DNA of 64,000 bases from Lentibacillus amyloliquefaciens (lineage in GTDB: Bacteria; Bacillota; Bacilli; Bacillales; Amphibacillaceae): positions 2,294,001 to 2,358,000 of the forward strand of contig NZ_CP013862.1 in the NCBI RefSeq assembly GCF_001307805.1, in the 5' to 3' direction. The position numbers and the translations under genes were made by a program. This document shows positions 1 through 64,000 of the stretch, one piece after another. The notes below the pieces were generated by a model. It searched no databases, was not told the origin of the DNA, and saw nothing but the letters and a program-made list of their open reading frames with translations. The first letter of the stretch is position 1. The number at the start of each line of letters is the position of its first letter.

Positions 1-602
1 TTTACTGGCTCAGCCCAGATAGATTTAAACGTCTTAAGCACATTGTCAAACCGGCGCTGCTGCTTTTCAAAATAGGCAAATTCAGTATCATCAGCTGTGG
101 CAAAGTGTGTATAGACCCCCGTTAGATTAACTGCTGTACTGTTCCGGAGCTCGTCAGTAATTTCAATTAATTCTTCTTCTGTCCTGAGTCCGACTCTTCC
201 CATTCCGGTATCCCATTTCATATGTACGTCTACCGGGTAAGGAAGTTTCATCTGGTTCACTTCACGAACCCAATCCTTTTGATAGCAAGTCAGAATAATA
301 TTTTGACTCGCAGCAACCGGGACATCGTGCGGTGATACTCTTCCAAATACCAAAATCGGATCCGTAATATTTGCCTCGCGCAAAACAAGCGCTTCTTTCA
401 GCAATGCCACTGCCAGCATCGTTGCACCGGAATCAAGTGCTTTCTCAGCAACTTTCTCAGCTCCATGACCATATGCATCCGCTTTAACCACCGCAATAAC
501 AGCACAATGCTCAGGCAGTCTGTTTTTCATTTCCCTGACGTTATGTCCAATCGCGTTCAAATCAACTTCTGCCCATGTGCTCCGAAATAAATGACTGTCC
601 AT
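1..602 (-). CDS. alr: Alanine racemase (N-terminal part; gene runs off the window start)
   Basis: PLP-dependent enzyme that converts L-alanine to D-alanine for peptidoglycan; cytoplasmic. About 200 N-terminal residues are present; the usual length is about 380. The PLP-lysine motif AVVKADAYGHG is near residue 40, followed by typical barrel sequence (GATMLAVALLKEA, HMKWDTGMGR, TGVYTHFATAD). ATG at 602 is preceded by AAGGGGTG. The gene is downstream of the LolA-like lipoprotein, nnr and acpS on the same strand, the B. subtilis acpS-ydcC-alr order. A hairpin at 666-695 separates it from the lipoprotein gene, so it probably has its own promoter. Confidence 0.95.
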   Translation of the reverse strand, partial: MDSHLFRSTWAEVDLNAIGHNVREMKNRLPEHCAVIAVVKADAYGHGAEKVAEKALDSGATMLAVALLKEALVLREANITDPILVFGRVSPHDVPVAASQNIILTCYQKDWVREVNQMKLPYPVDVHMKWDTGMGRVGLRTEEELIEITDELRNSTAVNLTGVYTHFATADDTEFAYFEKQQRRFDNVLKTFKSIWAEPV

Positions 603-665
603 AAGACACACCCCTTATATTTACCATTGGAACATCCATTTTACCTGAAAATAGGCAAAAATAAA

Positions 666-697
666 AAGCAGACCCCCTTTCTGATGAGTCTGCTTGC
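666..697 (-). terminator. Rho-independent terminator after the ydcC-like lipoprotein gene
   Basis: The inverted repeat AAGCAGAC...GTCTGCTT is followed on the minus strand by a T-rich run. It sits just downstream of the lipoprotein stop codon. Confidence 0.75.
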
Positions 698-707
698 ACC
701 ACACCAT

Positions 708-1724
708 TTATTTTACTTCTTTGCCTTGTACAGACTGTGCAACCTCAATCAATTCTTCTCTGGTCAATTCATCACTTGCCAGAACAAAACTCATACCGTT
801 ATCGACCCATTCAATCGTGTTATCGCTCAGCGCGCCAATCGAATGGCCTAAGTTCACAATCTCGCCATCCACCATTTCAGGCGAAGACATGGCTGGTACC
901 ACATCCTGTTTTTCTTCAACCAAAGTGAAGTTTTTGTCACCGGCAAATGTCATGATGACCCGCTGGCCGCTTTCTGTATCAACCTGTGTTTCTTCTGTCA
1001 GTTCTGAGCCTTTCATGTTTCGCGGATAAACGACGGTAAACGCGTCCGCTTTCGTTTCACTGTCACCGGAAACCGATGCATCAGATTCTTCGTTTGGCAT
1101 ATTTTTATCCATTGTAAAATCATCATCTTCGAAAGTGGGGTCTGTGTTAAATTCAGAGAAATTCACTTCCACTAATGCATTGCGGTCTTTGTCGAGCACT
1201 TTAACCATAGCCGGTGTATAATTCTCTTTGTCAAAATAAACTTCCTGGTAAGGCAAATTATTGTTGCTCTGATAATTGGTTTTTGTCTCAAAAATATAGT
1301 GATTCTCACCTATCTCGAATTGAGCTTCAGCATCCTGTAGAATATCGCTGACAAGCGACTGGTACAGATATGGCTGACTGCCGTTTTTCGGCCATTCTTC
1401 CTGGAATTTGAAGCTTTTGTTCAAGTCTGGTGACAGAACAAATACACCGTCCTCATTTTTGAGAATAATTTGCTTGCCCTCTTCATCCTGATCGTTGCTC
1501 AACTCGACGCGGTACAGATCCTGTTTCTTATGCCAGATATTAATCTGGTACGTTTGATTTTCCTGCCCGGTATTCATCGTCATTTCAGCAGTTGCTTTAT
1601 AACCTTTCATGGATTCGAGTTTCGATTCCAGCTTTCCGGCCACATCTTCCTGAGACTGTTCACCACAGGCAGAAAGTACAATGCTAAACACGATGACAAC
1701 CAACAAGCTTAACTTTTTTTTCAT
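708..1724 (-). CDS. LolA/RseB-like outer-surface lipoprotein (YdcC family)
   Basis: Predicted lipoprotein of 338 residues. A signal peptide (MKKKLSLLVV...) ends in the lipobox LSAC with the lipidated Cys at about residue 20; the mature part resembles LolA/MucB-like beta-sheet domains (the B. subtilis YdcC/sporulation lipoprotein family). ATG at 1724 was chosen because GGGAG lies 8 nt upstream and the signal peptide begins there; two upstream in-frame starts would lengthen the N-terminus without a suitably spaced ribosome site. It lies between nnr and alr as ydcC does in B. subtilis. Its molecular substrate is not known. Confidence 0.85.
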   Translation of the reverse strand: MKKKLSLLVVIVFSIVLSACGEQSQEDVAGKLESKLESMKGYKATAEMTMNTGQENQTYQINIWHKKQDLYRVELSNDQDEEGKQIILKNEDGVFVLSPDLNKSFKFQEEWPKNGSQPYLYQSLVSDILQDAEAQFEIGENHYIFETKTNYQSNNNLPYQEVYFDKENYTPAMVKVLDKDRNALVEVNFSEFNTDPTFEDDDFTMDKNMPNEESDASVSGDSETKADAFTVVYPRNMKGSELTEETQVDTESGQRVIMTFAGDKNFTLVEEKQDVVPAMSSPEMVDGEIVNLGHSIGALSDNTIEWVDNGMSFVLASDELTREELIEVAQSVQGKEVK

Positions 1725-1809
1725 GGACATGTCTCCCTTGTCGCATTTCACACATTTTGCGAGCATTCATGCTGACGATTTGACAAAGGGAAAGTTCATT
1801 GTCACTTTT

Positions 1810-3327
1810 TTACGTCTGAAATGTACGATAGACAGCTTTGATGCCTGTGATAACATCCGAAGCCGTCAGGTCATAAACCGAATGGTTTGTTTCCGTTAAA
1901 AGTTCCGCGGATTTACCGTGTACAAAACACGCATTATTTAACGCATCCGGAACTGTCTGCTCCTGCATCAACATGGCGAGCGTAATGCCCGATAGGACAT
2001 CCCCTGTTCCGCCTTTAGCGAGCCCCTGATTGCCTGCTTCACTGACTGTCTGAATGCCTTCGGGTGTTGTTATAATCGTGAACATGCCCTTGAGTACAAC
2101 ATAGACGTGATAGTTTTCAGCAAACGATTTTGTATAAGAAAAAGGTGACTGCAAAAGCTCTGGCACCGAAATGCCCAAAAGCATGGCCATCTCACCCGGG
2201 TGCGGCGTCAGAACAACAGGCTCTTTGCGCTGTTTGACCTGATGAAGCATCGCTTTCAAATGATACAGACCGTCCGCATCAACAATCAGAGGCAGCTGTG
2301 CTTCAATCGCTTGCTGCACTAATTCCCCGGCTTCTAAATGACGCCCGAGACCCATACCAAGCACCATTGCATCAAAGTTCTCAAACGGTATAGCATTCGA
2401 ACCATCCAAATATCCGTCTGTATCGTTCAGCGTCAAATAGGTCGCTTCTGTACAATATGAAGATACTGTCGGAATGATGTCTTTTGCTGTGGCAGCTGTA
2501 ACCAGGCCGGCACCTGTCCTTAGTGCAGCACTTACTGTCATTGCAATTGAGCCGGGCATCTCCACATTGCCGCCTACAACCAGCCCCCGCCCATGATTGC
2601 CTTTATGGGCATTTCGCTTGCGTCCAGGCATGGTCTTTCGGAATTTCTCCGGCGTCCAGACATGCCGGTGGTTATGCCTTTCAGTGATGGCTGCCGGGAG
2701 CCCGAACGACACCGTCTCCCAACTTCCGTAGTAAGGTGCTGTTTTTTCAAGAAATGCACTCATTTTTGGAAATCCTGCAACAATCGTTTCGTTTGCTTGT
2801 ACCGCTTGAAACTCCCCGGCTCCTTCATTTGCCGGAAGCCCTGAAGGAATGTCCGCGGCTATAACATAAGCATCGTTCTCATTAATAGCTGCTACAATCT
2901 GAGCGAGTGGATCACGCAGCATCCCTGAAACGCCGATACCCAGCATCGCATCCACAATCACATCAGTTTCCTGTAAAATCGTTTCAATGTCGAGTTCCTT
3001 GCGGGCAACCTCGATTTCCCCGCCGCATCTGATTAGTAAATTTTTATGAAAAAGTGCATCACCTTTTATCTTTTCATCCGGCACAACCTGCACGACAGAG
3101 ACCCGACACCCGTATTCAAACAGCGTTCTGGCAATGACAAACCCATCACCGCCGTTGTTACCGCTCCCTGCGAAAATTCGGATACGGTCCATTTTGGCTA
3201 TACGCTTTCTGATCCTGTCTGCCATCGCCCGCCCGGCATTTTCCATTAACAGCTTTCCATCAATTCCTATTTCTTGAATGGTCCCATGATCCATATCGTA
3301 CATTTCTTCCGCGGTGACAATCTTCAC
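1810..3327 (-). CDS. nnr: Bifunctional NAD(P)H-hydrate epimerase / ADP-dependent NAD(P)H-hydrate dehydratase
   Basis: Metabolite-repair enzyme of 505 residues. The N-terminal YjeF-type epimerase half (about 1-215; MENAGRAMADRI, FAGSGNNGGDGFVIART, DIPSGLPANEG) equilibrates R- and S-NAD(P)HX. The C-terminal ribokinase-like dehydratase half (about 225-500; GGNVEMPGSIAMTVSAALRTG, LTPHPGEMAMLLG, GNQGLAKGGTGDVLSGI) removes water using ADP. The GTG at 3327 is chosen: AGGAGGG lies 6 nt upstream and the protein then starts at the family N-terminus. Longer in-frame starts would run into acpS. The gap to acpS is 64 bp, so the two are probably co-transcribed. Confidence 0.93.
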   Translation of the reverse strand: MKIVTAEEMYDMDHGTIQEIGIDGKLLMENAGRAMADRIRKRIAKMDRIRIFAGSGNNGGDGFVIARTLFEYGCRVSVVQVVPDEKIKGDALFHKNLLIRCGGEIEVARKELDIETILQETDVIVDAMLGIGVSGMLRDPLAQIVAAINENDAYVIAADIPSGLPANEGAGEFQAVQANETIVAGFPKMSAFLEKTAPYYGSWETVSFGLPAAITERHNHRHVWTPEKFRKTMPGRKRNAHKGNHGRGLVVGGNVEMPGSIAMTVSAALRTGAGLVTAATAKDIIPTVSSYCTEATYLTLNDTDGYLDGSNAIPFENFDAMVLGMGLGRHLEAGELVQQAIEAQLPLIVDADGLYHLKAMLHQVKQRKEPVVLTPHPGEMAMLLGISVPELLQSPFSYTKSFAENYHVYVVLKGMFTIITTPEGIQTVSEAGNQGLAKGGTGDVLSGITLAMLMQEQTVPDALNNACFVHGKSAELLTETNHSVYDLTASDVITGIKAVYRTFQT

Positions 3328-3391
3328 ACGTTTCCCTCCTGCCCGCACTAGAATATATGAGACAACCTTTGCATTTATGCAGACACACACG

Positions 3392-3754
3392 TCAATCCTT
3401 TTCTTCCAGAACAACCTGTGCCACTGCATAATCTCTGCTGTGCGTAATTGAAATAAATATATGTAAATGTTCATAACCGCCTACGTTCATCTTTGGCGCA
3501 CCGTTTGCATCTGGCATAATCTGAATATCCTTGAAGCTTATTTTACCAATACCACTCCCAACTGCTTTCGAAAACGCTTCTTTGGCGGCAAACCTGCCCG
3601 CCAGGTATTCAGTCTTTCGTAGGTCGTTTGTGAGCGATTTGTAAAGCGTCATTTCCGGAGCTGTTAAAACTCTTTCTCCCAGTCGGTTATTTTTTTGAAT
3701 GCTTTTTCGAATCCGGCTCAGTTCAATTATGTCAATCCCAATACCTTTTATCAT
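3392..3754 (-). CDS. acpS: Holo-[acyl-carrier-protein] synthase
   Basis: Transfers the 4'-phosphopantetheine arm of coenzyme A to apo-ACP for fatty acid synthesis. The 120 residues are full family length. The metal-binding start GIGIDIIELSRI and the central motif GRFAAKEAFSKAVGSGI are present, as is the C-terminal ISITHSRDYAVAQV. ATG at 3754 follows AGAGGAAAG. First gene of the minus-strand cluster acpS-nnr-lipoprotein-alr, divergent from the rhomboid gene. Confidence 0.96.
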   Translation of the reverse strand: MIKGIGIDIIELSRIRKSIQKNNRLGERVLTAPEMTLYKSLTNDLRKTEYLAGRFAAKEAFSKAVGSGIGKISFKDIQIMPDANGAPKMNVGGYEHLHIFISITHSRDYAVAQVVLEEKD

Positions 3755-3904
3755 AAAAATCGCTTTCCTCTCTCCGGAAAATTGTATATGATTATACTAG
3801 ACAGTTTATTATGGTCATACTTTAATAACACTATAACTATACTACCCGCTAGTCATCAGAAATAAAACTGTCGCCCGCTGCAGCATCTTTTTTCGAAAGT
3901 TGCT

Positions 3905-4025
3905 TTTTAAAAGGGTTGTTTGACACAAATTCCATAAACTGCGATGTTATGAAAGACTTAACGTCGCACTTTATATCGTCGCGAGGGTCAAAGAGCAGCA
4001 AAACTTACGAAAAGAGCTTTTCGAA
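3905..4025. repeat. Core-less copy of a dispersed intergenic repeat
   Basis: Within the 309-bp gap between acpS and the rhomboid gene. The left end (TTGTTTGACACAAATTCC then ATAAACTG) and right end (AGCAGCAAAACTTACGAAAA) match the two outer ends of the larger repeat at 26296-26578, in the same orientation. The interior differs: it holds a short hairpin TGCGATGTTA/TAACGTCGCA rather than the large palindromic core. No coding potential is seen. Confidence 0.5.
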
Positions 4026-4063
4026 CAATAATAAATCAGCTATCAATAAAAAGGAGGGTCTGA

Positions 4064-4822
4064 ATGTTTATACGAAATGAGCGCAGCATTAAAGAATTCA
4101 AGCAGCTTTATCCGATCGTCTTCTGGGTGATCATTATCCAATTAGCGCTCTGGCTTTTAACCGGCTTTTTGCAGACCCCGCTCGGTACCATGATCGAAAA
4201 TTGGGGAAGAGGCGTCAACTTCTACATCAGCCAGGGAGAATACTGGCGTTTGCTGACATCTATTTTTCTTCATGCCGATCTCATGCATGTTCTGTTTAAT
4301 TCATTTGCACTAGTGTTATTCGGGCCGGCCCTTGAACAAATGCTCGGCAAGATGAAATTCATTGCTGCTTATTTAGGGGCAGGGCTTGTCGGAAATATCG
4401 CCACCCTTTTGCTCGGGCCGCCCATTTATGCTCACGTAGGCGCATCCGGTGCGATCTATGGATTATTTGGCATATATGTATTCATGGTAGCCTTTCGTAA
4501 ACAGCTCATCGATCAATCAAGCGCACAGATTGTTACCGTCATTTTGGTGATCGGTCTGATCATGACTTTCGTCAATACGGGAATCAACGCATATGCTCAT
4601 ATTTTCGGTTTCATTGGCGGCTTTGCACTTTCGCCGCTGGTCTTAAATAATGTACGCCCCTTTTCACCGTGGATAAGACACCGGGTTGTTGATGACGGAT
4701 CCGTTAAATTTGATCCAAATCGCTGGCACAAAAAGCAGCGTAACAAAAAGCTATTTAAAAACGGTCTCTGGATTTTTCTCGGCATCCTGATTATTCTCGG
4801 CCTGTTTAGCCGGCTATTGTGA
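4064..4822 (+). CDS. Rhomboid family intramembrane serine protease (YdcA-like)
   Basis: Polytopic membrane protease of 252 residues that cleaves transmembrane segments. Catalytic serine motif GASGAIYG (about residues 127-134) and the catalytic histidine in NAYAHIFGFIGG are visible. An upstream HADLMHVLFNSFAL segment supplies the conserved His/Asn of the oxyanion region. About six hydrophobic segments, then a short basic tail. ATG at 4064 follows AAGGAGGG. Divergent from acpS, as ydcA is placed in B. subtilis. Natural substrates are unknown. Confidence 0.93.
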   Translation: MFIRNERSIKEFKQLYPIVFWVIIIQLALWLLTGFLQTPLGTMIENWGRGVNFYISQGEYWRLLTSIFLHADLMHVLFNSFALVLFGPALEQMLGKMKFIAAYLGAGLVGNIATLLLGPPIYAHVGASGAIYGLFGIYVFMVAFRKQLIDQSSAQIVTVILVIGLIMTFVNTGINAYAHIFGFIGGFALSPLVLNNVRPFSPWIRHRVVDDGSVKFDPNRWHKKQRNKKLFKNGLWIFLGILIILGLFSRLL

Positions 4823-4880
4823 ACCTCTCCACCTAAATTGAAGATTTTGAAGGGGACTTCTTGCCGAGCACATTAAAAAG

Positions 4881-4962
4881 GAACCGGCCTTGCTGCCAAT
4901 TCCTTCGAGTCTGACTTCCGGCTTCCGACCTCTGGAAAGATGAGGCGGGAGCCGGTTTTTTA
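4881..4962. terminator. Convergent terminator between the rhomboid and ydbST genes
   Basis: AACCGGC and GCCGGTT arms are flanked by an A-run on the left and a T-run on the right, so it can act on both strands. It overlaps the stop codon of the minus-strand gene. Confidence 0.65.
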
Positions 4963-6879
4963 ATCTTCACTGTCTTTTCGGCGGGAAAACCAGTCTGATA
5001 ATTCATCAGAATGTGATTCTGCCAAGTCCTTGATTGTGAAATGCTTCCCTGCTCCCATTGTCCCGACAATCGAAAACCGAGCAGTTGCGAGATTTTGCAG
5101 CCTTTGCACTTTATGCTGTTTTTTCTCGAATGCCTGAACCCGTTTGTGATACAACAGGAGTGTATTCCGGCTTAACACACGATAACGGAGTGTTAAACGC
5201 CTCCCCCGAATAGTAAAGCCCCCGTCTTTATACCGGATCCATCCCAGCAATAGGCCGCCGACAAGCAGCAATATTAACGGAATCCAGATAAATGCCGGAA
5301 TGAAAATTGCTACTGCCGCAACAAGCAATAGAAATGGTACGGCCGCTCGCAGAATATAATATTTTAACGCCTGTTTGGGCAAAGGTGTTAACTCACGCTG
5401 AACCCCGGCATAATCCGGCAGAAAGGTTTCCAGGAATTCTTCCAGTTCATCCCGCTTCATGATAGGAAAAAGAATCGATGAAAAATCCTCACCCTTATCC
5501 ATTGACCCACCGGCGATTTCCGCAAATACGGTGACATATCCGAGCGGCTGACGAATAATGCTCTCCTGAATACCGACCGCCTGAATCCGCTTCAAAGGAA
5601 TCGTCACTTGCTTTTTTTCCAAAAGGCCCCGGGTAATAAATAATTCCTCATCGTTTTTCGTAATAGTGAAATTCCCATATTTGATCATCGTTCCCGCAAT
5701 GCCAAGCAGCCAAAGCAGAAGCAGCAGAAAGATCACCATTACAATCAGAATAATAACGCCCAGTCCGACGACCCATTCAATTGTATTGTCAAAGTAATGT
5801 TCAGGTATAAACTGTTCAAATTCAGAGAAGCCGGCCGCTGCCAATGCCAGAATTACCCCGACACTTCCTGATGTAGTCCCTACAATAAACAGCCGCTTAA
5901 AACTGATTTTGGCAGAGGGGTTCGGCAATTTTTCGGTTTCTTCAGGTGCTTCTTCATCATCTGCCGGCGGGACAGCGCTTGATTTAAGCTCCTGGCGCAA
6001 TGCTTCTCCCTCCTCCAGCTTAACAGCACTGAGTGATGCTTCTGCACTTGTGCCTGTGCCGGCAGTTTCAATCTGCACCTTCGTCAGTTTAAAAATCCGA
6101 TGAATCACGCCGGATGTCAGGTCGATGGATTGTATGCGGTTTTTGGATATAAACCGTTTTTTCCGGATGAAGACACCATACTCAATCCGCAGTTCGTCCT
6201 CTTCAATCCGGTAAGTATAGCGGTACCATGTCAGTACGCTTGCAGTGATAAAGAGCACCAGCAGAACCGCGATAATAAGACCGAAATAAAACAGGGATTC
6301 ATCCCGGAAAGTGATAAAACCTAAGACAATAGCAAATAAAAATTCGCGTACCGTTTTAATTAAATTAAATAAAATGGCTGCAGGGTGCAAACGTTTTGGC
6401 TCAAACATCGTGGCTGCCACCCTTGCCAGCGCCGAAATCCTGTCCCTCAAATCCGAAGCATCCTCTTCAACGAGAGCAGGAATCTCATGGGTTGTGGCTG
6501 CCGTTGAGATCTCCACACTCGCCAGCTTGTATTTTTTAAGTATTGGCCCCTGTTTTGTATCAACATGCTGGACACGGATCATTGGTACAAGTGTGCGTGA
6601 TACAATCAAAATCCCGTGCTGAATATATATCTCCTGCTCAAAAACTTCATACCGCCATCTTCTCCAGCGAAGTGTCGGAAGTAAAAATACAAAGAAATAT
6701 GTGCTGAGTCCACTGATGAAAGCAGCCCCTGCACCATACCAATAAGAAAATTCAAATATAAATGCTAGAATAAAAAGCGCAATCGTTATTAACCAGAATA
6801 CCCCCGCCAGAATCGACTCCGCTATTTTCCACGCTTTGATAGCATCAGGTGCAATCCGGTTGACCGGTGGCTGTCGCAT
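4960..6879 (-). CDS. Fused YdbS-YdbT: multi-PH-domain (bPH2) membrane protein
   Basis: Membrane protein of 639 residues. Residues 1-157 match a complete YdbS-type protein (two membrane segments and one bacterial PH domain ending LRDRISALARVA). From Met158 (TMFEPKRLHPAAIL) the sequence looks like a complete YdbT of about 482 residues, with paired membrane segments and further bPH2 domains (GVFIRKKRFISKNRIQSID, LLEKKQVTIPLKRIQAVG). B. subtilis has these as separate adjacent genes of about 159 and 493 residues. ATG at 6879 is chosen because AAGGAAGGGA precedes it at good spacing. The old second start (ATG 6408, with AAGGGTGG 8 nt upstream) is preserved. Function in the family is poorly defined; it was linked to resistance to certain bacteriocins in B. 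amyloliquefaciens/B. subtilis. Confidence 0.85.
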   Translation of the reverse strand: MRQPPVNRIAPDAIKAWKIAESILAGVFWLITIALFILAFIFEFSYWYGAGAAFISGLSTYFFVFLLPTLRWRRWRYEVFEQEIYIQHGILIVSRTLVPMIRVQHVDTKQGPILKKYKLASVEISTAATTHEIPALVEEDASDLRDRISALARVAATMFEPKRLHPAAILFNLIKTVREFLFAIVLGFITFRDESLFYFGLIIAVLLVLFITASVLTWYRYTYRIEEDELRIEYGVFIRKKRFISKNRIQSIDLTSGVIHRIFKLTKVQIETAGTGTSAEASLSAVKLEEGEALRQELKSSAVPPADDEEAPEETEKLPNPSAKISFKRLFIVGTTSGSVGVILALAAAGFSEFEQFIPEHYFDNTIEWVVGLGVIILIVMVIFLLLLLWLLGIAGTMIKYGNFTITKNDEELFITRGLLEKKQVTIPLKRIQAVGIQESIIRQPLGYVTVFAEIAGGSMDKGEDFSSILFPIMKRDELEEFLETFLPDYAGVQRELTPLPKQALKYYILRAAVPFLLLVAAVAIFIPAFIWIPLILLLVGGLLLGWIRYKDGGFTIRGRRLTLRYRVLSRNTLLLYHKRVQAFEKKQHKVQRLQNLATARFSIVGTMGAGKHFTIKDLAESHSDELSDWFSRRKDSED

Positions 6880-7051
6880 ATTTGTCCCTTCCTTCATTAC
6901 TGAGTGTCATATTATGTAATACGCATTCATATTACCAAAGTTTCAGGATTATTAACAGATAGCGTTTTTTGTTCCATGTACCGCTCAGTTAATCCGAATC
7001 AAATGTAACTTCAAATCTTAGGTGCTATTGCCTTTTTCGCGACTGGCTGTA

Positions 7052-7106
7052 TAAAAAGAGGCTGACTCCAAAAGTCACTTAGCAGTGACCTTTTTGTGCC
7101 AGCCTT
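7052..7106 (-). terminator. Rho-independent terminator of cshA
   Basis: Outer arms AGGCTG/CAGCCT enclose an inner GTCAC/GTGAC hairpin, followed on the minus strand by CTTTTTAT. Just downstream of the cshA stop codon. Confidence 0.75.
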
Positions 7107-7120
7107 TCTTTGATATCCAT

Positions 7121-8608
7121 TTAGTTATTTGGTTTGCGACCGCGGTTTTTCTGATAATTCCCTTGACGGTTACGCCCGCCTTGGTTGCGTCCACCCTGAT
7201 TGCGTCCGCCTTGGCCACGTTTACCGTAAAATTTCTTGTTCTGTGGTCTGCCTTTATTATTCTTGCCGCCGCCCTGGCCTTTTTTCACGCTGATCGGCTG
7301 AACGGATGAAATATTGACGGGAGCGTTGCGACGTTCTTTTGTCATCATTTTAAGAGCAGCAGCCACAACTGTCATTGAATCGTAATCCTGGAGCAGTTCA
7401 CTGGCTGTCTCCTGATAATCCTGCAAATCAAGCTTGTCAATCTTTTCCCGGATCTTATCTGCTGCAGCCTGCTGCTGACCGCGCTTCGCTTCCTGATGAG
7501 TCGGCGGTGCCATCCGTTTCATTTTGCTTTTGGTTACTTTCTCAATCAAATTTAAATGCGCCATTTCACGTGGTGTGATGAATGATACGGCTTCCCCGGT
7601 ACGTCCTGCTCTTCCGGTACGGCCGATACGGTGTACATAGCTTTCAGGATCCTGCGGTATATCAAAGTTATAAACGTGCGTTACACCGGAAATATCCAGT
7701 CCCCGTGCCGCGACATCAGTTGCTACCAGTACATCGACACGATTATTTTTAAATTTGTTTAAAACCGACATCCGCTTTCCCTGTGTCAAATCTCCGTGGA
7801 TGCCTTCTGCACGGAACCCGCGGGCATGAAGACCGTCCGTGATTTCATCCACCCGTTTTTTCGTCCGGCTGAAGACAATTGCAAGTGCAGGTGCATAAAA
7901 GTCCAAATGATTGGTCAACGTATCGAATTTATGCTTCTCAGGAATTTCAATGAAATACTGATCGATATTTTCAACAGTCATTTCCTTTGCTTTCACTTTG
8001 ACTTCTTTAGGATTGTTCATGAGATTGGTTGCAATATCACGGATTTCTTTTGGCATCGTTGCAGAAAATAATAATGTCTGCCGTTCTTCCGGAATGTTTT
8101 TCAAAATATCACGGATATCGTCAATGAAGCCCATGTTCAGCATTTCATCAGCTTCATCGAGAACAGTTGTCTGAATTTCTGTCGTCCGGATTGTTTTTCG
8201 GCGCATATGATCGAGCAGTCTTCCCGGTGTGGCAACGACGATGTGCGGACCATCCTTTAAAGCACGGATTTGCCGTTCCATATGCTGTCCGCCGTAAACC
8301 GACATGGAGCGTATGCCTTTTATTTTACCAAGCCGGTTCAGCTCCTCAGCTACCTGGATGGCGAGTTCCCTTGTTGGTGCAACAACCAACCCTTGAATTT
8401 TCCGCTCTTTCGGATCAATTCTTTCAATCATCGGGATCCCGAATGCCGCTGTCTTTCCGGTTCCTGTCTGAGCTTGTCCAATTACGTCATTTCCTTGTAA
8501 AGCCTGCGGAATCGTTTCTGCCTGAATCGGCGTTGCTTCTTCAAATCCCATCTTTTGCAATGCGTCCATAATAGGCTTTGAAATATTTAGTTCGTTAAAT
8601 GTTGTCAC
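7121..8608 (-). CDS. cshA: DEAD-box ATP-dependent RNA helicase CshA
   Basis: RNA helicase of 495 residues acting in mRNA turnover and ribosome assembly, especially in the cold. Motifs are in order: Q motif near the N-terminus, [12 protein letters not shown] (I), PTRELAIQ (Ia), [11 protein letters not shown] (II), SAT (III), [13 protein letters not shown] (VI). The C-terminus is a basic Gly/Arg/Gln/Asn-rich tail with repeated RNQGG units, an RNA-binding extension. Start is GTG at 8608 (family start [10 protein letters not shown]), with AAAGGAGA about 10 nt upstream. It is preceded by a leader of about 330 nt containing the structured element at 8634-8937, so RNA-level regulation is likely. Confidence 0.95.
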
Positions 8609-8633
8609 TTTATCAATCTTCTCCTTTTTTAGC

Positions 8634-8937
8634 TGTTCAAAAATCCGGTCACGTCAAAATGTCATTGTTGGCTTGTTTTTCCGCTCCTTGGAAAAGAAAA
8701 CCACCTCTCTGGTGTGTGGAGCTAATGATGCTTTCACTATGCTCCTGTTTCAGAGCCTAAGAATTTTCTGCTAAAAACCTCTATACCCCTTTTGGGGGAT
8801 GCAGAAATCCACACTTCTCGGGGAAGGCCCTTGTTCAAAGAAAACAGCCACCAACTTTTGACGTCCGGCGGTGATCATGCAGGCTTTGCATCAGGATTAT
8901 ATAGCCTGCGATTCGTTTTAACCTCCCTTTTGAACAC
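8634..8937 (-). ncRNA. Structured 5' leader element of cshA (type shared with 35763-35968)
   Basis: On the minus strand the element starts GTGTTCAAAAGGGAGGTTAA and ends CCGGATTTTTGAACA; TGTTCAAAA and TTTTGAACA can pair to close the whole element. The 3' part (CTTTTCCAAGGAGCGGAAAA then ACAAGCCAAC, later GACGTG and CCGGA) is nearly the same as that of the element at 35763-35968. The centre contains several local hairpins, for example CCCC-AAAA-GGGG and GGAGC/GCTCC. It begins about 6 nt after the predicted transcription start and ends 26 nt before the GTG of cshA. No ORF of note. Riboregulator, cold-sensing leader or dispersed repeat are all possible. Confidence 0.55.
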
Positions 8938-8949
8938 CGATTTTTCCAA

Positions 8950-8980
8950 ATTATATTATTTAACGTAAGATAGCTGTAAA
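8950..8980 (-). promoter_or_regulatory. Predicted sigma-A promoter of cshA
   Basis: On the minus strand, TTTACA (8980-8975) and TATAAT (8955-8950) are separated by 19 nt. The predicted start falls just before the structured leader. Confidence 0.45.
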
Positions 8981-8981
8981 A

Positions 8982-9011
8982 AAAGGCTTTTCCCGGTAAT
9001 GGAAAAGGCCT
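8982..9011 (-). terminator. Terminator-like hairpin upstream of the cshA promoter
   Basis: AGGCCTTTTCC/GGAAAAGCCT followed on the minus strand by TTTTTT. No minus-strand gene ends here, so it may shield cshA from antisense read-through. Confidence 0.5.
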
Positions 9012-9160
9012 CCTTCGTGAAAATTCTCATCCAACATGACAGTTATTTTATAATAACACAGGAATTCGGTATATATCCACTACTTGATATATGATTTTTC
9101 GCTAAGAGCATGATAAAATGTATGAGATTCAATAATGAAAAACGCCAAAAGGAGGTCTTT

Positions 9161-10066
9161 ATGCGAATCCCTCCATTTAATCCATATGTTGCAGTCGTGA
9201 TTGGGGTCATATCTGTTTCGACATCAGCTGTGCTTGTTAAACTGGCACCCCAGGCACCATCAGCCATCATCGCTAATTACCGCCTTCTGCTCGCCGTCTT
9301 AATTATGGCACCATATGTGTTATTGAAAAACCGTCATGAATTCAAGCTTATCCAAAAAAGGGACTGGATTTTATCAGCACTTGCCGGGGTCTTTTTGGCC
9401 TTTCATTTTATTGTCTGGTTCGAATCATTAGATTATACATCTGTGGCAAGTTCTGTAGTCCTTGTGACACTCCAGCCGATATTTGCTTTTTTGGGAACCT
9501 ATCTCTTTTTTCAGGAAAGATTTTCATACGGCGCTATCATCAGTATGATCATCGCATTATTGGGCAGTGTCATCATCAGCTGGGGCGACTTCCAGATCAG
9601 TGGGGCAGCTTTATTCGGTGACATGCTCGCTTTATTAGGTGCTATCTTAATAACGGCTTATTTTCTGATGGGCCAGCAAGCAAGAAAACGCCTGTCACTG
9701 ATGACCTATACATTTGTCGTCTACGGCATCAGCTCAGTAACGCTTATCATCTATAACCTGATCGGGGGCAACGATTTCTTAGGATACCCCGCAGACCACT
9801 GGCTTGTATTTCTGGCGTTGGCGATTTTCCCGACATTTTTTGGCCACACATTATTCAATTGGGCTTTGAAATGGCTGAGTACCGCAACGATCTCAATGGG
9901 CATTGTGTTTGAACCCGTCGGCGCTTCCATTTTGGCTTACATTATATTGGGTGAGGTGATCACCTGGTCACAGTGGCTGGGAGGCTCAATCGTATTATTC
10001 GGTCTGTTCCTGTTCACCATGAGCACAGCCAAAAAGCGCAAAGTAACGATATCACATAAGAATTAA
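9161..10066 (+). CDS. EamA/DMT-superfamily membrane transporter
   Basis: Integral membrane protein of 301 residues with about ten hydrophobic segments in two EamA halves (residues about 8-145 and 155-295). Typical features are VSTSAVLVKLAPQAPS in the first helices, the first-half end LLGSVIISWGDFQ, and the second-half signature FEPVGASILAYIILGE. Family members export amino acids or other metabolites; the substrate here cannot be told. ATG at 9161 is chosen because AAGGAGG lies 6 nt upstream. Divergent from cshA and likely monocistronic. Confidence 0.88.
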   Translation: MRIPPFNPYVAVVIGVISVSTSAVLVKLAPQAPSAIIANYRLLLAVLIMAPYVLLKNRHEFKLIQKRDWILSALAGVFLAFHFIVWFESLDYTSVASSVVLVTLQPIFAFLGTYLFFQERFSYGAIISMIIALLGSVIISWGDFQISGAALFGDMLALLGAILITAYFLMGQQARKRLSLMTYTFVVYGISSVTLIIYNLIGGNDFLGYPADHWLVFLALAIFPTFFGHTLFNWALKWLSTATISMGIVFEPVGASILAYIILGEVITWSQWLGGSIVLFGLFLFTMSTAKKRKVTISHKN

Positions 10067-10240
10067 TGAGCCAGGGCGGGCGCCGCTCTATTGCATTAAC
10101 GTGCAACACGACAAGCACAAAGCATATTAACAGCCTTTCGAACTCGTATCGATCTTTTTTCCGGCAGTTTCTAACGCTAACGTTTCACCTGCCGGCATAA
10201 ACTGGTATAATAAAAATACAAACTTGAATTGGGTGAAATA

Positions 10241-11095
10241 ATGCATATAGAATTAATGACCGATGGCGGGGCGGATATCCCGAAGCGCTTGATTGATGAA
10301 GCTGATATAAAAGTCGTTCCACTCTATCTGCATTTCAAAGGGCAGGAATACAAAGCAGGTGTCGATATTGACCTGGAAACCTTTTATCAAAAAATGGCTG
10401 AAGCAGATGAACTGCCGCGATCTGCAGCGCCAAGCCCGAATGACTTTTATGAAGCTTACAAACAGGCTGATCCCGAAAAACCGATTATCATGCTTTCCCT
10501 TTCAAAAGGCTTAAGCGGAACATACGACAATGCTGTCATGGGGAAAAATATGCTGCTTGAGGAAGAACCGGAGAGACCGATCGAAATCATTAACTCCAAA
10601 ACCGCCTCATGCGGACTTGCTCTCTTGCTGCACGAAGCAAAAACCAAAATTGATGAAAACTATTCGTTTACACAACTGGTTGATCATTTGCATGAACGCA
10701 CTGAACAAACCAGTACATTGTTCGTCCTTAAAACGTTGGAAAACCTTATTCGCGGCGGAAGGCTTGACCGTGTCAAAGGAACAATCGCCAAAACACTGAA
10801 CATCAAACCGCTTATGCAGGCAAGTGACGAAGGAACAATCGAAGTAACGGAAAAAGTTCGCGGCGAAAAAAAATCAATCAGACGCTTCATCGAGCAAATC
10901 GGAGAATACACCAAAAATTTCGAGGACAAAGTTATTGCCATGTCACATTGTAATGCAGAAGGACGTGCCGGCAAAGTGCTTGCGGAGATTAAGGAAAAGT
11001 ATCCATTCAAAGATGCTTATCTCATTGAAATGGGACCATTGATAGCTACTTATGCCGGAGAAGGCGGTTTGGTCATTTCCTTTTTCAATGATTAA
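10241..11095 (+). CDS. DegV family protein (fatty-acid binding, FakB-like)
   Basis: Protein of 284 residues. DegV/FakB proteins bind one fatty acid and present it to the kinase FakA for phosphorylation and entry into phospholipids. Seen here: MTDGGADIPKRL at the N-terminus, PSPNDFYEAY (the S/P lipid-binding loop), SLSKGLSGTYDNA, and the C-terminal HCNAEGRAGKV. ATG at 10241 follows GGGTG; an in-frame TTG at 10229 lacks a suitable ribosome site. The 174-bp gap upstream holds a CCGGCAG/CTGCCGG inverted repeat and a TATAAT at about 10206. No fakA is in the window. Confidence 0.9.
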   Translation: MHIELMTDGGADIPKRLIDEADIKVVPLYLHFKGQEYKAGVDIDLETFYQKMAEADELPRSAAPSPNDFYEAYKQADPEKPIIMLSLSKGLSGTYDNAVMGKNMLLEEEPERPIEIINSKTASCGLALLLHEAKTKIDENYSFTQLVDHLHERTEQTSTLFVLKTLENLIRGGRLDRVKGTIAKTLNIKPLMQASDEGTIEVTEKVRGEKKSIRRFIEQIGEYTKNFEDKVIAMSHCNAEGRAGKVLAEIKEKYPFKDAYLIEMGPLIATYAGEGGLVISFFND

Positions 11096-11096
11096 A

Positions 11097-11151
11097 AACC
11101 AATAACAAAGGAGAACTGCCATGGGATGGTGTTCTTCTTTGTTATTTGGTT
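11097..11151. terminator. Bidirectional terminator between the degV-like gene and the esterase
   Basis: Long near-perfect arms (AACCAATAACAAAG.. and ..CTTTGTTATTTGGTT) with a 14-nt loop; runs of A and T outside suit both directions. The esterase stop codon (11144-11142) lies inside the stem. Confidence 0.8.
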
Positions 11152-11828
11152 AAAAATTCATAAACCAGCCTGTTCAGTGTCACATTATCCTCGCCCAGAC
11201 AAATCAGATGACGGGATTTTTCAAAAAAGACGACTTCCTTCTGATCGGACGTCATTTCTTTCTCGAGATAATACCCGGTTTTATATGGAACCATCATGTC
11301 CTGTTGTCCGTGGGCTATCATCACAGGTGCCTTTACCTTGTCTAAATATCTTCGGGTAAACCTGACCAATTTAAGGAATTCAATATTTGCTTTAAGAGGG
11401 ACAGTCCCCCACTTGCGCTTATAGTGAAGATACAGGTTATTCTCCTTAATCTTGCCTTTAATTCCATCAGAAAGAACACCTTTAACATCCCGCATAATTT
11501 GCCGGATCGATAAATATTTTCCTGATGCTGCGAGCAATACCAATTTATCCACATTGTATTTGGAGGCCAGATAAGCAGCAATCATTCCGCCCATTGAAAA
11601 GCCGATCAAATACACGTTATCGGTTTTCATTTTTAGCTGTTGCAGTGAATGTTCTGCTGCCTCCAGCCAATTTTTATGTGACACATTCTCCAGAGAAAGT
11701 TCGCTGCCATGTCCCGGCAATGTCGGCACATCAATAAGCCAGTCTGTATGCTCTCTCAGATACTCTGCCAGGGGACCAACTTCATACGGGCTTCCGGTAT
11801 ATCCATGGATGATCAAACATCCCGTCAT
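11142..11828 (-). CDS. Carboxylesterase / monoacylglycerol lipase-type alpha/beta hydrolase
   Basis: Cytoplasmic hydrolase of 228 residues. Oxyanion segment HGYTGSPYE near the N-terminus, nucleophile elbow GFSMGG (Ser at about residue 78), the Asp in HGQQDMMVPY, and the His in SRHLICL complete the triad. This is the pattern of the B. stearothermophilus Est30/YvaK esterases (about 247 residues). ATG at 11828 follows AAGGAG. The natural ester substrate is not evident. Confidence 0.88.
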   Translation of the reverse strand: MTGCLIIHGYTGSPYEVGPLAEYLREHTDWLIDVPTLPGHGSELSLENVSHKNWLEAAEHSLQQLKMKTDNVYLIGFSMGGMIAAYLASKYNVDKLVLLAASGKYLSIRQIMRDVKGVLSDGIKGKIKENNLYLHYKRKWGTVPLKANIEFLKLVRFTRRYLDKVKAPVMIAHGQQDMMVPYKTGYYLEKEMTSDQKEVVFFEKSRHLICLGEDNVTLNRLVYEFLTK

Positions 11829-11917
11829 GTTAATTCTCCTTGTTATTCTTTTATATTCGTTTTCCCTTATCCCGTGTAATTCATCCTTAATGAGGCTCAG
11901 CCAATTTTAAACATTAT

Positions 11918-12253
11918 CTACAACTGCTTCATGAGTTGACTGACATCTTTAACAACCGGGGAAATCTGCTTAACCGTGTTCGCTACCTGACCAGCTGTTG
12001 AAAGCATTTTTTCAAGATCAAGTTGACCATTATGATCCTGAAAATAACTTTTGAGTTGTTTGTTGCTTGATGGTTGGGAAAATGCTTCATAACCATAAGT
12101 ATATGGTCCATACATTGGCTGTTTTGGTTTGGCAAACACTTCAAAAGCTGTTGGATAATGAGCGTGATAGCTTGTATTTATCGGTTGGCTTCCAGCGGGG
12201 CTGTGCGTTGAGTAATTTTTAAAAGAGGGCAAAAAAGGGCCGGATTTTTCCAT
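11918..12253 (-). CDS. YppG-like protein
   Basis: Small protein of 111 residues. The N-terminal half is rich in Pro, Tyr, His and Ser (for example KQPMYGPYTYGYEAF) and the C-terminal half is a conserved helix (LKSYFQDHNGQLDLEKMLST, then VKQISPVVKDVSQLMKQL). This layout matches the YppG-like family of spore formers, likely a coat or surface protein (inference). ATG at 12253 is chosen because GGAGAGGTG lies 9 nt upstream; the in-frame GTG at 12265 overlaps that site. Confidence 0.7.
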   Translation of the reverse strand: MEKSGPFLPSFKNYSTHSPAGSQPINTSYHAHYPTAFEVFAKPKQPMYGPYTYGYEAFSQPSSNKQLKSYFQDHNGQLDLEKMLSTAGQVANTVKQISPVVKDVSQLMKQL

Positions 12254-12339
12254 TATAAGACACACCTCTCCAATAGGTCTTTCAGCATTATATGAAACAT
12301 ACCAAAAGAACGTGCGCCTTTATCAGTCCTGACCCTTTA

Positions 12340-12612
12340 TTATTTGCTGAATGAACTATATGATTGGTAATTATCCATCATGCCAAGCGCATGTTTAATT
12401 TTATTGACTTGATTACCTAAGACAACTTTTTTATTGACAAAGGTCGCGGGTGTTCCATATATGCCCTCTTCCTGAAGTTCATTCAAGTATTCCCTGTTTT
12501 CTGTTACATTTCTTTGTTTATAGTCTATATCCCATTGGTTTAGTTTTCCCAGTAAACTCTGACACTGTTCGCTATTTTCGCTGGTGTATACGATTACTTC
12601 CTGATCACTCAC
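12340..12612 (-). CDS. Glutaredoxin-like protein with SxxC in place of CxxC
   Basis: Thioredoxin-fold protein of 90 residues. It starts VIVYTSENSEQCQS, where the usual C-x-x-C reads S-E-Q-C, so only the second cysteine is kept; it then has the cis-proline motif GTPATFV and GNQVNKIK. GTG at 12612 follows AAGGGGG at good spacing. Without the nucleophilic cysteine the usual disulfide reductase chemistry is unlikely; a monothiol, ligand-binding or redox-sensing role is possible. Located between the YppG-like gene and a lipid kinase gene. Confidence 0.7.
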   Translation of the reverse strand: MSDQEVIVYTSENSEQCQSLLGKLNQWDIDYKQRNVTENREYLNELQEEGIYGTPATFVNKKVVLGNQVNKIKHALGMMDNYQSYSSFSK

Positions 12613-12804
12613 TTATGTTCCCCCTTACCTTTTTCTCTTGTTGGTTCAATTGTTGATTTACCCTTAATGTAACAAATTAAACATACTTTTTACAAAAACA
12701 TTACAAAAAAATTCGAACTCGATTAGTTCTTTTTACCTGCGTCAATATAACCATTATTTTAACAAATGCATTAGAAAAATTATTGCTGGCAGCTATGATT
12801 TATA

Positions 12805-13704
12805 TCACACGCCGGATGGATTTTTAACCATCGGGATGTGATGCGGCAAAATAGTTATCTCATCCGGTGTTGTGCCATCGATTTCTCCATCCATATCAAT
12901 GGCCTTCTCTTCAGAAGTTGAAACCTTAATCGACGTCGCCTGAAAATGGGTGAGTTCCGTCAACTGCTGTGAATTCGTTTCAGGATTATTCATTGACAGT
13001 AATTCACGGAACGAAGCCAAAGTGGAATTCTTAATGACGAGAACGTCCAGCTTTCCATCATCAAGGGACACAGTTGGCAGCGGCAGTTCCCGTGTCCCAA
13101 TAAACCGTCCATTCAACACAAGGATTAATACGCCTTCACCTTCATGCTGTTTATTATCGGCATCAATTTTATATTTAAAAGGTGTTGCCTGGTTTACCGT
13201 TCGTAACGTACTCATGAAATAACTTAAAACACCAAGGTTTTTCTTTTGGTCTTCATCAATATTTAATGACGTGTCTGAGACAAGACCAACTCCCCAAAAA
13301 TTCAAGAAGTACCTGCCATCCGTTTTACCGACATCAACATCTGTCACTTCACCGTTAGCAATAGCACGGGCTGCCTGGGTCAAGTTTTGCGGCATACCTA
13401 ATGCCCTGCTGAAATCATTACATGTGCCTCCGGGCAAAATAGCAACAACCGGACGCTTACCCAAAGGAGCTATAGTGTTAACACACTCGTGCAACGTTCC
13501 GTCTCCACCGAGGAGAATCATGATGTCTACATCTTCGGCGTACGCTTCAAATGTTGCTTTTGCTTCCTCAATGGTTTCGGTCTGAATCACAGTTAGCTTC
13601 TTGATTGCTTTAGCAAGAACCGGCAGTGTCTGGGAGAGCTTTTGTTCGGTATGTTCATTGCCGGCGGTCCCGTTATAAATGAATAAGCCATGCTCGTATT
13701 TCAA
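12805..13704 (-). CDS. Diacylglycerol/lipid kinase family protein (YegS/BmrU-like)
   Basis: Soluble or peripheral lipid kinase of 299 residues. The nucleotide-binding GGDGTLHE (about 82-89) and PGGTCNDF (about 110-117) are intact. The second domain has NFWGVGLVSDTS and the C-terminal IDMDGE. It phosphorylates diacylglycerol or a related lipid in this family; the exact substrate is unknown. Start is TTG at 13704 with AGAGGGGG 7 nt upstream. Terminates in a minus-strand gene group of small stress-type genes. Confidence 0.88.
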   Translation of the reverse strand: MKYEHGLFIYNGTAGNEHTEQKLSQTLPVLAKAIKKLTVIQTETIEEAKATFEAYAEDVDIMILLGGDGTLHECVNTIAPLGKRPVVAILPGGTCNDFSRALGMPQNLTQAARAIANGEVTDVDVGKTDGRYFLNFWGVGLVSDTSLNIDEDQKKNLGVLSYFMSTLRTVNQATPFKYKIDADNKQHEGEGVLILVLNGRFIGTRELPLPTVSLDDGKLDVLVIKNSTLASFRELLSMNNPETNSQQLTELTHFQATSIKVSTSEEKAIDMDGEIDGTTPDEITILPHHIPMVKNPSGV

Positions 13705-13823
13705 TTGACAGCCCCCTCTGAATAAGCACGCATATCGTTACTCTATTTTAACCGATAGGGAAAGCAATTGAGAAGGAAGAAGCAATTTTACAAAAGACTC
13801 CTTTGGTTACCGGGACGAAAGTG

Positions 13824-13870
13824 AAAAAAACCCCCTCAGGAATGTGTTGCACAGTTCCATTGAGGGGGTG
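13824..13870 (-). terminator. Terminator of the PepSY gene
   Basis: ACCCCCTCA/TGAGGGGGT stem with extra GGAA/TTCC pairing, followed by seven T on the minus strand. Confidence 0.85.
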
Positions 13871-13890
13871 ATTATCAAAAAAGCTGGTTC

Positions 13891-14685
13891 TTATTCACGT
13901 TCATCATCGTCATCGTCGTTATCACGGTCATCATCGCGGTCGTCGTCATCGTCGTTATCATCGATTTCCATGACTACGATTTCACCTGTATAAGCATCAA
14001 TTTCAATATCAGCTTCATTATTCTTCGATTTCATTTCGATTTCATAAACCAAACGGCCATCATCTTCATCCAATTCCAGCTTAATTATCGAGCCATTGAA
14101 CTCATTTTTTGCAATTTTTTCTGCCTGTGCTGTACTAATGACAGCTGATTTTGATGACTTGTTATTATTAGTGTTATTATCTTTATTATCGTTTTGCTTC
14201 AATTCCATTCGGTCGTCATTCTTATCGTCTGAATTATTGTTATTGTCATCATTGTTTTGACGTGTTTTTTGATCGTTATTCCGGTTCGTGTCATCTCCGT
14301 CAGCATCCGCGTTTTTATTGGCATTATTTTGAGAGCTTTCATTTTGACCGGCGTTATTCTCATTATTAGTCGCCTTATTTTGGCCATTGCTGTTATTGGC
14401 AGCAACTTTTTCATCCAGTTCTAAAACCTCGCCGGTGTCTCCATCCAATTTAATGTCGTATTCTTTTCCGTTATCTTCTATTTCTGCTTCATATACAGTA
14501 CGGGTTCCTTCTTTATCCAATTCCAGCTCGGTTATCTCTCCAGGATACTGAGCTGAGATGGTCTCTTTGATTTCTTTCCGGTCCATTTTAGGTGCAGCTT
14601 CAGTGGCACTTGACTGAATGACACCTAATCCAAGAGCAGAAACCCCAAGAACAACAGCCAACACAATTCCAATCTTCTTTTTCAT
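13891..14685 (-). CDS. Secreted two-PepSY-domain protein with Asn/Asp-rich linker (YkoI-like)
   Basis: Exported protein of 264 residues: a signal peptide (MKKKIGIVLAVVLGVSALGL), a first PepSY domain (about 35-95; YDIKLDGDTGEVLELDEK), a long low-complexity linker very rich in Asn, Asp and Gln (about 97-180), a second PepSY domain (about 183-245; ADIEIDAYTGEIVVMEID), and a tail made almost only of Asp and Arg. PepSY domains bind or inhibit proteases and often accompany envelope sensors. It lies downstream of the kinase gene, as ykoI lies beside ykoGH in B. subtilis. The acidic tail may bind divalent cations (inference). Confidence 0.85.
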   Translation of the reverse strand: MKKKIGIVLAVVLGVSALGLGVIQSSATEAAPKMDRKEIKETISAQYPGEITELELDKEGTRTVYEAEIEDNGKEYDIKLDGDTGEVLELDEKVAANNSNGQNKATNNENNAGQNESSQNNANKNADADGDDTNRNNDQKTRQNNDDNNNNSDDKNDDRMELKQNDNKDNNTNNNKSSKSAVISTAQAEKIAKNEFNGSIIKLELDEDDGRLVYEIEMKSKNNEADIEIDAYTGEIVVMEIDDNDDDDDRDDDRDNDDDDDERE

Positions 14686-14778
14686 TTAAATTGCCTCCTC
14701 ATTTGCTTTCTGACTATATCATATCCCCTGCAAATGAAAAGACACTGTGACCAAGATTAAAATTTGATTAGAAAGTCA

Positions 14779-16125
14779 TTAGTTTTCCAAATAAAGAGGA
14801 AGAATGAGCGTTAATACGGAGCCTTTGCCCACTGTACTTGATACGCTGAGTGTTCCGCCATGTGCTTCTGCTATGACTTTGGCGATGGATAGACCGAGAC
14901 CGGTGCCGCCCGTCTCCCTGCTTCTTGATTTATCAACCCGGTAAAAGCGATCGAATATTTTTTCCTGATCTGCTTCAGAAATACCCGGGCCATTATCTTT
15001 AACCGCCACTTCAGCGTACCGCCCATTTTTCCGGATTGATAAGGTGACGGCCTCTTCGCTGTACTTAACAGCATTGTCCATTAGAATATACAGCACCTGT
15101 TCCAGCTGATCGTAGCTTCCGTTGATTTGAATCATCTCCGCAGATGCATGAAATACAATCTCCCGCGCGTAAGCCCCACTGAATGTTTCTGCTGTGAAAC
15201 GGCCAAGTTCGATAAGATTGAATGGTTCATAAACTTCCTGATTTTTGTTTTTAGCGAGCAGCAGCATCTGTTCCACAAGTTTCTGCATCCGGTCTGCCTG
15301 GGATTCGATCGCTTCCGTTGATTCTTCCAATAACTCCGGATTATCAGCTCCGCGCCGTTTCATGAGCTGGGAGTAGCTTTTGACAATCGAAATTGGTGTT
15401 TTCAGCTCATGGGAAGCATCAGAGACAAACATTTCCTGCTTCTCAAAGTTCTCTCTCAAATAATCGATCATCCGGTTGAATGTTACTTTCATTTCATATA
15501 ATTCATCTTTCGACTGATCTTCCGCACTGATTTTCTTCCAGCTGCCATAGGTGGTATTTTCCTTCATGGCTGCGGTCAGTTCCTGGACTGGTCTTGTTAT
15601 GAATCTGGATAAAAAGACACCAGCCACTATTGTTGGAATCAACATAATCAGTGATGCCACTACCAACACGAAAAACAATGTTTCCATTGTTGATGTGTGA
15701 CCCGTCAGTTGCTTATAGATCTGCAAAGTCACCACATCACCATTTTCCCAGATAACAGGTTTAGCAACAGTCGCAAAGTCAGGCTGATTATCCATGGAAA
15801 TAATCGACCTTGATTCTGAAGACACATAGCTTCCCGGAAGTTCTCTATAATCAGCTTTCATCACTTCAACAATATGGGAGTCATTTTCGTCAATAACCCT
15901 GATCATGCCGTCTGTCGGCAGAAAAGCATCAAGCATTTCATTTTGTGATATACTTGGATTCTCATTCAAGGTTGAAATGATTTCATTTGCCTGTGTGTTC
16001 AAATCGTCAAGCTCCTGTTCCAGTGACCGGCTATCGAATAAATAATAAATGGATGTATTGACCAGCAAAATCAATACAAGCATGAATAAGCTGGAAAACA
16101 GCCTGATTTTCACAGAAAGTTTCAT
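14779..16125 (-). CDS. Sensor histidine kinase (YkoH/ArlS-like)
   Basis: Membrane sensor kinase of 448 residues. Two membrane segments (about 9-30 and 150-172) flank an extracytoplasmic sensor domain of about 120 residues; then a HAMP region, the HisKA box SDASHELKTPISIVKSYSQL with the phospho-His, and an HATPase domain with N box DNAVKYS, G1 DNGPGIS and G2 GGTGLGLSI. ATG at 16125 overlaps the regulator's stop codon (TGATG), so the pair is translationally coupled. The stimulus is unknown; the following PepSY gene suggests envelope stress or cation sensing. Confidence 0.92.
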   Translation of the reverse strand: MKLSVKIRLFSSLFMLVLILLVNTSIYYLFDSRSLEQELDDLNTQANEIISTLNENPSISQNEMLDAFLPTDGMIRVIDENDSHIVEVMKADYRELPGSYVSSESRSIISMDNQPDFATVAKPVIWENGDVVTLQIYKQLTGHTSTMETLFFVLVVASLIMLIPTIVAGVFLSRFITRPVQELTAAMKENTTYGSWKKISAEDQSKDELYEMKVTFNRMIDYLRENFEKQEMFVSDASHELKTPISIVKSYSQLMKRRGADNPELLEESTEAIESQADRMQKLVEQMLLLAKNKNQEVYEPFNLIELGRFTAETFSGAYAREIVFHASAEMIQINGSYDQLEQVLYILMDNAVKYSEEAVTLSIRKNGRYAEVAVKDNGPGISEADQEKIFDRFYRVDKSRSRETGGTGLGLSIAKVIAEAHGGTLSVSSTVGKGSVLTLILPLYLEN

Positions 16126-16817
16126 CAATTATGTTCCTTTATCGTATAACCGACCCCACGGACGGTTTGTATATAGGCCTGGTCAAAAGGCTTATCGACC
16201 TTTTGACGCAAATACCGGATATAAACATCTACCACATTCGTATCCCCGAAATAATCAAAACCCCAGACATGTTCAATCAGTTGATCTCTGGTAAGTACAA
16301 CATTTTTATTTTGCAGCAGATAGACAAGCAGATCGAATTCCCTTGGCGTGAGTTCAATCGGCTGTTTCTCCCGCCGGATTTCTCTTGATTCAACATCAAC
16401 GATCAGATCACCAACCCCCAGTTCCTCATGCTGCCGGACAACGGTTTTCTTAGGCTGGCGCAGTTGTGCTCTGATTCGCGCAAGCAATTCCTCAATTTGA
16501 AACGGCTTGGTAATGTAGTCGTTCGCACCCTGGTCTAGCCCGTTCACTTTATCATAAACCTCATCCCGTGCTGTGAGCAGTATAATGGGTGTCGATTCGT
16601 CAAACCGCCGCACGCGCCGCAGTACCTCCATCCCGCTCAGTTCCGGAAGCATTATATCCAGCAGGACAAGATCCCACTTTTCATCCGTTATAAGGTTCAA
16701 CGCTGTGTTTCCATCGGCGACAACTTTGGTGCTGTAACTTTCATATTCCAACTCCAGCTGCAGCACCCTGCTCAGTTTTTCTTCATCTTCCACAATCAGT
16801 ATGTGTGGTTTCTCCAT
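16125..16817 (-). CDS. OmpR-family response regulator (YkoG/ArlR-like)
   Basis: DNA-binding regulator of 230 residues. Receiver domain: acidic pair VEDEEK, phospho-acceptor Asp in LVLLDIMLPELSG, LLTAR, and Lys in YITKPF. C-terminal winged helix: ELTPREFDLLVYLLQNKNVV and the end TVRGVGYTI. Partner of the overlapping histidine kinase. Divergent from the VOC-family gene, with a shared 179-bp upstream region. Confidence 0.93.
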   Translation of the reverse strand: MEKPHILIVEDEEKLSRVLQLELEYESYSTKVVADGNTALNLITDEKWDLVLLDIMLPELSGMEVLRRVRRFDESTPIILLTARDEVYDKVNGLDQGANDYITKPFQIEELLARIRAQLRQPKKTVVRQHEELGVGDLIVDVESREIRREKQPIELTPREFDLLVYLLQNKNVVLTRDQLIEHVWGFDYFGDTNVVDVYIRYLRQKVDKPFDQAYIQTVRGVGYTIKEHN

Positions 16818-16996
16818 TTCATATCACCCGCTTCAATAAGCTCTTGTCATTACTATATCAAATATTGGTTGAAAAGTGGATGACTGGGATGTTTCGCCCG
16901 GCTAATTTGTAAACTTCGGGATAATCAGCCACAAACAAGTGCAAACACTTTCCATAAAAGCCTTATTGAAATAAGATGACACTAGGAGGGAATCGT

Positions 16997-17623
16997 ATGC
17001 TTGCACTTGATCATATTGTCGTTGCTGCCAGAGATCCCGAGAAGGCAGCTGAAGATTTTGGAAAAGAACACAATATTACCGTGACTGAAGGCGGCCGGCA
17101 CGCGAACTGGGGAACTTACAACTATCTTGCTTATTTGCGTAATGACTGCTATATAGAATGGATCGGTATTTTTGATGAAACAACCGCAGCCAAATCAGAT
17201 AATCCTTTAATCCACTTGCTTTTCCGGGAGCTGGCAGAAGGTCATGAAGCGCCTATTCAAATTGCGCTGCGGACTGATCAAATGGATGGAAACATTAAAA
17301 ATCTGGATGAGCTTGAGATCCCGTATACCGGACCAGTCCCCGGCAGCCGCAAACGGCCGGACGGAAGCCTGTTGGAATGGCGGATGCTTTTTCCTGAAAG
17401 AGAGCAACAGGTTTTGCCTTTTCTGATTGAATGGGGTGAAATTAAAAATACACCGCAAAATCCGAAACTGATTAATGACAAAATAATCAGCACAGTTTCG
17501 GTGCCCACGACAGACTCTGACTCGCTCGCACCCATTTATCAATTGAATTTTGACAATCAAACAGCCAAGTTGAATAATGCAGAATTGAAGCTTTCTGATG
17601 AATTCCACTTTTCGATTGGCTAA
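16997..17623 (+). CDS. Glyoxalase-like (VOC superfamily) protein
   Basis: Protein of 208 residues with an N-terminal betaalphabetabetabeta unit typical of the Glyoxalase_3-like group (LDHIVVAARDPEKAAEDFG, a metal-ligand-type His near the start, and NDCYIEWIGIFDE). The second half is more divergent. Family members are dioxygenases, lyases or resistance proteins; the reaction cannot be assigned. ATG at 16997 is chosen because AGGAGGG lies 6 nt upstream; a start at 16976 lacks one. Monocistronic, ending in a strong terminator. Confidence 0.8.
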   Translation: MLALDHIVVAARDPEKAAEDFGKEHNITVTEGGRHANWGTYNYLAYLRNDCYIEWIGIFDETTAAKSDNPLIHLLFRELAEGHEAPIQIALRTDQMDGNIKNLDELEIPYTGPVPGSRKRPDGSLLEWRMLFPEREQQVLPFLIEWGEIKNTPQNPKLINDKIISTVSVPTTDSDSLAPIYQLNFDNQTAKLNNAELKLSDEFHFSIG

Positions 17624-17698
17624 ACTGCACAGGGATCTGCTCAGGATCATGCCTTACTTGACTGCACTCCATATATTATCGGCATCCCGCCCTATTCC

Positions 17699-17735
17699 GG
17701 CATTCACTCCCCCTGAAGTGAATGCCGCCTTTTTC
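17699..17735 (+). terminator. Terminator after the VOC gene
   Basis: GGCATTCACT/AGTGAATGCC stem, 7-nt loop, then GCCTTTTTCT. It ends just before the cadC -35 box. Confidence 0.85.
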
Positions 17736-17737
17736 TG

Positions 17738-17790
17738 TTGACATTCAAGCACCCGTTTGAATATAATACAATCAAATATATATTTGATTG
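17738..17790 (+). promoter_or_regulatory. cadCA promoter and CadC operator
   Basis: TTGACA (17738-17743) and TATAAT (17762-17767) are 18 nt apart. A perfect 22-bp palindrome follows at 17769-17790 (half-site CAATCAAATAT), covering the transcription start. This AT-rich palindrome matches the ArsR/CadC operator type, so metal-free CadC should block transcription. Confidence 0.85.
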
Positions 17791-17801
17791 AGGTGTGATT
17801 C

Positions 17802-18173
17802 ATGACTCAAGACGTTTGTGATGTAACCTGTATCAATGAGGAAAAAGTTAACCATGTCAAACACGAACTGAATAAACAGTCGATTGACACAGTCATCGGA
17901 TTATATAAACTTTTGGCAGACCGAAACAGACTTCAGATAGCGTCGGCACTATTAGTGGAACAAGAACTATGCGTCTGTGACCTTGCCAATATTATCGGCG
18001 CAACAACCGCCACAACTTCTCACCATTTGCGGAAACTCCACAAGGTCGGAATTGCCACATTCCGCAAAGAGGGGAAGCTCGTCTATTACTCATTGTCAGA
18101 TGAACACAACATGAAACAAGTCATCACACAAGGCTTCCTTCATGGAAAGGAGGAAAGCGTCCATGTCATCTGA
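17802..18173 (+). CDS. cadC: Cd/Pb/Zn-responsive repressor CadC (ArsR family)
   Basis: Metal-sensing winged-helix repressor of 123 residues. N-terminal cysteines (DVCDVTC) and the helix motif ELCVCDLA provide the CadC metal site (Cys in the N-terminal arm plus C-x-C), so Cd, Pb or Bi sensing is expected. The recognition helix is TATTSHHLRKLHKVG. It overlaps cadA by 11 nt and lies directly behind a palindromic operator, so the operon is autoregulated. Confidence 0.94.
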   Translation: MTQDVCDVTCINEEKVNHVKHELNKQSIDTVIGLYKLLADRNRLQIASALLVEQELCVCDLANIIGATTATTSHHLRKLHKVGIATFRKEGKLVYYSLSDEHNMKQVITQGFLHGKEESVHVI

Positions 18174-20229
18174 ACAGCAAACATACCGGCTTAACGGTAT
18201 ATCATGTGCCAACTGTGCACAGACATTTGAAAACAATGTAAAAGAAATTAATGGCGTACAGGATGCAAACGTCCATTTTGCCACGTCAAAAATTGATGTC
18301 GTCGGAAAAGCATCCATTACCGATATTGAAAAAGCCGGATCATTTGAAAATATTAAAGTTATCAAGGAGAATGCGGAACCTGAAAAAGAACCTTTCTGGA
18401 TGCACCATGATAAGGTCCTGCTCGCATCACTGCTGATTGTTTTCGGTTTCATTGCCAATATCATGTTTGGCAATTCACATTACCTGCCGAATGTGCTCTA
18501 CGGATTATCAGCATTTGTCGGCGGTTTAAGCCTGTTTAAAGCCGGCCTGATCAATCTGTGGAAATTCCGCTTTGATATGAAAACATTGATGACGATTGCT
18601 GTGATTGGAGCTGCCATCATCGGTGAATGGCGTGAAGCCGCAGTCGTCGTTATTCTTTTTGCCATCAGTGAATCTTTGGAATCGTATTCGATGGACAAAG
18701 CGCGTTCATCGATCCGCTCGTTGATGAAAATTTCACCGAATAAAGCACGCATCAGACGAAACAGCAGCGAACAGACGTTAGCTGTCGAGGAGATCATGGT
18801 TGGTGACATCATGCTTGTCAAGCCGGGTGAACGGATCGCGATGGACGGCACGATTATGAGCGGATTTTCATCCATCAATCAGGCATCGATCACCGGAGAG
18901 TCCATCCCCGCGGAAAAAACACACGGTGATGACGTTTTTGCGGGAACGATTAATCAGAACGGCTTTCTGGAAATCGAAGTAACGAAAAGAGCAGAAGATA
19001 CGACCATCGCAAAAATCATCCATATGGTTGAAGAAGCACAGGAAGAACGGGCGCCGGCTCAAGCATTCATTGACCGATTTGCCGCCTACTACACACCGGC
19101 CATAATTGCTATTGCTGCATTAGTCGCTGTTATTCCGCCTCTATTCGTTGGTCTATGGAGTACGTGGGTTTATCAGGGGCTTGCGGTACTCGTTGTCGGA
19201 TGCCCGTGCGCACTTGTTGTATCTACTCCGGTTGCTATCGTAACAGCAATCGGCAATGCGGCCCGTAACGGGGTTCTGATCAAAGGCGGTATTCACCTCG
19301 AACAAATCGGTGCGATCAAGAAAATCGCATTCGATAAAACAGGTACACTGACACAAGGAACACCACAGGTTACGGACGTTCACTTTTTCACCGATGAACA
19401 TGATAAAGCGCTCAGCTGCCTGAAAGGGCTGGAGTCTAAATCGAATCATCCGCTGGCAAAAGCAATCATGAACTACATGGATGATGAGCATCAAGATATG
19501 CCATCAGCAGATATTCAATCCTTCACCACGGTCCACGGCAAAGGCATTCAGGGTGAAATTGAGGGCGAATCGGTTTACGCCGGCTCCCCTGATTTCTTTA
19601 AAAACGTACCGGCCGAACAGATTAAGAACTATCAAAAAGCAGGTAAAACTGTCATGTTATGCGGTACAGATGACGAGCTGTTGATGGCTGTTGCACTGCG
19701 CGATGAACCGCGGTCCGAAAGTAAAACAGTCATTCAGAAATTACATGATCTCGGAATCAAGCAGACCTACATGCTGACGGGAGATCATGCACAGACCGCC
19801 AATGCCTTAAAAGACGACTTGAAACTGACCGATGTAAAAGCAAATCTTTTGCCTGAAGATAAACTAAGCTTCATCAAAACACAGGACGGGAATATTGCCA
19901 TGATTGGTGATGGCATTAATGATACCCCGGCGCTGGCAGCATCCAAAGTCGGTATCGCTATGGGTTCTGCCGGAACAGACAGCGCACTGGAAACAGCTGA
20001 TGTTGCCTTAATGGGTGACGACTTAAAAAAGTTACCTTACACCGTTAAACTGAGCCGCAAAGCACTGGGCATCATCAAACAAAATATAAGCTTTGCAATC
20101 GGTATTAAAATTCTTGCCCTTCTGCTTGTTATCCCCGGCTGGCTGACATTATGGATTGCCATTTTTGCCGATATGGGAGCAACGTTGCTTGTTACATTGA
20201 ACGCATTAAGACTTATGAAAATTAAATGA
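18163..20229 (+). CDS. cadA: Cadmium/zinc/lead-exporting P1B-type ATPase CadA
   Basis: Heavy-metal efflux pump of 688 residues. One N-terminal HMA domain with GISCANCAQTFE (C-x-x-C, about 12-23), membrane segments, TGES actuator motif (ASITGESIPA), the ion-channel CPC motif (GCPCALVVSTP), phosphorylation site DKTGTLTQG, HP motif SNHPLA, and hinge GDGINDTPALAASKVG. ATG at 18163 is chosen because AGGAGG is 9 nt upstream within the end of cadC. CPC with a single C-x-x-C HMA fits the Cd/Zn/Pb group rather than Cu pumps. Confidence 0.95.
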   Translation: MSSEQQTYRLNGISCANCAQTFENNVKEINGVQDANVHFATSKIDVVGKASITDIEKAGSFENIKVIKENAEPEKEPFWMHHDKVLLASLLIVFGFIANIMFGNSHYLPNVLYGLSAFVGGLSLFKAGLINLWKFRFDMKTLMTIAVIGAAIIGEWREAAVVVILFAISESLESYSMDKARSSIRSLMKISPNKARIRRNSSEQTLAVEEIMVGDIMLVKPGERIAMDGTIMSGFSSINQASITGESIPAEKTHGDDVFAGTINQNGFLEIEVTKRAEDTTIAKIIHMVEEAQEERAPAQAFIDRFAAYYTPAIIAIAALVAVIPPLFVGLWSTWVYQGLAVLVVGCPCALVVSTPVAIVTAIGNAARNGVLIKGGIHLEQIGAIKKIAFDKTGTLTQGTPQVTDVHFFTDEHDKALSCLKGLESKSNHPLAKAIMNYMDDEHQDMPSADIQSFTTVHGKGIQGEIEGESVYAGSPDFFKNVPAEQIKNYQKAGKTVMLCGTDDELLMAVALRDEPRSESKTVIQKLHDLGIKQTYMLTGDHAQTANALKDDLKLTDVKANLLPEDKLSFIKTQDGNIAMIGDGINDTPALAASKVGIAMGSAGTDSALETADVALMGDDLKKLPYTVKLSRKALGIIKQNISFAIGIKILALLLVIPGWLTLWIAIFADMGATLLVTLNALRLMKIK

Positions 20230-20273
20230 GAGGCCAATCCCCTTCAAAGGGGACGACTCTTAGAAGGTGTGTG

Positions 20274-20316
20274 AACCTCCCACATCGAGCGGCCAACTCA
20301 GGGGAGGTTTACTTCT
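20274..20316 (+). terminator. Possible cadA terminator
   Basis: AACCTCCC/GGGAGGTT arms with a 20-nt loop, followed by a weak T-rich stretch (TTACTTCTTG). The poor T-run lowers confidence. Confidence 0.4.
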
Positions 20317-20334
20317 TGCTTGAATAGTCCAAGA

Positions 20335-20492
20335 CAGGGACTTTCTCAGCCGTGTCTTGTCTTTGATCAAACGTTTGTTCAATCGACACAACCAGGGTAA
20401 ACCATCACATCAACCGTGTCATCTGGTGTTCGACAGGTTACCCCCTCCAAAGCCAATCTCAAGCACATGGTCATCGTCCTGAACATCAAAAA
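20335..20492 (-). pseudogene. Remnant of a class I SAM-dependent methyltransferase
   Basis: On the minus strand, 20492-20423 reads FDVQDDDHVLEIGFGGGNLS, a clear SAM-binding motif I (VLEIGFGGG), followed by a stop at about 20420. The following bases read as broken pieces (VDVMVYPGCVD, then stops) where the next methyltransferase segment would be. There is no start codon and no complete domain. It lies in the 298-bp gap between cadA and the thioredoxin-like gene. Confidence 0.45.
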
Positions 20493-20494
20493 AT

Positions 20495-20522
20495 AATCAC
20501 CCTTAAATCAAGGGTGATCAAC
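20495..20522 (-). terminator. Terminator of the thioredoxin-like gene
   Basis: ATCACCCTTGATTTAAGGGTGAT hairpin (arms ATCACCCTT/AAGGGTGAT) followed by TATTTTTTG on the minus strand. Confidence 0.85.
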
Positions 20523-20527
20523 TTTTA

Positions 20528-20848
20528 TTATGCCAATTGCTGATGCAGAAATTCGGTCACCGATTCCGGTGTCTTCGTATCAGCGCTATGCTGATGGGCA
20601 AGCTTTTCGCCATCTTTAAAAATCAAAATGCTTGGGATCCCCATTACTTCATATTTCTGAGCAATGCCTTCCACTTCGTCACTGTTAATCTCATACCAGT
20701 CATAGTTCTTAAATTCATCCATGACATCACCGATGAACATATCCATGCGTTTGCAGTCCGGGCACCAATCTGCAAAAAACTTTACGATAACAGGTGCATC
20801 CGATTGAATAATCTCGTTGAATTGCTGTTCTGTATCAATATGTTTCAT
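20528..20848 (-). CDS. Thioredoxin-like protein (YdbP type)
   Basis: Cytoplasmic thioredoxin-fold protein of 106 residues with active site WCPDC (about 28-32) in FFADWCPDCKRMD and the cis-proline segment MGIPSILIFKDGE. WCPDC in place of WCGPC is the signature of the B. subtilis YdbP type, so a general or specialised disulfide reductase is likely. ATG at 20848 follows GAGGGGG. It does not neighbour an obvious partner. Confidence 0.88.
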   Translation of the reverse strand: MKHIDTEQQFNEIIQSDAPVIVKFFADWCPDCKRMDMFIGDVMDEFKNYDWYEINSDEVEGIAQKYEVMGIPSILIFKDGEKLAHQHSADTKTPESVTEFLHQQLA

Positions 20849-21005
20849 TATCTAAAAACCCCCTCATAACATTCTATCTACATTGTACCTATTTTACGCC
20901 CGTGTGTCTTTTAGTTTGTTTACCCCGCATGTAACTACCCGTAAATGCCCGGTCCGTTTCTGTTCGGGGGCAACAAGACGCCTGATAATTAAGCCTTTGT
21001 TCCTT

Positions 21006-21818
21006 TTACTCGTATTCAACTTTTCCGAGCAAATAAGCTGCAGCCAATCCCGATGCAAACGTCACTATACTCACTAACACCAGCAATCCTTCTGTCGGCC
21101 AGCCCGGAAACACAACGAAAACAGAACCGATTACCATGCCGATAATAACGGCAAATGTTCCGGTATAATAGTTATTTAAAAAGAAGTTAACAATTTTGCT
21201 CATGAAAACAATACCGAGAACGATTCCAACACCGACGACGGCAATAATATCAAGCTGCAAATTACTGACTGCACCGATGACCGTTGTGAACACCCCCATA
21301 ATCATAAGCATTAGCGAGCCGCTGATACCCGGCAGAACCAATGCACTGCTGGCAATAAATCCTGAAAAAAACAACATGATATAAGTAGAGGTGGTTATAT
21401 TTTCAATAACAGGTCCCTCACTGGCCTGCAGAAATGCCATGGAACCAACGATCACAGCACCTATTACAAGCAATATAATATGTTTTGCCCGAAATTTATT
21501 CTTTGCATCCGCTTTATGGAATAAATAGGGAAGCACACCCAAAATCAGCCCCAAAAAGAAAAATTTCGTCGGCCCCGGATAATTATCAAACAGCCACTCA
21601 ATCACATTACTCAGTAAAAATATAGCCGTTAAAATTCCAATGCCCAGCGGAATCAAAAAGCCCAATTGTTTTTTCCAATCCTTGCTCATAAACCCGTTGA
21701 TAGCTGCAATCAGCCGTTCATAGATGCCGAGCAGAACAGCGATTGTCCCCCCGCTCACACCAGGGATGACATCACTTGCACCCATAAGCAGACCACGGTA
21801 AATATTTTTCCATTCCAT
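21006..21818 (-). CDS. DUF368 family membrane protein (PopT-like undecaprenyl-phosphate flippase)
   Basis: Integral membrane protein of 270 residues with about seven to eight hydrophobic segments. Two copies of the family signature are visible: MGASDVIPGVSGGTIAVLLG near the N-terminus and LVLPGISGSLMLMIMG near residue 165. DUF368 proteins (PopT) were reported to recycle undecaprenyl phosphate across the membrane, with a role at alkaline pH; that assignment here rests on family membership. Ends with a short charged tail (GKVEYE). Confidence 0.85.
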   Translation of the reverse strand: MEWKNIYRGLLMGASDVIPGVSGGTIAVLLGIYERLIAAINGFMSKDWKKQLGFLIPLGIGILTAIFLLSNVIEWLFDNYPGPTKFFFLGLILGVLPYLFHKADAKNKFRAKHIILLVIGAVIVGSMAFLQASEGPVIENITTSTYIMLFFSGFIASSALVLPGISGSLMLMIMGVFTTVIGAVSNLQLDIIAVVGVGIVLGIVFMSKIVNFFLNNYYTGTFAVIIGMVIGSVFVVFPGWPTEGLLVLVSIVTFASGLAAAYLLGKVEYE

Positions 21819-21951
21819 TAATCTAAAGCTCCCTTATCAAGCACTCTAATAAAAATCATAAGACAATCATATCAAATTATGCTTGCAAATCACATAAAAA
21901 TTTTATGTGCCGCAGGGACGCTTTATTGTAAACATCTGTCTTTTAAAAAAG

Positions 21952-21982
21952 GTTATACTCGAAGATTCTTGAGTATCTCTAT
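21952..21982 (-). terminator. Possible terminator of the CapA-like gene
   Basis: ATACTCAAGAA/TTCGAGTAT-type hairpin followed on the minus strand by AACCTTTTTT. Confidence 0.5.
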
Positions 21983-21989
21983 TCACTCA

Positions 21990-23156
21990 TCACTCCTCAA
22001 TAAACTCGAGCTCCGGCATCCACCGAGACATATGCTGATTGATGTCCTGGTAATGTCCTTTGGCATTTTCCAATTCATCATCGGTCAATTGATGCATCGG
22101 AGCCACTTGAAAATTTGCCCGGTTCTCAAACTTAACAAAGGTTGGCATGAATTTTGGCTCCTTTACCTTAACCGTTGATTCTCCATTTTCCATTGTTTTC
22201 TCGATTGAAAATTTGAAAATGCCACCGATTCTTCGATAAAACTCGTCTTGTCCGGAGAGAAAATTACCAAGTGAGTAGGCAACAAGCGTCTGATGACCAT
22301 TATTGCCTTCAACCCAGTCAATCGGCTGCAACACATGCGGGTGATGACCTAATACGACATCCACTCCTTCGTTCGCGGCAAACTGGACAAGGTCTTTTTG
22401 CCCCGCACTTGGCATTCGCTCATATTGGGGGCCATAATGCAAACTTAATACGACTGCATCTGCCTGTTGCTTGGCCTTCTCAATCCGCTTGGACATTACC
22501 TTTTTGTCAATCAGATTCACCAAGTGTCCTTTCCCATTCGGCACAGGTATACCATTTGTTCCATAGGTATAAGCCAAAAAAGCTACCGATATACCTTCGT
22601 CTGTTTCGTACACACGCAGTTTATTGCGGTCGGCCTCACTTTTATAGGCGCCCGTATACATCATATCAATCTTTTCCCAATGGTTGGTGGCATTCATAAT
22701 CGCTTTTTCCCCGCGGTCCAATGTATGGTTGTTTGCAATGGAAACAACATCAACCCCGGCTTTCTTTAGAGCATCGCCAACTGCAAAAGGACTATTAAAT
22801 GCCGGATAACTCGACAATCCCAGCGCTTCACCACCGATCATCGTTTCCTGATTCGCAAAGGCAATGGTTGAATCATTCAAATACGGCTTAACCTTTTCCA
22901 GCATCGGCATAAAATTAAAGCCGTCATCTGTACGAGCATCTTCATACACTCTGCTGTGAATCAGCATATCACCGATGGCAGAAAGTGTAATTTCTTTATG
23001 GCTCGCTTCAGGCTCTTTTGTTTTTATCTCCTTACCCCGGTCTGCTGATTCGTGGTGATTTGCATCTTTTAGTGTTTCTTGTTCGTTTCCGGTGCATGCC
23101 GATAGCAACAAACAAGCTAGCAACAGAACGATCCAGACTAATTGACTCCGTTCCAT
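21990..23156 (-). CDS. CapA-family (poly-gamma-glutamate synthesis-type) lipoprotein
   Basis: Surface lipoprotein of 388 residues. The lipobox LLSAC places the lipidated Cys at about residue 21; the catalytic-type metallophosphoesterase domain spans about 55-320 with SAIGDMLIHSRV, FANQETMIGG, SIANNHTLDRGE and VVLGHHPHVLQP. This is the PGA_cap fold of CapA/YwtB (B. subtilis PgsA). No capB/capC genes are nearby, so a role in poly-glutamate synthesis is doubtful; a surface phosphoesterase is an alternative. ATG at 23156 follows AGGAGAAAG. Confidence 0.87.
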   Translation of the reverse strand: MERSQLVWIVLLLACLLLSACTGNEQETLKDANHHESADRGKEIKTKEPEASHKEITLSAIGDMLIHSRVYEDARTDDGFNFMPMLEKVKPYLNDSTIAFANQETMIGGEALGLSSYPAFNSPFAVGDALKKAGVDVVSIANNHTLDRGEKAIMNATNHWEKIDMMYTGAYKSEADRNKLRVYETDEGISVAFLAYTYGTNGIPVPNGKGHLVNLIDKKVMSKRIEKAKQQADAVVLSLHYGPQYERMPSAGQKDLVQFAANEGVDVVLGHHPHVLQPIDWVEGNNGHQTLVAYSLGNFLSGQDEFYRRIGGIFKFSIEKTMENGESTVKVKEPKFMPTFVKFENRANFQVAPMHQLTDDELENAKGHYQDINQHMSRWMPELEFIEE

Positions 23157-23375
23157 ATATCTTTCTCCTAAGCCTTTTTTCGTTAATCATAACATGACAA
23201 CAAACAGAAAACGACACAAAATGAGGGCATTGCCGCCAATTCATCTGACCGGTAGTCCGCAATATTATGAGAACCAGTGAAGCAATTAGAAATCATGTAT
23301 TTCCTGAATCCATGTTTAACACGATTCAGGCAGGGAAAAGTCCATCAGATGCTATTAATAGAAAGGAAATCTAAT

Positions 23376-23525
23376 ATGCGAAAAACGCAATATCAACCTG
23401 TAAAGGGCAGACAACTGACAGACGCTCAGGAAGTACATTTCACTAAAGACTTTAAACAAGCAGACATCGCCGGCGGATACCGCGGAGCAAAGGTCAGAGA
23501 CGCTAAACGCGATAATCAAAATTAA
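23376..23525 (+). CDS. YfhE-like small protein
   Basis: Basic protein of 49 residues, shorter than most gene callers accept. The core LTDAQEVHFTKDFKQADIAG matches the small YfhE family of Bacillaceae as remembered. ATG at 23376 follows AAAGGAA at 8 nt, and a strong terminator follows the stop, so it is a self-contained gene. Function unknown; probably expressed under stress or in sporulation (inference). Confidence 0.7.
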   Translation: MRKTQYQPVKGRQLTDAQEVHFTKDFKQADIAGGYRGAKVRDAKRDNQN

Positions 23526-23546
23526 AAAATAATATTCGCTGTATTT

Positions 23547-23582
23547 ATACCCTGTCCACATCGGTTGGACAGGGTATTTTTG
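23547..23582 (+). terminator. Terminator of the YfhE-like gene
   Basis: ATACCCTGTCCA/TGGACAGGGTAT stem, 8-nt loop, then TTTTTGTG. Confidence 0.85.
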
Positions 23583-23685
23583 TGTATTGAAGTTATTTCC
23601 AAATTATGTAATGATAGATTTTATGTGAAACTTACCAGGATTTTTTTCGTACTTACATATAGTTACAGATATTGGAGGACTACTT

Positions 23686-24606
23686 ATGCCAAAGACAGCC
23701 ATGGAATTAAATGACGTCAAAAAGACAATAGGAAACAAAGAGGTTATTAAAGGATTATCATTTGAAATTCATAAAGGAGAAGTATTCGGGTTTATCGGAC
23801 CCAATGGTGCCGGCAAAACAACAACCATCCGCATGATGGTAGGGCTGATGGGACTATCGGATGGCGACGTCCGGATCCTCGGCGAAAGCATCAAATCAGC
23901 CTATAAGAAAGCCATCAGAGAGGTTGGGGCGATTGTTGAAAACCCGGAAATGTATCCGTTCATGACGGGTAAGCAAAATTTAAAGCACTACGCCCGTATG
24001 ATGCCTGGCGTTTCACATAATCGTATTGAAGAAGTTATTAAGCTTGTCGGACTTGAACAAGCCATTAATGAAAAGGCCGGTAAATATTCGCTGGGAATGC
24101 GGCAGCGGCTTGGTATAGCCCAGGCCCTTCTGCAGAAGCCATCCGTGCTTATTTTGGATGAGCCTACCAACGGATTGGACCCCGCCGGCATCAGGGAGAT
24201 TCGTCAATACATACGCAAGCTCGCAGAAGAAGAAGATGTCGCTGTCATCATCTCCAGTCACCTGCTGTCTGAAATCGAGCAAATGTGTGACCGTATCGGA
24301 CTGATCAAAAATGGTGAAATGATCGCAATCCAAGATGTCAATGCAGCAACAGAAGAGACATCTGAGAGTGATATTCAAATGGAAGTAACACCAACGAAAC
24401 ATGCTGTCGAAGTATTAAAAAATGAATTTAACCTTCATGCAACAACTGACAACGCTACTTTAAATATTCGCGCCGAACGAGAAACGATACCAAAAATCAT
24501 CCAAGCATTCGTCACTCACGATATACAGGTGTACCAAGTGACCATGACGAAATCAACACTGGAGGATAAATTCTTTGATTTGATTGGGGAGAATACGATT
24601 GAGTAA
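23686..24606 (+). CDS. ABC transporter ATP-binding protein (ABC-2 type exporter)
   Basis: ATPase of 306 residues. Walker A GPNGAGKTT (about 44-52), signature KYSLGMRQRLGIAQALL, Walker B SVLILDEPTNGLDPAG and the H-loop SSHLLSEIEQ are intact. The extra C-terminal domain (about 225-306) is usual in the BcrA/CcmA-like group. It overlaps the permease gene by 8 nt. These pairs export antimicrobial peptides, lipids or unknown compounds; no regulator is adjacent to suggest the substrate. Confidence 0.92.
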   Translation: MPKTAMELNDVKKTIGNKEVIKGLSFEIHKGEVFGFIGPNGAGKTTTIRMMVGLMGLSDGDVRILGESIKSAYKKAIREVGAIVENPEMYPFMTGKQNLKHYARMMPGVSHNRIEEVIKLVGLEQAINEKAGKYSLGMRQRLGIAQALLQKPSVLILDEPTNGLDPAGIREIRQYIRKLAEEEDVAVIISSHLLSEIEQMCDRIGLIKNGEMIAIQDVNAATEETSESDIQMEVTPTKHAVEVLKNEFNLHATTDNATLNIRAERETIPKIIQAFVTHDIQVYQVTMTKSTLEDKFFDLIGENTIE

Positions 24607-25549
24607 CTTTTTTCAACTATTGGTCAACGAACAGATTAAATTATACATACGCAAATCAACATGGATTATGTATATTCTTATAGCCGTCCTAGTTGTTGGT
24701 CTGGCTTTTTTATCCAACTATTCTGTCGAACAAGCCGCGAAGTATCAGGATGACAATTGGCAGGAAACACTCGAACAGGAAAATGCCGACTTGCAGAAGC
24801 AAATGGAAGAGGACGACATGATGCAGGGATTTAATAGCACGCAGCTTGAAAAAAATAATTTCTATCTCGAAAATAATATCCAGCCGCGCAGTTACGATAC
24901 ATGGCAGTTTGTCATGGAACATGACTTTCTGCTTTCATTAGTGAGTCTTTTTACCATTATTGTAGCTGCGGGGATTATCGCGAATGAATTTAAGTGGGGA
25001 ACTATCAAGCTATTACTGATCCGCCCTATTACACGAACTAAAATTTTGGCGGCAAAATACGTATCCGTTTTATTATTTGCGTTGTTCACACTCTTATTTG
25101 TATTGATTTTCTCATGGCTCGCCGGGGCGATATTTTTTGGTGTCAACGGCATGGACCCGCATATTGTCCTTAACGAAAATGACGGTTTTGCGCATGTTTC
25201 CATTATTGGACAAATCATCGAAGGTTATGGCTTGCAGCTTGTAACATTAGTGATGATGGCAACATTCGCCTTCATGATCTCCGCCATTTTCAGGCAGAGC
25301 TCACTGGCTATCGGGATCGCTATTTTCCTGATGCTTTCGGGAAATATGATTGTATCTTTTTTCTCCGAGTACAACTGGGCCAAGTATATCCTGTTCGCCA
25401 ACACCAATATGAGCCAATATATAAACGGTTCGCCTATGTTTGAAGGGATGAGTTTAGGATTTTCGTTAGCTGTACTTACCGTGTATTATATCGTTTTCCT
25501 TGTTTTAGCATGGGTCTTTTTCACGAAAAGGGATGTCGCAGGACACTAA
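24599..25549 (+). CDS. ABC-2 type transporter permease
   Basis: Membrane subunit of 316 residues: one N-terminal membrane segment, a large extracytoplasmic loop with a coiled-coil-like Gln/Glu-rich stretch (about 42-95), then five more hydrophobic segments. Start is TTG at 24599, chosen because GGGGAG is 7 nt upstream; the earlier TTG at 24584 has no ribosome site. Translationally coupled to the ATPase. Confidence 0.85.
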   Translation: MSNFFQLLVNEQIKLYIRKSTWIMYILIAVLVVGLAFLSNYSVEQAAKYQDDNWQETLEQENADLQKQMEEDDMMQGFNSTQLEKNNFYLENNIQPRSYDTWQFVMEHDFLLSLVSLFTIIVAAGIIANEFKWGTIKLLLIRPITRTKILAAKYVSVLLFALFTLLFVLIFSWLAGAIFFGVNGMDPHIVLNENDGFAHVSIIGQIIEGYGLQLVTLVMMATFAFMISAIFRQSSLAIGIAIFLMLSGNMIVSFFSEYNWAKYILFANTNMSQYINGSPMFEGMSLGFSLAVLTVYYIVFLVLAWVFFTKRDVAGH

Positions 25550-25620
25550 ATTTATTCCCAGCATATAATTTAAACATATATTATAATAGTATTAGATTGA
25601 ATATACCGAGGTGTGAAATC

Positions 25621-25800
25621 ATGAAACGTTATTTAACTGCGATTTTCATAGGCATTAGTGGTGTTGTGCTGATTATTGGCCTTGGTGTGGACCTTTATTG
25701 GAGCGGCATAGCTTCATGGGGCATAGCATTCATTTGCCTTATTTTTGCCGTATACTTCACAAAATATATTCCGAATGACAAAAATGACGAAAAACATTAA
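25621..25800 (+). CDS. Small two-segment membrane protein
   Basis: Protein of 59 residues with two hydrophobic helices (about 5-24 and 28-48) and a charged C-terminal tail (NDKNDEKH). ATG at 25621 follows GAGGTG. It lies 71 bp after the ABC permease and ahead of a terminator. Family not recognised; it may be an accessory of the transporter or an independent small protein. Confidence 0.7.
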   Translation: MKRYLTAIFIGISGVVLIIGLGVDLYWSGIASWGIAFICLIFAVYFTKYIPNDKNDEKH

Positions 25801-25802
25801 AC

Positions 25803-25838
25803 AAGACCGGGGAGCTGCTTATTGCTCCCCGGTCTTAT
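25803..25838. terminator. Convergent terminator before arsC
   Basis: AAGACCGGGGAGC/GCTCCCCGGTCTT perfect stem with an 8-nt loop, AT-rich on both sides. Serves both the small membrane protein and arsC. Confidence 0.85.
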
Positions 25839-26257
25839 TAACTCTCTTTCTGAAATTGAATAATTCGCTGTTTAATCTCATCCCGCACCCGCTCGAAAAC
25901 TTGCCACCGTTCAGCTTCCGTTCCTTCAGCTTTGGCCGGGTCATCAAACCCCCAATGCATATTCTCCACATGCGGCGGGGTCATAGGGCAGTTATCCCGT
26001 GCATCACCGCATAACGTCACCACTATTTTTGCGTTATTCAAGAGATCAGTATCAATCGTGCTTGATTCCTGGTTGGAAATATCCAAGCCGGCTTCTTCCA
26101 TGGCTTTGACTGCCATCGGATTTAAACCGTGTGCTTCGATCCCGGCACTTCTTACATCCCATTTATCACCGAGATATTTTCTTCCAAACCCTTCTGCCAT
26201 CTGACTCCTGCAAGAATTCCCTGTGCATAGAAAATAAAGAATCGGTTTTTCAGACAT
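25838..26257 (-). CDS. arsC: Arsenate reductase (thioredoxin-coupled)
   Basis: Reduces arsenate to arsenite for export. The 139 residues carry the low-molecular-weight phosphatase-type P-loop [13 protein letters not shown] with nucleophile Cys at about residue 11, and the redox pair [10 protein letters not shown] (Cys about 83 and 90) that marks the thioredoxin-linked ArsC class. Last gene of arsR-arsB-arsC on the minus strand, but 320 bp from arsB because a dispersed repeat lies between. Confidence 0.95.
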
Positions 26258-26295
26258 AATGTTCCTCCTTAATGATTTGCTATTAAATTAGGCGG

Positions 26296-26578
26296 TTTTC
26301 CAAAAGAGTTGTTGTTTTGACATAAAATCCATAAACTGTGTCGCTGCGGCAAGGTAGGTCTTCGCTCAACATCATGGTTAGCGGAGGAAATACACGCAGA
26401 CTCCTGCGGGAGGAAAGGCATAGGTGAGACACCGAAGCGCTCAGCGCAAGGGGGCTCACCAGCCGCCCGCGGAAAGCGGAGTGTATTTCCGGAGTGGTGC
26501 CAAGGAATTTCATGTTTCAGAGTTCATCTCAGTTTACTCAGATGTGGTTTTTTAGCAACAAAGAAAGCGAAAAAGCTT
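26296..26578. repeat. Large palindromic dispersed repeat between arsB and arsC
   Basis: Core 26382-26492 is a strong inverted repeat: outer arms GGAAATACAC (26386-26395) and GTGTATTTCC (26481-26490), a second pair TCCTGCGGG/CCCGCGGA, and an inner GGTGAG/CTCACC stem. The core is GC-rich compared with its flanks. Outer flanks (TTGTTTTGACATAAAATCCA at the left, AGCAACAAAGAAAGCGAAAA at the right) match the ends of the shorter element at 3905-4025. No transposase; it resembles the palindromic intergenic repeats common in Bacillaceae genomes. Confidence 0.75.
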
Positions 26579-27876
26579 TAGAGCAGCAGCAATGTCAGAT
26601 ACAGCCCGAGCAGCGTGATGAACAATGTCGGGACGGTCAGGACAATGCCGACTTTGAAATAATAGCCCCATAAGATGTTAACACCCTTTGTCTTCAGTAC
26701 GTGCAGCCACAGCAACGTCGCCAATGAACCAATCGGAGTGATTTTTGGCCCCAGGTCGCTGCCGATGACGTTGGCGTAGATCAATCCCTCTTTCAGAACC
26801 CCGGTTGCATTCGTATCGGCAATGGCCAGAGCATCAATCATAACAGTCGGCATATTATTCATAACCGATGACAAAACCGCAGCAATGAACCCCATCGACA
26901 TTGTTGCTGCAAACAAGCCTTGATCGGCCGCCGCATCAAGAACACCTGTCAGCAAATCAGTCAAACCGACATTACGCAAACCATAGACAACGACATACAT
27001 ACCAAGTGAGAAAAATACAATATCCCATGGTCCGCCTTTTATGACTTTGCCGGTAGCCACAGCACTACTTTGCCGCCCGAGCAGCAGAAAGACAATTGCA
27101 ATTGTTCCGGCCACAACCGAAACAGGAATTCCTATAAACTCGCTTGTGAAATAGCCAACTAACAGTATGCCAAGCACAAGCCAAGACAAACGGAACATTT
27201 TTTCATCTTTAATAGCTTCACGAGGCATTTTTAAGTCACTGACATTATAGCTCCCGGGTATATCCTTCCTAAAAAATAAATATAATACCAGGATGCTGGC
27301 AAGAAGTGAGAACATATTCGGAATGATCATACGTATTGCATATTCAAGAAAGCCGATCCCAAAGAAATCAGCCGAGACGATATTGACCAGGTTACTGACG
27401 ACGAACGGCAATGACGTTGTATCGGCAATAAATCCGCTTGCCATAATGAACGGCAGAATAAATGCATCACGGAAATTCAATGCCCGAACCATCGCCAGAA
27501 CAATCGGTGTCAGAATCAGCGCTGCCCCGTCGTTGGCAAACAGTGCCGCAACAATCGCGCCTAATACAGAAATATAAATGAACATTTTAACACCGCTGCC
27601 GCCTGCAATCCGTGCCATATGTAATGCGGCCCATTCAAAGAACCCGATTTCATCAAGCACCAGTGAAATGATGATAATCGCGACAAATGCCAATGTCGCA
27701 TTCCACACAATATCGGCCACAGCAATGACATCATCAAATGTGACCACACCGACAAGCAAGGCAATCAACGCAGCAAAACAGGCTGTATAGCCAATCCCAA
27801 GGTTTTTAGGCTGCCAAATAATAAGTACAAGTGTCGCAAGGAAAATGATAATTGCTAAAATCGTTTGTAAGCCCAC
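26578..27876 (-). CDS. arsB: Arsenite efflux permease ArsB
   Basis: Arsenite/antimonite:H+ antiporter of 432 residues with about twelve hydrophobic segments. Family motifs [22 protein letters not shown] and [20 protein letters not shown] mark ArsB of the ion-transporter superfamily, not ACR3. GTG at 27876 has GAGGGGG 8 nt upstream. It starts 21 bp after arsR, so the two are in one operon. Confidence 0.94.
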
Positions 27877-27897
27877 GCATGTTCCCCCTCAGATGTT

Positions 27898-28239
27898 TTA
27901 ACATTGATTTAATTTTTTGGCTGCATTCATTTTTTGATGCAGTGTTTCTTGAACCGGGATGGAATCAACGATGTTTTCCACTAATGGGTGGAAAGACGCT
28001 TCACGCCTCAGACGATAATAAATCCACTGACCGCGCCGGTCTTCTGCTACAATTTTTGCATCGCGCAATTTCCGCAAATGCTGACTGATTGCTGGCTGAG
28101 ACATACTCAGCACATCAACGATTTCACACACACAGCACTCCCGCTCGTATAACATTAAAACAATCGAAAGCCGTGTCCGATCACCAAGCAGCTTCAAAAT
28201 CGGGACGGCTTCCTCCATTGATACACCCGTTTTCTCCAT
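27898..28239 (-). CDS. arsR: Arsenical resistance repressor ArsR
   Basis: Winged-helix metalloregulator of 113 residues. The sensing motif ECCVCEIVDVL and recognition helix SMSQPAISQHLRKLRDAKIV are present. ATG at 28239 (MEKTGVSMEE) is preferred because GAGGG lies 5 nt upstream; ATGs at 28251 and 28257 are possible. It leads arsR-arsB-arsC and should repress the operon until arsenite binds. A C-terminal Cys (LNQC) is also present. Confidence 0.93.
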   Translation of the reverse strand: MEKTGVSMEEAVPILKLLGDRTRLSIVLMLYERECCVCEIVDVLSMSQPAISQHLRKLRDAKIVAEDRRGQWIYYRLRREASFHPLVENIVDSIPVQETLHQKMNAAKKLNQC

Positions 28240-28272
28240 GAAATCCCTCATTTGCATCAATATATAATTAAT

Positions 28273-28286
28273 TGCTTATACAAGCA
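28273..28286 (-). promoter_or_regulatory. Candidate ArsR operator
   Basis: Inverted repeat TGCTTATACAAGCA (arms TGCTT/AAGCA) within an AT-rich stretch about 35 bp upstream of arsR. ArsR operators are usually such short AT-rich dyads. Confidence 0.5.
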
Positions 28287-28311
28287 TATAAAATTTGAGT
28301 ACAACATGCAA

Positions 28312-28587
28312 TCATTCAAAGTTATGTTTTTCTTTCAATGAGTCCGGTGCGGCTTTTACCATTTGCTGCAGCAAAAAAGCAGCGACAGTTATATCATCAA
28401 CGAAACCGAATAAATAGAAAAAGTCTGGAATTACATCAAACGGAATCAGGATATAGGCGGCAATCACTGCAACATATAAAAATTTTGTCCTGCCCCTTAT
28501 CTGAGTTGAACGAAAGAAATCCGCTATAAATGGAATCGATTTATGAAATTTAAATAAGAAGCCAAGTCGTTTCATCATTTTTTTCAT
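28312..28587 (-). CDS. YkvA-like DUF1232 membrane protein
   Basis: Protein of 91 residues with the DUF1232 signature YILIPFDVIPDFFYLFGFVD (about 46-65) and a basic N-terminus. ATG at 28587 follows AGGTG. Function of the family is unknown; it usually associates with the membrane. Confidence 0.85.
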   Translation of the reverse strand: MKKMMKRLGFLFKFHKSIPFIADFFRSTQIRGRTKFLYVAVIAAYILIPFDVIPDFFYLFGFVDDITVAAFLLQQMVKAAPDSLKEKHNFE

Positions 28588-28643
28588 CAGCAACACCTGC
28601 TTTCTTTAAAGAGAAACATAAGAATTAGTGGCTGCAACCTCCC

Positions 28644-29768
28644 TTAATCCAATAAATTATTCGGCATAAACAATAGCCTGTCATCATTAGCAGCAGGGTT
28701 GCCGCGACCATCAGTGTTGTTGGTTAAAAAGTAGATTCCATCTTCAGTGGAATACACATCACGCACACGTCCTTCACCCGATATAAGGCGCTCCTGTGTT
28801 TCGTTTTCCGATTCAAAGCGATACAGACCTTCACCGGCCAAGGCACCAAAGTAAAAGAATCCTTCATGACAGGCCATGCCTGATGGCGCCCATGTATCAC
28901 TGCCGGAATGAATGACCGGGGTTGTCATGTCTTCTTCAGTCTCATCACCCTGGATAGCCGGCCAGCCATAATTGCTTCCTGGTACAATTCGGTTTATTTC
29001 ATCGTAAGCATTTGAGCCATGTTCAGTAGCGTACAGCTCTTCATTACCATTCCAGGCAAGCCCCTGGGAGTTACGATGGCCGTATGAGTATACATACGAA
29101 TTATTAAACGGATTATCATCCGGAATCGTACCGTCCGGATTCATGCGCAGTATCTTTCCTGCTAAACTGTCAGGATTTTGTGCCGACTCTTCCATGGTGG
29201 CATCTCCAGTAGTCACATACAGTTTGTCATCAGGACCAATTTCAATCCGTCCGCCCTGGTGGACCTGTCCTCCCGGGATTTCGTCCAAAAGCACCGATGT
29301 TTCTTCCCACTGATCAGTCGATTCTTTAATCATTACAACCCGCTGATAATACGTGTCATCCTCCTGATATGAATAATAGGCTATGGCTTCCCCCGTTTCA
29401 GCAAATTCGTCCGGCAAAGTAATACCCAAGAGCCCTGCTTCAGGCTGATTTGAGAGATCCTTTGAAAATTGTACCGGCTTACGGGTCTGTTCATCATTAT
29501 CGATTGTCACGATTGCCCCTGTCCGTTCACTCACATAAAATTTGTCATCAGCACGCTCTATTTCCCAAGGCTCCTCAAGGTTTTCAGCGATTGTTTCCAT
29601 TTCATCATCTTTATCGGCCGTTTCTGTTTCAGTCTCTTCTGATGCCCCGTCCTGTGCACTATCTGAAGGTGCCTGTCCTTCTTCTGGTTGTCCCGGGCTG
29701 TCATCCTGGGAGCAGGCACTCATCAGTATGACCAAACTTACAGTTAACACTAAAAGATATCGCATCAT
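28644..29768 (-). CDS. PQQ-dependent sugar dehydrogenase-like lipoprotein (GSDH beta-propeller)
   Basis: Secreted lipoprotein of 374 residues: signal peptide with lipobox LMSAC (Cys about 19), an acidic linker rich in Glu/Asp/Thr (about 22-60), then a glucose/sorbosone dehydrogenase six-bladed beta-propeller (LEEPWEIERADDKFYVSERT, GLLGITLPDEF, KLYVTTGDA, SYGHRNSQGLAWNG, EHGSNAYDEIN, GSNYGWPAIQGDE). Homologues oxidise sugars with PQQ in other bacteria; no PQQ synthesis genes are seen here, so activity is uncertain. ATG at 29768 follows GGGAG. Confidence 0.85.
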   Translation of the reverse strand: MMRYLLVLTVSLVILMSACSQDDSPGQPEEGQAPSDSAQDGASEETETETADKDDEMETIAENLEEPWEIERADDKFYVSERTGAIVTIDNDEQTRKPVQFSKDLSNQPEAGLLGITLPDEFAETGEAIAYYSYQEDDTYYQRVVMIKESTDQWEETSVLLDEIPGGQVHQGGRIEIGPDDKLYVTTGDATMEESAQNPDSLAGKILRMNPDGTIPDDNPFNNSYVYSYGHRNSQGLAWNGNEELYATEHGSNAYDEINRIVPGSNYGWPAIQGDETEEDMTTPVIHSGSDTWAPSGMACHEGFFYFGALAGEGLYRFESENETQERLISGEGRVRDVYSTEDGIYFLTNNTDGRGNPAANDDRLLFMPNNLLD

Positions 29769-29907
29769 CTTCACTCCCGCTGATTGTCTTATCACCATTT
29801 TAACGAATCTTAGGAGAAGGCAGTACCCAGCCGCTCACAGAAATTTCAGTAGTCCCGGGGCGATGTTTCGCACCCCCGCAGCCACGTAAAGCTCCCTGTT
29901 AAGCATG

Positions 29908-29948
29908 AAAAAACCGGCAATAGCATTCCCTGCCATCGCCGGTTTCAA
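29908..29948 (-). terminator. Terminator of typA
   Basis: AAACCGGC/GCCGGTTT arms followed by TTTTTC on the minus strand. Confidence 0.8.
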
Positions 29949-29952
29949 CCGT

Positions 29953-31782
29953 TTATCCCAGTTTTGCTTTTTTAGCTGCTTTCTCGCGTTCATTTTGATT
30001 TAACAGTTTTTTGCGCAGACGAACTGTTTCCGGTGTCACTTCACAATACTCATCATCATTCAAATATTGAAGAGCTTCCTCAAGAGACATGTCGCGCGTT
30101 TTCCTGATGGTTGCAGTCTGATCTTTAGTTGATGAACGGACGTTTGTCAAGTGTTTTTCTTTTGTAATATTAACCGTTAAGTCATTCTCCCGGTTGTGCT
30201 GTCCGACAATCATGCCAGCATAAATTTCAGTACCTGGTTCAACGAAAATAACACCGCGGTCTTCCAGCTGCATGATGCCGTAAGTCGTCGCTTTTCCGTT
30301 TTCCATGCCAACAAGGACACCTTCACGACGTCCGCCGACGTGACCTTTAACGAGCGGCTGATAAGTGTCAAAAGTGTGGTTAAGGATACCATAGCCACGT
30401 GTTAATGACATGAATTCTGTCGCATATCCGATCATCCCGCGGGACGGCACTTTAAATTCAATACGGACCTGACCATTGCCCTGGTTGACCATATCAACCA
30501 TTTCTCCTTTGCGTTCACCGAGCGATTCCATGACAGGTCCTGTATAATCTTCCGGCACATCGACCTGGACATGTTCCACCGGTTCACATTGAACACCGTC
30601 AATTTCTTTAATGATGACCTGTGGTTTCGATAATTGCAATTCAAAACCTTCACGCCGCATATTTTCAATCAAAATGGAAAGATGCAGCTCACCGCGGCCT
30701 GAAACAGTCCAGGCGTCAGGTGAATCGGTCTGTTCAACTCGCAGACTGACATCTGTTTCGAGCTGTTTCATTAAACGTTCTTCAATTTGTCTTGAGGTAA
30801 TATAGCTGCCTTCACGGCCGACAAAAGGACTGCTATTTGTCAAAAATGTCATCTGCAGCGTCGGCTCGTCAATACGGAGCCATGGCAGAGCTTCAGGCGT
30901 ATCCTGCGGGCAGATCGTCTCGCCGACATTGATATCATCCAACCCTGAGATCGCTACGATGTCGCCTGCCTGTGCTTCTTGAATTTCGACTCGCTTCAGG
31001 CCGATAAACCCGAATAATTTACTAATGCGGAATGATTTCTGCGACCCGTCTTTCTTCATAACGACAACCTGCTGTCCTACCTTGATTTGGCCGCGTACAA
31101 CACGTCCGACACCAATGCGCCCCAAATAATCATTGTAATCCAAGAGGGTAATCTGGAATTGCAATGGGTCAGCTGAAGTATCCGGCGGTGCAGGGATGTG
31201 ATTCAATATCGTTTTGAATACCGGATCCATTGTTTCTGTCTGTTCGTCCTGTTCTTCACCGGATGTACCATTCACTGCTGAGGCATAAATGACCGGGAAT
31301 TCCAGTTGTTCGTCATCTGCACCCAGTTCGATAAACAAATCAAGCACTTCATCAATTACTTCACTCGGTCGGGCATTCGGACGATCGATTTTATTTAACA
31401 CAACAATCGGTGTCAGCTTTCGTTCGAGTGCTTTTTTCAAAACAAACCGTGTCTGTGGCATGCAGCCTTCATAAGCATCGACCACAAGCAGAACACCATC
31501 AACCATTTTCATGATACGTTCAACCTCACCGCCAAAGTCGGCGTGACCTGGTGTATCAAGTATATTAATCGTTGTATCTTCATGTTTCACGGCTGTATTC
31601 TTGGATAAAATCGTAATTCCACGTTCACGCTCAATATCGTTAGTGTCCATGGCGCGGTCATCCACTTGTTCATTTTCGCGAAATGTTCCTGAGTATTTCA
31701 GCATCTGATCGACAAGTGTTGTCTTGCCATGGTCAACATGGGCGATAATCGCAATGTTACGAATGTCTTCTCTTAATTGCAT
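29953..31782 (-). CDS. typA: Ribosome-associated GTPase TypA/BipA
   Basis: Translational GTPase of 609 residues used in 50S assembly and growth under stress or cold. G1 AHVDHGKTTLVD (about 14-25), G2 region with ERGITI, G3 DTPGHADFGGEVE, G4 NKIDRP, then EF-G-like domains and the BipA-specific C-terminal domain (RKTRDMSLEEALQYLNDDEYCEVTPETVRLRK). The upstream region contains a dispersed repeat (31836-31900). Confidence 0.96.
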   Translation of the reverse strand: MQLREDIRNIAIIAHVDHGKTTLVDQMLKYSGTFRENEQVDDRAMDTNDIERERGITILSKNTAVKHEDTTINILDTPGHADFGGEVERIMKMVDGVLLVVDAYEGCMPQTRFVLKKALERKLTPIVVLNKIDRPNARPSEVIDEVLDLFIELGADDEQLEFPVIYASAVNGTSGEEQDEQTETMDPVFKTILNHIPAPPDTSADPLQFQITLLDYNDYLGRIGVGRVVRGQIKVGQQVVVMKKDGSQKSFRISKLFGFIGLKRVEIQEAQAGDIVAISGLDDINVGETICPQDTPEALPWLRIDEPTLQMTFLTNSSPFVGREGSYITSRQIEERLMKQLETDVSLRVEQTDSPDAWTVSGRGELHLSILIENMRREGFELQLSKPQVIIKEIDGVQCEPVEHVQVDVPEDYTGPVMESLGERKGEMVDMVNQGNGQVRIEFKVPSRGMIGYATEFMSLTRGYGILNHTFDTYQPLVKGHVGGRREGVLVGMENGKATTYGIMQLEDRGVIFVEPGTEIYAGMIVGQHNRENDLTVNITKEKHLTNVRSSTKDQTATIRKTRDMSLEEALQYLNDDEYCEVTPETVRLRKKLLNQNEREKAAKKAKLG

Positions 31783-31835
31783 AAACGTACGCTCCTCTAT
31801 TATTTAAGGATGACTCAAAACTATCCGATTGTATC

Positions 31836-31900
31836 ATAAAGTGAAACTTCGTGCAATGGACCGCTTTTCCCCACTGCATGTTAGTTGAACAGAATCGGAC
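31836..31900. repeat. Dispersed repeat, copy 1 (AAAGTGAAACTTC...GAATCGGAC)
   Basis: Starts ATAAAGTGAAACTTC and ends CCCCACTGCATGTTAG then TTGAACAGAATCGGAC. The same two ends are in 35524-35592. Here the left hairpin arm is degraded. It fills the gap between typA and cssS. Confidence 0.55.
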
Positions 31901-31915
31901 CTGCGGGGCAAAATC

Positions 31916-33235
31916 TTATTCAGGAAAAGTGATGATAAACTTCGCACCCCCAAGCTCTGAATCCTTCACCATAATTCCGCCGCCGGACTGTTCGACAATG
32001 GCACGTGCAATCGCAAGCCCCAGTCCGGTCTCTCCGGTTTTACCTTTAACGAACCTATGAAAAATATGCGGGATCAGATCATCTGATACACCTTCCCCGT
32101 CGTCTTCAATCGTAATCTTTTTTTTCTCTGCCGTAATATCTACACGCGACCGGGCATGCCTGATCGCATTAAAGGTAATATTCAAGAAGGCACGCAGCAT
32201 TTTTTCCTGATCGGCGTAGAAAGCACTGTTTTCAACCACAGTGTGATTCAGTTCAATCCCTTTTTCACTGACTAATGGAAACGCCCGATCAACAACCTGA
32301 TCAATCATTTCAGCTGCCTCAATCTGCTCAGGCTGATATGTCGTCTGTTCACTGTCCAGTTTTGCAAGCAATATCATTTCATTTATGATGCTTTTCAAAC
32401 GACTGACTTCTGTTACCATCATTTCCAGTCCTTTTTCCCGGTCATCAGCTTCGAAAACGCCATCACGAATACCTTCTGCATATCCCTGAATTGTCATGAG
32501 CGGCGTTTTCAATTCGTGACTGGCATTCTGGAAAAAGGCCTGCTGTGATTTCATATAACGCTCCAGTTCAGTAGCCATATCGTACAAGCCTTGTTCAACT
32601 TCTTTAATTTCACCTGTTGCCTTGACGCGCTCGATATCTTCAAATTTTCGTTTTTCAATTTTTTTGAGCTGATGTTTCAACTCTGTGAGCGGGGTTACTA
32701 ATTTGTTGGTCAAAAAATAACTGAGCAAAATTGCCGCAATTGTACCGATAATGAAAACTAGAATCATCCGCTGGAAAAAGTCCTGCTGCACTGACTGCAG
32801 ATCAGTCATCGGTGTCAATAAAACCATCTCAAGGCCTGTACGATCCGGGTAAATTAAAATTCTCGACGTTACAAACGTATTATTGCCCGCATCCCATAGT
32901 TCTTCCTGATCATCTGCAAAATAATTTTTCTCTTTAAACTCACTGACAAATTGCTGCGGCATCGTTGACATCAAAACCTGGTCCTGACTGCGGTCATAAA
33001 GAAACAGCTGCAAATCCTGATCCCTCAGAAAACTGCTGAACTCTTCAATGCTCCCAATAGACCCATCTTGCTGATTCAGTACTTGTATGAGCAATTCGCC
33101 CTTCTGTTCGAGTTCCGTCCGTTCGTCATCTATCAGCATCCCGAGGATCATTGAATAAATCACATAACCTGTAGCTGTAAGGATAACCAGCAACAGAGCG
33201 GTAAAAGCCAGATTTAACTGGGATTGGAGTTTCAT
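31916..33235 (-). CDS. cssS: Sensor histidine kinase (CssS-like)
   Basis: Membrane kinase of 439 residues. Two membrane segments (about 9-31 and 153-175) bracket an extracytoplasmic sensor domain; then HAMP, the HisKA box QNASHELKTPLMTIQGYAEG, and HATPase motifs NAIRHARS, EDDGEGVSDDL and TGETGLGLAIARA. It overlaps the regulator gene by 4 nt (ATGA). With an HtrA-type protease gene divergently encoded, the most likely signal is misfolded secreted protein, as in CssRS of B. subtilis. The assignment rests on context plus overall resemblance. Confidence 0.75.
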   Translation of the reverse strand: MKLQSQLNLAFTALLLVILTATGYVIYSMILGMLIDDERTELEQKGELLIQVLNQQDGSIGSIEEFSSFLRDQDLQLFLYDRSQDQVLMSTMPQQFVSEFKEKNYFADDQEELWDAGNNTFVTSRILIYPDRTGLEMVLLTPMTDLQSVQQDFFQRMILVFIIGTIAAILLSYFLTNKLVTPLTELKHQLKKIEKRKFEDIERVKATGEIKEVEQGLYDMATELERYMKSQQAFFQNASHELKTPLMTIQGYAEGIRDGVFEADDREKGLEMMVTEVSRLKSIINEMILLAKLDSEQTTYQPEQIEAAEMIDQVVDRAFPLVSEKGIELNHTVVENSAFYADQEKMLRAFLNITFNAIRHARSRVDITAEKKKITIEDDGEGVSDDLIPHIFHRFVKGKTGETGLGLAIARAIVEQSGGGIMVKDSELGGAKFIITFPE

Positions 33236-33924
33236 GGATGTTCCTCTTCACTGCGCAGCCGGTAACCATAGCCCCAAACCGTTTCCAATGAAATGTCTGT
33301 CAATTTTTTACGGATTCGCTTTACAAGGTCGTCCACAGCGCGGTCGCTTCCGAAATAATCTTCCCCCCAAATCTTAATAAGCAGTTCTTCCCGGGAAAAA
33401 GCTCTATTGACGTTTTTTGCTACGAGCAAGAGCAAATCAAATTCCTTTGTCGTCACAACCTGTTCCTCTCCATGCCAAAAAATCCTGCGATCATTTTCAT
33501 GAATCAGCAGATTATCAACCTTTATACGGTCATGAGATTCTTGGCTGATTCCATCTGCAGGAGCGGCACGTTTGAACAAACGCTTGATTCGTGCCACGAG
33601 CTCCCTCGGACTGAAGGGTTTTGTCAAATAATCATCGCCTCCCAGCTCAAGACCGAGAATTTTATCCACTTCATCATCTTTGGCTGAAATGATAATAATC
33701 GGCACATCACTTTCCTGACGAATTTTTTTGCAGAACTCATAGCCATCCATTCCGGGCAGCATGATATCCAACACCCACATATCCGGGCGCCGGGTTTCCC
33801 AAAGCTCCCAAGCTTTTTCAGCAGATTCCATTATCGTGGCTTCATAGCCTTCTTTTTTCAAATAAGCCGAAACAATATTTTGAATGTTAGAGTCATCTTC
33901 AACGACTCCAATATGATGTGTCAT
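33232..33924 (-). CDS. cssR: OmpR-family response regulator (CssR-like)
   Basis: Regulator of 230 residues with acidic pair VVEDDSN, phospho-Asp in MWVLDIMLPGMDGYEF, IISAKD, and Lys in YLTKPFSPRELVARI; the winged helix ends LETVWGYGYRL. ATG at 33924 is chosen because GGAGG lies 8 nt upstream; a longer in-frame extension upstream has no ribosome site and would overlap the htr promoter. Expected to activate the divergent htr gene under secretion stress. Confidence 0.8.
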   Translation of the reverse strand: MTHHIGVVEDDSNIQNIVSAYLKKEGYEATIMESAEKAWELWETRRPDMWVLDIMLPGMDGYEFCKKIRQESDVPIIIISAKDDEVDKILGLELGGDDYLTKPFSPRELVARIKRLFKRAAPADGISQESHDRIKVDNLLIHENDRRIFWHGEEQVVTTKEFDLLLLVAKNVNRAFSREELLIKIWGEDYFGSDRAVDDLVKRIRKKLTDISLETVWGYGYRLRSEEEHP

Positions 33925-34093
33925 AAAGGACGCCTCCATCATTAATGTGTTATGATTAATTCCACAAATTGTCGGGAATGTCACTATAAGAAAAACTTTT
34001 ACACATTTTTGCCGTATTTGCACCAAATTCTTACCAAGTATGGTCATTATAATAAGAGTTGACTTCATGATAACGTAAAGAGGTGAATTATTC

Positions 34094-35434
34094 ATGGATT
34101 ATAACAATTATCATAACGGGAACGAAAATAACGATAACATGAATCAGGAAAATCCGGAAGAACAACCGGCTCAAGAAACAAATCCTGAGACAAATGGCGG
34201 GATTGCACAAACAGCAAGACAAAACGCCAAAGCCAATCAGGATGACAAACCGAAAAAAAGGAAATCCGGAAATTTCTTCAGCGCTTTAATCGGCGGTGTT
34301 GTTTCAGCTGTCATAGTCGTCCTTTTATTTACGACTAATATTATACCAGATGGCGGAAACACCTCTAATTCAAACGCCGGTTCAAATAATAATGAAAGCA
34401 GTGAAACTTCCGGAACACCTGAAGTGACCGAAACCATTGCTTCGGACGATGCTAATACCGCCTCAAGCATGGAAGAGGCTGCCGAAGCCGTCGTTGGCGT
34501 CACCCGCATCCAGCAGACAAACATTTGGGAGCAAAGTTCGGAATCCGGCACAGGCTCAGGCATTATCTACAAGAAAGAAAATGGCAATGCTTATGTCGTA
34601 ACAAACCAACACGTTGTTGCGGATGCTCAGGAAGTTGAAGTGGCGCTCAATAATGATGAACGGATCAATGCCGAAGTACTTGGAACAGATCAGCTCAGTG
34701 ACTTGGCTGTATTGAAAATTGACGGGTCTAAAATCGATACTGTCGCAAGTCTTGGTTCATCAAGTGATGTGGAAGTTGGTGAAACCGCCGTTGCAATCGG
34801 CAATCCGCTCGGAATGGAATTTGCCAATACGCTGACAAGAGGGATTATCAGCGGCGTCGACCGTTCCGTCCAAATGGACACGAACCGCGACGGGCAGCCG
34901 GACTGGGTAACAGAAGTTCTCCAGACTGATGCAGCCATCAATCCCGGAAACAGCGGCGGTGCACTTGTGAACAGTGATGGTAAAGTCATTGGCATCAACT
35001 CTATGAAAATTGCACAAACAGCTGTAGAAGGCATTGGCTTTGCTATTCCGATTGACACGGCAATGCCAATAATCGAACAGCTTGAAAAAGATGGAGCAGT
35101 ATCACGTCCATTTATCGGCATCAGTTCAGTGTCCATGAGCCAAGTGCCACAGCAATATCGCAATCAGGTTCAAGTCCCTGAAAGTGTTGAAGGCGGCATG
35201 GTGATTGCTCAGGCAGAAGACGGATCGCCTGCAGCTGAAGCGGGCCTGCAACAATTCGATGTGATTACTAAAATTAACGGCAATGCGGTAACATCAATCG
35301 TTGATTTACGCCAATTTCTGTACAATGAAGCAGAAATAGGCGAAACCGTTGAACTTGAAATTTACCGAAATGGCGAGGCACAAACCGTATCACTCGAACT
35401 GGCCGAACGCCAGAAAAAACAGCAACAAAACTGA
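34094..35434 (+). CDS. HtrA/DegP-type membrane-anchored serine protease with PDZ domain
   Basis: Quality-control protease of 446 residues. Asn-rich cytoplasmic N-terminus (about 1-55), a membrane anchor (about 63-85), a Ser/Asn/Thr-rich linker, a trypsin-like domain with triad His in TNQHVVADA, Asp in LSDLAVLKID and Ser in NPGNSGGALV, and one C-terminal PDZ domain (about 345-435). It folds to the outside of the membrane. ATG at 34094 follows AAAGAGGTG. Divergent from the cssR-like gene, as htrB is in B. subtilis; orthology to HtrA or HtrB cannot be settled from sequence alone. Confidence 0.93.
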   Translation: MDYNNYHNGNENNDNMNQENPEEQPAQETNPETNGGIAQTARQNAKANQDDKPKKRKSGNFFSALIGGVVSAVIVVLLFTTNIIPDGGNTSNSNAGSNNNESSETSGTPEVTETIASDDANTASSMEEAAEAVVGVTRIQQTNIWEQSSESGTGSGIIYKKENGNAYVVTNQHVVADAQEVEVALNNDERINAEVLGTDQLSDLAVLKIDGSKIDTVASLGSSSDVEVGETAVAIGNPLGMEFANTLTRGIISGVDRSVQMDTNRDGQPDWVTEVLQTDAAINPGNSGGALVNSDGKVIGINSMKIAQTAVEGIGFAIPIDTAMPIIEQLEKDGAVSRPFIGISSVSMSQVPQQYRNQVQVPESVEGGMVIAQAEDGSPAAEAGLQQFDVITKINGNAVTSIVDLRQFLYNEAEIGETVELEIYRNGEAQTVSLELAERQKKQQQN

Positions 35435-35446
35435 CTCCCCTTTATT

Positions 35447-35482
35447 AAAACCTGCTAGCTTTTACAGCTGCAGGTTTTAAAA
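35447..35482 (+). terminator. Terminator of the htr gene
   Basis: AAAACCTGC(T)AGCT/AGCTGCAGGTTTT stem with a 5-nt loop. It is A-rich before and T-rich after. Confidence 0.8.
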
Positions 35483-35523
35483 TTAACGGCTGTTTTCTAA
35501 AACATTCTTCTTTTGATAAAAAG

Positions 35524-35671
35524 ATAAAGTGAATCTTCAATCAGTGGGGGTTTTCTTTCTTCCCCACTGATTGTTAGATGAACGAATCGGACATTTACTG
35601 GCAGCCATCCCCCACCTAATCTTCATCGTTTTTGCGAACATTTGAAGTGGGGGTCCTACTGCCAGTTACAT
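35524..35671. repeat. Dispersed repeat, copy 2, with two nested hairpins
   Basis: Left part (35524-35592) starts ATAAAGTGAATCTTC, forms CAATCAGTGGGG/CCCCACTGATTG, and ends ATGAACGAATCGGAC, matching 31836-31900. The right part pairs ACTGGCAG/CTGCCAGT and CCCCCAC/GTGGGGG. Non-coding. Confidence 0.6.
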
Positions 35672-35748
35672 GCGGGATAAACGTCTCGAAAAGAGATTTC
35701 TATCCAATTCCGGAAAGGCTGGATAATGAAAAATATAACAAAATCCCT

Positions 35749-35754
35749 TATACT
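35749..35754 (+). promoter_or_regulatory. -10 box ahead of the second structured leader
   Basis: TATACT lies 8 nt before GTGTTCAAAA, the same layout as the cshA leader. The -35 region is weak (ATGAAA at 17 nt). Confidence 0.4.
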
Positions 35755-35762
35755 TTAAGTGT

Positions 35763-35968
35763 GTGTTCAAAAAGGAGGATAAAAAGGACCGAGAAGTTCG
35801 AGGCGGTGCAGTTTCGAGCAGCGGAATGTATGTATTTAGATACATGAGCACAAGTAATGCTTCCCTGAATCCGCATCGCATGCCGGAAAAGCGGTTTCCT
35901 TTTCCAAGGAGCGAAGAAACAAGCCAACTAGAAACACCGACGTGTCATTTTTTCCGGACTTTTGAACA
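35763..35968 (+). ncRNA. Structured leader element (type shared with the cshA leader)
   Basis: Starts GTGTTCAAAAAGGAGGATAA and ends CCGGACTTTTGAACA, so TGTTCAAAA can pair with TTTTGAACA. The 3' domain CTTTTCCAAGGAGCGAAGAA then ACAAGCCAAC, GACGTG and CCGGA closely matches the leader at 8634-8937. The centre is different and about 100 nt shorter. It ends 39 nt before the ATG of the zinc-ribbon membrane protein gene. It could also be read as a 71-residue ORF, but that has no coding character. Confidence 0.55.
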
Positions 35969-36007
35969 ACCTCTTTAATTAAAAGGTACTATATAGGATG
36001 TGATTGA

Positions 36008-36799
36008 ATGCTATGCCCATCATGCGGTCTGGAAACGTCTGAAGGAAAGTACTGCACAAATTGCGGTGCACAATTGACTATTGAAGAGAAGATTGAAGAT
36101 GAAACACGTCAGCTCTATGAACAAACATCTGATGAAATCAACTCCGGGGAAAACGCAGAGAAAAGTGCAAAATCCCGCGACCTGACGGAAAAACTGAAAA
36201 CTGTCGGCGAGGACTTTGGCCATTTCTTTACAACACTCGTTAAATCCCCAATCGAAGCCAGAAAAGCCAATCATACCGATACGATTTCCGGCATTATAAC
36301 AATTGTAATAATGGCTTTATTGCTGGCGATTAGCTATTTTGTCGTGTTCAATATTGTCCCGGCTAATTTTATCGGAAGCATTTCATTTTTTGACGGTTTA
36401 ATTCTGCCGTTTATATCATTTGGTTTGTTGCAATTTTTGATTGCAGTCTTGACTTTTGTAGGTGTAAAATTAGCTGCCCAGGCTGTGACATTTCCTGATG
36501 TCATAGCCAAATATGGTGCTTATTTAATACCATTTTTACTTCTATATGTTGCGGGGCTCATCTTTTTAATGCTTGGAATCTCGGTACTCGCCGGTCTGTC
36601 GATTGTGATAAGCATTCTCGGATTCCTTCTGTTTGTTCCGACCTTTATTCTTTTGGAACAACCGGCAGAAGGTTTTGACAGAATTTATGTATTGCTTGGA
36701 TTATACATCATTCTCGTTATGGCATTTGGTTTTTTCACTCAATCGTTCGTGACTTCAATCATCGGAAACATGATGGATTCCATCTTCCGCGGTTTTTAA
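36008..36799 (+). CDS. Zinc-ribbon membrane protein (YvbJ/DUF6574-like)
   Basis: Protein of 263 residues. N-terminal zinc ribbon with two C-x-x-C knuckles (MLCPSCG...YCTNCG, residues 3-20), a charged helical linker (about 25-75), then six or so hydrophobic segments covering the rest. Function unknown. ATG at 36008 follows AGGATG. It is preceded by the structured leader and followed by hairpins, so it is probably a single-gene transcript. Confidence 0.75.
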   Translation: MLCPSCGLETSEGKYCTNCGAQLTIEEKIEDETRQLYEQTSDEINSGENAEKSAKSRDLTEKLKTVGEDFGHFFTTLVKSPIEARKANHTDTISGIITIVIMALLLAISYFVVFNIVPANFIGSISFFDGLILPFISFGLLQFLIAVLTFVGVKLAAQAVTFPDVIAKYGAYLIPFLLLYVAGLIFLMLGISVLAGLSIVISILGFLLFVPTFILLEQPAEGFDRIYVLLGLYIILVMAFGFFTQSFVTSIIGNMMDSIFRGF

Positions 36800-36801
36800 T
36801 A

Positions 36802-36882
36802 CAGTGAAACTTCATTCAGAGAAATTGGTTTTTATCTCTCTGAATGAAGGCAAAAAATCTCCTCTGACGGGGAGATTTTTTC
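36802..36882. terminator. Tandem hairpins after the zinc-ribbon gene
   Basis: First hairpin 36802-36849: AGTGAAACTTCATTCAGAGA and TCTCTCTGAATGAAG arms, whose left edge resembles the repeat at 31836 and 35524. Second hairpin 36852-36881: AAAAAATCTCC/GGAGATTTTTT, a typical terminator usable on both strands. Confidence 0.7.
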
Positions 36883-36913
36883 GTTCATAATGGAGACTGG
36901 GCTCTCACGTACA

Positions 36914-37579
36914 CTAATCTTCATATTCATCATGATTCGGTGTCACACCGGTGAACTTCCCGTCCTGATCAGCAGCTAAAAAACTTTCCTCATCCGTAAC
37001 GCTTCCGACATTCTCATCACTGTTCGGATACATTTCATCGTAGTTGTCACGGTCACCATAAAAGTCTGATGCTGTTTCTGAGGTACCATAGCGGCTTACT
37101 TCCTGCCATGCATCTTCCGCGTCATAACCGGTCTGTTCTTCAGCAGTTGTATCATCGGGATTGATATTCGGGCTAACAACACCTTCTTCAACCGGCCGGT
37201 CCTTCTTTGCAAGGTCATCCTTCCCCTCTGCATGTTCAAAACAGCGGTCTGCTGTCGGCATTGCCTCCAAACGCTCAAAGGGGATATCCCGCCCGCATTC
37301 ACTGCAAATTCCATATGTGCCATCTGCAATCGCATGAAGTGCTGCGTTGATATCCTTCAACTCTTTTTCCGCATGCTCATTCAGGGCAATATCCTTTTCG
37401 CGCTCAAACATTTCCGTTCCCATATCACCGGGGTGATTATCGTAATTGGATAGCTCATCCATTGATTGCTTCGTCATTTCAAGCGATGTTCCGAAATGGT
37501 CCTTTACCTGGCCGATTAATTCATTCTGCTGCTTCTCCAGTGCATTTTTACATTGTTTAAGCTGCTCGTTTGTCATCAT
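36914..37579 (-). CDS. TraR/DksA-type zinc-finger protein (YteA-like)
   Basis: Protein of 221 residues. The N-terminal helices (about 1-85) form the coiled coil of DksA-like proteins; the zinc finger is CSECGRDIPFERLEAMPTAD followed by RCFEHAE (C-x2-C...C-x2-H). The C-terminal 100 residues are acidic, as in YteA. DksA-like proteins bind RNA polymerase in proteobacteria; the role of the Gram-positive members is unclear. ATG at 37579 follows GGAGG. Confidence 0.85.
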   Translation of the reverse strand: MMTNEQLKQCKNALEKQQNELIGQVKDHFGTSLEMTKQSMDELSNYDNHPGDMGTEMFEREKDIALNEHAEKELKDINAALHAIADGTYGICSECGRDIPFERLEAMPTADRCFEHAEGKDDLAKKDRPVEEGVVSPNINPDDTTAEEQTGYDAEDAWQEVSRYGTSETASDFYGDRDNYDEMYPNSDENVGSVTDEESFLAADQDGKFTGVTPNHDEYED

Positions 37580-37702
37580 AGATGTCAGCCTCCATTTTTT
37601 AAAATGAATCGCTAATCATACTATGTGTCGATACGGATGATTGATACTTTATTTTCACTTCCATATCATGTTAATATGGCACAATTATTTATGAATCTGA
37701 TG

Positions 37703-37861
37703 TTAGAGGTTATCCAAAGCAAGCGCGATAATCGCACCTGCTATCGCAAATATAAGCTTTCCACCTAGCTCAATTCCGATCCCACTGTCACCAAAAATTA
37801 CAAATCCAGCGATTCCGCCAATCATAAACCCAATAATGACTTTTGCAATTGTACTCACCAT
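37703..37861 (-). CDS. Small glycine-rich two-helix membrane protein (52 residues)
   Basis: Reads MVSTIAKVIIGFMIGGIAGF..., two hydrophobic glycine-rich segments (about 5-24 and 33-50) separated by GDSGIGIELGGK. ATG at 37861 has GGAGGTG 4 nt upstream, and the frame stays open to TAA at 37703. Glycine-zipper-like spacing suggests an oligomeric membrane peptide. Family not recognised. Confidence 0.7.
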   Translation of the reverse strand: MVSTIAKVIIGFMIGGIAGFVIFGDSGIGIELGGKLIFAIAGAIIALALDNL

Positions 37862-38076
37862 CTGTCACCTCCATCTGTTTTGTGTCCCTTCCTTTATTTA
37901 ATGATACTCCTCACTTATTAAATCCGGCTTAACGAAGGATTAAATATTTATTAATTGATAATGCAATTCCCAGCGATTCTTGGCTATGCCGATTTAAGAA
38001 ATATTTAATGTCTGGATAATAAATTATTTATTTTTACCTGGTAAGCTGAACTTGAACCATAAAGGAAGGTGATTAA

Positions 38077-38457
38077 ATGAGAACTGTGGGAAGATGGCTT
38101 TATTTCATTTTCGCCATAATCTTTCTACTTTGCAGTCTGGGACAATTTTTCCTTGCGGGGATGGCCATTTTTGGCGAAGGTCAGTTTTGGTCTGACCATA
38201 AAATGCTTGCTCACTTATTTGGATTGAATATTCCGATTATCATGATGATCAGTGCATTCATGGGCAATGCCAAAAGGGAAGATTATTTTTCCATCCTGGG
38301 ATTATTAATACTGATTATTACCATGTATGCAACAGCCAATCTGGGCTTTCGTCATCCATTTCTGGGAGCACTGCATCCTATCTTGGGCGTGTTAATTATC
38401 ATGCTGTCAATATTGAATGTGTTCCGTTCAAAAGTTCTATTGGGAAATAAAAAGTAA
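38077..38457 (+). CDS. DUF6220-like four-helix membrane protein
   Basis: Protein of 126 residues with four hydrophobic segments (about 8-30, 45-62, 70-88, 98-117) and conserved-looking histidines in DHKMLAHLFGL and RHPFLGALHP. It resembles small DUF6220 proteins. ATG at 38077 follows AAGGAAGGTG. Nine to twelve nt separate it from the next small membrane gene, and it faces a two-component system, which may control it (inference). Confidence 0.7.
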   Translation: MRTVGRWLYFIFAIIFLLCSLGQFFLAGMAIFGEGQFWSDHKMLAHLFGLNIPIIMMISAFMGNAKREDYFSILGLLILIITMYATANLGFRHPFLGALHPILGVLIIMLSILNVFRSKVLLGNKK

Positions 38458-38469
38458 AGGGGGATAATG

Positions 38470-38664
38470 ATGCGTTTAGTTATATTCGTTATTTTGGGGC
38501 TTATCGGCGGCTACTTTCTTGGAAGTATCATTTTTAGATTAATGGCCGGGTTTGGCGTTAATATTTCAGGGCTGCCGCTGATTTTCATGTTTTTTCCTTA
38601 TTTAACAGCAATCATTTTAGCTATATTATTGCCGGTGATTGACAAAAAGAACAGGCAAAACTAA
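38470..38664 (+). CDS. Small membrane protein (DUF5957-like)
   Basis: Protein of 64 residues with two hydrophobic segments (about 3-22 and 33-55) and a basic end DKKNRQN. Two ATGs in a row (38467 and 38470); the second gives better spacing from GGGGG. Likely in one transcript with the preceding gene. Confidence 0.65.
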   Translation: MRLVIFVILGLIGGYFLGSIIFRLMAGFGVNISGLPLIFMFFPYLTAIILAILLPVIDKKNRQN

Positions 38665-38697
38665 AGCAGAGGCACACCTCTGCTTTAGTTTTTTAAT
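38656..38697. terminator. Convergent terminator
   Basis: AAAACTAAAGCAGAGG/CCTCTGCTTTAGTTTT with a 5-nt loop; overlaps the stop codon of the response regulator gene. Confidence 0.85.
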
Positions 38698-39385
38698 TTG
38701 ATTTTATAAAGCGGTACCCTACTCCCCAAATAGTTTCAATATACTTTGGATTGGAAGGGATGGGTTCAATTTTCTCCCTTATCTTCCGGATATGCACTGT
38801 TACAGTTGTTAGATCCCCCATTGAATCAATGCCCCATATCCGTTCAAATAGATGATTCTTGCTGAACACTTTGTTTGGATTTGTCGCCAGAAAGACCAGC
38901 AGATCAAATTCCTTGACAGTGAACGTCTTTTCCACATCATTGACAAAAACCCGACGTGAATCCCGGTCGATGAATAACCCTTCCACATGGATTGTGTTTG
39001 ATTCGCTATTACGAGTGACCAATCGTTCATACCGGTTTAAATGGGCTTTCACTCTGGCAACCAGCTCATTGGGGTTAAACGGTTTTACAATATAATCATC
39101 AGCACCCCGGTCAAAGCCGCGTATTTTATCGATATCCTCTTTTCTGGCCGTTATCATTAATATCGGAATGTCAAAAGTTTTTCTAAGCTGCTCACATAAT
39201 TCAAATCCATCAACCCCGGGCAGCATTAAATCCAGCAAAATCAGATGATACGTATTTGATTCTGCCATTTGCAGTCCTTCCTCACCGGTAGTCGCAATAT
39301 CACTGGAAAATCCGTTGACCTCAAGGTAATCCCGTTCTAATTCTGCGATACTTAACTCGTCCTCAATGATCAAAATTTTTTGCAT
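38693..39385 (-). CDS. OmpR-family response regulator
   Basis: Regulator of 230 residues. Acidic pair IEDELS, phospho-Asp in LILLDLMLPGVDGFEL, ITARK, Lys in YIVKPFNPNELVARV; winged helix FTVKEFDLLVFLATNPNKVF and the end IETIWGVGYRFI. ATG at 39385 overlaps the kinase stop codon (TAATG). In this pair the kinase gene comes first, the reverse of the other two systems in the window. Target genes are unknown. Confidence 0.92.
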   Translation of the reverse strand: MQKILIIEDELSIAELERDYLEVNGFSSDIATTGEEGLQMAESNTYHLILLDLMLPGVDGFELCEQLRKTFDIPILMITARKEDIDKIRGFDRGADDYIVKPFNPNELVARVKAHLNRYERLVTRNSESNTIHVEGLFIDRDSRRVFVNDVEKTFTVKEFDLLVFLATNPNKVFSKNHLFERIWGIDSMGDLTTVTVHIRKIREKIEPIPSNPKYIETIWGVGYRFIKSN

Positions 39386-40464
39386 TACGTCACCTTCTTA
39401 AGGGTAAAGTTAACACTTGTGCCTTCTCCTGGCTGACTTTCAGCCCAAATAGTTCCGCCATGTTCATCAATGATTTTCCTAACAATCGACAATCCCAGTC
39501 CACTGCTGCCAGTCCTGGAATTCCTTGATGAATCCGTACGGTAAAAGCTTTCAAAAATATATGGAAGGTCATCTTTGGATATGCCGTTTCCATTATCTTT
39601 TATCTTTACAACAACCCGATCAGATTCAGATGTTAACTCAACGTGGATCTGTTTATGTTCTTTATCCATATATTTCAGGCTGTTTTGGGCGATATTCGTC
39701 ACAACCCGTTTTAACTGGTCCCGATCAGCTTTTGCTGTATAATCCCTACCCTCATCCGCCAAAAACACTGCAGTACCTTTTTCCATATTAAAATTCAATT
39801 CGTCAATAAAGTCCGTAAAAAAAGGATAAAGGTCTATTTCTTCAAATGTAAAAGGTGCACGCCCCAAATCCAATTTTGAATATAAAAAAAGTTCATCAAT
39901 TAAACTATCCATATCGCTTGCCTTGTTATAAATTGTTTTCATGTAACGTTCCAGTTTTTCCGGTGTATTGGCCACGCCGTCCTGAATGCCTGTTACATAG
40001 CCTTTGATTGACGTTAAAGGTGTTTTCAAATCATGAGAAATACTGGCGATCAGTTCTTTACGATTTTGTTCATATCGTGCTTGAGTACCTTTCGCCTCTT
40101 TTAAATCCAGCCGCATCTTTTCAAAAGTATTGGACAGCTCACCAAGTTCATCCTTTTTATCTGATGTCACACTGAAGTCCAAATCGCCATCACTGATTTT
40201 TTTTGCTGCATTGGAGAGGTTCTTAATCGGTTGGATAATGCTTTTTGATATAAAATATGTCAGCAGTCCATTTGTTACAATTAAAATGATTAACATGCCG
40301 ATAAATCGAAAGCTGATGAATAAATTCTGCTCAGTTCCTTGCGGGTTGCCATCAAAAACAATAAATAATAAATAGCCAAGAAATATTTCAAGGATTAGGA
40401 CGGAAAAAATCGGTATCACAATCATTCCTATATTCGATAAAATCAATCGTTTCCTGATTGACAA
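39385..40464 (-). CDS. Sensor histidine kinase with short extracytoplasmic loop
   Basis: Kinase of about 359 residues. Two membrane segments (about 12-34 and 50-72) are joined by a very short loop, so it likely senses within the membrane. HAMP, HisKA box ASISHDLKTPLTSIKGYVTG, N box NIAQNSLKYM, G1 DNGNGIS and G2 GSSGLGLSIVRK follow. TTG at 40464 is chosen because AGGTGG lies 5 nt upstream; the GTG at 40473 overlaps that site. Small-loop kinases often work with peptide transporters, but none is adjacent. Confidence 0.88.
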   Translation of the reverse strand: MSIRKRLILSNIGMIVIPIFSVLILEIFLGYLLFIVFDGNPQGTEQNLFISFRFIGMLIILIVTNGLLTYFISKSIIQPIKNLSNAAKKISDGDLDFSVTSDKKDELGELSNTFEKMRLDLKEAKGTQARYEQNRKELIASISHDLKTPLTSIKGYVTGIQDGVANTPEKLERYMKTIYNKASDMDSLIDELFLYSKLDLGRAPFTFEEIDLYPFFTDFIDELNFNMEKGTAVFLADEGRDYTAKADRDQLKRVVTNIAQNSLKYMDKEHKQIHVELTSESDRVVVKIKDNGNGISKDDLPYIFESFYRTDSSRNSRTGSSGLGLSIVRKIIDEHGGTIWAESQPGEGTSVNFTLKKVT

Positions 40465-40500
40465 TGCTACCACCTGTTTCTTTATAACTATGTAAGGAAA

Positions 40501-40542
40501 CTATACATTGGCTGCTGATTGTTTTGAACAGCCAATGCATAG
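40501..40542. other. Strong hairpin upstream of the kinase gene
   Basis: CTATACATTGGCTG/CAGCCAATGCATAG stem (13 of 14 pairs) with a 14-nt loop and no T-run. It lies in the 5' region of the HK-RR operon, 36 bp from its start codon. Terminator of the pseudogene remnant or leader structure. Confidence 0.6.
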
Positions 40543-40560
40543 TCTGCCTCTCCCCCGAGT

Positions 40561-40755
40561 CTAAGCTCTCTCTACAAGTTTCTTGTTACCGATGATTGGC
40601 AGCGCAATTGCCAGGCCTAATGCGCTAAGATAAGGCAGCAGTGAGACTCCGAACGGCACACCTACTACATTTATATCAAAGGAAACCAGCCTAAATCGCC
40701 GCCTAACAGATGACCGCCAATCCAGCCTGATAAAACCAGTAAATTGTTGTCATGT
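40561..40755 (-). pseudogene. Remnant of a small membrane protein (DUF2231-like), frameshifted
   Basis: On the minus strand, one frame reads LLVLSGWIGGHLLGGDLGWF and then stops; after a one-base shift it continues DINVVGVPFGVSLLPYLSAL..., ending NKKLVERA and stop at 40561. Joined, these form two membrane helices resembling the C-terminal half of DUF2231-type proteins. No start codon or N-terminal half is seen. It occupies the 486-bp gap upstream of the kinase gene. Confidence 0.55.
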
Positions 40756-40862
40756 TTTTACTCATCCCTTTTCTGATATGATTAAGCAATTAGTTCACCT
40801 TGCTATGTCATTATCATAGAGATTAAACATTAATGTTTTCTAATTTAAATATTTATTAATTA

Positions 40863-40906
40863 AAAAATGCCCTAAACGCTTTGATAAGCTTTAGGGCATT
40901 TTTAAT
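40863..40906 (-). terminator. Terminator of the methyltransferase operon
   Basis: AAAAATGCCCTAAA/TTTAGGGCATTTTT with inner GCTT/AAGC; symmetrical A and T runs. Confidence 0.85.
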
Positions 40907-40950
40907 GTGTTTTAAGTGCGTATTGCCCATCTACCAGCTTTTCCCCAACT

Positions 40951-41262
40951 TTAATCAGAACTTTTTCCTGGTTTATCAGTCACCTTTTCCTGCACAACAA
41001 ATGCCAAATCGTCGTTGCCGAACAGCTGAAGAATGTTGAGAACTGTCTGATCCGGGATGTCTTCTGATTCTTGTTTAGAAACTGTTAATTCAAGTGCGTC
41101 GCTTAAAGCCCGGTTATTCAATTGACCGGGGTAAGCCTGTCCATATAACTCTTCCGGATCAAGATCGTTATTAATACACCACTGTGCATAAACAAGAATC
41201 ATCATTTTTTCATCCTGCTGATAGCTTTTAATCACTTTTTGTTCGACTTCATTTTTATCCAT
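40951..41262 (-). CDS. Conserved-looking hypothetical protein, 103 residues
   Basis: Acidic helical protein (KVIKSYQQDEKMMILVYAQW, NNDLDPEELYGQAYP, LNILQLFGNDDLAFVVQEKV) with no signal or membrane segment. ATG at 41262 lies 1 nt after the methyltransferase stop codon, with GGCGGGG upstream, so it is the second gene of that operon. Family not recognised; a function tied to the methyltransferase is possible. Confidence 0.75.
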   Translation of the reverse strand: MDKNEVEQKVIKSYQQDEKMMILVYAQWCINNDLDPEELYGQAYPGQLNNRALSDALELTVSKQESEDIPDQTVLNILQLFGNDDLAFVVQEKVTDKPGKSSD

Positions 41263-41263
41263 A

Positions 41264-41953
41264 TCATTGCCCCGCCTTTCGCAGCATAAATACCCACATG
41301 AATGTCAGCGCCTGCTTCAGATCCAGCGGCAGATTTTCATAGTGGCGCTCTTTAACATCTTTTTTATACACACCAAATCCATCAACATATTTAAAATTAT
41401 TTTCTCGAGCAAGCTGCTGAAATTCCCACGGCATAATAGTATTGCAGATGGCTTGTTCCCCGTGGAGTCTCGGATAACTGTTCATTCTTGGTCCAGCTGT
41501 CGGTCCGAGAATTCCTGCAAAAAGCAATCCATCCTTTTTCAGCACCCGGCCAAGCTCTTTTAATGCTTTTAGAGGAAATTCAGTCCATTCAATGACATTA
41601 ACCGCCATGATGGCGTCCTGACTATTTTCACTAATAGGCAGACTGTTGATATCTGCCTGCCGGAATAAAATATCTGCTTGTTCCGTTTTTTGCCTGGCAA
41701 GCTTGATCATTTCATTGGAAACATCCAAACCGGTCACCTGATACCCTGCCTGATGCAGTTTATAGGACCCATATCCGTCGCCGCAGCCTGCATCAAGAAT
41801 GCTGCTTCCTGGATTTAGCTCACCTTGTATGAACGGTACAATATCTTTTCTGCTGCCTGAATCCCACATTTCCATGCTCCGCTCACTCCAGAATTGTGCG
41901 CGTTTATTCCACTGCAGTTCCGCCTCCTGATGCCAGTCGAATTCTTTCGGCAC
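41264..41953 (-). CDS. Class I SAM-dependent methyltransferase
   Basis: Protein of 229 residues with SAM motif I SILDAGCGDGYGSYKL (about 52-67), motif II acid GLDVSNEMIKLARQK, and the DAIMAVNVIEWTEF region. Methyltransf_11 type; substrate unknown. GTG at 41953 is chosen because AGGAGGGG lies 4 nt upstream; an earlier TTG at 41971 lies before that site. Confidence 0.88.
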   Translation of the reverse strand: MPKEFDWHQEAELQWNKRAQFWSERSMEMWDSGSRKDIVPFIQGELNPGSSILDAGCGDGYGSYKLHQAGYQVTGLDVSNEMIKLARQKTEQADILFRQADINSLPISENSQDAIMAVNVIEWTEFPLKALKELGRVLKKDGLLFAGILGPTAGPRMNSYPRLHGEQAICNTIMPWEFQQLARENNFKYVDGFGVYKKDVKERHYENLPLDLKQALTFMWVFMLRKAGQ

Positions 41954-41973
41954 ATAACCCCTCCTAAACAAAA

Positions 41974-42008
41974 AAAGGCTTACCTCACAAATGAGATAAG
42001 CCTTTTAG
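41974..42008 (-). terminator. Terminator of the cold-shock gene
   Basis: AAAAGGCTTA.CTCA/TGAG.TAAGCCTTTT hairpin with an AAAT/CAAA loop, followed by TTTTTTTG on the minus strand. Confidence 0.85.
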
Positions 42009-42019
42009 TTTATAATCGA

Positions 42020-42220
42020 TTAAACAGCTGTAACGTTAGCTGCTTGTGGTCCGCGGTTTCCTTCAACGATTTCGAATTCAACGTTTTGACCATCTTCAAG
42101 TGTTTTGAAACCTTCTGCATTGATTGCTGAGAAATGAACGAATACGTCGTCTCCCTCTTCGCGCTCAATGAAACCAAAGCCTTTTTCAGCGTTAAACCAT
42201 TTTACTGTTCCAGTCATCAT
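42020..42220 (-). CDS. CspA-family cold-shock protein
   Basis: RNA chaperone of 66 residues with RNP1 KGFGFIE and RNP2 VFVHFSA, full OB-fold length. ATG at 42220 (or 42217) follows GGAGG. In this family the long 5' leader itself folds as a thermosensor. Confidence 0.96.
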
Positions 42221-42430
42221 AATAAATGACCTCCTTATACAAATATGTGCAAAGTAATTGAACCATAAATACTTTTACACCACTTGTTAAAGAGATCGTA
42301 AAGTATTACTAATTTCAATTTCATTTGCTTAAGTACACTCTACTACCTTTTGAAACAAAATGCAAGTGGCTTTAGTGAATTTTTTATTTTGATTTTTTCA
42401 ATCGACAACAGACGAGCCCTGGCAAAACAA
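42221..42430 (-). promoter_or_regulatory. Probable long 5' leader of the cold-shock gene
   Basis: The 302-bp gap to trhO is AT-rich with no ORF. Cold-shock mRNAs commonly have leaders of 100 nt or more; a leader starting around 42330-42400 is likely, but no promoter can be fixed with confidence. Confidence 0.35.
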
Positions 42431-42522
42431 ATGAAAACATGATAAAATACTCTTCTGCAAGATTAAAATTAAGTATCCACTACATTTGTATCTTGCAAAT
42501 ATTAAGTGTAGGTGGTATCAAC

Positions 42523-43506
42523 ATGGAAAATAAACAGGAGTATCAGGTGCTACTTTATTATAAATTCGTCCCGATTGATGATCCGGTGGAGTTCGTTGAT
42601 GAACACCTCGCATTCTGTCAGAATCTCGGGCTCAAAGGACGAATTCTCATAGCACACGAAGGACTGAACGGCACGGTTTCCGGTACAGTCGAACAAACCA
42701 ACAAATATATGGAAGCCATGCATCAGGATCCGCGTTTTGCTGATATGACCTTTAAAATCGATCAGCATAACGAGCACGCATTTAAGAAAATGCATGTAAG
42801 GCATCGATCGGAAATCGTCAGCCTGAAGCTGAATGAGAACGAGGATGTCAGCCCGCTGGAAAAAACAGCGAAATTCCTCTCCCCAAAGGAATTTTATGAG
42901 GCAATGCAGGATGAGGAAACGGTCATTCTGGATGCCCGGAATGATTATGAATACGATCTCGGACACTTTCGCGGAGCAATCCGGCCGGACATTGAGGCAT
43001 TCCGGGAACTGCCTGACTGGATCCGAGAAAATAAAGACCAGCTGAAAGATAAAAAAGTGCTGACCTATTGCACCGGCGGCATTCGCTGTGAAAAATTCTC
43101 CGGCTGGCTGATGGATGAAGGCATTGAAGATGTTAATCAGCTTGACGGTGGCATCGTCACTTACGGAAAGGATTCGGAAGTACAGGGTGAACTCTGGGAC
43201 GGAAAATGTTATGTCTTTGATGAAAGAATTTCTGTTCCAGTTAACCAAAAAGAGCATGTTGTCGTCGGAAAAGATTATTTTGACGGACAGCCATGCGAAC
43301 GCTACGTCAACTGTGCAAACCCGTCATGCAACAAACAAATCATCTCCTCAGAAGAAAATGAGCATAAATATATGCGCGGCTGCACCCATGAATGCCGGGT
43401 GAGCCGGGACAACTTATATGTCCGGGAACACAACTTATCCCATGAAGAAATTGATCACAAACTTGCGATCATTGAGGAAGAAAACCGGGCAAAACAAGAA
43501 GCTTAA
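42523..43506 (+). CDS. trhO: tRNA uridine(34) hydroxylase TrhO (rhodanese family, YbfQ-like)
   Basis: Oxygen-dependent tRNA-modifying enzyme of 327 residues forming 5-hydroxyuridine at position 34. N-terminal UPF0176 domain ([25 protein letters not shown]), rhodanese domain with active Cys in [17 protein letters not shown] (about 188-204), and a C-terminal cysteine cluster ([22 protein letters not shown]) likely binding zinc. ATG at 42523 is chosen because AGGTGG lies 7 nt upstream; an upstream in-frame extension has none. Confidence 0.93.
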
Positions 43507-43516
43507 TAATAAGAGA

Positions 43517-43555
43517 AAAAGAATCGGCCAGCACATCTGCCGGTTCTTTTTTGAT
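43517..43555 (+). terminator. Terminator of trhO
   Basis: AGAATCGGC/GCCGGTTCT arms (two G-T pairs) with a 10-nt loop, followed by TTTTTTG. Confidence 0.75.
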
Positions 43556-43654
43556 TTAAAATGAATCTCTCCTGTTTTGACAAATGAACTTCAGTACCAT
43601 AGATCTCTGCTTCATGCCTCTAATCACAGCATGAAATACTTTTGATTTAATTTT

Positions 43655-43684
43655 TTGACAATAATTGGGTCGCGTTGTTATTCT
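43655..43684 (+). promoter_or_regulatory. Predicted promoter of the glutathione peroxidase gene
   Basis: TTGACA (43655-43660) and TATTCT (43679-43684), 18 nt apart. The predicted start near 43690 would exclude the TTG at 43675 as a start codon. Confidence 0.5.
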
Positions 43685-43707
43685 TTACAAAAAAGGGGGC
43701 GATTTCA

Positions 43708-44187
43708 ATCAGTATCTATGATTTCTCCGCAAAGACGATAGATGGAGAAGAAAAATCGCTGAATGACTATGAGGGAGAAGTTGTGTTAATTGTCAACACC
43801 GCCAGTGAATGCGGGTTCACACCACAATTTGACGGCCTGGAAAAGCTTTATGATACATATAAAGATGAGGGACTGACAGTACTTGGATTCCCGTGTAACC
43901 AGTTCAACAGTCAAGATCCAGGTTCAGACGGCGAAATAGCCATTTTTTGTCGAAGAAATTATGGTGTCACATTTCCTATGTTCAGCAAGATTGATGTTAG
44001 GGGTGAAAATGCACACCCTTTGTTTGTGTATTTAACCGAACAAGCGAAAGGTGTTGTCACCAGACAGATAAAATGGAACTTCACCAAATTTCTGATTGAT
44101 CGAAATGGAAACGTCATCAACCGCTACGCACCACAGACAAAACCGGAAAACATTGAAAAGGATATTGAAAAAGCGTTGCAAAGCTGA
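43708..44187 (+). CDS. Glutathione peroxidase family thiol peroxidase (BsaA-like), apparent ATC start
   Basis: Peroxidase of about 159 residues reducing hydroperoxides, probably with thioredoxin. Motifs: [11 protein letters not shown] with the catalytic Cys, LGFPCNQF with the resolving-type Cys and Gln, and [10 protein letters not shown] with the Trp/Asn. Homologues start MSIYDF; here that position is ATC (43708) with GGGGG 8 nt upstream and no ATG, GTG or TTG nearby. The only upstream alternative, TTG at 43675, lacks a ribosome site and lies inside the predicted promoter. Start codon remains the weak point. Confidence 0.85.
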
Positions 44188-44188
44188 A

Positions 44189-44226
44189 ATGCTGTCCCAC
44201 CGTTTGGCTGGGACAGCATTTTTTGT
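44189..44226 (+). terminator. Terminator of the peroxidase gene
   Basis: ATGCTGTCCCA/TGGGACAGCAT with a 9-nt loop, then TTTTTTGTC. Confidence 0.9.
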
Positions 44227-44255
44227 CGTGAACATGTTTGGGCTTTCCGGAACAT

Positions 44256-44292
44256 GAAAAAAATCGGGCGGCTGCAAACAGAGCCCTATTTT
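44256..44292 (-). terminator. Terminator of proS
   Basis: ATAGGGC..GCCGCCC-type hairpin followed by GATTTTTTT on the minus strand. Confidence 0.6.
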
Positions 44293-44299
44293 TCATGCT

Positions 44300-45748
44300 T
44301 TAATAAGCTCGTGCCCAATAAACCATTTCTTTGGCTTCTCTCCCACAGCAAACACAGGAATCAGAAACCGTTTCCTGTTCAAATGGAATGCAACGGGATG
44401 TAGCGGACGTCTCGTCTTTAATTTTTTCCTCACATTCCACATCGCCGCACCACATCGCCTTGATAAAGCCTGGATTCTCTGCCAGGGCCTTTTTGAACGC
44501 ATCCATATCGACAGCCGTTGTGGTTGCTTCTTCACGATGTTCCAGTGCTTGATTATATAAGTTCTGCTGCACTTCTTCCAAAAGAGCCGGCAGCCGCTCT
44601 TCCAGTTCGGCTAATGGAACAAATTCCTTTTCCCCGGTATCGCGGCGGACAAGCACCACTTGATCATTTTCAATGTCTTTCGGACCCATCTCAATCCGGA
44701 CAGGAATTCCTTTCATTTCATATTCGTTGAATTTCCAGCCAGGCTTCTTATCGCTGCCATCAATATCAACACGGACCAGGTTCCGCAGACGGTCACGCAG
44801 ATCATATGCCTTGTCCAGCACACCCTCTTTATGCTGAGCGACCGGAACAATCATTGCCTGCGTCGGCGCGATCCGGGGCGGGATGACCAGGCCGCGGTTA
44901 TCACCATGCACCATTATGAGTGCGCCCATAATACGCGTGGACATGCCCCATGATGTCTGATGGATCGGTTTTTGCTCACCATGTTCATCCAGATAATTAA
45001 TATCAAAAGCTTCAGCAAAACCTGTGCCAAAATAATGCGACGTTCCGGATTGCAGTGCTTTACCGTCGTGCATCAGGCTTTCAATGGTTAAGGTGTAATT
45101 GGCTCCGGCAAACTTCTCACTCTCGGTCTTTTTCCCGTGCAAAACAGGTATTGCCAAATAATCCTCGGCAACATCCGCGTAAATCTGAAGCATGCGTGCT
45201 GTTTCCTCTTCTGCATCCTCACGAGTAGCATGCGCTGTGTGTCCTTCCTGCCACAAAAATTCAAGCGAGCGCAAAAATGGCCGTGTTGTTTTTTCCCAGC
45301 GGACAACATTGCTCCACTGATTATACAATTTCGGCAGGTCGCGATAGGAATGGATATTTTTAGAATAGTATTCACCGAACAGCACTTCTGATGTCGGACG
45401 GACGCAGATCCGCTCCGCCAGTTCTTCCTCACCGCCATGAGTCACCCAGGCAACTTCCGGGGCGAATCCCTCAATGTGGTCTTTTTCTTTCTGCAGCATG
45501 CTTTCCGGAATAAACAGCGGAAAATACACATTCGAATGACCGGTTTCTTTAAATTTCTTGTCCAACTCATCACGAATGTTTTCCCAAATAGCAAAACCGT
45601 ATGGCTTAATAATCATTGTTCCGCGCACCATTCCGTAATCAACCAATTCCGCCTGTTTAACAACGTCCGTATACCACTGAGCGAAATCGTCCTCCATCGC
45701 GGTAATCTTCTCAACAAATTGCTTATTGTTTTTAGCCAAATAAGACAC
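44300..45748 (-). CDS. proS: Prolyl-tRNA synthetase, archaeal/eukaryotic-like (type 3)
   Basis: Class II aminoacyl-tRNA synthetase of 482 residues. Motif 2/3 regions [40 protein letters not shown] and [17 protein letters not shown] match the archaeal-type enzyme, which lacks the bacterial insertion domain. The C-terminus has a zinc-type cysteine set ([17 protein letters not shown]) and ends in Tyr, both typical of type 3. The bacterial type would be about 565 residues. Expression is controlled by a T-box leader upstream. Some Bacillaceae carry this form alone or beside a bacterial ProRS; the rest of the genome decides. Confidence 0.95.
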
Positions 45749-45782
45749 TCCTTAAATAAAATATAGAAGAATTTTCCTTATT

Positions 45783-46010
45783 AAAAAATCCTCCGTCCTG
45801 AAAAAGGGACCGAGGTCTGTGGTGGTACCACCCTTGTTTGCAACCAATCACGGACTGCACACACTTGGTATCTTAACGGTTTAAAACCGCGCACATCTTT
45901 CGGCAAAAACCTTCCGATGGCGAACTCAGAGGCAGGTTCTTAGTCTGTATCTTTGGAAATTTCCACCAGCCATTTCCTCTCTGTCTAAAGACCTCTCAAA
46001 CTATACTAAT
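45783..46010 (-). promoter_or_regulatory. T-box riboswitch of proS (tRNA-Pro)
   Basis: On the minus strand the T-box AAGGGTGGTACCACC (45835-45821) can pair through TGGT with the ACCA end of uncharged tRNA. It is followed by a terminator hairpin CCTCGGTCC/GGACGGAGG (45815-45790) and a T-run. Stem I lies at about 45920-45990 (CAGAG.../CTCTG), where a CCT (proline) in GAACCTGCC is a candidate specifier codon. Uncharged tRNA-Pro should prevent termination and raise proS. Confidence 0.9.
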
Positions 46011-46140
46011 CCTCATCAGCGTTTCATCTATTATATTTTTTAATATATATGGATGTGCCGTTAAAGTCAAGTCGCACCTGTAAAGAGCAGCTAATTCGAT
46101 GCTGTACGGCAAATAAATAATCTGATTGAAAACATCGGCC

Positions 46141-46176
46141 GGAGAAGCCAAGGCCAATTTGGCCTGGCTTCTCCTT
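46141..46176 (-). terminator. Hairpin after the nicotinamidase gene
   Basis: GGAGAAGCCAGGCCAA/TTGGCCTTGGCTTCTCC, a 15-bp or longer stem with almost no loop and no T-run. Probably a terminator or transcript-end stabiliser. Confidence 0.6.
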
Positions 46177-46181
46177 AGCAT

Positions 46182-46733
46182 CTATATGACTTTTGCACCC
46201 AGTGTATCTTTAAAATGGCCAAGCGCCCAGTCATGCCCGGCTGCATTAAAACTGGCGACCGCATCCTGATGCACAACAATATCAAACCCTTTGTTATACG
46301 CATCAACAGCCGTATGCAGTACACAAATATCGGTGCAGACGCCAACGAGATGGATTTCGTCAATTCCGCGTTCACGCAATTTGATTTCCAAATCCGTCCC
46401 GGCAAAAGCACTGTAGCGCGTTTTATCAAAATAATAGACATTGTTCTTATCCTTGTTTTTCGCATAGACTGATGCTAACGAACCATACAGTTCCTGACCT
46501 TCTGTTCCAATAATATTATGCGGCGGAAAAAGTTCTGTTTCCGGATGTAACGTGTCCCCTTCTTCATGTGCATCAATTGCGAATACGATAAAGTCACCTG
46601 CAGCGATAAAACCCTTCGTAATGGATTCGATGTTTTCCTCGATAGCCTGTCCCGGTTTACCACATGTCAGCTTCCCTTCATCCGCTACAAAGTCAACCGT
46701 ATAATCCACATTAATCAAAGCCCGCTTCCCCAT
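46182..46733 (-). CDS. pncA: Nicotinamidase (isochorismatase-fold)
   Basis: Converts nicotinamide to nicotinate for NAD salvage. The 183 residues are family length. Catalytic Asp in NVDYTVDF, metal-site DAH in FAIDAHEEGD, Lys in YFDKTRYSAF and nucleophile Cys in LVGVCTDICVLHTAVDAY are all present. ATG at 46733 is chosen because GGAG is 8 nt upstream; the in-frame GTG at 46742 falls in that site. Confidence 0.92.
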   Translation of the reverse strand: MGKRALINVDYTVDFVADEGKLTCGKPGQAIEENIESITKGFIAAGDFIVFAIDAHEEGDTLHPETELFPPHNIIGTEGQELYGSLASVYAKNKDKNNVYYFDKTRYSAFAGTDLEIKLRERGIDEIHLVGVCTDICVLHTAVDAYNKGFDIVVHQDAVASFNAAGHDWALGHFKDTLGAKVI

Positions 46734-46808
46734 TAATCCCACTCCTTTATTAATTTTCGAGGGGTCATTTTATGTTGCAGCTCTTTTTGCACACTTTAAG
46801 TATGCTCT

Positions 46809-47650
46809 CTACTTGCTTGCCTGAAGCTCTTCAACTTTTATCCTATGTGCTTCACCCTGCATACGCTCTGCTGCGTGATACGTTGGTCCAACCATTTCGG
46901 TGTAGGTAAATCCATATTCAATCGCCGTTGTGACAAAACTTTTAGCTAAGCGAACTGCTTCAGGCATCGAATAACCTTTTGTCATATAGGCGGTGATTGC
47001 GGCCGAGTATGTGCAGCCCGCTCCACTCGTATTTTCCGTATCAATCCGTGGTGCTTCGAAGGCTGTCAGCGTCTCGCCGTCATAAAGCACATCGACTGCC
47101 TCGCCCTTCAGTCTGCCGCCTTTTACCAGAACATATTGCGGCCCAAGGTCATACAAATCGACAGCGGCCTGCTTCATATCTTCTACCGTCTTCACTTCGC
47201 GTCCAACCAACAGATACGATGCTTCAGGCACATTCGGAGTAATAACATCAGCCAGCGGCACTAGCTTTTCCTTTAATACATCGATGGCATCATCTGCGAG
47301 CAGCTTCGAATCAAGCTTGCCCACCATCACCGGATCGACCACTTTGACTTTTACGCTTGAAGAGGCAATCAAATCTGCCGCTTTTTCAATGATTTCTTTG
47401 GAAAAAAGCATACCTGTTTTAAGCGCATCAGTTCCGACCTGTTTCATCGCTGTGGCAAACTGCGCCTCGATTGCCTCAATTGTTTGCAGATGCACATTTT
47501 TATCTGTGTCAGGGTGTCGGGCAACAATCGCTGTCACCACACTCATTCCGTATACGTCCAGTTCCTGAAATGTTTTCAAATCTGCTTGTATGCCGGCACT
47601 CCCCCGGCTGCAGACCCGGCGATTGTGATAGCACGTGTTGGCAAATTCAT
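46809..47650 (-). pseudogene. pdxK: Pyridoxine/pyridoxal kinase with an apparent frameshift near the N-terminus
   Basis: Ribokinase-like vitamin B6 kinase. The true start is ATG 47650 (AAAGGAA upstream), reading MNLPTRAITIAGS; the frame then breaks at about 47606-47614. Re-inserting one base gives GSDSRGSAGIQADLKTFQEL, after which the frame is intact to the stop, with DPVMVGK, ADVITPNVPEASYL, VLVKGG and the catalytic NTSGAGCTYSAAI. The alternative is a TTG start at 47657 in the second frame, which would replace the motif with unrelated residues. Either a real inactivating deletion or a sequencing error next to a C-run. Confidence 0.8.
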
Positions 47651-47670
47651 TATGCAAATTCCTTTCTGAG

Positions 47671-48156
47671 TTAAAATATGAGAACGATGAAGAACCAGCC
47701 CATCATCGCCAACTGAATGACGACTTTTGCGGCTGCTCCGCCCAGAAAACCGATCAATGATCCGAAAGAAGCTTTGGCGGCCTCTTCAAATGTCTTTTCC
47801 TGCATCAGCTCGATCAGAAATACCGTAATAAACGGGATAATCAGAATGCCAAATGGCGGTATGATGAATGAACCGACAATAACAGCAATAGCCGCGCCGC
47901 GTTCACCCCATTTGCTGCCGCCGTATTTTTTGACAAAATAACTGTTGGCAATGACATCCGACACTATCAGTATAACAGTAAGTACCGCCATCGCCGTCCA
48001 GAAAAACCAGGTCAGTTCATCAGCGTTAATGACAAAATGATAAAGTAGAAACCCAACCCAAAGCACTAAAGGCGAAGGGATAATCGGGAAAATAATGCCT
48101 GCAAAGCTTGCGATAAATAATGCAATGATAATAACCCAAACAATAATGTCCAACAT
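47671..48156 (-). CDS. DUF456 family membrane protein (YqgC-like)
   Basis: Membrane protein of 161 residues with four to five glycine-rich hydrophobic segments (IIPSPLVLWVGFLLYH, YGGSKWGERGAAIAVIVGSF, ASFGSLIGFLGGAAAKVV). Family function unknown. Its gene is 21 bp upstream of pdxK and 16 bp downstream of the PlsY-like gene, so the three may be co-transcribed. Confidence 0.85.
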   Translation of the reverse strand: MLDIIVWVIIIALFIASFAGIIFPIIPSPLVLWVGFLLYHFVINADELTWFFWTAMAVLTVILIVSDVIANSYFVKKYGGSKWGERGAAIAVIVGSFIIPPFGILIIPFITVFLIELMQEKTFEEAAKASFGSLIGFLGGAAAKVVIQLAMMGWFFIVLIF

Positions 48157-48171
48157 TGCTGTCCTCCACTT

Positions 48172-48795
48172 CTATGGCTCTTTTCGAAACATACTTGATA
48201 TCCTTGTTTCTTCTTTATTAATGATACGTTTATAATTATCCATATGTTTCAGTATGCTCATAACTGATAATAACACAACCACAATTGTTGGTTCGATTCC
48301 AAAGAACAGATAAGTCATCACCAGAAATGAAACATACATGAAAAGAACGCCAACTACCAGATAGTCAGTTGCCAATGTCAATAAAAGCAATATGGCAATT
48401 CCTATAAGAGCTATCTTCCAGTCAATGGCTAACAGCACACCGACCAATGATGCCGTTCCTTTACCGCCGCTGAAATTCATAGTAACCGGATAATTATGCC
48501 CGACAATAATGAATAACGCATTAATGTATACCAGTAGTGTTTGTGTTGGTCCTGTAATACCCAGACTTTCCAATAGATACAATACAAGCAAGATTGATAA
48601 TGTCGCTTTAAAAATATCAATAAGTGCAACGAGAATCCCATATTTCCAGCCCAATAAAATCGTCGTATTAGAAGCGCCTGAGTTTTTCACCCCTGTATTC
48701 TTAATATCCATTTTCTTATATTTGCCGACCACCTGCGACCCATGAATACAACCGAACAGATAGCCAATCAAACTGACAATCATAACAGACATCAT
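48172..48795 (-). CDS. PlsY-like glycerol-3-phosphate acyltransferase
   Basis: Integral membrane acyltransferase of 207 residues. The three PlsY motifs are recognisable: KNTGVKNSGASNTTILLG, FSGGKGTASLVG and VGHNYPVTMN. PlsY uses acyl-phosphate to acylate glycerol-3-phosphate as the first step of phospholipid synthesis. Motif 1 and the N-terminus differ from the canonical enzyme (GSNPGATN type), so it may be a paralogue with a changed role. ATG at 48795 follows GGGGGAG. Confidence 0.8.
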   Translation of the reverse strand: MMSVMIVSLIGYLFGCIHGSQVVGKYKKMDIKNTGVKNSGASNTTILLGWKYGILVALIDIFKATLSILLVLYLLESLGITGPTQTLLVYINALFIIVGHNYPVTMNFSGGKGTASLVGVLLAIDWKIALIGIAILLLLTLATDYLVVGVLFMYVSFLVMTYLFFGIEPTIVVVLLSVMSILKHMDNYKRIINKEETRISSMFRKEP

Positions 48796-48972
48796 ATTGC
48801 TCCCCCTTTAGTTAATCTTATATTCAGACCTCAGTAACTTCAAGACAATTATTTCCGAAAATGGAGCTCTTTTTTTACCGATTTCTTTCGATTATAAATA
48901 TATAGGAAGCCCTGTCATTACAATAGATGTTATAATCATAAGCGAAGTACAATACGAAGGAGAAACCCGATT

Positions 48973-49542
48973 TTGAAACGCTACCGCACAGACATTACAG
49001 CATGGCTCATCATTATTTTCATACTTGTGGCGCTTTTCTATCTATATAACCAATTACAACCCGACAACTATATCAACCAGGGTGAAGATGCATCTCTTCC
49101 CGGAAAACTTCATCCGGAAGTAGCCGAAATGACAGAGGCGCTAATCGAACAAGCAGGCAATAAGAGTATTAACGTAGTCATCACCGAAACAACCCGAAGC
49201 AATGAGGAGCAACGGGAATTATACGAGCAAGGACGCTCAGAAGACGGACAAATCGTCACTTATGCACAAGGCGGTGAATCCTATCATAACTATGGCCTCG
49301 CAGTTGATTATGCCCTGCGCAATCAGAACGGGGATATTATTTGGGATATTCATTATGATGGCAATCATAACGGGGAATCAGACTGGTTTGAAGTGGCTGA
49401 TATAGCAAAGGAGCTTGGTTTTGAATGGGGCGGAGACTGGAATAATTTTAAAGATTATCCCCATTTACAAAAAGACTTCGGGCTAAGCATCAACCAACTG
49501 CAACAAGGGATCCGTCCAAAGGAAGAAGAGACAGAGACATAA
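48973..49542 (+). CDS. M15-family D,D-carboxypeptidase / CwlK-like peptidase
   Basis: Membrane-anchored peptidoglycan peptidase of 189 residues. One N-terminal membrane segment (about 10-27), then an M15 catalytic domain with SYHNYGLAVDYAL (zinc-binding His and Asp), FEWGGDWNNFKDYPHLQ (second His, catalytic region). Similar to VanY/CwlK proteins that trim peptide stems. Start is TTG at 48973 with AAGGAG about 9 nt upstream. Confidence 0.87.
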   Translation: MKRYRTDITAWLIIIFILVALFYLYNQLQPDNYINQGEDASLPGKLHPEVAEMTEALIEQAGNKSINVVITETTRSNEEQRELYEQGRSEDGQIVTYAQGGESYHNYGLAVDYALRNQNGDIIWDIHYDGNHNGESDWFEVADIAKELGFEWGGDWNNFKDYPHLQKDFGLSINQLQQGIRPKEEETET

Positions 49543-49747
49543 GTCAGCCATATTGCAGAGCTTTAACAAAGGATTTCCATCCTATTTAGAATGAACTCGA
49601 ACTGTATTAAAGAAAGGCACTCTCCATGGAATGAAAAGTTTCATCATGTCTCCGTTATTAGGCAAAAGCAGCAAATTGCCCTTCTGCCCACGTGCTTGAA
49701 CATAAATGAGAAGAAATTGAAACAAACTTAACCCCACTGGACACGAC

Positions 49748-49782
49748 AGGACCACGCTGATTCGCGTGGTCTTATTTTTTGA
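49748..49782 (+). terminator. Terminator about 200 bp downstream of the M15 gene
   Basis: GGACCACGC/GCGTGGTC stem, 5-nt loop, then TTATTTTTTG. Nothing recognisable lies between the stop codon and this site. Confidence 0.8.
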
Positions 49783-50292
49783 CCTGAAAACATCACATGT
49801 ATCATTTCATTACAGCTAATACATAACGAATGTCCTACAACAAGACTCTGTAATAGGCCGCTAGTCTTCAAGCAATTTCAAGATAATATTTTTATTTGAA
49901 TTTTCAGTAATAATTGTCAATTTTGAGCATATATAAGAAATACACATTATTTTGAAGAATATTATGGTATAAACAAGTTTAATGCGACTCACATTAAAAT
50001 ACAAGCCTATATTACAAATTATCAAAAAATATAGCATTTGAATGAATGAACAATACCCTATAATATTGAATTATGACTTTTTTGTAAACTTTTCCCCACC
50101 ACCTGCTGTTCAATATCTAGTAAAAAAGTAATGCATATGCAATGCTCTTTAATTTGATAATTGAACACAGCTATTATTTAGCATCTTATCCTTAAAGGAG
50201 GCAGCCAAGAAAAAGAAACAAGTAAAACTGTTTTTCGCCCTCTGTGGCGTAAAACCACTTTTACACAAAATTTATGGGAGGTCATTTAGGAG
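49783..50292 (+). promoter_or_regulatory. Upstream region and long leader of ehuB
   Basis: About 500 bp of AT-rich sequence without a gene. A plausible promoter is TTTGAA (50037-50042) and TATAAT (50059-50064), 16 nt apart, giving a leader of about 220 nt. The leader holds AAAGGAGG at 50194-50201 not followed by a start codon, and a short hairpin TTTTCGCC/GGCGTAAAA at about 50232-50255. Long upstream regions are common for osmotically controlled genes. Confidence 0.4.
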
Positions 50293-51219
50293 ATGAAAAA
50301 ACTATTAGCAGCTTCAATCTTCGGCATTCTTATTCTTTTCCTCGCTGCTTGCGGAGGCGGCTCTGATGATTCCAGCGGCAGTGACGATGGAAGCAGCGGA
50401 GACAGCGGGAGTGAAAGCGAATCCAGTGGTGACTCAAAACTTGCTGAAATTCAGGAGTCAGGAACCGTTACAGTTGGATTTGCGAATGAAGAACCATATG
50501 GTTACCAGGGGGAAGATGGCGAGCTGACAGGTGCATCACCGGAGATTACGAAAGCGGTATTTGCAGAACTGGGAGTCGATAATATGGATGGGCAACTGGC
50601 AGACTTCGGTCAATTAATTCCAGGCCTGAATGCAGGCAACTATGACGTAGTGACAGCAGCTATGGCAATTAACCCGGATCGCTGTGAAAACGCAGACTTT
50701 GGTGAACCGGAAATGACATACGGGGAAGGTATTGTTGTACCTGAGGGCAACCCGATGGATATTCACAGCTATAGTGATATAGCCGAATCAGGTGCCAACG
50801 TATCCATCATGTCCGGGGCAACTGAAATCGGGTACGCACAGGAGATGGGTGTGTCTGAAGACCAGATACAGGAAGCTGCCGATATCCCTTCTACAATTTC
50901 AGCCGTTCAATCCGGTCGTGCTGACGTAACAACGGCTACGGAAATGACATTGAGAATGGCAATGGAAACGGCCAGTGGCGATGTCGAATTTGTAGAGGAC
51001 TTCGAGCAGCCGGATATTGAGGGCGTTCCAAGCTATGGGGCTGCTGTTTTCCATCAGGATAACGATGAATTGCGTGAAGCATATAATGAAGAACTGCAAA
51101 AGCTGATTGACGATGGAACAGTTGCTGAAATTCTGGAAAATAACGGCTTTGATCCCGAGAGCAACGCACCACCGGAAGATATCACGACTGAACAAATCTG
51201 CAGCGGAGAAGAATACTAA
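50293..51219 (+). CDS. ehuB: Ectoine/hydroxyectoine ABC transporter substrate-binding lipoprotein
   Basis: Extracellular solute-binding lipoprotein of 308 residues. Lipobox FLAAC gives Cys at about residue 20, then a Ser/Asp/Gly-rich linker (to about 52), then an SBP family 3 domain with FANEEPYGYQGEDGELTGAS, LIPGLNAGNYDVVTAAMAIN and NPDRCENADF, a pattern seen in EhuB rather than in amino-acid binders. ATG at 50293 has GGGAGG 11 nt upstream. First gene of ehuBCDA. Confidence 0.88.
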   Translation: MKKLLAASIFGILILFLAACGGGSDDSSGSDDGSSGDSGSESESSGDSKLAEIQESGTVTVGFANEEPYGYQGEDGELTGASPEITKAVFAELGVDNMDGQLADFGQLIPGLNAGNYDVVTAAMAINPDRCENADFGEPEMTYGEGIVVPEGNPMDIHSYSDIAESGANVSIMSGATEIGYAQEMGVSEDQIQEAADIPSTISAVQSGRADVTTATEMTLRMAMETASGDVEFVEDFEQPDIEGVPSYGAAVFHQDNDELREAYNEELQKLIDDGTVAEILENNGFDPESNAPPEDITTEQICSGEEY

Positions 51220-51261
51220 TGATAGCAAGAAATCTATAATACTAGCTTGACACGACTCCAC

Positions 51262-51304
51262 AGGGTCCGGCTCCCTCACCCAGGGGGTCTGACCCTTTTA
51301 TTTT
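51262..51304 (+). terminator. Partial terminator between ehuB and ehuC
   Basis: AGGGTC/GACCCT arms with a 23-nt inner region, then TTTATTTTG. Such leaky terminators lower permease output relative to the binding protein. Confidence 0.6.
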
Positions 51305-51334
51305 GTGAACTTCTATCTTAAAGGAGTGATTATC

Positions 51335-51991
51335 ATTAACGCAATCAGTGAAATATTCCCTGTTCTGATGCAAGGAATTGGGATAACAATCCAGGTATTG
51401 ATTGGTTCCATTATCCTCGGATATTTAATGGCTTTCATTGCCGGCTTTTGCCGCTTATCTAAAAATCCAATCATCAAATATTTAACCACGTTTTATGTTG
51501 AAGTTTTTCGCGGGACATCCTTAATCGTACAATTGTTTTGGCTATACTATGCATTGCCGATTTTATTTGGAATCGATTTGGGAAGCGATTATCTTGCAGG
51601 TGTGCTTGCGATCGCCCTCAACTATGGTGCATATATGTCGGAAATTGTACGTGGCTCCATATTGGCTGTTTCAAAAGGCCAGACAGAGGCTGCCACGGCA
51701 CTTAATATGTCAAGTTTTCAGCGTATGCGCCTGGTTATTTTCCCACAGGCCGTCCGCATGATGCTCCCGGAATTCGGCAACTACCTCATTCAAATGCTTA
51801 AAGCGACATCTCTTGTGTCGCTAATCGGTATGACAGACATCTTATATTACGGTGACATCCTGAGAAGCAACAACCTGTCCCAGGCACCGACTGTCTATTT
51901 CCTGGTACTTATATTCTATTTCATTATGGCACTGCCATTAATATGGCTGACCAAGAAAATGGAAGCAGCATCGAAGAAAGGAGTGGCCTAG
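51335..51991 (+). CDS. ehuC: Ectoine/hydroxyectoine ABC transporter permease EhuC, apparent ATT start
   Basis: Polar-amino-acid-type permease of about 218 residues with five membrane segments and the EAA loop TEAATALNMSSFQRMRLVIFP. The AAGGAG at 51321-51326 is 8 nt before ATT (51335, giving NAISEIFPVLMQG). The in-frame GTGs at 51305 (no ribosome site) and 51326 (inside the ribosome site) are poor starts. Second gene of the operon. Confidence 0.85.
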   Translation: MNAISEIFPVLMQGIGITIQVLIGSIILGYLMAFIAGFCRLSKNPIIKYLTTFYVEVFRGTSLIVQLFWLYYALPILFGIDLGSDYLAGVLAIALNYGAYMSEIVRGSILAVSKGQTEAATALNMSSFQRMRLVIFPQAVRMMLPEFGNYLIQMLKATSLVSLIGMTDILYYGDILRSNNLSQAPTVYFLVLIFYFIMALPLIWLTKKMEAASKKGVA

Positions 51992-52726
51992 TTGGACAAC
52001 AGTAACTGGCAATGGGATACATTCTTTGAAGCATTCCCGATGGTATTAGAAGGATTAGGAATTACGTTAGGGTTAACAGTTGCAACCTATTTATTTGCAC
52101 TTATATTTGGCTTTGTCTGGACATTGCTGAGTGCAATCCGGTTCAAACCATTAAAGTGGCTGTTCAGATGGGTCATGGAATTCATACGGTCAACCCCCCC
52201 TCTTGTACAGCTGTTTTTCATTTTCTATGCATGGCCGATGGTCCCTGTTGTAGGGTTCGCCCTGGATCCATTCACGAGTGCCATTCTTGGTCTGGGCATA
52301 CACTTCAGTACTTATATCGGTGAAGTGTATCGTTCAGGTATTGAAGCTGTTGAGGACGGCCAATGGGAAGCAGCCCGGGCACTTAACTTTTCAACCGGGG
52401 ACAAATGGGTGAGAATTATTTTGCCGCAAGCTATTCCACCGACCATTCCGATGCTTGGCAACTACTTGATTATTATGTTCAAGGAAATTCCCCTGGCATC
52501 AACAATTGGTGTGGCAGGAATATTGAATCTTGCAAACTCATATGGAGCGGCAAACTTCAGGTACCTTGAGCCATTAACAATTGTTGCCCTCTTATTCCTT
52601 GTACTCAGCTATCCGTCTGCTATATTGATAAATAGACTGGAACGGCGGATGAATCGTCGTTTTGATAAAAAAGAAACAAGCGGCAGCAAAACAATTAAAG
52701 AGGAAAAGGAAGGAGCTGCATCATAA
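51992..52726 (+). CDS. ehuD: Ectoine/hydroxyectoine ABC transporter permease EhuD
   Basis: Second permease subunit, 244 residues, five membrane segments; EAA loop WEAARALNFSTGDKWVRIILP. Start is TTG at 51992, directly after the ehuC stop, with AAAGGAG 8 nt upstream. The C-terminal 25 residues are charged (RRFDKKETSGSKTIKEEKEG). Overlaps ehuA by one base (TAATG). Confidence 0.88.
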   Translation: MDNSNWQWDTFFEAFPMVLEGLGITLGLTVATYLFALIFGFVWTLLSAIRFKPLKWLFRWVMEFIRSTPPLVQLFFIFYAWPMVPVVGFALDPFTSAILGLGIHFSTYIGEVYRSGIEAVEDGQWEAARALNFSTGDKWVRIILPQAIPPTIPMLGNYLIIMFKEIPLASTIGVAGILNLANSYGAANFRYLEPLTIVALLFLVLSYPSAILINRLERRMNRRFDKKETSGSKTIKEEKEGAAS

Positions 52727-53496
52727 TGACTGAAGCAATCGTAAGTTATAAAGATGTTTATAAATCTTTTGGTGATACAGAAGTGCTGACAGGTATTAAC
52801 CTTGATATCAACCCGGCGGAAAAGGTGGCAGTCATTGGCCCGAGTGGCTCTGGTAAAACCACCATTATCCGTATGCTGATGACACTTGAAGAGCCGACAT
52901 CCGGTGATATCATTGTTGATGACAAAAATTTATGGCATATGGAAAAGAACGGCGAACTTGTCCCGGCTAATGAAAAACATTTGCGGCAGGTACGCGGTGA
53001 AATTGGAATGGTTTTTCAGCATTTTAACCTGTTCCCGCACATGTCAATTCTTGATAATTGTATGTCAGCACCGATCCATGTTCAAAAAGTGAGCAAAAAA
53101 GAAGCCAAAGAGCGCTCCATTGAAATGCTGGAAAAAGTAGGACTTGGCGATAAGCTGGATAACTATCCAAACCAGCTTTCCGGCGGACAAAAGCAGCGTG
53201 TTGCCATGGCCCGTGCGCTTGTCATGCGGCCGAAAGTCATGCTGTTTGACGAAGTGACATCAGCCCTAGATCCTGAAACAGTCGGTGAAGTACTGGAAGT
53301 TATCCGTGGTATCGCTCAAGAAGGTGAAATGGCTATGATTCTGGTGACACACGAAATGGAATTCGCACGCGACATTGCTGATCGGGTATTGTTCCTGGAC
53401 AATGGCGTCATTGCTGAACAGGGTCCGCCTGAAGAGGTGCTGGAAAACTCAACCAATGACCGTCTTCAAAGCTTCCTGCATCGTTTCAGAACCTGA
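52726..53496 (+). CDS. ehuA: Ectoine/hydroxyectoine ABC transporter ATP-binding protein EhuA
   Basis: ATPase of 256 residues. Walker A GPSGSGKTT (about 37-45), Q-loop VFQHFNLFPHM, signature LSGGQKQRVAMARALVM, Walker B VMLFDEVTSALDPE, H-loop VTHEMEFA. Last gene of ehuBCDA, followed by a strong terminator. With EhuBCD it should import ectoines as osmoprotectants or nutrients. No ectoine catabolic genes are in the window. Confidence 0.92.
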   Translation: MTEAIVSYKDVYKSFGDTEVLTGINLDINPAEKVAVIGPSGSGKTTIIRMLMTLEEPTSGDIIVDDKNLWHMEKNGELVPANEKHLRQVRGEIGMVFQHFNLFPHMSILDNCMSAPIHVQKVSKKEAKERSIEMLEKVGLGDKLDNYPNQLSGGQKQRVAMARALVMRPKVMLFDEVTSALDPETVGEVLEVIRGIAQEGEMAMILVTHEMEFARDIADRVLFLDNGVIAEQGPPEEVLENSTNDRLQSFLHRFRT

Positions 53497-53518
53497 GAAT
53501 TTCCGTTTAACTAAAATA

Positions 53519-53562
53519 AAAAGCCCGGCTTGTCTGTTAAAAGACCGGCCGGGTTTTTTTAG
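53519..53562. terminator. Convergent terminator of ehuA and murB
   Basis: AAAAAGCCCGGC/GCCGGGTTTTTTT with a 19-nt loop. Confidence 0.85.
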
Positions 53563-53574
53563 CTGTTTAGTTGA

Positions 53575-54504
53575 TTATCCTGGCGATTCTTCCCCGATAA
53601 TTTTTACTTCACGTTCGAGGTTGACACCGAATTTTTTCTTCACCGTATCTTGCACGAAATGAATCAGGTTGATATATTCGGTTGCCGATGCCCCATTAAG
53701 ATTAATGATAAATCCTGCATGCTTCAAAGACACCTGTGCACCACCAATTTGTTTACCCTGCAGATCGCTGTCCTGAATCAGTTTTCCGGCAAAATAGCCC
53801 GGTGGACGCTTAAATACACTGCCGCATGACGGGTACTCCAGTGGCTGCTTGGACTCACGCTTAAACGTCAAGTCATCCATGATGGCTTTAATATCCACAT
53901 ATGCTCCCTTCTTCATCGAAAAGGTTGCTTCTAATACAATATACCCTTTATCCGGAATATTGCTGGACCGATATTCCAAATCAAGATCTTCGGCGGCCAA
54001 TGTAAGGAGGCTGCCTTCTCTGTCCACGACTTTCGTGCTTTCCAGGACATCTTTTATTTCGCCGCCATAAGCTCCGGCATTCATAAACAATGCGCCCCCT
54101 ACAGATCCCGGGATGCCACAGGCAAATTCAAGGCCTGTCAGCGAACAAGATAAAGCTTTTTGTGAGGCATCAATAATTCTGGCGCCGCTTTGTGCGACAA
54201 GCCGGGTACCATCTGTACTGATTGTTGTCAGTTTGCCTAAGTTCAGCACAATACCGCGGATGCCCCCATCTTTTATAATCAGATTTGAACCATTCCCAAG
54301 TAACGTGAAAGGAATATCCTCCGCCAATGAAACCTTGACGATTTCCTGCACTTCTTTATATGTTTCAGGGGTTACGTAGAAATCAGCTTTACCACCCAGG
54401 CGTGTGTACGTATGATCTTCCAAACATTCATCTGCCATTACATTTTCCCGTGAGGTAATAGCTGTCAGTTTCTCATAAGTATGGTGACTGCTTACCACAA
54501 ACAT
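53575..54504 (-). CDS. murB: UDP-N-acetylmuramate dehydrogenase
   Basis: FAD enzyme that reduces UDP-GlcNAc-enolpyruvate to UDP-MurNAc. The 309 residues have the FAD region TLLGNGSNLIIKDGGIRG, FACGIPGSVGGALFMNAGAYGGE, and YPSCGSVFKRPPG with the catalytic Ser, the compact type II MurB form. ATG at 54504 overlaps the stop of the upstream hydrolase (TGATG), though AAAGGA is only 3 nt away; GTG at 54498 (9 nt) is possible. Confidence 0.94.
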   Translation of the reverse strand: MFVVSSHHTYEKLTAITSRENVMADECLEDHTYTRLGGKADFYVTPETYKEVQEIVKVSLAEDIPFTLLGNGSNLIIKDGGIRGIVLNLGKLTTISTDGTRLVAQSGARIIDASQKALSCSLTGLEFACGIPGSVGGALFMNAGAYGGEIKDVLESTKVVDREGSLLTLAAEDLDLEYRSSNIPDKGYIVLEATFSMKKGAYVDIKAIMDDLTFKRESKQPLEYPSCGSVFKRPPGYFAGKLIQDSDLQGKQIGGAQVSLKHAGFIINLNGASATEYINLIHFVQDTVKKKFGVNLEREVKIIGEESPG

Positions 54505-55346
54505 CAATCCTTTGCTGTCGTTTCTGACCTCTCCTGCAATTGAAGAAAGGAATAAATCATTTTATCAACCCGGGCATCTTCATGTAATTCACTATGTCCC
54601 AAGGTCGGATCTTCTATCATTTTATAGGTCAATTGTTTCTCGTCTACAATATTTCGTATCCCCTCGACACTTTCCGGGCGTGCTACAGAATCTCCTGTAC
54701 TTCCAATACTTAATATTTCTAAATCCTCCGGTATAGCATCTTTATTCAAGCGGAGCCTTTTAAGTGCATATGAATCAGGCTTAAGGTCTTCGGCTGCAGG
54801 GTCATGATGGATTTCGAAATAACTTTCATTATATATCCCATCAATTGGACTGCCGATTACAGCCAGTTTGTTCACTTTCGGATAAAGCGAATAGTCCTGG
54901 TAATTTTCTGTATATGCCATCGATACTAATCCGCCCATCGAGTGCCCTGCCAGATTCGCTGTCTTCACCCCATAAGTTTTCTTCATATGTGCCATAAGTT
55001 TTGCCAGCCATTCAGAAGTGTTCTGGATGCTGGCCCGATTATCTTCAAATATGGCCTGAACGAACACAGTCTCCGTATATCCCCCGTTATTCAAATGATA
55101 AACATCCAATTTGCCGTCAGGGGAAACTTTATAAATCAATGCTGTCCGGCCCAGACCATACGTATACTCAAACCGCTCCAGCATATTTCCGAACGAATTC
55201 TTTGTACCCTTATAGCCATGAACAAAGACGGTTGGGCTCTCAATATTTTTTTCGGATTTAATTGTTTCGGGCACATACAGCATATTAAAAACACCGGCTA
55301 TTACAAGCAATAATACGGCTGTACCCATCATATATTTCAGTTTCAT
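54504..55346 (-). CDS. DUF915 alpha/beta hydrolase, membrane-anchored
   Basis: Exported hydrolase of 280 residues: one N-terminal membrane or signal segment (about 5-24), then TVFVHGYKGTKNSFGNML, nucleophile elbow AGHSMGGLVSM (Ser about 138), GSTGDSVARPESVE with an acid residue, and His in LGHSELHED. This is the DUF915 cell-surface hydrolase layout of Bacillales and lactobacilli. Overlaps murB. Confidence 0.88.
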   Translation of the reverse strand: MKLKYMMGTAVLLLVIAGVFNMLYVPETIKSEKNIESPTVFVHGYKGTKNSFGNMLERFEYTYGLGRTALIYKVSPDGKLDVYHLNNGGYTETVFVQAIFEDNRASIQNTSEWLAKLMAHMKKTYGVKTANLAGHSMGGLVSMAYTENYQDYSLYPKVNKLAVIGSPIDGIYNESYFEIHHDPAAEDLKPDSYALKRLRLNKDAIPEDLEILSIGSTGDSVARPESVEGIRNIVDEKQLTYKMIEDPTLGHSELHEDARVDKMIYSFLQLQERSETTAKD

Positions 55347-55359
55347 AGAACTTACCCCG

Positions 55360-55746
55360 CTAAATCCGGTTGCTCGGCCGGAGTGTCTTTTGTTTCAGAA
55401 TAAACCATGTAAAAAAGGCTCCAATCCCGAACAAGAGAATTTGAACAATTAAGAGTGGTACAACAAAGAGGATAGTATAGCTCATCGCAAGCCATATCAT
55501 CGAAACGCCCATTACTTTTGCTTTCAGGGGGATCCCCTTTCCATTCCGATAGTTCCGGATATAGGAACCGAAATATTTATTGGTGATCAGCCAGTCGTAC
55601 AAACGCTCAGAGCTCCTGACATAACAGGCAGCCGCAAGCAGCAGTAAAGGCGTGGTGGGCAAAAGCGGAAGTATGATACCCAACAGACCCAAACCAAGTG
55701 AAATTGACCCGGCAATGACTAATAATGCTTTTTTTATTCGTTGCAT
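55360..55746 (-). CDS. YbaN-like DUF454 membrane protein
   Basis: Membrane protein of 128 residues with the DUF454 pattern LGLLGIILPLLPTTPLLLLAA followed by SSERLYDWLITNKYFGSYIR and GIPLKAKVMGVSMIWL. Three or so hydrophobic segments. Function unknown. ATG at 55746 is chosen because GGTG precedes it; the GTG at 55755 is itself part of that site. Confidence 0.88.
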   Translation of the reverse strand: MQRIKKALLVIAGSISLGLGLLGIILPLLPTTPLLLLAAACYVRSSERLYDWLITNKYFGSYIRNYRNGKGIPLKAKVMGVSMIWLAMSYTILFVVPLLIVQILLFGIGAFFTWFILKQKTLRPSNRI

Positions 55747-55891
55747 CGTTAACACCAGCTGTAAACATCGTCTTAATAAAATTCATTCTTAATTAATTAT
55801 TATAGCATCTGTCAGCTTATTTTGCCTCATGGTTTGATGGACTTTATATGACAAATTAAATGATCATCAAAAAATAAACCCCATTTTGCTG

Positions 55892-55919
55892 TTGACTTCT
55901 CGCTCCTAACTGATAAAAT
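55892..55919 (+). promoter_or_regulatory. Predicted promoter of the his operon
   Basis: TTGACT (55892-55897) and TAAAAT (55914-55919), 16 nt apart. AT-rich partial dyads (TTAATTAACTTTAATTAG) lie just downstream and could be an operator. No T-box or attenuator is seen. Confidence 0.55.
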
Positions 55920-55983
55920 ATTAATTAACTTTAATTAGATAAAGTGATAAAGCGTTGAAGCGTAATACGAATGGAGTTTTTAC

Positions 55984-57270
55984 ATGCAGCCTCTTATGTC
56001 CGGTATCGAAGGCAATTTTAGCCCCAATGATTACCAGGTTAAAAACAGTTTGATCACAACGATTAAAAACCGTTTCCGTACCTATGGATATCAGGAAACC
56101 GGCACACGGACTTTTCAGGATTATGATGTCTATTCATCGGTCATTGGAACGGTTCATAAACAAAATATGATTAAAACCATTGATTCTTCCGGTGACGTTC
56201 TGGTGCTGCGCCCTGATGTAACAATCCCAATCACACGAAAGATGGCAGCTGAGGAAGAAATCCCGCACAGATTATTTTATGTGGAGGAAATTTTCCGGCA
56301 GATCGGTGGTGACAGTCAGAATAAAGAATTCACTCAAGCCGGTGTGGAATGTTTTGGGGAGAATTCTTCAGATAATGATGCGGAAATGATTGCTCTGGCT
56401 GTTCATATATTGCAGGATTTGCAGTTTAAACGATTCAAAATCGAAATTGGCCATGCCGGGTTTTTCAAAGATCTCATCAATGAGTTATCTTTATCCGAAC
56501 TCGAATCAGAAAAACTTCAGGAACTTATCCAATCGAAAAATATGTCAGAAATCGGCCCTTATCTGGAAAGTTTACATGCAAATGAGACGATAGCTAATGC
56601 CATTAAGGCAATACCGATGCTTTACGGCAGTCCAAAAAATGTCATTGAAAAGGCTGAATCGATCATTATTAATGAAAACATGCAGGCACGAATTGACAAC
56701 CTGAAACAAGTTTACGACATATTGCAAGCTTATGGGATTGAAAATTATGCAGTCTTTGACCTCGGACTTATCAATCACATGAATTATTATTCAGGCATTA
56801 TTTTTCAAGGTTATATTACCGGGTACAGTAAGCCTGTATTAATGGGCGGACGGTATAATCATCTGGCAGAGCAATTTGGCCGGAATACACCGGCGATCGG
56901 TTTCGGCTGTATTGTTGATGATATATTTGAAGCAAAAAAATTGGCGGGGCAGCTGCCGGAAACAGCGTCCTCAGCAGATTTGACAATCCGTTATGACAGA
57001 GACAGCATCAATGACGCTTTATTTACAGCAAATCTGCTTCGGGAATCTGATTATCGGGTAATCACAGAGAATAGTGAGAATATTAGCAGTACCACCGATT
57101 CAAATCCGTTTATCGCTCATTTTAAAAAAGAAGGGTCGGTATTGTCCAATCAACAGCAGGATTGGGAATTTCAGACTGCCGATGAACTGAAGATACTGCT
57201 TCAAAAAAGAAATGAGGGAAAACTTAGTGGAAAGAATTACGTTAGCACTCGCAAAAGGACGGACAGCTGA
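55984..57270 (+). CDS. hisZ: ATP phosphoribosyltransferase regulatory subunit HisZ
   Basis: HisRS-like paralogue of 428 residues that lacks synthetase activity and forms the active ATP-phosphoribosyltransferase with short HisG. Class II core is visible (VLVLRPDVTIPITRKMA, FYVEEIFRQIGG, EFTQAGVECFGE, YYSGIIFQGY, GGRYNHLAEQFG). ATG at 55984 follows TGGAG. First gene of hisZGDBHAFIEC; it overlaps hisG by 44 nt. Confidence 0.94.
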   Translation: MQPLMSGIEGNFSPNDYQVKNSLITTIKNRFRTYGYQETGTRTFQDYDVYSSVIGTVHKQNMIKTIDSSGDVLVLRPDVTIPITRKMAAEEEIPHRLFYVEEIFRQIGGDSQNKEFTQAGVECFGENSSDNDAEMIALAVHILQDLQFKRFKIEIGHAGFFKDLINELSLSELESEKLQELIQSKNMSEIGPYLESLHANETIANAIKAIPMLYGSPKNVIEKAESIIINENMQARIDNLKQVYDILQAYGIENYAVFDLGLINHMNYYSGIIFQGYITGYSKPVLMGGRYNHLAEQFGRNTPAIGFGCIVDDIFEAKKLAGQLPETASSADLTIRYDRDSINDALFTANLLRESDYRVITENSENISSTTDSNPFIAHFKKEGSVLSNQQQDWEFQTADELKILLQKRNEGKLSGKNYVSTRKRTDS

Positions 57271-57853
57271 AGAATCTATCAATCTGCTGGAAAAGGCAGG
57301 TATCCATTTCAATGATTTCACCGCCGAATCCAGGAAACTCGTTTTCAATGATACGACCGGAAAGGTAACGTTAATCTTCGTTAAAGCTGTGGATGTTCCG
57401 ACGTACGTTGAAAATGGTGCAGCAGATATGGGAATTGTCGGCAAGGATAATATCATGGAGTCCCAGGCAGATGTCTATGAGATACTTGATTTGAAACTTG
57501 GCCGGTGCAAGTTTGCCGTGGCGGGTTTCAGTGACCATCACATCTCCGGAAACAATGGGCTGACAGTTGCATCCAAGTACCCGGCCGTCGCTAAACGCCA
57601 TTTCCAACAAAAGGGAACTTCCATTAAAACCATTAAATTAAATGGTTCCGTCGAACTCGCTCCCCTGATCGGTCTGGCTGATGTCATCGTCGATATTGTT
57701 GAGACAGGTACAACTTTACATGAGAATGGCCTTGAGGTTCTTGAAGAAATGGAATCCATCAGCACGAGACTGATTGTCAATAAAGCAAGTTTCACGACAA
57801 AATCAGAAAGTGTGCACGCACTAATTCATTCGTTACAAACTGGCTTGGAGTGA
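57227..57853 (+). CDS. hisG: ATP phosphoribosyltransferase, short form
   Basis: First step of histidine synthesis, ATP + PRPP to PR-ATP. At 208 residues it is the short HisG that needs HisZ. Motifs: LALAKGRTAEESINLLEKAG, GAADMGIVGKDNIME, and the PRPP site GLADVIVDIVETGTTLHENG. GTG at 57227 is chosen because GAGGG lies 8 nt upstream. Feedback control by histidine acts through HisZ-HisG in this arrangement. Confidence 0.95.
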   Translation: MERITLALAKGRTAEESINLLEKAGIHFNDFTAESRKLVFNDTTGKVTLIFVKAVDVPTYVENGAADMGIVGKDNIMESQADVYEILDLKLGRCKFAVAGFSDHHISGNNGLTVASKYPAVAKRHFQQKGTSIKTIKLNGSVELAPLIGLADVIVDIVETGTTLHENGLEVLEEMESISTRLIVNKASFTTKSESVHALIHSLQTGLE

Positions 57854-57858
57854 CTAAA

Positions 57859-59145
57859 ATGAAACTGCTGACAACTGAACAGTTTTTTACAGAGAAACAA
57901 AACCAAACAGACCAAACCGACTATCGCAATGTGGATGTTTCTGTATTAGAGATTATTGCTGATGTGCAAAAATCAGGCGATGATGCACTGCTGAGGCTGA
58001 CTGAGAAGTTCGACGGTGTATTGCTTGATCAGCTCACCGTTTCCGAAGAAGAATTTTGGGAGGCGGAAAAGTCCGTAAGTCAGGAATTTAAACGAGCAAT
58101 TCGAACAGCCAAGGAAAATATTACGGCATTCCACGCTAATCAAACAGAGCAATCCTGGTTTATGAATCAGACGGACGGCATCACACTCGGTCAAAAAGTG
58201 ACAGCCATTGAACGCGTTGGAGTCTACATTCCAGGCGGAAAGGCTTCCTACCCTTCTTCAGTTCTGATGAATGTGATTCCTGCCAAGCTTGCAGGCGTCG
58301 AAGAAATCATCATTACCACACCGCCAAACAGTGATGGGAAAGTGAACCCGTATGTGCTTCTGGCAGCCAAAGAAGCCGGTGTGAAAGCCGTCTATAAAGT
58401 TGGCGGCGCCCAAGCAATTGCAGCATTAGCGTATGGTACTGAAACGATCCAAAAAGTTTTTAAAATTGTCGGCCCCGGAAATGCTTATGTTGCGCGTGCC
58501 AAGAAATGGGTTTTTGGTGATGTCGCAATTGATATGATCGCAGGACCGAGTGAAATATGTATCGTTGCTGATGACACTGCACCTCCTCGTTTTGTGGCAG
58601 CAGACCTGTTATCACAGGCTGAACATGATGAAGACGCTCGCCCCATTCTTATAACAACGAGTGAAAAAATGGCAGAAGCTGTTCAAGAGGCTGTTGCTCA
58701 GCAAACCGAACAGCTGGAACGTAAAGCCATCATTAAGGAATCACTCGCCAATAACGGGCGTATTATCTTTGCTGAAACACTTTCAGAGGCATTTGATACC
58801 GCCAACAAAATCGCACCGGAACACTTACAGCTGATGATAAGAGAGCCCTTTGAAAACTTGGCAAACATTACGAATGCCGGGGCAATTTTTCTCGGGCATT
58901 ATTCACCGGAACCGCTCGGTGATTATGCTGCGGGCCCGAATCATACCTTGCCAACCAGCGGGACAGCTGCTTTTTCGTCACCGCTTGGTGTTTACGATTT
59001 TGTAAAAAAATCGAGCGTCATTCATTACCCTAACCAAGCACTAGACAGGATCTCGCGCGATATTATCACTCTCGCGAATGCTGAAGGTCTGTCAGCACAC
59101 AGTCAATCAATTCAGATTAGAAAGGATGAACAAGACGATGCGTAA
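57859..59145 (+). CDS. hisD: Histidinol dehydrogenase
   Basis: Zinc enzyme of 428 residues for the last two oxidations, L-histidinol to histidine. VGVYIPGGKASYPSSVLMNV, KVGGAQAIAALAYGTETI, DMIAGPSEICIVAD, LLSQAEHDEDARP (zinc ligands), APEHLQLM and GPNHTLPTSGTAAFSSPLGV are present. ATG at 57859 follows GGAG; it begins 5 nt after hisG. Confidence 0.96.
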   Translation: MKLLTTEQFFTEKQNQTDQTDYRNVDVSVLEIIADVQKSGDDALLRLTEKFDGVLLDQLTVSEEEFWEAEKSVSQEFKRAIRTAKENITAFHANQTEQSWFMNQTDGITLGQKVTAIERVGVYIPGGKASYPSSVLMNVIPAKLAGVEEIIITTPPNSDGKVNPYVLLAAKEAGVKAVYKVGGAQAIAALAYGTETIQKVFKIVGPGNAYVARAKKWVFGDVAIDMIAGPSEICIVADDTAPPRFVAADLLSQAEHDEDARPILITTSEKMAEAVQEAVAQQTEQLERKAIIKESLANNGRIIFAETLSEAFDTANKIAPEHLQLMIREPFENLANITNAGAIFLGHYSPEPLGDYAAGPNHTLPTSGTAAFSSPLGVYDFVKKSSVIHYPNQALDRISRDIITLANAEGLSAHSQSIQIRKDEQDDA

Positions 59146-59722
59146 AGCTTCCATCAATCGCAAAACTTCAGAAACAGCAATATCCGCCGACTTTGCTCTG
59201 GACGGCAAAGGAGTGAGTCAGGTCAATACAGGCATTGGTTTTTTCGATCATATGCTGACACTCATGACAAAGCATGGGCTTTTCGAACTGGCACTCAGCT
59301 GTGATGGCGACCTTGATGTTGATCAGCACCATTCAGTTGAAGATACCGGAATTGTTTTGGGACAGGCATTCAAGGAAGCGCTTGGTGACAAGGCAGGCAT
59401 CACACGCTACGCAACGGTGACAACACCAATGGATGAGGCGCTGTCATTCATTTCTACTGACATAAGCGGCCGGCCATATCTCGTCTACAATGTTGATGGA
59501 CTGAAAGATAAAGTTGGAACGTTTGACACAGAGCTTGCCGAGGAGTTCTTCCGGGCCTTTGTCAATCATGCCGGCATCACACTGCATATTAACCTGGCAT
59601 ACGGTTCAAACAGCCACCACATCATTGAGTCCATTTTTAAAGGATTCGGACGTGTGCTTGATCAGGCTGCATCCCTGAATGAGAAAGTTGAGGGTGTCCC
59701 ATCGACTAAGGGATCACTCTAG
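59138..59722 (+). CDS. hisB: Imidazoleglycerol-phosphate dehydratase
   Basis: Mn-dependent enzyme of 194 residues, sixth step of the pathway. Histidine-rich motifs FFDHMLTLMTKHG, DVDQHHSVEDTGI, and NLAYGSNSHHIIESIFKGFG are intact. ATG at 59138 (MRKASINRKT) matches the family N-terminus and overlaps hisD by 8 nt. Confidence 0.96.
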   Translation: MRKASINRKTSETAISADFALDGKGVSQVNTGIGFFDHMLTLMTKHGLFELALSCDGDLDVDQHHSVEDTGIVLGQAFKEALGDKAGITRYATVTTPMDEALSFISTDISGRPYLVYNVDGLKDKVGTFDTELAEEFFRAFVNHAGITLHINLAYGSNSHHIIESIFKGFGRVLDQAASLNEKVEGVPSTKGSL

Positions 59723-59760
59723 CAAAAACACGGACCTGAGATCAGAAGGTTTTCGCTCGA

Positions 59761-59799
59761 GTTGGTTTTGCACCTTCGTATACTCGGTGTAAAACCAAC
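59761..59799 (+). other. Strong intra-operon hairpin between hisB and hisH
   Basis: GTTGGTTTTGCACC/GGTGTAAAACCAAC stem of 14 pairs (one G-U) with an 11-nt loop in the only large gap of the his operon (131 bp). No T-run follows. May be an RNA-processing or stabilising structure. Confidence 0.7.
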
Positions 59800-59853
59800 T
59801 TAACTTTTAGAGAATAAAATCTTTCGAACGTTGCAAAGAAAAGGGGGCATCAC

Positions 59854-60459
59854 ATGATTGCCATAATAGACTACGGTGCAGGCAACATCAAAAGCTTACA
59901 ATTTGGTCTGACAAAAGTCGGCCTTGATTCCCGATTGACGGCTGACCCGGACATCATAAGGCAAAGTGATGGAATTATCCTCCCGGGAGTCGGAGCATTC
60001 CGTGGTGCAATAAATGCACTACACGATTTGGGTCTGGCCAACGTACTTCAAAAAGAGGCTGCCAATAAAAAACCGCTTCTCGGTATCTGCCTCGGGATGC
60101 AACTCTTATACGAAACAAGCTATGAAGACGGTGAATGGGATGGACTCGGACTGCTTCGTGGTGAAGCCGGACGGATTAACGATTCCGTCAAAGTGCCGCA
60201 TATGGGATGGAACACATTAAATCATCACAAGAACTCTCTTCTGCTTAATGGAATTCCGGAAGATACCTATGTCTATTTCGTTCATTCCTATGCATTGAAG
60301 ACGTATAACCCCGATGAACTCATCAGCAGTGCTTCATATGGTGGAGAAGTCCCGGCAATTGTCCAAAAAGATAATCTTGCCGGCATGCAATTTCATCCTG
60401 AAAAAAGTGGTGCTGCCGGATTACAGCTATTAAAAAATTTTGGAGCGATGCTATCATGA
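59854..60459 (+). CDS. hisH: Imidazole glycerol phosphate synthase glutaminase subunit
   Basis: Class I glutamine amidotransferase of 201 residues supplying ammonia to HisF. Nucleophile Cys in LLGICLGMQLLYE, His and Glu in AGMQFHPEKSG. N-terminal IIDYGAGNIKSL is typical. ATG at 59854 follows AAAGGGGG. Confidence 0.96.
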   Translation: MIAIIDYGAGNIKSLQFGLTKVGLDSRLTADPDIIRQSDGIILPGVGAFRGAINALHDLGLANVLQKEAANKKPLLGICLGMQLLYETSYEDGEWDGLGLLRGEAGRINDSVKVPHMGWNTLNHHKNSLLLNGIPEDTYVYFVHSYALKTYNPDELISSASYGGEVPAIVQKDNLAGMQFHPEKSGAAGLQLLKNFGAMLS

Positions 60460-61166
60460 TTTTATTTCCCGCAATTGACATTAGAAACGGTAAATGCGTC
60501 CGCCTTATCCAGGGCGACTACAATCAAGAAAAAATATACAACGACTCCCCTGCCGATGCAGCACAACAATGGGAGCAACACGGAGCTGAATTTTTACACA
60601 TTGTTGATCTTGATGGAGCCAAAGGCAGTGCAACAGCCAACATTGAGACAATCCGGAAAATTGCTCTCGCTACAACGATTCCTGTTCAAGTCGGCGGCGG
60701 CATCCGTTCCATGGAAAAAATCCGTACATACCTTTCAGCAGGTGTGGACCGCGTTATCATTGGAACGGCCGCCATTAATGACCAAGCCTTTCTGGAGCAA
60801 GCAGTCAATAACTACGGTGATAAAATCGCCGTATCAATTGACGCACGAAATGGTTATGTTGCCATTGATGGCTGGACAGAAACAAGTGATATCAAAGCAA
60901 CCGATCTGGTATCGAAACTGGAGACGATTGATGTATCAACCATCATTTATACCGATATTTTAAAAGATGGAATGCTCAAGGGTCCAAATTTTCATGAGCT
61001 TGAAACCATCAACAAACTGACCTCGATCAATGTTATCGCTTCAGGCGGTGTGTCTTCAAAAGCGGATGTCAGCCGGCTGAAAGCGATGAATCTATACGGC
61101 GCGATTATCGGTAAAGCATTGTATGATGGCACACTTTCGTTTCAAACTTTACGGGAGGAAACATAA
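60456..61166 (+). CDS. hisA: 1-(5-phosphoribosyl)-5-[(5-phosphoribosylamino)methylideneamino]imidazole-4-carboxamide isomerase (ProFAR isomerase)
   Basis: Beta/alpha-barrel isomerase of 236 residues. N-terminal catalytic Asp in LFPAIDIRNGKCVRLIQGDY, VQVGGGIRSMEKI, catalytic IYTDILKDGMLKGPN, and IASGGVSSKADVSRL. Overlaps hisH by 4 nt. Confidence 0.95.
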   Translation: MILFPAIDIRNGKCVRLIQGDYNQEKIYNDSPADAAQQWEQHGAEFLHIVDLDGAKGSATANIETIRKIALATTIPVQVGGGIRSMEKIRTYLSAGVDRVIIGTAAINDQAFLEQAVNNYGDKIAVSIDARNGYVAIDGWTETSDIKATDLVSKLETIDVSTIIYTDILKDGMLKGPNFHELETINKLTSINVIASGGVSSKADVSRLKAMNLYGAIIGKALYDGTLSFQTLREET

Positions 61167-61925
61167 ATGCTGGCAAAACGAATTATTCCATGTATGGACG
61201 TTGATAAAGGACGCGTCGTAAAAGGGCATAAATTCCAGAACATTCGTGATGTGGCAAATCCGGTTGAACTGGCTAAGCGCTACAATGAAGCCGGTGCGGA
61301 TGAACTCGTATTTTACGATATCACCGCATCACATGAAAATCGGCCGATATTTTTGGACATCGTCGAGCAAGTGGCAGCCGAAATTGCGATTCCCTTTACA
61401 GTCGGCGGCGGTATCCGAAGTATCCAGGATATCCAGCAGACATTAAGGGCGGGTGCAGACAAAGTTTCAATTAACAGCGCTGCAGTAGAAAATCCGGAAC
61501 TCATTACCGAAGCGGCTATGAAGTTCGGCAGCCAGTGCATCGTCCTATCAATTGACGCTAAACAAGTCAAACCGCAGAAGTGGCATATTTTCATTAAAGG
61601 TGGTCGGGAAGACACCCAAATGGACGCAGTAAAATGGGCTGAACAAGGCGAGGGTCTCGGTGCCGGTGAAATTGTCGTAAATGCCATCGATACCGACGGA
61701 GACAAGAACGGCTACAACCTTGAATTGACAAGAGCCGTCACCGACCAAGTCAATCTCCCGGTTGTTGCAAGCGGCGGCGCCGGAACAACAAGCCATATTG
61801 CCGAAGTACTGACAGAAGCAAATGCTGATGCAGCGCTGGCAGCTTCTGTCTTCCACTACAGCGACATACTGATATCTGAACTGAAAAACTATCTTGATCA
61901 ATACGGCATTACTGTCAGGAGGTAA
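61167..61925 (+). CDS. hisF: Imidazole glycerol phosphate synthase cyclase subunit
   Basis: Barrel cyclase of 252 residues. Catalytic Asp in [27 protein letters not shown], the second catalytic Asp in [13 protein letters not shown], and [16 protein letters not shown]. Starts directly after hisA. Confidence 0.96.
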
Positions 61926-61929
61926 TAAT

Positions 61930-62574
61930 ATGTACAACCAACAGCTGAGGGGACTCACATTTGATCAACAAGGCCTTATTCCGGCAATCATTCAGGATGA
62001 TGAGACGAAAGAAGTTTTGACGCTTGCATATATGAACAAGGAATCGCTGAATAAGACACTTGATACCGGTGAAACATGGTTTTTCAGCAGAACTCGTCAG
62101 GAACTCTGGCACAAAGGCGAAACATCCGGTAACCGGCAGCTTGTTAAGGAAATCCGCTTCGACTGTGATGCGGACTCCCTGCTGGTTAAAGTTAAATCGC
62201 TTGGTCCGGCATGCCATACGGGAGAAAATTCATGTTTCTACAATACGCTGGAAGCACGTAACACACCTGAGGAGATGGGGTTGAATGAACTCGCTGCTCT
62301 CATCAGCGAGCGCCGGCATGAAACAAAAGAAGACTCTTACACGACTTACCTGTTCCATGAGGGGATTGATAAAATCCTGAAAAAAATCGGTGAAGAAACA
62401 AGCGAGGTCATTATCGGCGCCAAAAACAACGATCGTGAAGAAATGCAATGGGAAATTGCTGATCTGACTTACCACACACTCGTTCTGATGGAATTAATGG
62501 GGGTTTCCATTTCTGATATTAAGCTGGAGCTCGCTAAACGCCATGCCGTAAAGGAAGACAATAGCAATGAATAA
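61930..62574 (+). CDS. hisIE: Bifunctional phosphoribosyl-AMP cyclohydrolase / phosphoribosyl-ATP pyrophosphatase
   Basis: Fused enzyme of 214 residues for steps two and three. The HisI half (about 1-110) has [43 protein letters not shown] and [12 protein letters not shown]; the HisE half (about 120-214) has [20 protein letters not shown] and the [13 protein letters not shown] helix. ATG at 61930 follows AGGAGG. Confidence 0.96.
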
Positions 62575-63646
62575 TAAATTCTGGAGTGAAGCCGTTAAAC
62601 GGACCGAACCCTACGTACCGGGGGAGCAGCTGAACGATCCGGATATCACTAAACTGAATACAAATGAAAACCCATACGGTCCGTCACCAGAGGTTACAGA
62701 GGCTGTTGAGGCCGAACTCAAGCGAAAGCTGCACTTATATCCTCCCCCGGGAGCTGATCAGCTGCAGGAAGAAATAGCCCGTTATTATAAGCTTGATCAG
62801 GATCATATCTTTATTGGAAATGGTTCAGATGAAGTCCTGGCATTTTCATTTATGGCTTTCTTTGAACAAAATGCCAAAATCCGATTTCCTGCCATTACGT
62901 ACAGTTTTTATCCTGTATATGCTAAGCTTTTTAATATACCGTTTGAAAAAATACCGTTAAATCATGATTTCACAATTCCGGTTGAGGGTTTTTCCGGGGC
63001 TGAAGGCGGTGTTCTGATTGCCAATCCAAATGCGCCGACCGGATTATACTTAAATATTGAAGCCGTAGAGCAGATCGTACGGAGCAACCCGGATTGTGTT
63101 GTGATTATTGATGAAGCTTATATCGACTTTGCTCCCGCCTCGGCGGTTTCTCTGGTAACACGCTATCCTAACCTTCTGATCGTGCAGACAATGTCCAAAT
63201 CGCGTTCTCTTGCCGGTTTGCGGGTAGGATTTGCCATCGGGGATGCAGGTCTGATTGAAGCCCTGAACCGGATTAAAGATTCTTTTAACTCTTATACAAT
63301 TGACCGTCTGGCTATCGCCGGTGCCTCAGCTGCTGTAAAGGACGACCGCTATTTCCGTGAAACGACAGAGAAAATCGCCCGGACACGCGAATGGCTCATA
63401 CCGGAAATGAAAAAACGCGGATTCTATGTCACACCATCCCATGCTAATTTTATTTTTGTTTCGCATGAGCAGCTGCCGGCAGCGTCTCTTTATCATAAAC
63501 TTAAACAAAAAAAATTCCTGGTCCGGCATTTCAATAAACCGGAAATCGAAAATTACCTCCGGATAACCATTGGGACGGGTGAACAAATGACGCAATTCCT
63601 AAAGGCGCTGGATACCATTAACACTTCCTCAGGCAGACGCGAGTGA
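62567..63646 (+). CDS. hisC: Histidinol-phosphate aminotransferase
   Basis: PLP aminotransferase of 359 residues. [11 protein letters not shown] near the N-terminus, [26 protein letters not shown], and the PLP lysine in [17 protein letters not shown] (about 215). Last gene of the his operon; in B. subtilis hisC instead sits in the trp region. Overlaps hisIE by 8 nt. Confidence 0.95.
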
Positions 63647-63681
63647 TGAGAACGGGACATCATAATAACGCCACCAAAACA

Positions 63682-63722
63682 CAAAAAAGCCGGGTTTCAA
63701 CATGAAACCCGGCTTTTTAACT
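63682..63722. terminator. Convergent terminator of the his operon
   Basis: AAAAAAGCCGGGTTTCA/TGAAACCCGGCTTTTT with a very short loop, good in both directions. Confidence 0.9.
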
Positions 63723-63726
63723 CGTA

Positions 63727-64000
63727 TTACAGATTGATTGTCACGTCTGCATCTTCACGGAGCTTATCAATAATCGTTTGGGCTGCTTCCGCTTCTTTTT
63801 GCTTTTTAACTTGTGATTCAAGATCTGATTTCATTTCATCAAATGAAGGAATCTCGGCTTGTTCGCCGCCTTCACTGCCTTGACTCATTTGTTCCCGCTG
63901 AGATTTGAACTGATCATAAGCTTGCTGCAGTTCCTCTTCGCTTGGCTTAGTATCACCTGATTCATCAGCAATCAATTTATCAACCTTAACCTGTGTTTTC
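63727..64000 (-). CDS. SurA/PrsA-like foldase, C-terminal fragment (gene runs off the window end)
   Basis: The last 90 or so residues: KTQVKVDKLIADESGDTKPS, a Gln/Glu/Ser-rich helix (EEELQQAYDQFKSQREQMSQ), FDEMKSDLESQVKKQKEAEA, then the end DADVTINL. This pattern matches the C-terminal helical part of secreted SurA_N-domain peptidyl-prolyl isomerase-like lipoproteins of Bacillaceae. The N-terminus, including any lipobox, lies outside the window. Confidence 0.65.
   Translation of the reverse strand, partial: KTQVKVDKLIADESGDTKPSEEELQQAYDQFKSQREQMSQGSEGGEQAEIPSFDEMKSDLESQVKKQKEAEAAQTIIDKLREDADVTINL

Follow-up and report, generated by a model that had tools for sequence, protein, structure and literature searches.

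The 304-nt stretch that precedes cshA in the 64,000-nt window of Lentibacillus amyloliquefaciens DNA (the whole stretch analysed here) is probably an old MITE-like mobile repeat, now degenerate and composite, that was inserted into the leader of the gene, the control of which is likely to be attenuation at a hairpin. The gene, which we take to be cshA by orthology, was matched in all 40 genomes searched, this one included. Read on the minus strand from 8937 to 8634, the element starts with the letters GTGTTCAAAAG and ends with TTTTTGAACA, and the 25-nt gap between its end and the GTG start codon holds AAAAAAGGAG. The original prediction described a stretch with complementary ends that resembles a second one at 35763–35968; both the stretch and a resemblance beyond chance are real. 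Taken alone, the cshA element folds to −95.8 kcal/mol (z of −3.1, with 0 of 100 shuffles as good).

Table 1 Features of the cshA locus and of the second locus in the window.
Feature	Position	Strand	Remarks
cshA, DEAD-box RNA helicase	7121–8608	−	495 aa, intact ORF, GTG start
Element in the cshA 5′ leader	8634–8937	−	Diverged, composite mobile-repeat copy
3′ terminal inverted repeat of the cshA element	8634–8643	−	TTTTTGAACA; A-rich flanking target decayed
Block common to longer family copies	8667–8712	−	TTTTCTTTTCCAAGGAGCG...CAAGCCAAC
Inner unit of the cshA element	8832–8937	−	Closes with a second internal CTTTGAACA
5′ terminal inverted repeat of the cshA element	8928–8937	−	GTGTTCAAAA; from family consensus
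Terminator-like hairpin and U-run, candidate cshA attenuator	8976–9016	−	Between promoter and element
cshA promoter (consensus scan)	9050–9079	−	TGGATA-18-TATTAT, TG-extended; transcript predicted to start at ~9043
Promoter-like ATGAAA-17-TATACT of the downstream gene	35726–35754	+	Recognised by eye in congeners, G002 included
5-bp target duplication TTTAA, left	35754–35758	+	
Second copy, full termini GTGTG/ACCTC (earlier 35763–35968)	35759–35973	+	Model R1, 105.2 bits, E-value of 6.8e-24
5-bp target duplication TTTAA, right	35974–35978	+	

Common to the two elements is a 36-nt core with 92% identity, and the block at 8667–8712 is 85% identical over 46 nt to 35883–35928. The likeness that had been noticed in the last ~75 nt is not confined to that end: the first ~22 nt of the cshA element match the family too (95% identity, with an E-value of only 0.012 when taken alone). 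Elsewhere in the same genome, the best blastn match of the cshA element covers 38 nt (95%, E-value of 5.8e-10). Owing to their scores with the family covariance model, 13.8–15.7 bits for the cshA copy and 105 bits for the copy at 35763, the two are not equal members of the family, and the cshA copy is absent from the own-genome model matches at E ≤ 0.01. Both this bare recognition by the model and a 5-bp target duplication that is not exact at the cshA copy weigh against its reading as an insertion.

The inner unit of the cshA element is itself a weak model match (13.8 bits, E-value of 0.28 in 64 kb), and the second internal CTTTGAACA within it suggests a nested or composite copy. Nucleotides 55–162 of the element were matched in the congener G002 only, among 156 family-level genomes (E ≤ 1e-6, at most four candidates scored per genome), and nucleotides 162–304 give a 74% alignment to two copies in genome G009. 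We refer to the cshA copy as a diverged composite because of its weak model score, the restriction of nucleotides 55–162 to G002 and the likeness of nucleotides 162–304 to the G009 copies; its middle may have a different origin.

The family to which both elements belong is present in many copies. Searches of the own genome by blastn with the 35763–35968 element returned at least 72 matching pieces (40 of 80 candidates scored), and the covariance model returned 62 rows at E ≤ 0.01, one being the reverse reading of another copy, at no fewer than 61 places (150 of 1,382 candidates scored); with 40 candidates scored in each DNA search, these copy numbers are lower bounds. Complete ends of the family read GTGCGTGTTCAAAAAG and CTTTTTGAACAnCCTC, an imperfect 16-bp terminal inverted repeat, read in copies as GTGCGTGTTCAAAAAG / CTTTTTGAACAACCTC and decayed at the cshA copy. 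Allowing one mismatch or fewer, the left terminal repeat has 42 matches in the own genome, 21 on each strand, and the backwards control has none; a narrowly defined pattern for the element ends proved too strict, recovering a single site. The copies are modular: in the 44 that were measured, TGTTC and GAACA delimit anything between 39 and 417 nt, and some inner blocks are optional.

Comparison of the flanks over all offsets places a 5-bp, AT-rich duplication just outside the ends. Exact duplications flank 14 of 21 own copies (mean of 2.4 and maximum of 7 for re-paired flanks) and 13 of the 40 diverged copies from other genomes (control mean 1.1, maximum 5), for which the mean letter identity of the flanks is only 0.63, against 0.48 in the control. 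Among copies from outside the order, 6 of the 12 used have an exact duplication (shuffled mean 0.8, maximum 4); eleven of these come from the same phylum and one from the same class, and the other 8 of the 20 at hand are without one or both clear ends. The imperfect terminal inverted repeat together with this target duplication shows that the family moves as DNA, and empty sites are present in relatives at both loci examined, the cshA leader and 35763. Copies would be mobilised in trans by a putative transposase. Weighing against the insertion reading is that no autonomous partner was found: the ~340 nt behind the left repeats of the own genome hold short copies and decayed ends, without a transposase or an autonomous copy (ORFs listed for locus L020 only). 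Plasmid and phage collections gave no match to a 171-nt query holding one full copy.

A second repeat family, seen by eye as TTCAnTCAGnGG..GGGCATTTA.GG.CAGTTA..ATGCGGG, is present in the window at 35530–35690 and 20918–20943. Besides occurring alone, it forms one of the inner modules in long mobile-repeat copies (L002, L003, L068, L250 and L261).

Distributed over both strands (25 plus, 26 minus), the copies of the mobile repeat point in the same direction as the next downstream gene in 31 of 51 cases and in the opposite direction in 19, with no gene called in one; within 150 nt of a downstream ORF, 14 share its direction and 16 oppose it. For this count 4 of 55 rows were dropped as duplicates or for misplaced ends, and genes were taken from a simple ORF picker and not from a gene finder. 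The consistent position upstream of genes that had been predicted is not seen, and the picture is largely that of scattered copies in mixed orientation, which the original prediction had named as an outcome that would speak against it. The imbalance of 31 to 19 sits less easily with the insertion reading.

The body of the family folds into a long rod whose internal loops are conserved, and this fold is kept across the order. Alignment A3 comprises 47 near-full-length copies (9 from earlier searches and 38 of 40 fetched, with mean pairwise identity of 78%) and leaves out truncated and longer modular copies. RNAalifold finds 39 pairs in it, of which 25 show double changes, against a mean of 11.9 in shuffled alignments, with 177 double-change cells against 57.2 and 96.0% of cells pairing against 87.7. 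The covariation score of 0.297 is reached by none of 500 shuffles (0.147 on average; these ignore relatedness, so that the signal is strong but not a probability) and drops to 0.049–0.075 when partners are slid by 1–3 columns. Covariation is strong in the inner helices; the pair of columns 60 and 92, for example, is CG in 20 copies, GC in 18, AU in 6 and UA in 1. The closing stem, which the original prediction expected to be both conserved and covarying, is conserved to near invariance, but its double changes, in 5 of 10 pairs, are mostly those of single copies. The conserved internal loops of the rod read AGAAGUUC / AGAAAUUCG, with GGAGCGUA..UACGUGAG at the apex. The expectation that the two stretches belong to one family is supported, and so is that of a conserved, covarying fold for this family, as seen in 47 copies.

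Compensatory changes maintain the fold outside the order too, less cleanly. The outer-helix letters of copies L342 and L343, from other classes, are largely different from those of L012 and still pair. Alignment A5, in which such copies are mixed with the rest, folds at −11.2 kcal/mol with 27 pairs, 20 of them with double changes, and its weaker consensus is probably due to the misalignment of distant copies when letters alone are used.

An alternative that we think possible but doubtful is that this fold works at the DNA level, as a hairpin or cruciform that might serve a transposase or recombinase as substrate. In its favour, the ends are terminal inverted repeats, and the range of lengths from TGTTC to GAACA means that movement can do without much of the body. 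Against it, the balance of G-U and A-C favours one strand acting as RNA: cells with G-U outnumber those with A-C by 63 to 22, by 41 to 22 when one column is removed and by 17 to 7 when counted as columns, all uncorrected for relatedness. This excess of G-U suggests that selection probably acts on the plus-strand RNA.

The copy at 35763 adjoins the downstream side of the promoter-like sequence at 35726–35754. In G002 the TTTAA site is uninterrupted at this locus, and nine further congeners are, by eye, without the element; this copy is younger than that of cshA. Occupying the same TTTAA target in G009 (locus L269, upstream of a zinc-ribbon gene) is a different repeat variant, which suggests a preferred insertion target at promoter regions. 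An AT-rich target preference would explain the position of the 35763 copy behind a promoter. Alone, this copy folds moderately (z of −1.98, with 6 of 200 shuffles as good). The claim that the elements lie behind a promoter both times stands at 35763, where the promoter-like sequence is kept by eye in congeners, and falls at cshA: the promoter that was proposed 6 nt upstream of the element scores weakly (TTTACA/TAATAT, 9 of 12 positions) and, by eye, is not kept in G002.

Alignment of the cshA leaders of 12 same-genus genomes shows the element in the own genome and in G002 only, the other ten being without it; insertion in the common ancestor of these two would be the simplest account. By eye, the G008 leader carries another insert and that of G005 a possible remnant of the 3′ end. 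In G010 and G011 an unrelated high-copy repeat of ~97 bp lies at the cshA leader site; this repeat (L084:1260–1500) has at least 42 and at least 43 matches in the two genomes, with 40 of 220 and 40 of 238 candidates scored.

Between the own genome and G002 the element has an identity of 69.7%, taken over the longer length, and an identical run of 33 nt. The whole cshA spacer, at 75.8%, comes third among the 20 spacers that could be aligned (from 26), the best of which, at 41972–42438, holds a short ORF and is not pure spacer. The 19 other aligned spacers have a median identity of ~55% (range of 20–85%), and fourfold sites of cshA are 63% identical. The element has thus changed less than most of the aligned spacers, and some function may have been retained in the cshA copy after insertion, a hint that runs against the insertion reading. 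The short ORF at ~42012–42219 (minus strand), around which identity to G002 is 85%, may encode a protein resembling a cold-shock protein.

A recruitment of the insertion into the cshA leader of these two genomes, with a long helix of CCGGACGTCAAAAGTTGG with CCAAC..TTTTGACGT..CCGG retained, is accordingly conceivable, and we consider it rather unlikely. The 33-nt identical run spans the 5′ arm of this helix, the 3′ arm is largely kept and the identity of the element lies above the spacer median; the comparison involves two sequences only, and 4 of the 19 other spacers, one with a short ORF, are conserved as well or better.

It is very improbable that the element works in cis as an RNA leader for cshA, acted on by the helicase or by temperature and belonging to a family of such leaders. 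Its stable fold, its conservation in G002 above that of most spacers and the covarying structure of the family are what such a leader would show, but the element is not a cshA-specific leader because it is absent in 10 of 11 congeners, its family stands in both orientations to genes and its copies are flanked by 5-bp target duplications. What survives of the original RNA-leader proposal is that the family fold covaries and that cshA does have a leader that looks regulated; that the element itself is the functional leader is not supported.

Located ~110 nt upstream of the element, with the terminator-like hairpin between them, is the promoter at 9079–9050. Of the 12 same-genus leaders, 11 carry its TGTGTTA box, and the remaining one begins at a contig edge. 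A promoter scan gives 5 promoter-like matches over both strands, the one proposed 6 nt before the element among them, against 1.6 in shuffles. Across 33 cshA upstream regions of the family and close outgroups (window 8976–9079, L073–L097 and L103–L110), a promoter-like motif is found by script in 26 and a hairpin followed by a T-run in 26 with hand-set anchors, 21 having both, with the motif just upstream of the hairpin. An automatic scan sees the hairpin in only 17 of the 33, which tells against the proposed attenuator. The hairpin letters vary by genus with pairing kept (GAGGC/GCCTC, AAGCCT/AGGCTT, AACCTC/GAGGTT; from an alignment without scored controls), and the distance from the T-run to the cshA start codon ranges from 42 to 405 nt. 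The insert would have lengthened the part of the leader that runs from this conserved terminator-like hairpin, close to the promoter, to the ribosome binding site. Owing to the conservation of the promoter box and the hairpin, cshA is likely to be controlled by attenuation at this upstream hairpin rather than by the insert.

The order of promoter, short leader and intrinsic terminator in attenuation leaders of Bacillota, of the T-box and vmlR types, is the same as that upstream of the cshA element; unlike those, the cshA leaders tested (window and 20 loci) have no Rfam match. Among the 20 cshA loci the only match was Bacillaceae-1, outside the leader of L114. With the Rfam 15 gathering score, the 64-kb window contains a T-box elsewhere only, and relaxed thresholds on the cshA and 35763 elements gave chance-level matches only; Bacillaceae-1 RNA (RF01690) scores 15.2 bits in the cshA element against a threshold of 35 (E-value of 4.4), which is no match. 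The T-box leader in question lies at 45802–46028 on the minus strand (107.7 bits). According to PMC6606889, the cshA promoter is active early in the cold; that paper mentions no transcription start, upstream region, 5′ UTR or terminator. Among the open-licence papers listed, titles and abstract openings described neither a cshA attenuator nor the present repeat family.

Eleven leaders, for example those of Lysinibacillus, Sporosarcina and Planococcus (L114, L118, L120, L121, L124, L126, L127, L128, L133, L140 and L143), are conserved over 250–304 nt, with a stem that joins the 5′ end to the region before the ribosome site. In these Planococcaceae-type leaders an early terminator is followed by a second hairpin, CTCGG..CCGGG. 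Covariation is modest: 4 of 34 pairs have double changes, equalled by 33 of 500 shuffles, and the score of 0.160 against 0.121 in shuffles is reached by 0 of 500. Rfam matched nothing within five of these leaders. A structured cshA leader in general is therefore plausible, though it is not the 8634–8937 element.

Matches to the repeat were found in 95 of 159 family-level genomes and in 65 of 397 order-level genomes from 29 of 135 genera (at most five candidates scored per genome). At the level of the phylum, the covariance model, used with stricter filters, 15 candidates scored and a limit of E ≤ 1e-4 in each genome, gave a match in 14 of 199 genomes, which represent 12 of 162 genera; all three counts include the own genome. 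A copy in G525, from another family, is 95% identical to an own copy and for this reason suggests transfer between lineages. Rfam searches of 20 loci with family copies (E ≤ 1) found only neighbouring tRNA. Some low-scoring phylum matches are without terminal repeats: L348 and L353–L355, from other classes, and L356, from the same order, have a rod-like core without them and may be a different RNA with a common core. These cores would suit a dispersed small-RNA gene that spreads through an RNA intermediate and not by a transposase, which we regard as a very improbable account of the family, given its terminal inverted repeats and short duplications of fixed length, which are typical of DDE transposition. 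A tentative extension of the insertion reading is that a Bacillota-wide mobile element with terminal repeats carries the conserved rod RNA as a required part, needed either for movement of the element or as small-RNA cargo; the core would also exist elsewhere without terminal repeats.

Classical MITEs have terminal inverted repeats, a target duplication and a high copy number, and are without coding capacity. The present family resembles them in all four respects, no coding capacity having been seen, and differs in two: an RNA-like fold that covaries has been preserved in its body across the order, and no parent insertion sequence was found. It is a MITE-like repeat with a selected fold, and the closest known system is bcr1 of the Bacillus cereus group. 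According to PMC6542083 and PMC3446304, bcr1–bcr3 are MITE-like repeats of that group, linked to the AT-rich 5-letter motif TTTAT and often in UTRs; from these two papers together with PMC2267715, bcr1 has tens of copies per strain and is listed with a conserved structure, and about half of all bcr copies are transcribed. As far as these descriptions go, the present family is like bcr1 in being an intergenic mobile repeat of the 100–400 bp class with 5-bp AT-rich flanks and a conserved fold. Unlike bcr1, which is called restricted (PMC6542083) and was compared by description only, it spans many families.

The case is a warning against taking an element for a gene leader because it covaries. 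In short mobile repeats the ends are commonly regarded as all that is needed, and here the shape of the body is kept too; a fold maintained by compensatory changes is unexpected for a parasite sequence and raises the question of what the fold is for. For cshA, the conserved terminator-like hairpin behind the promoter makes attenuation, and possible autoregulation, directly testable.
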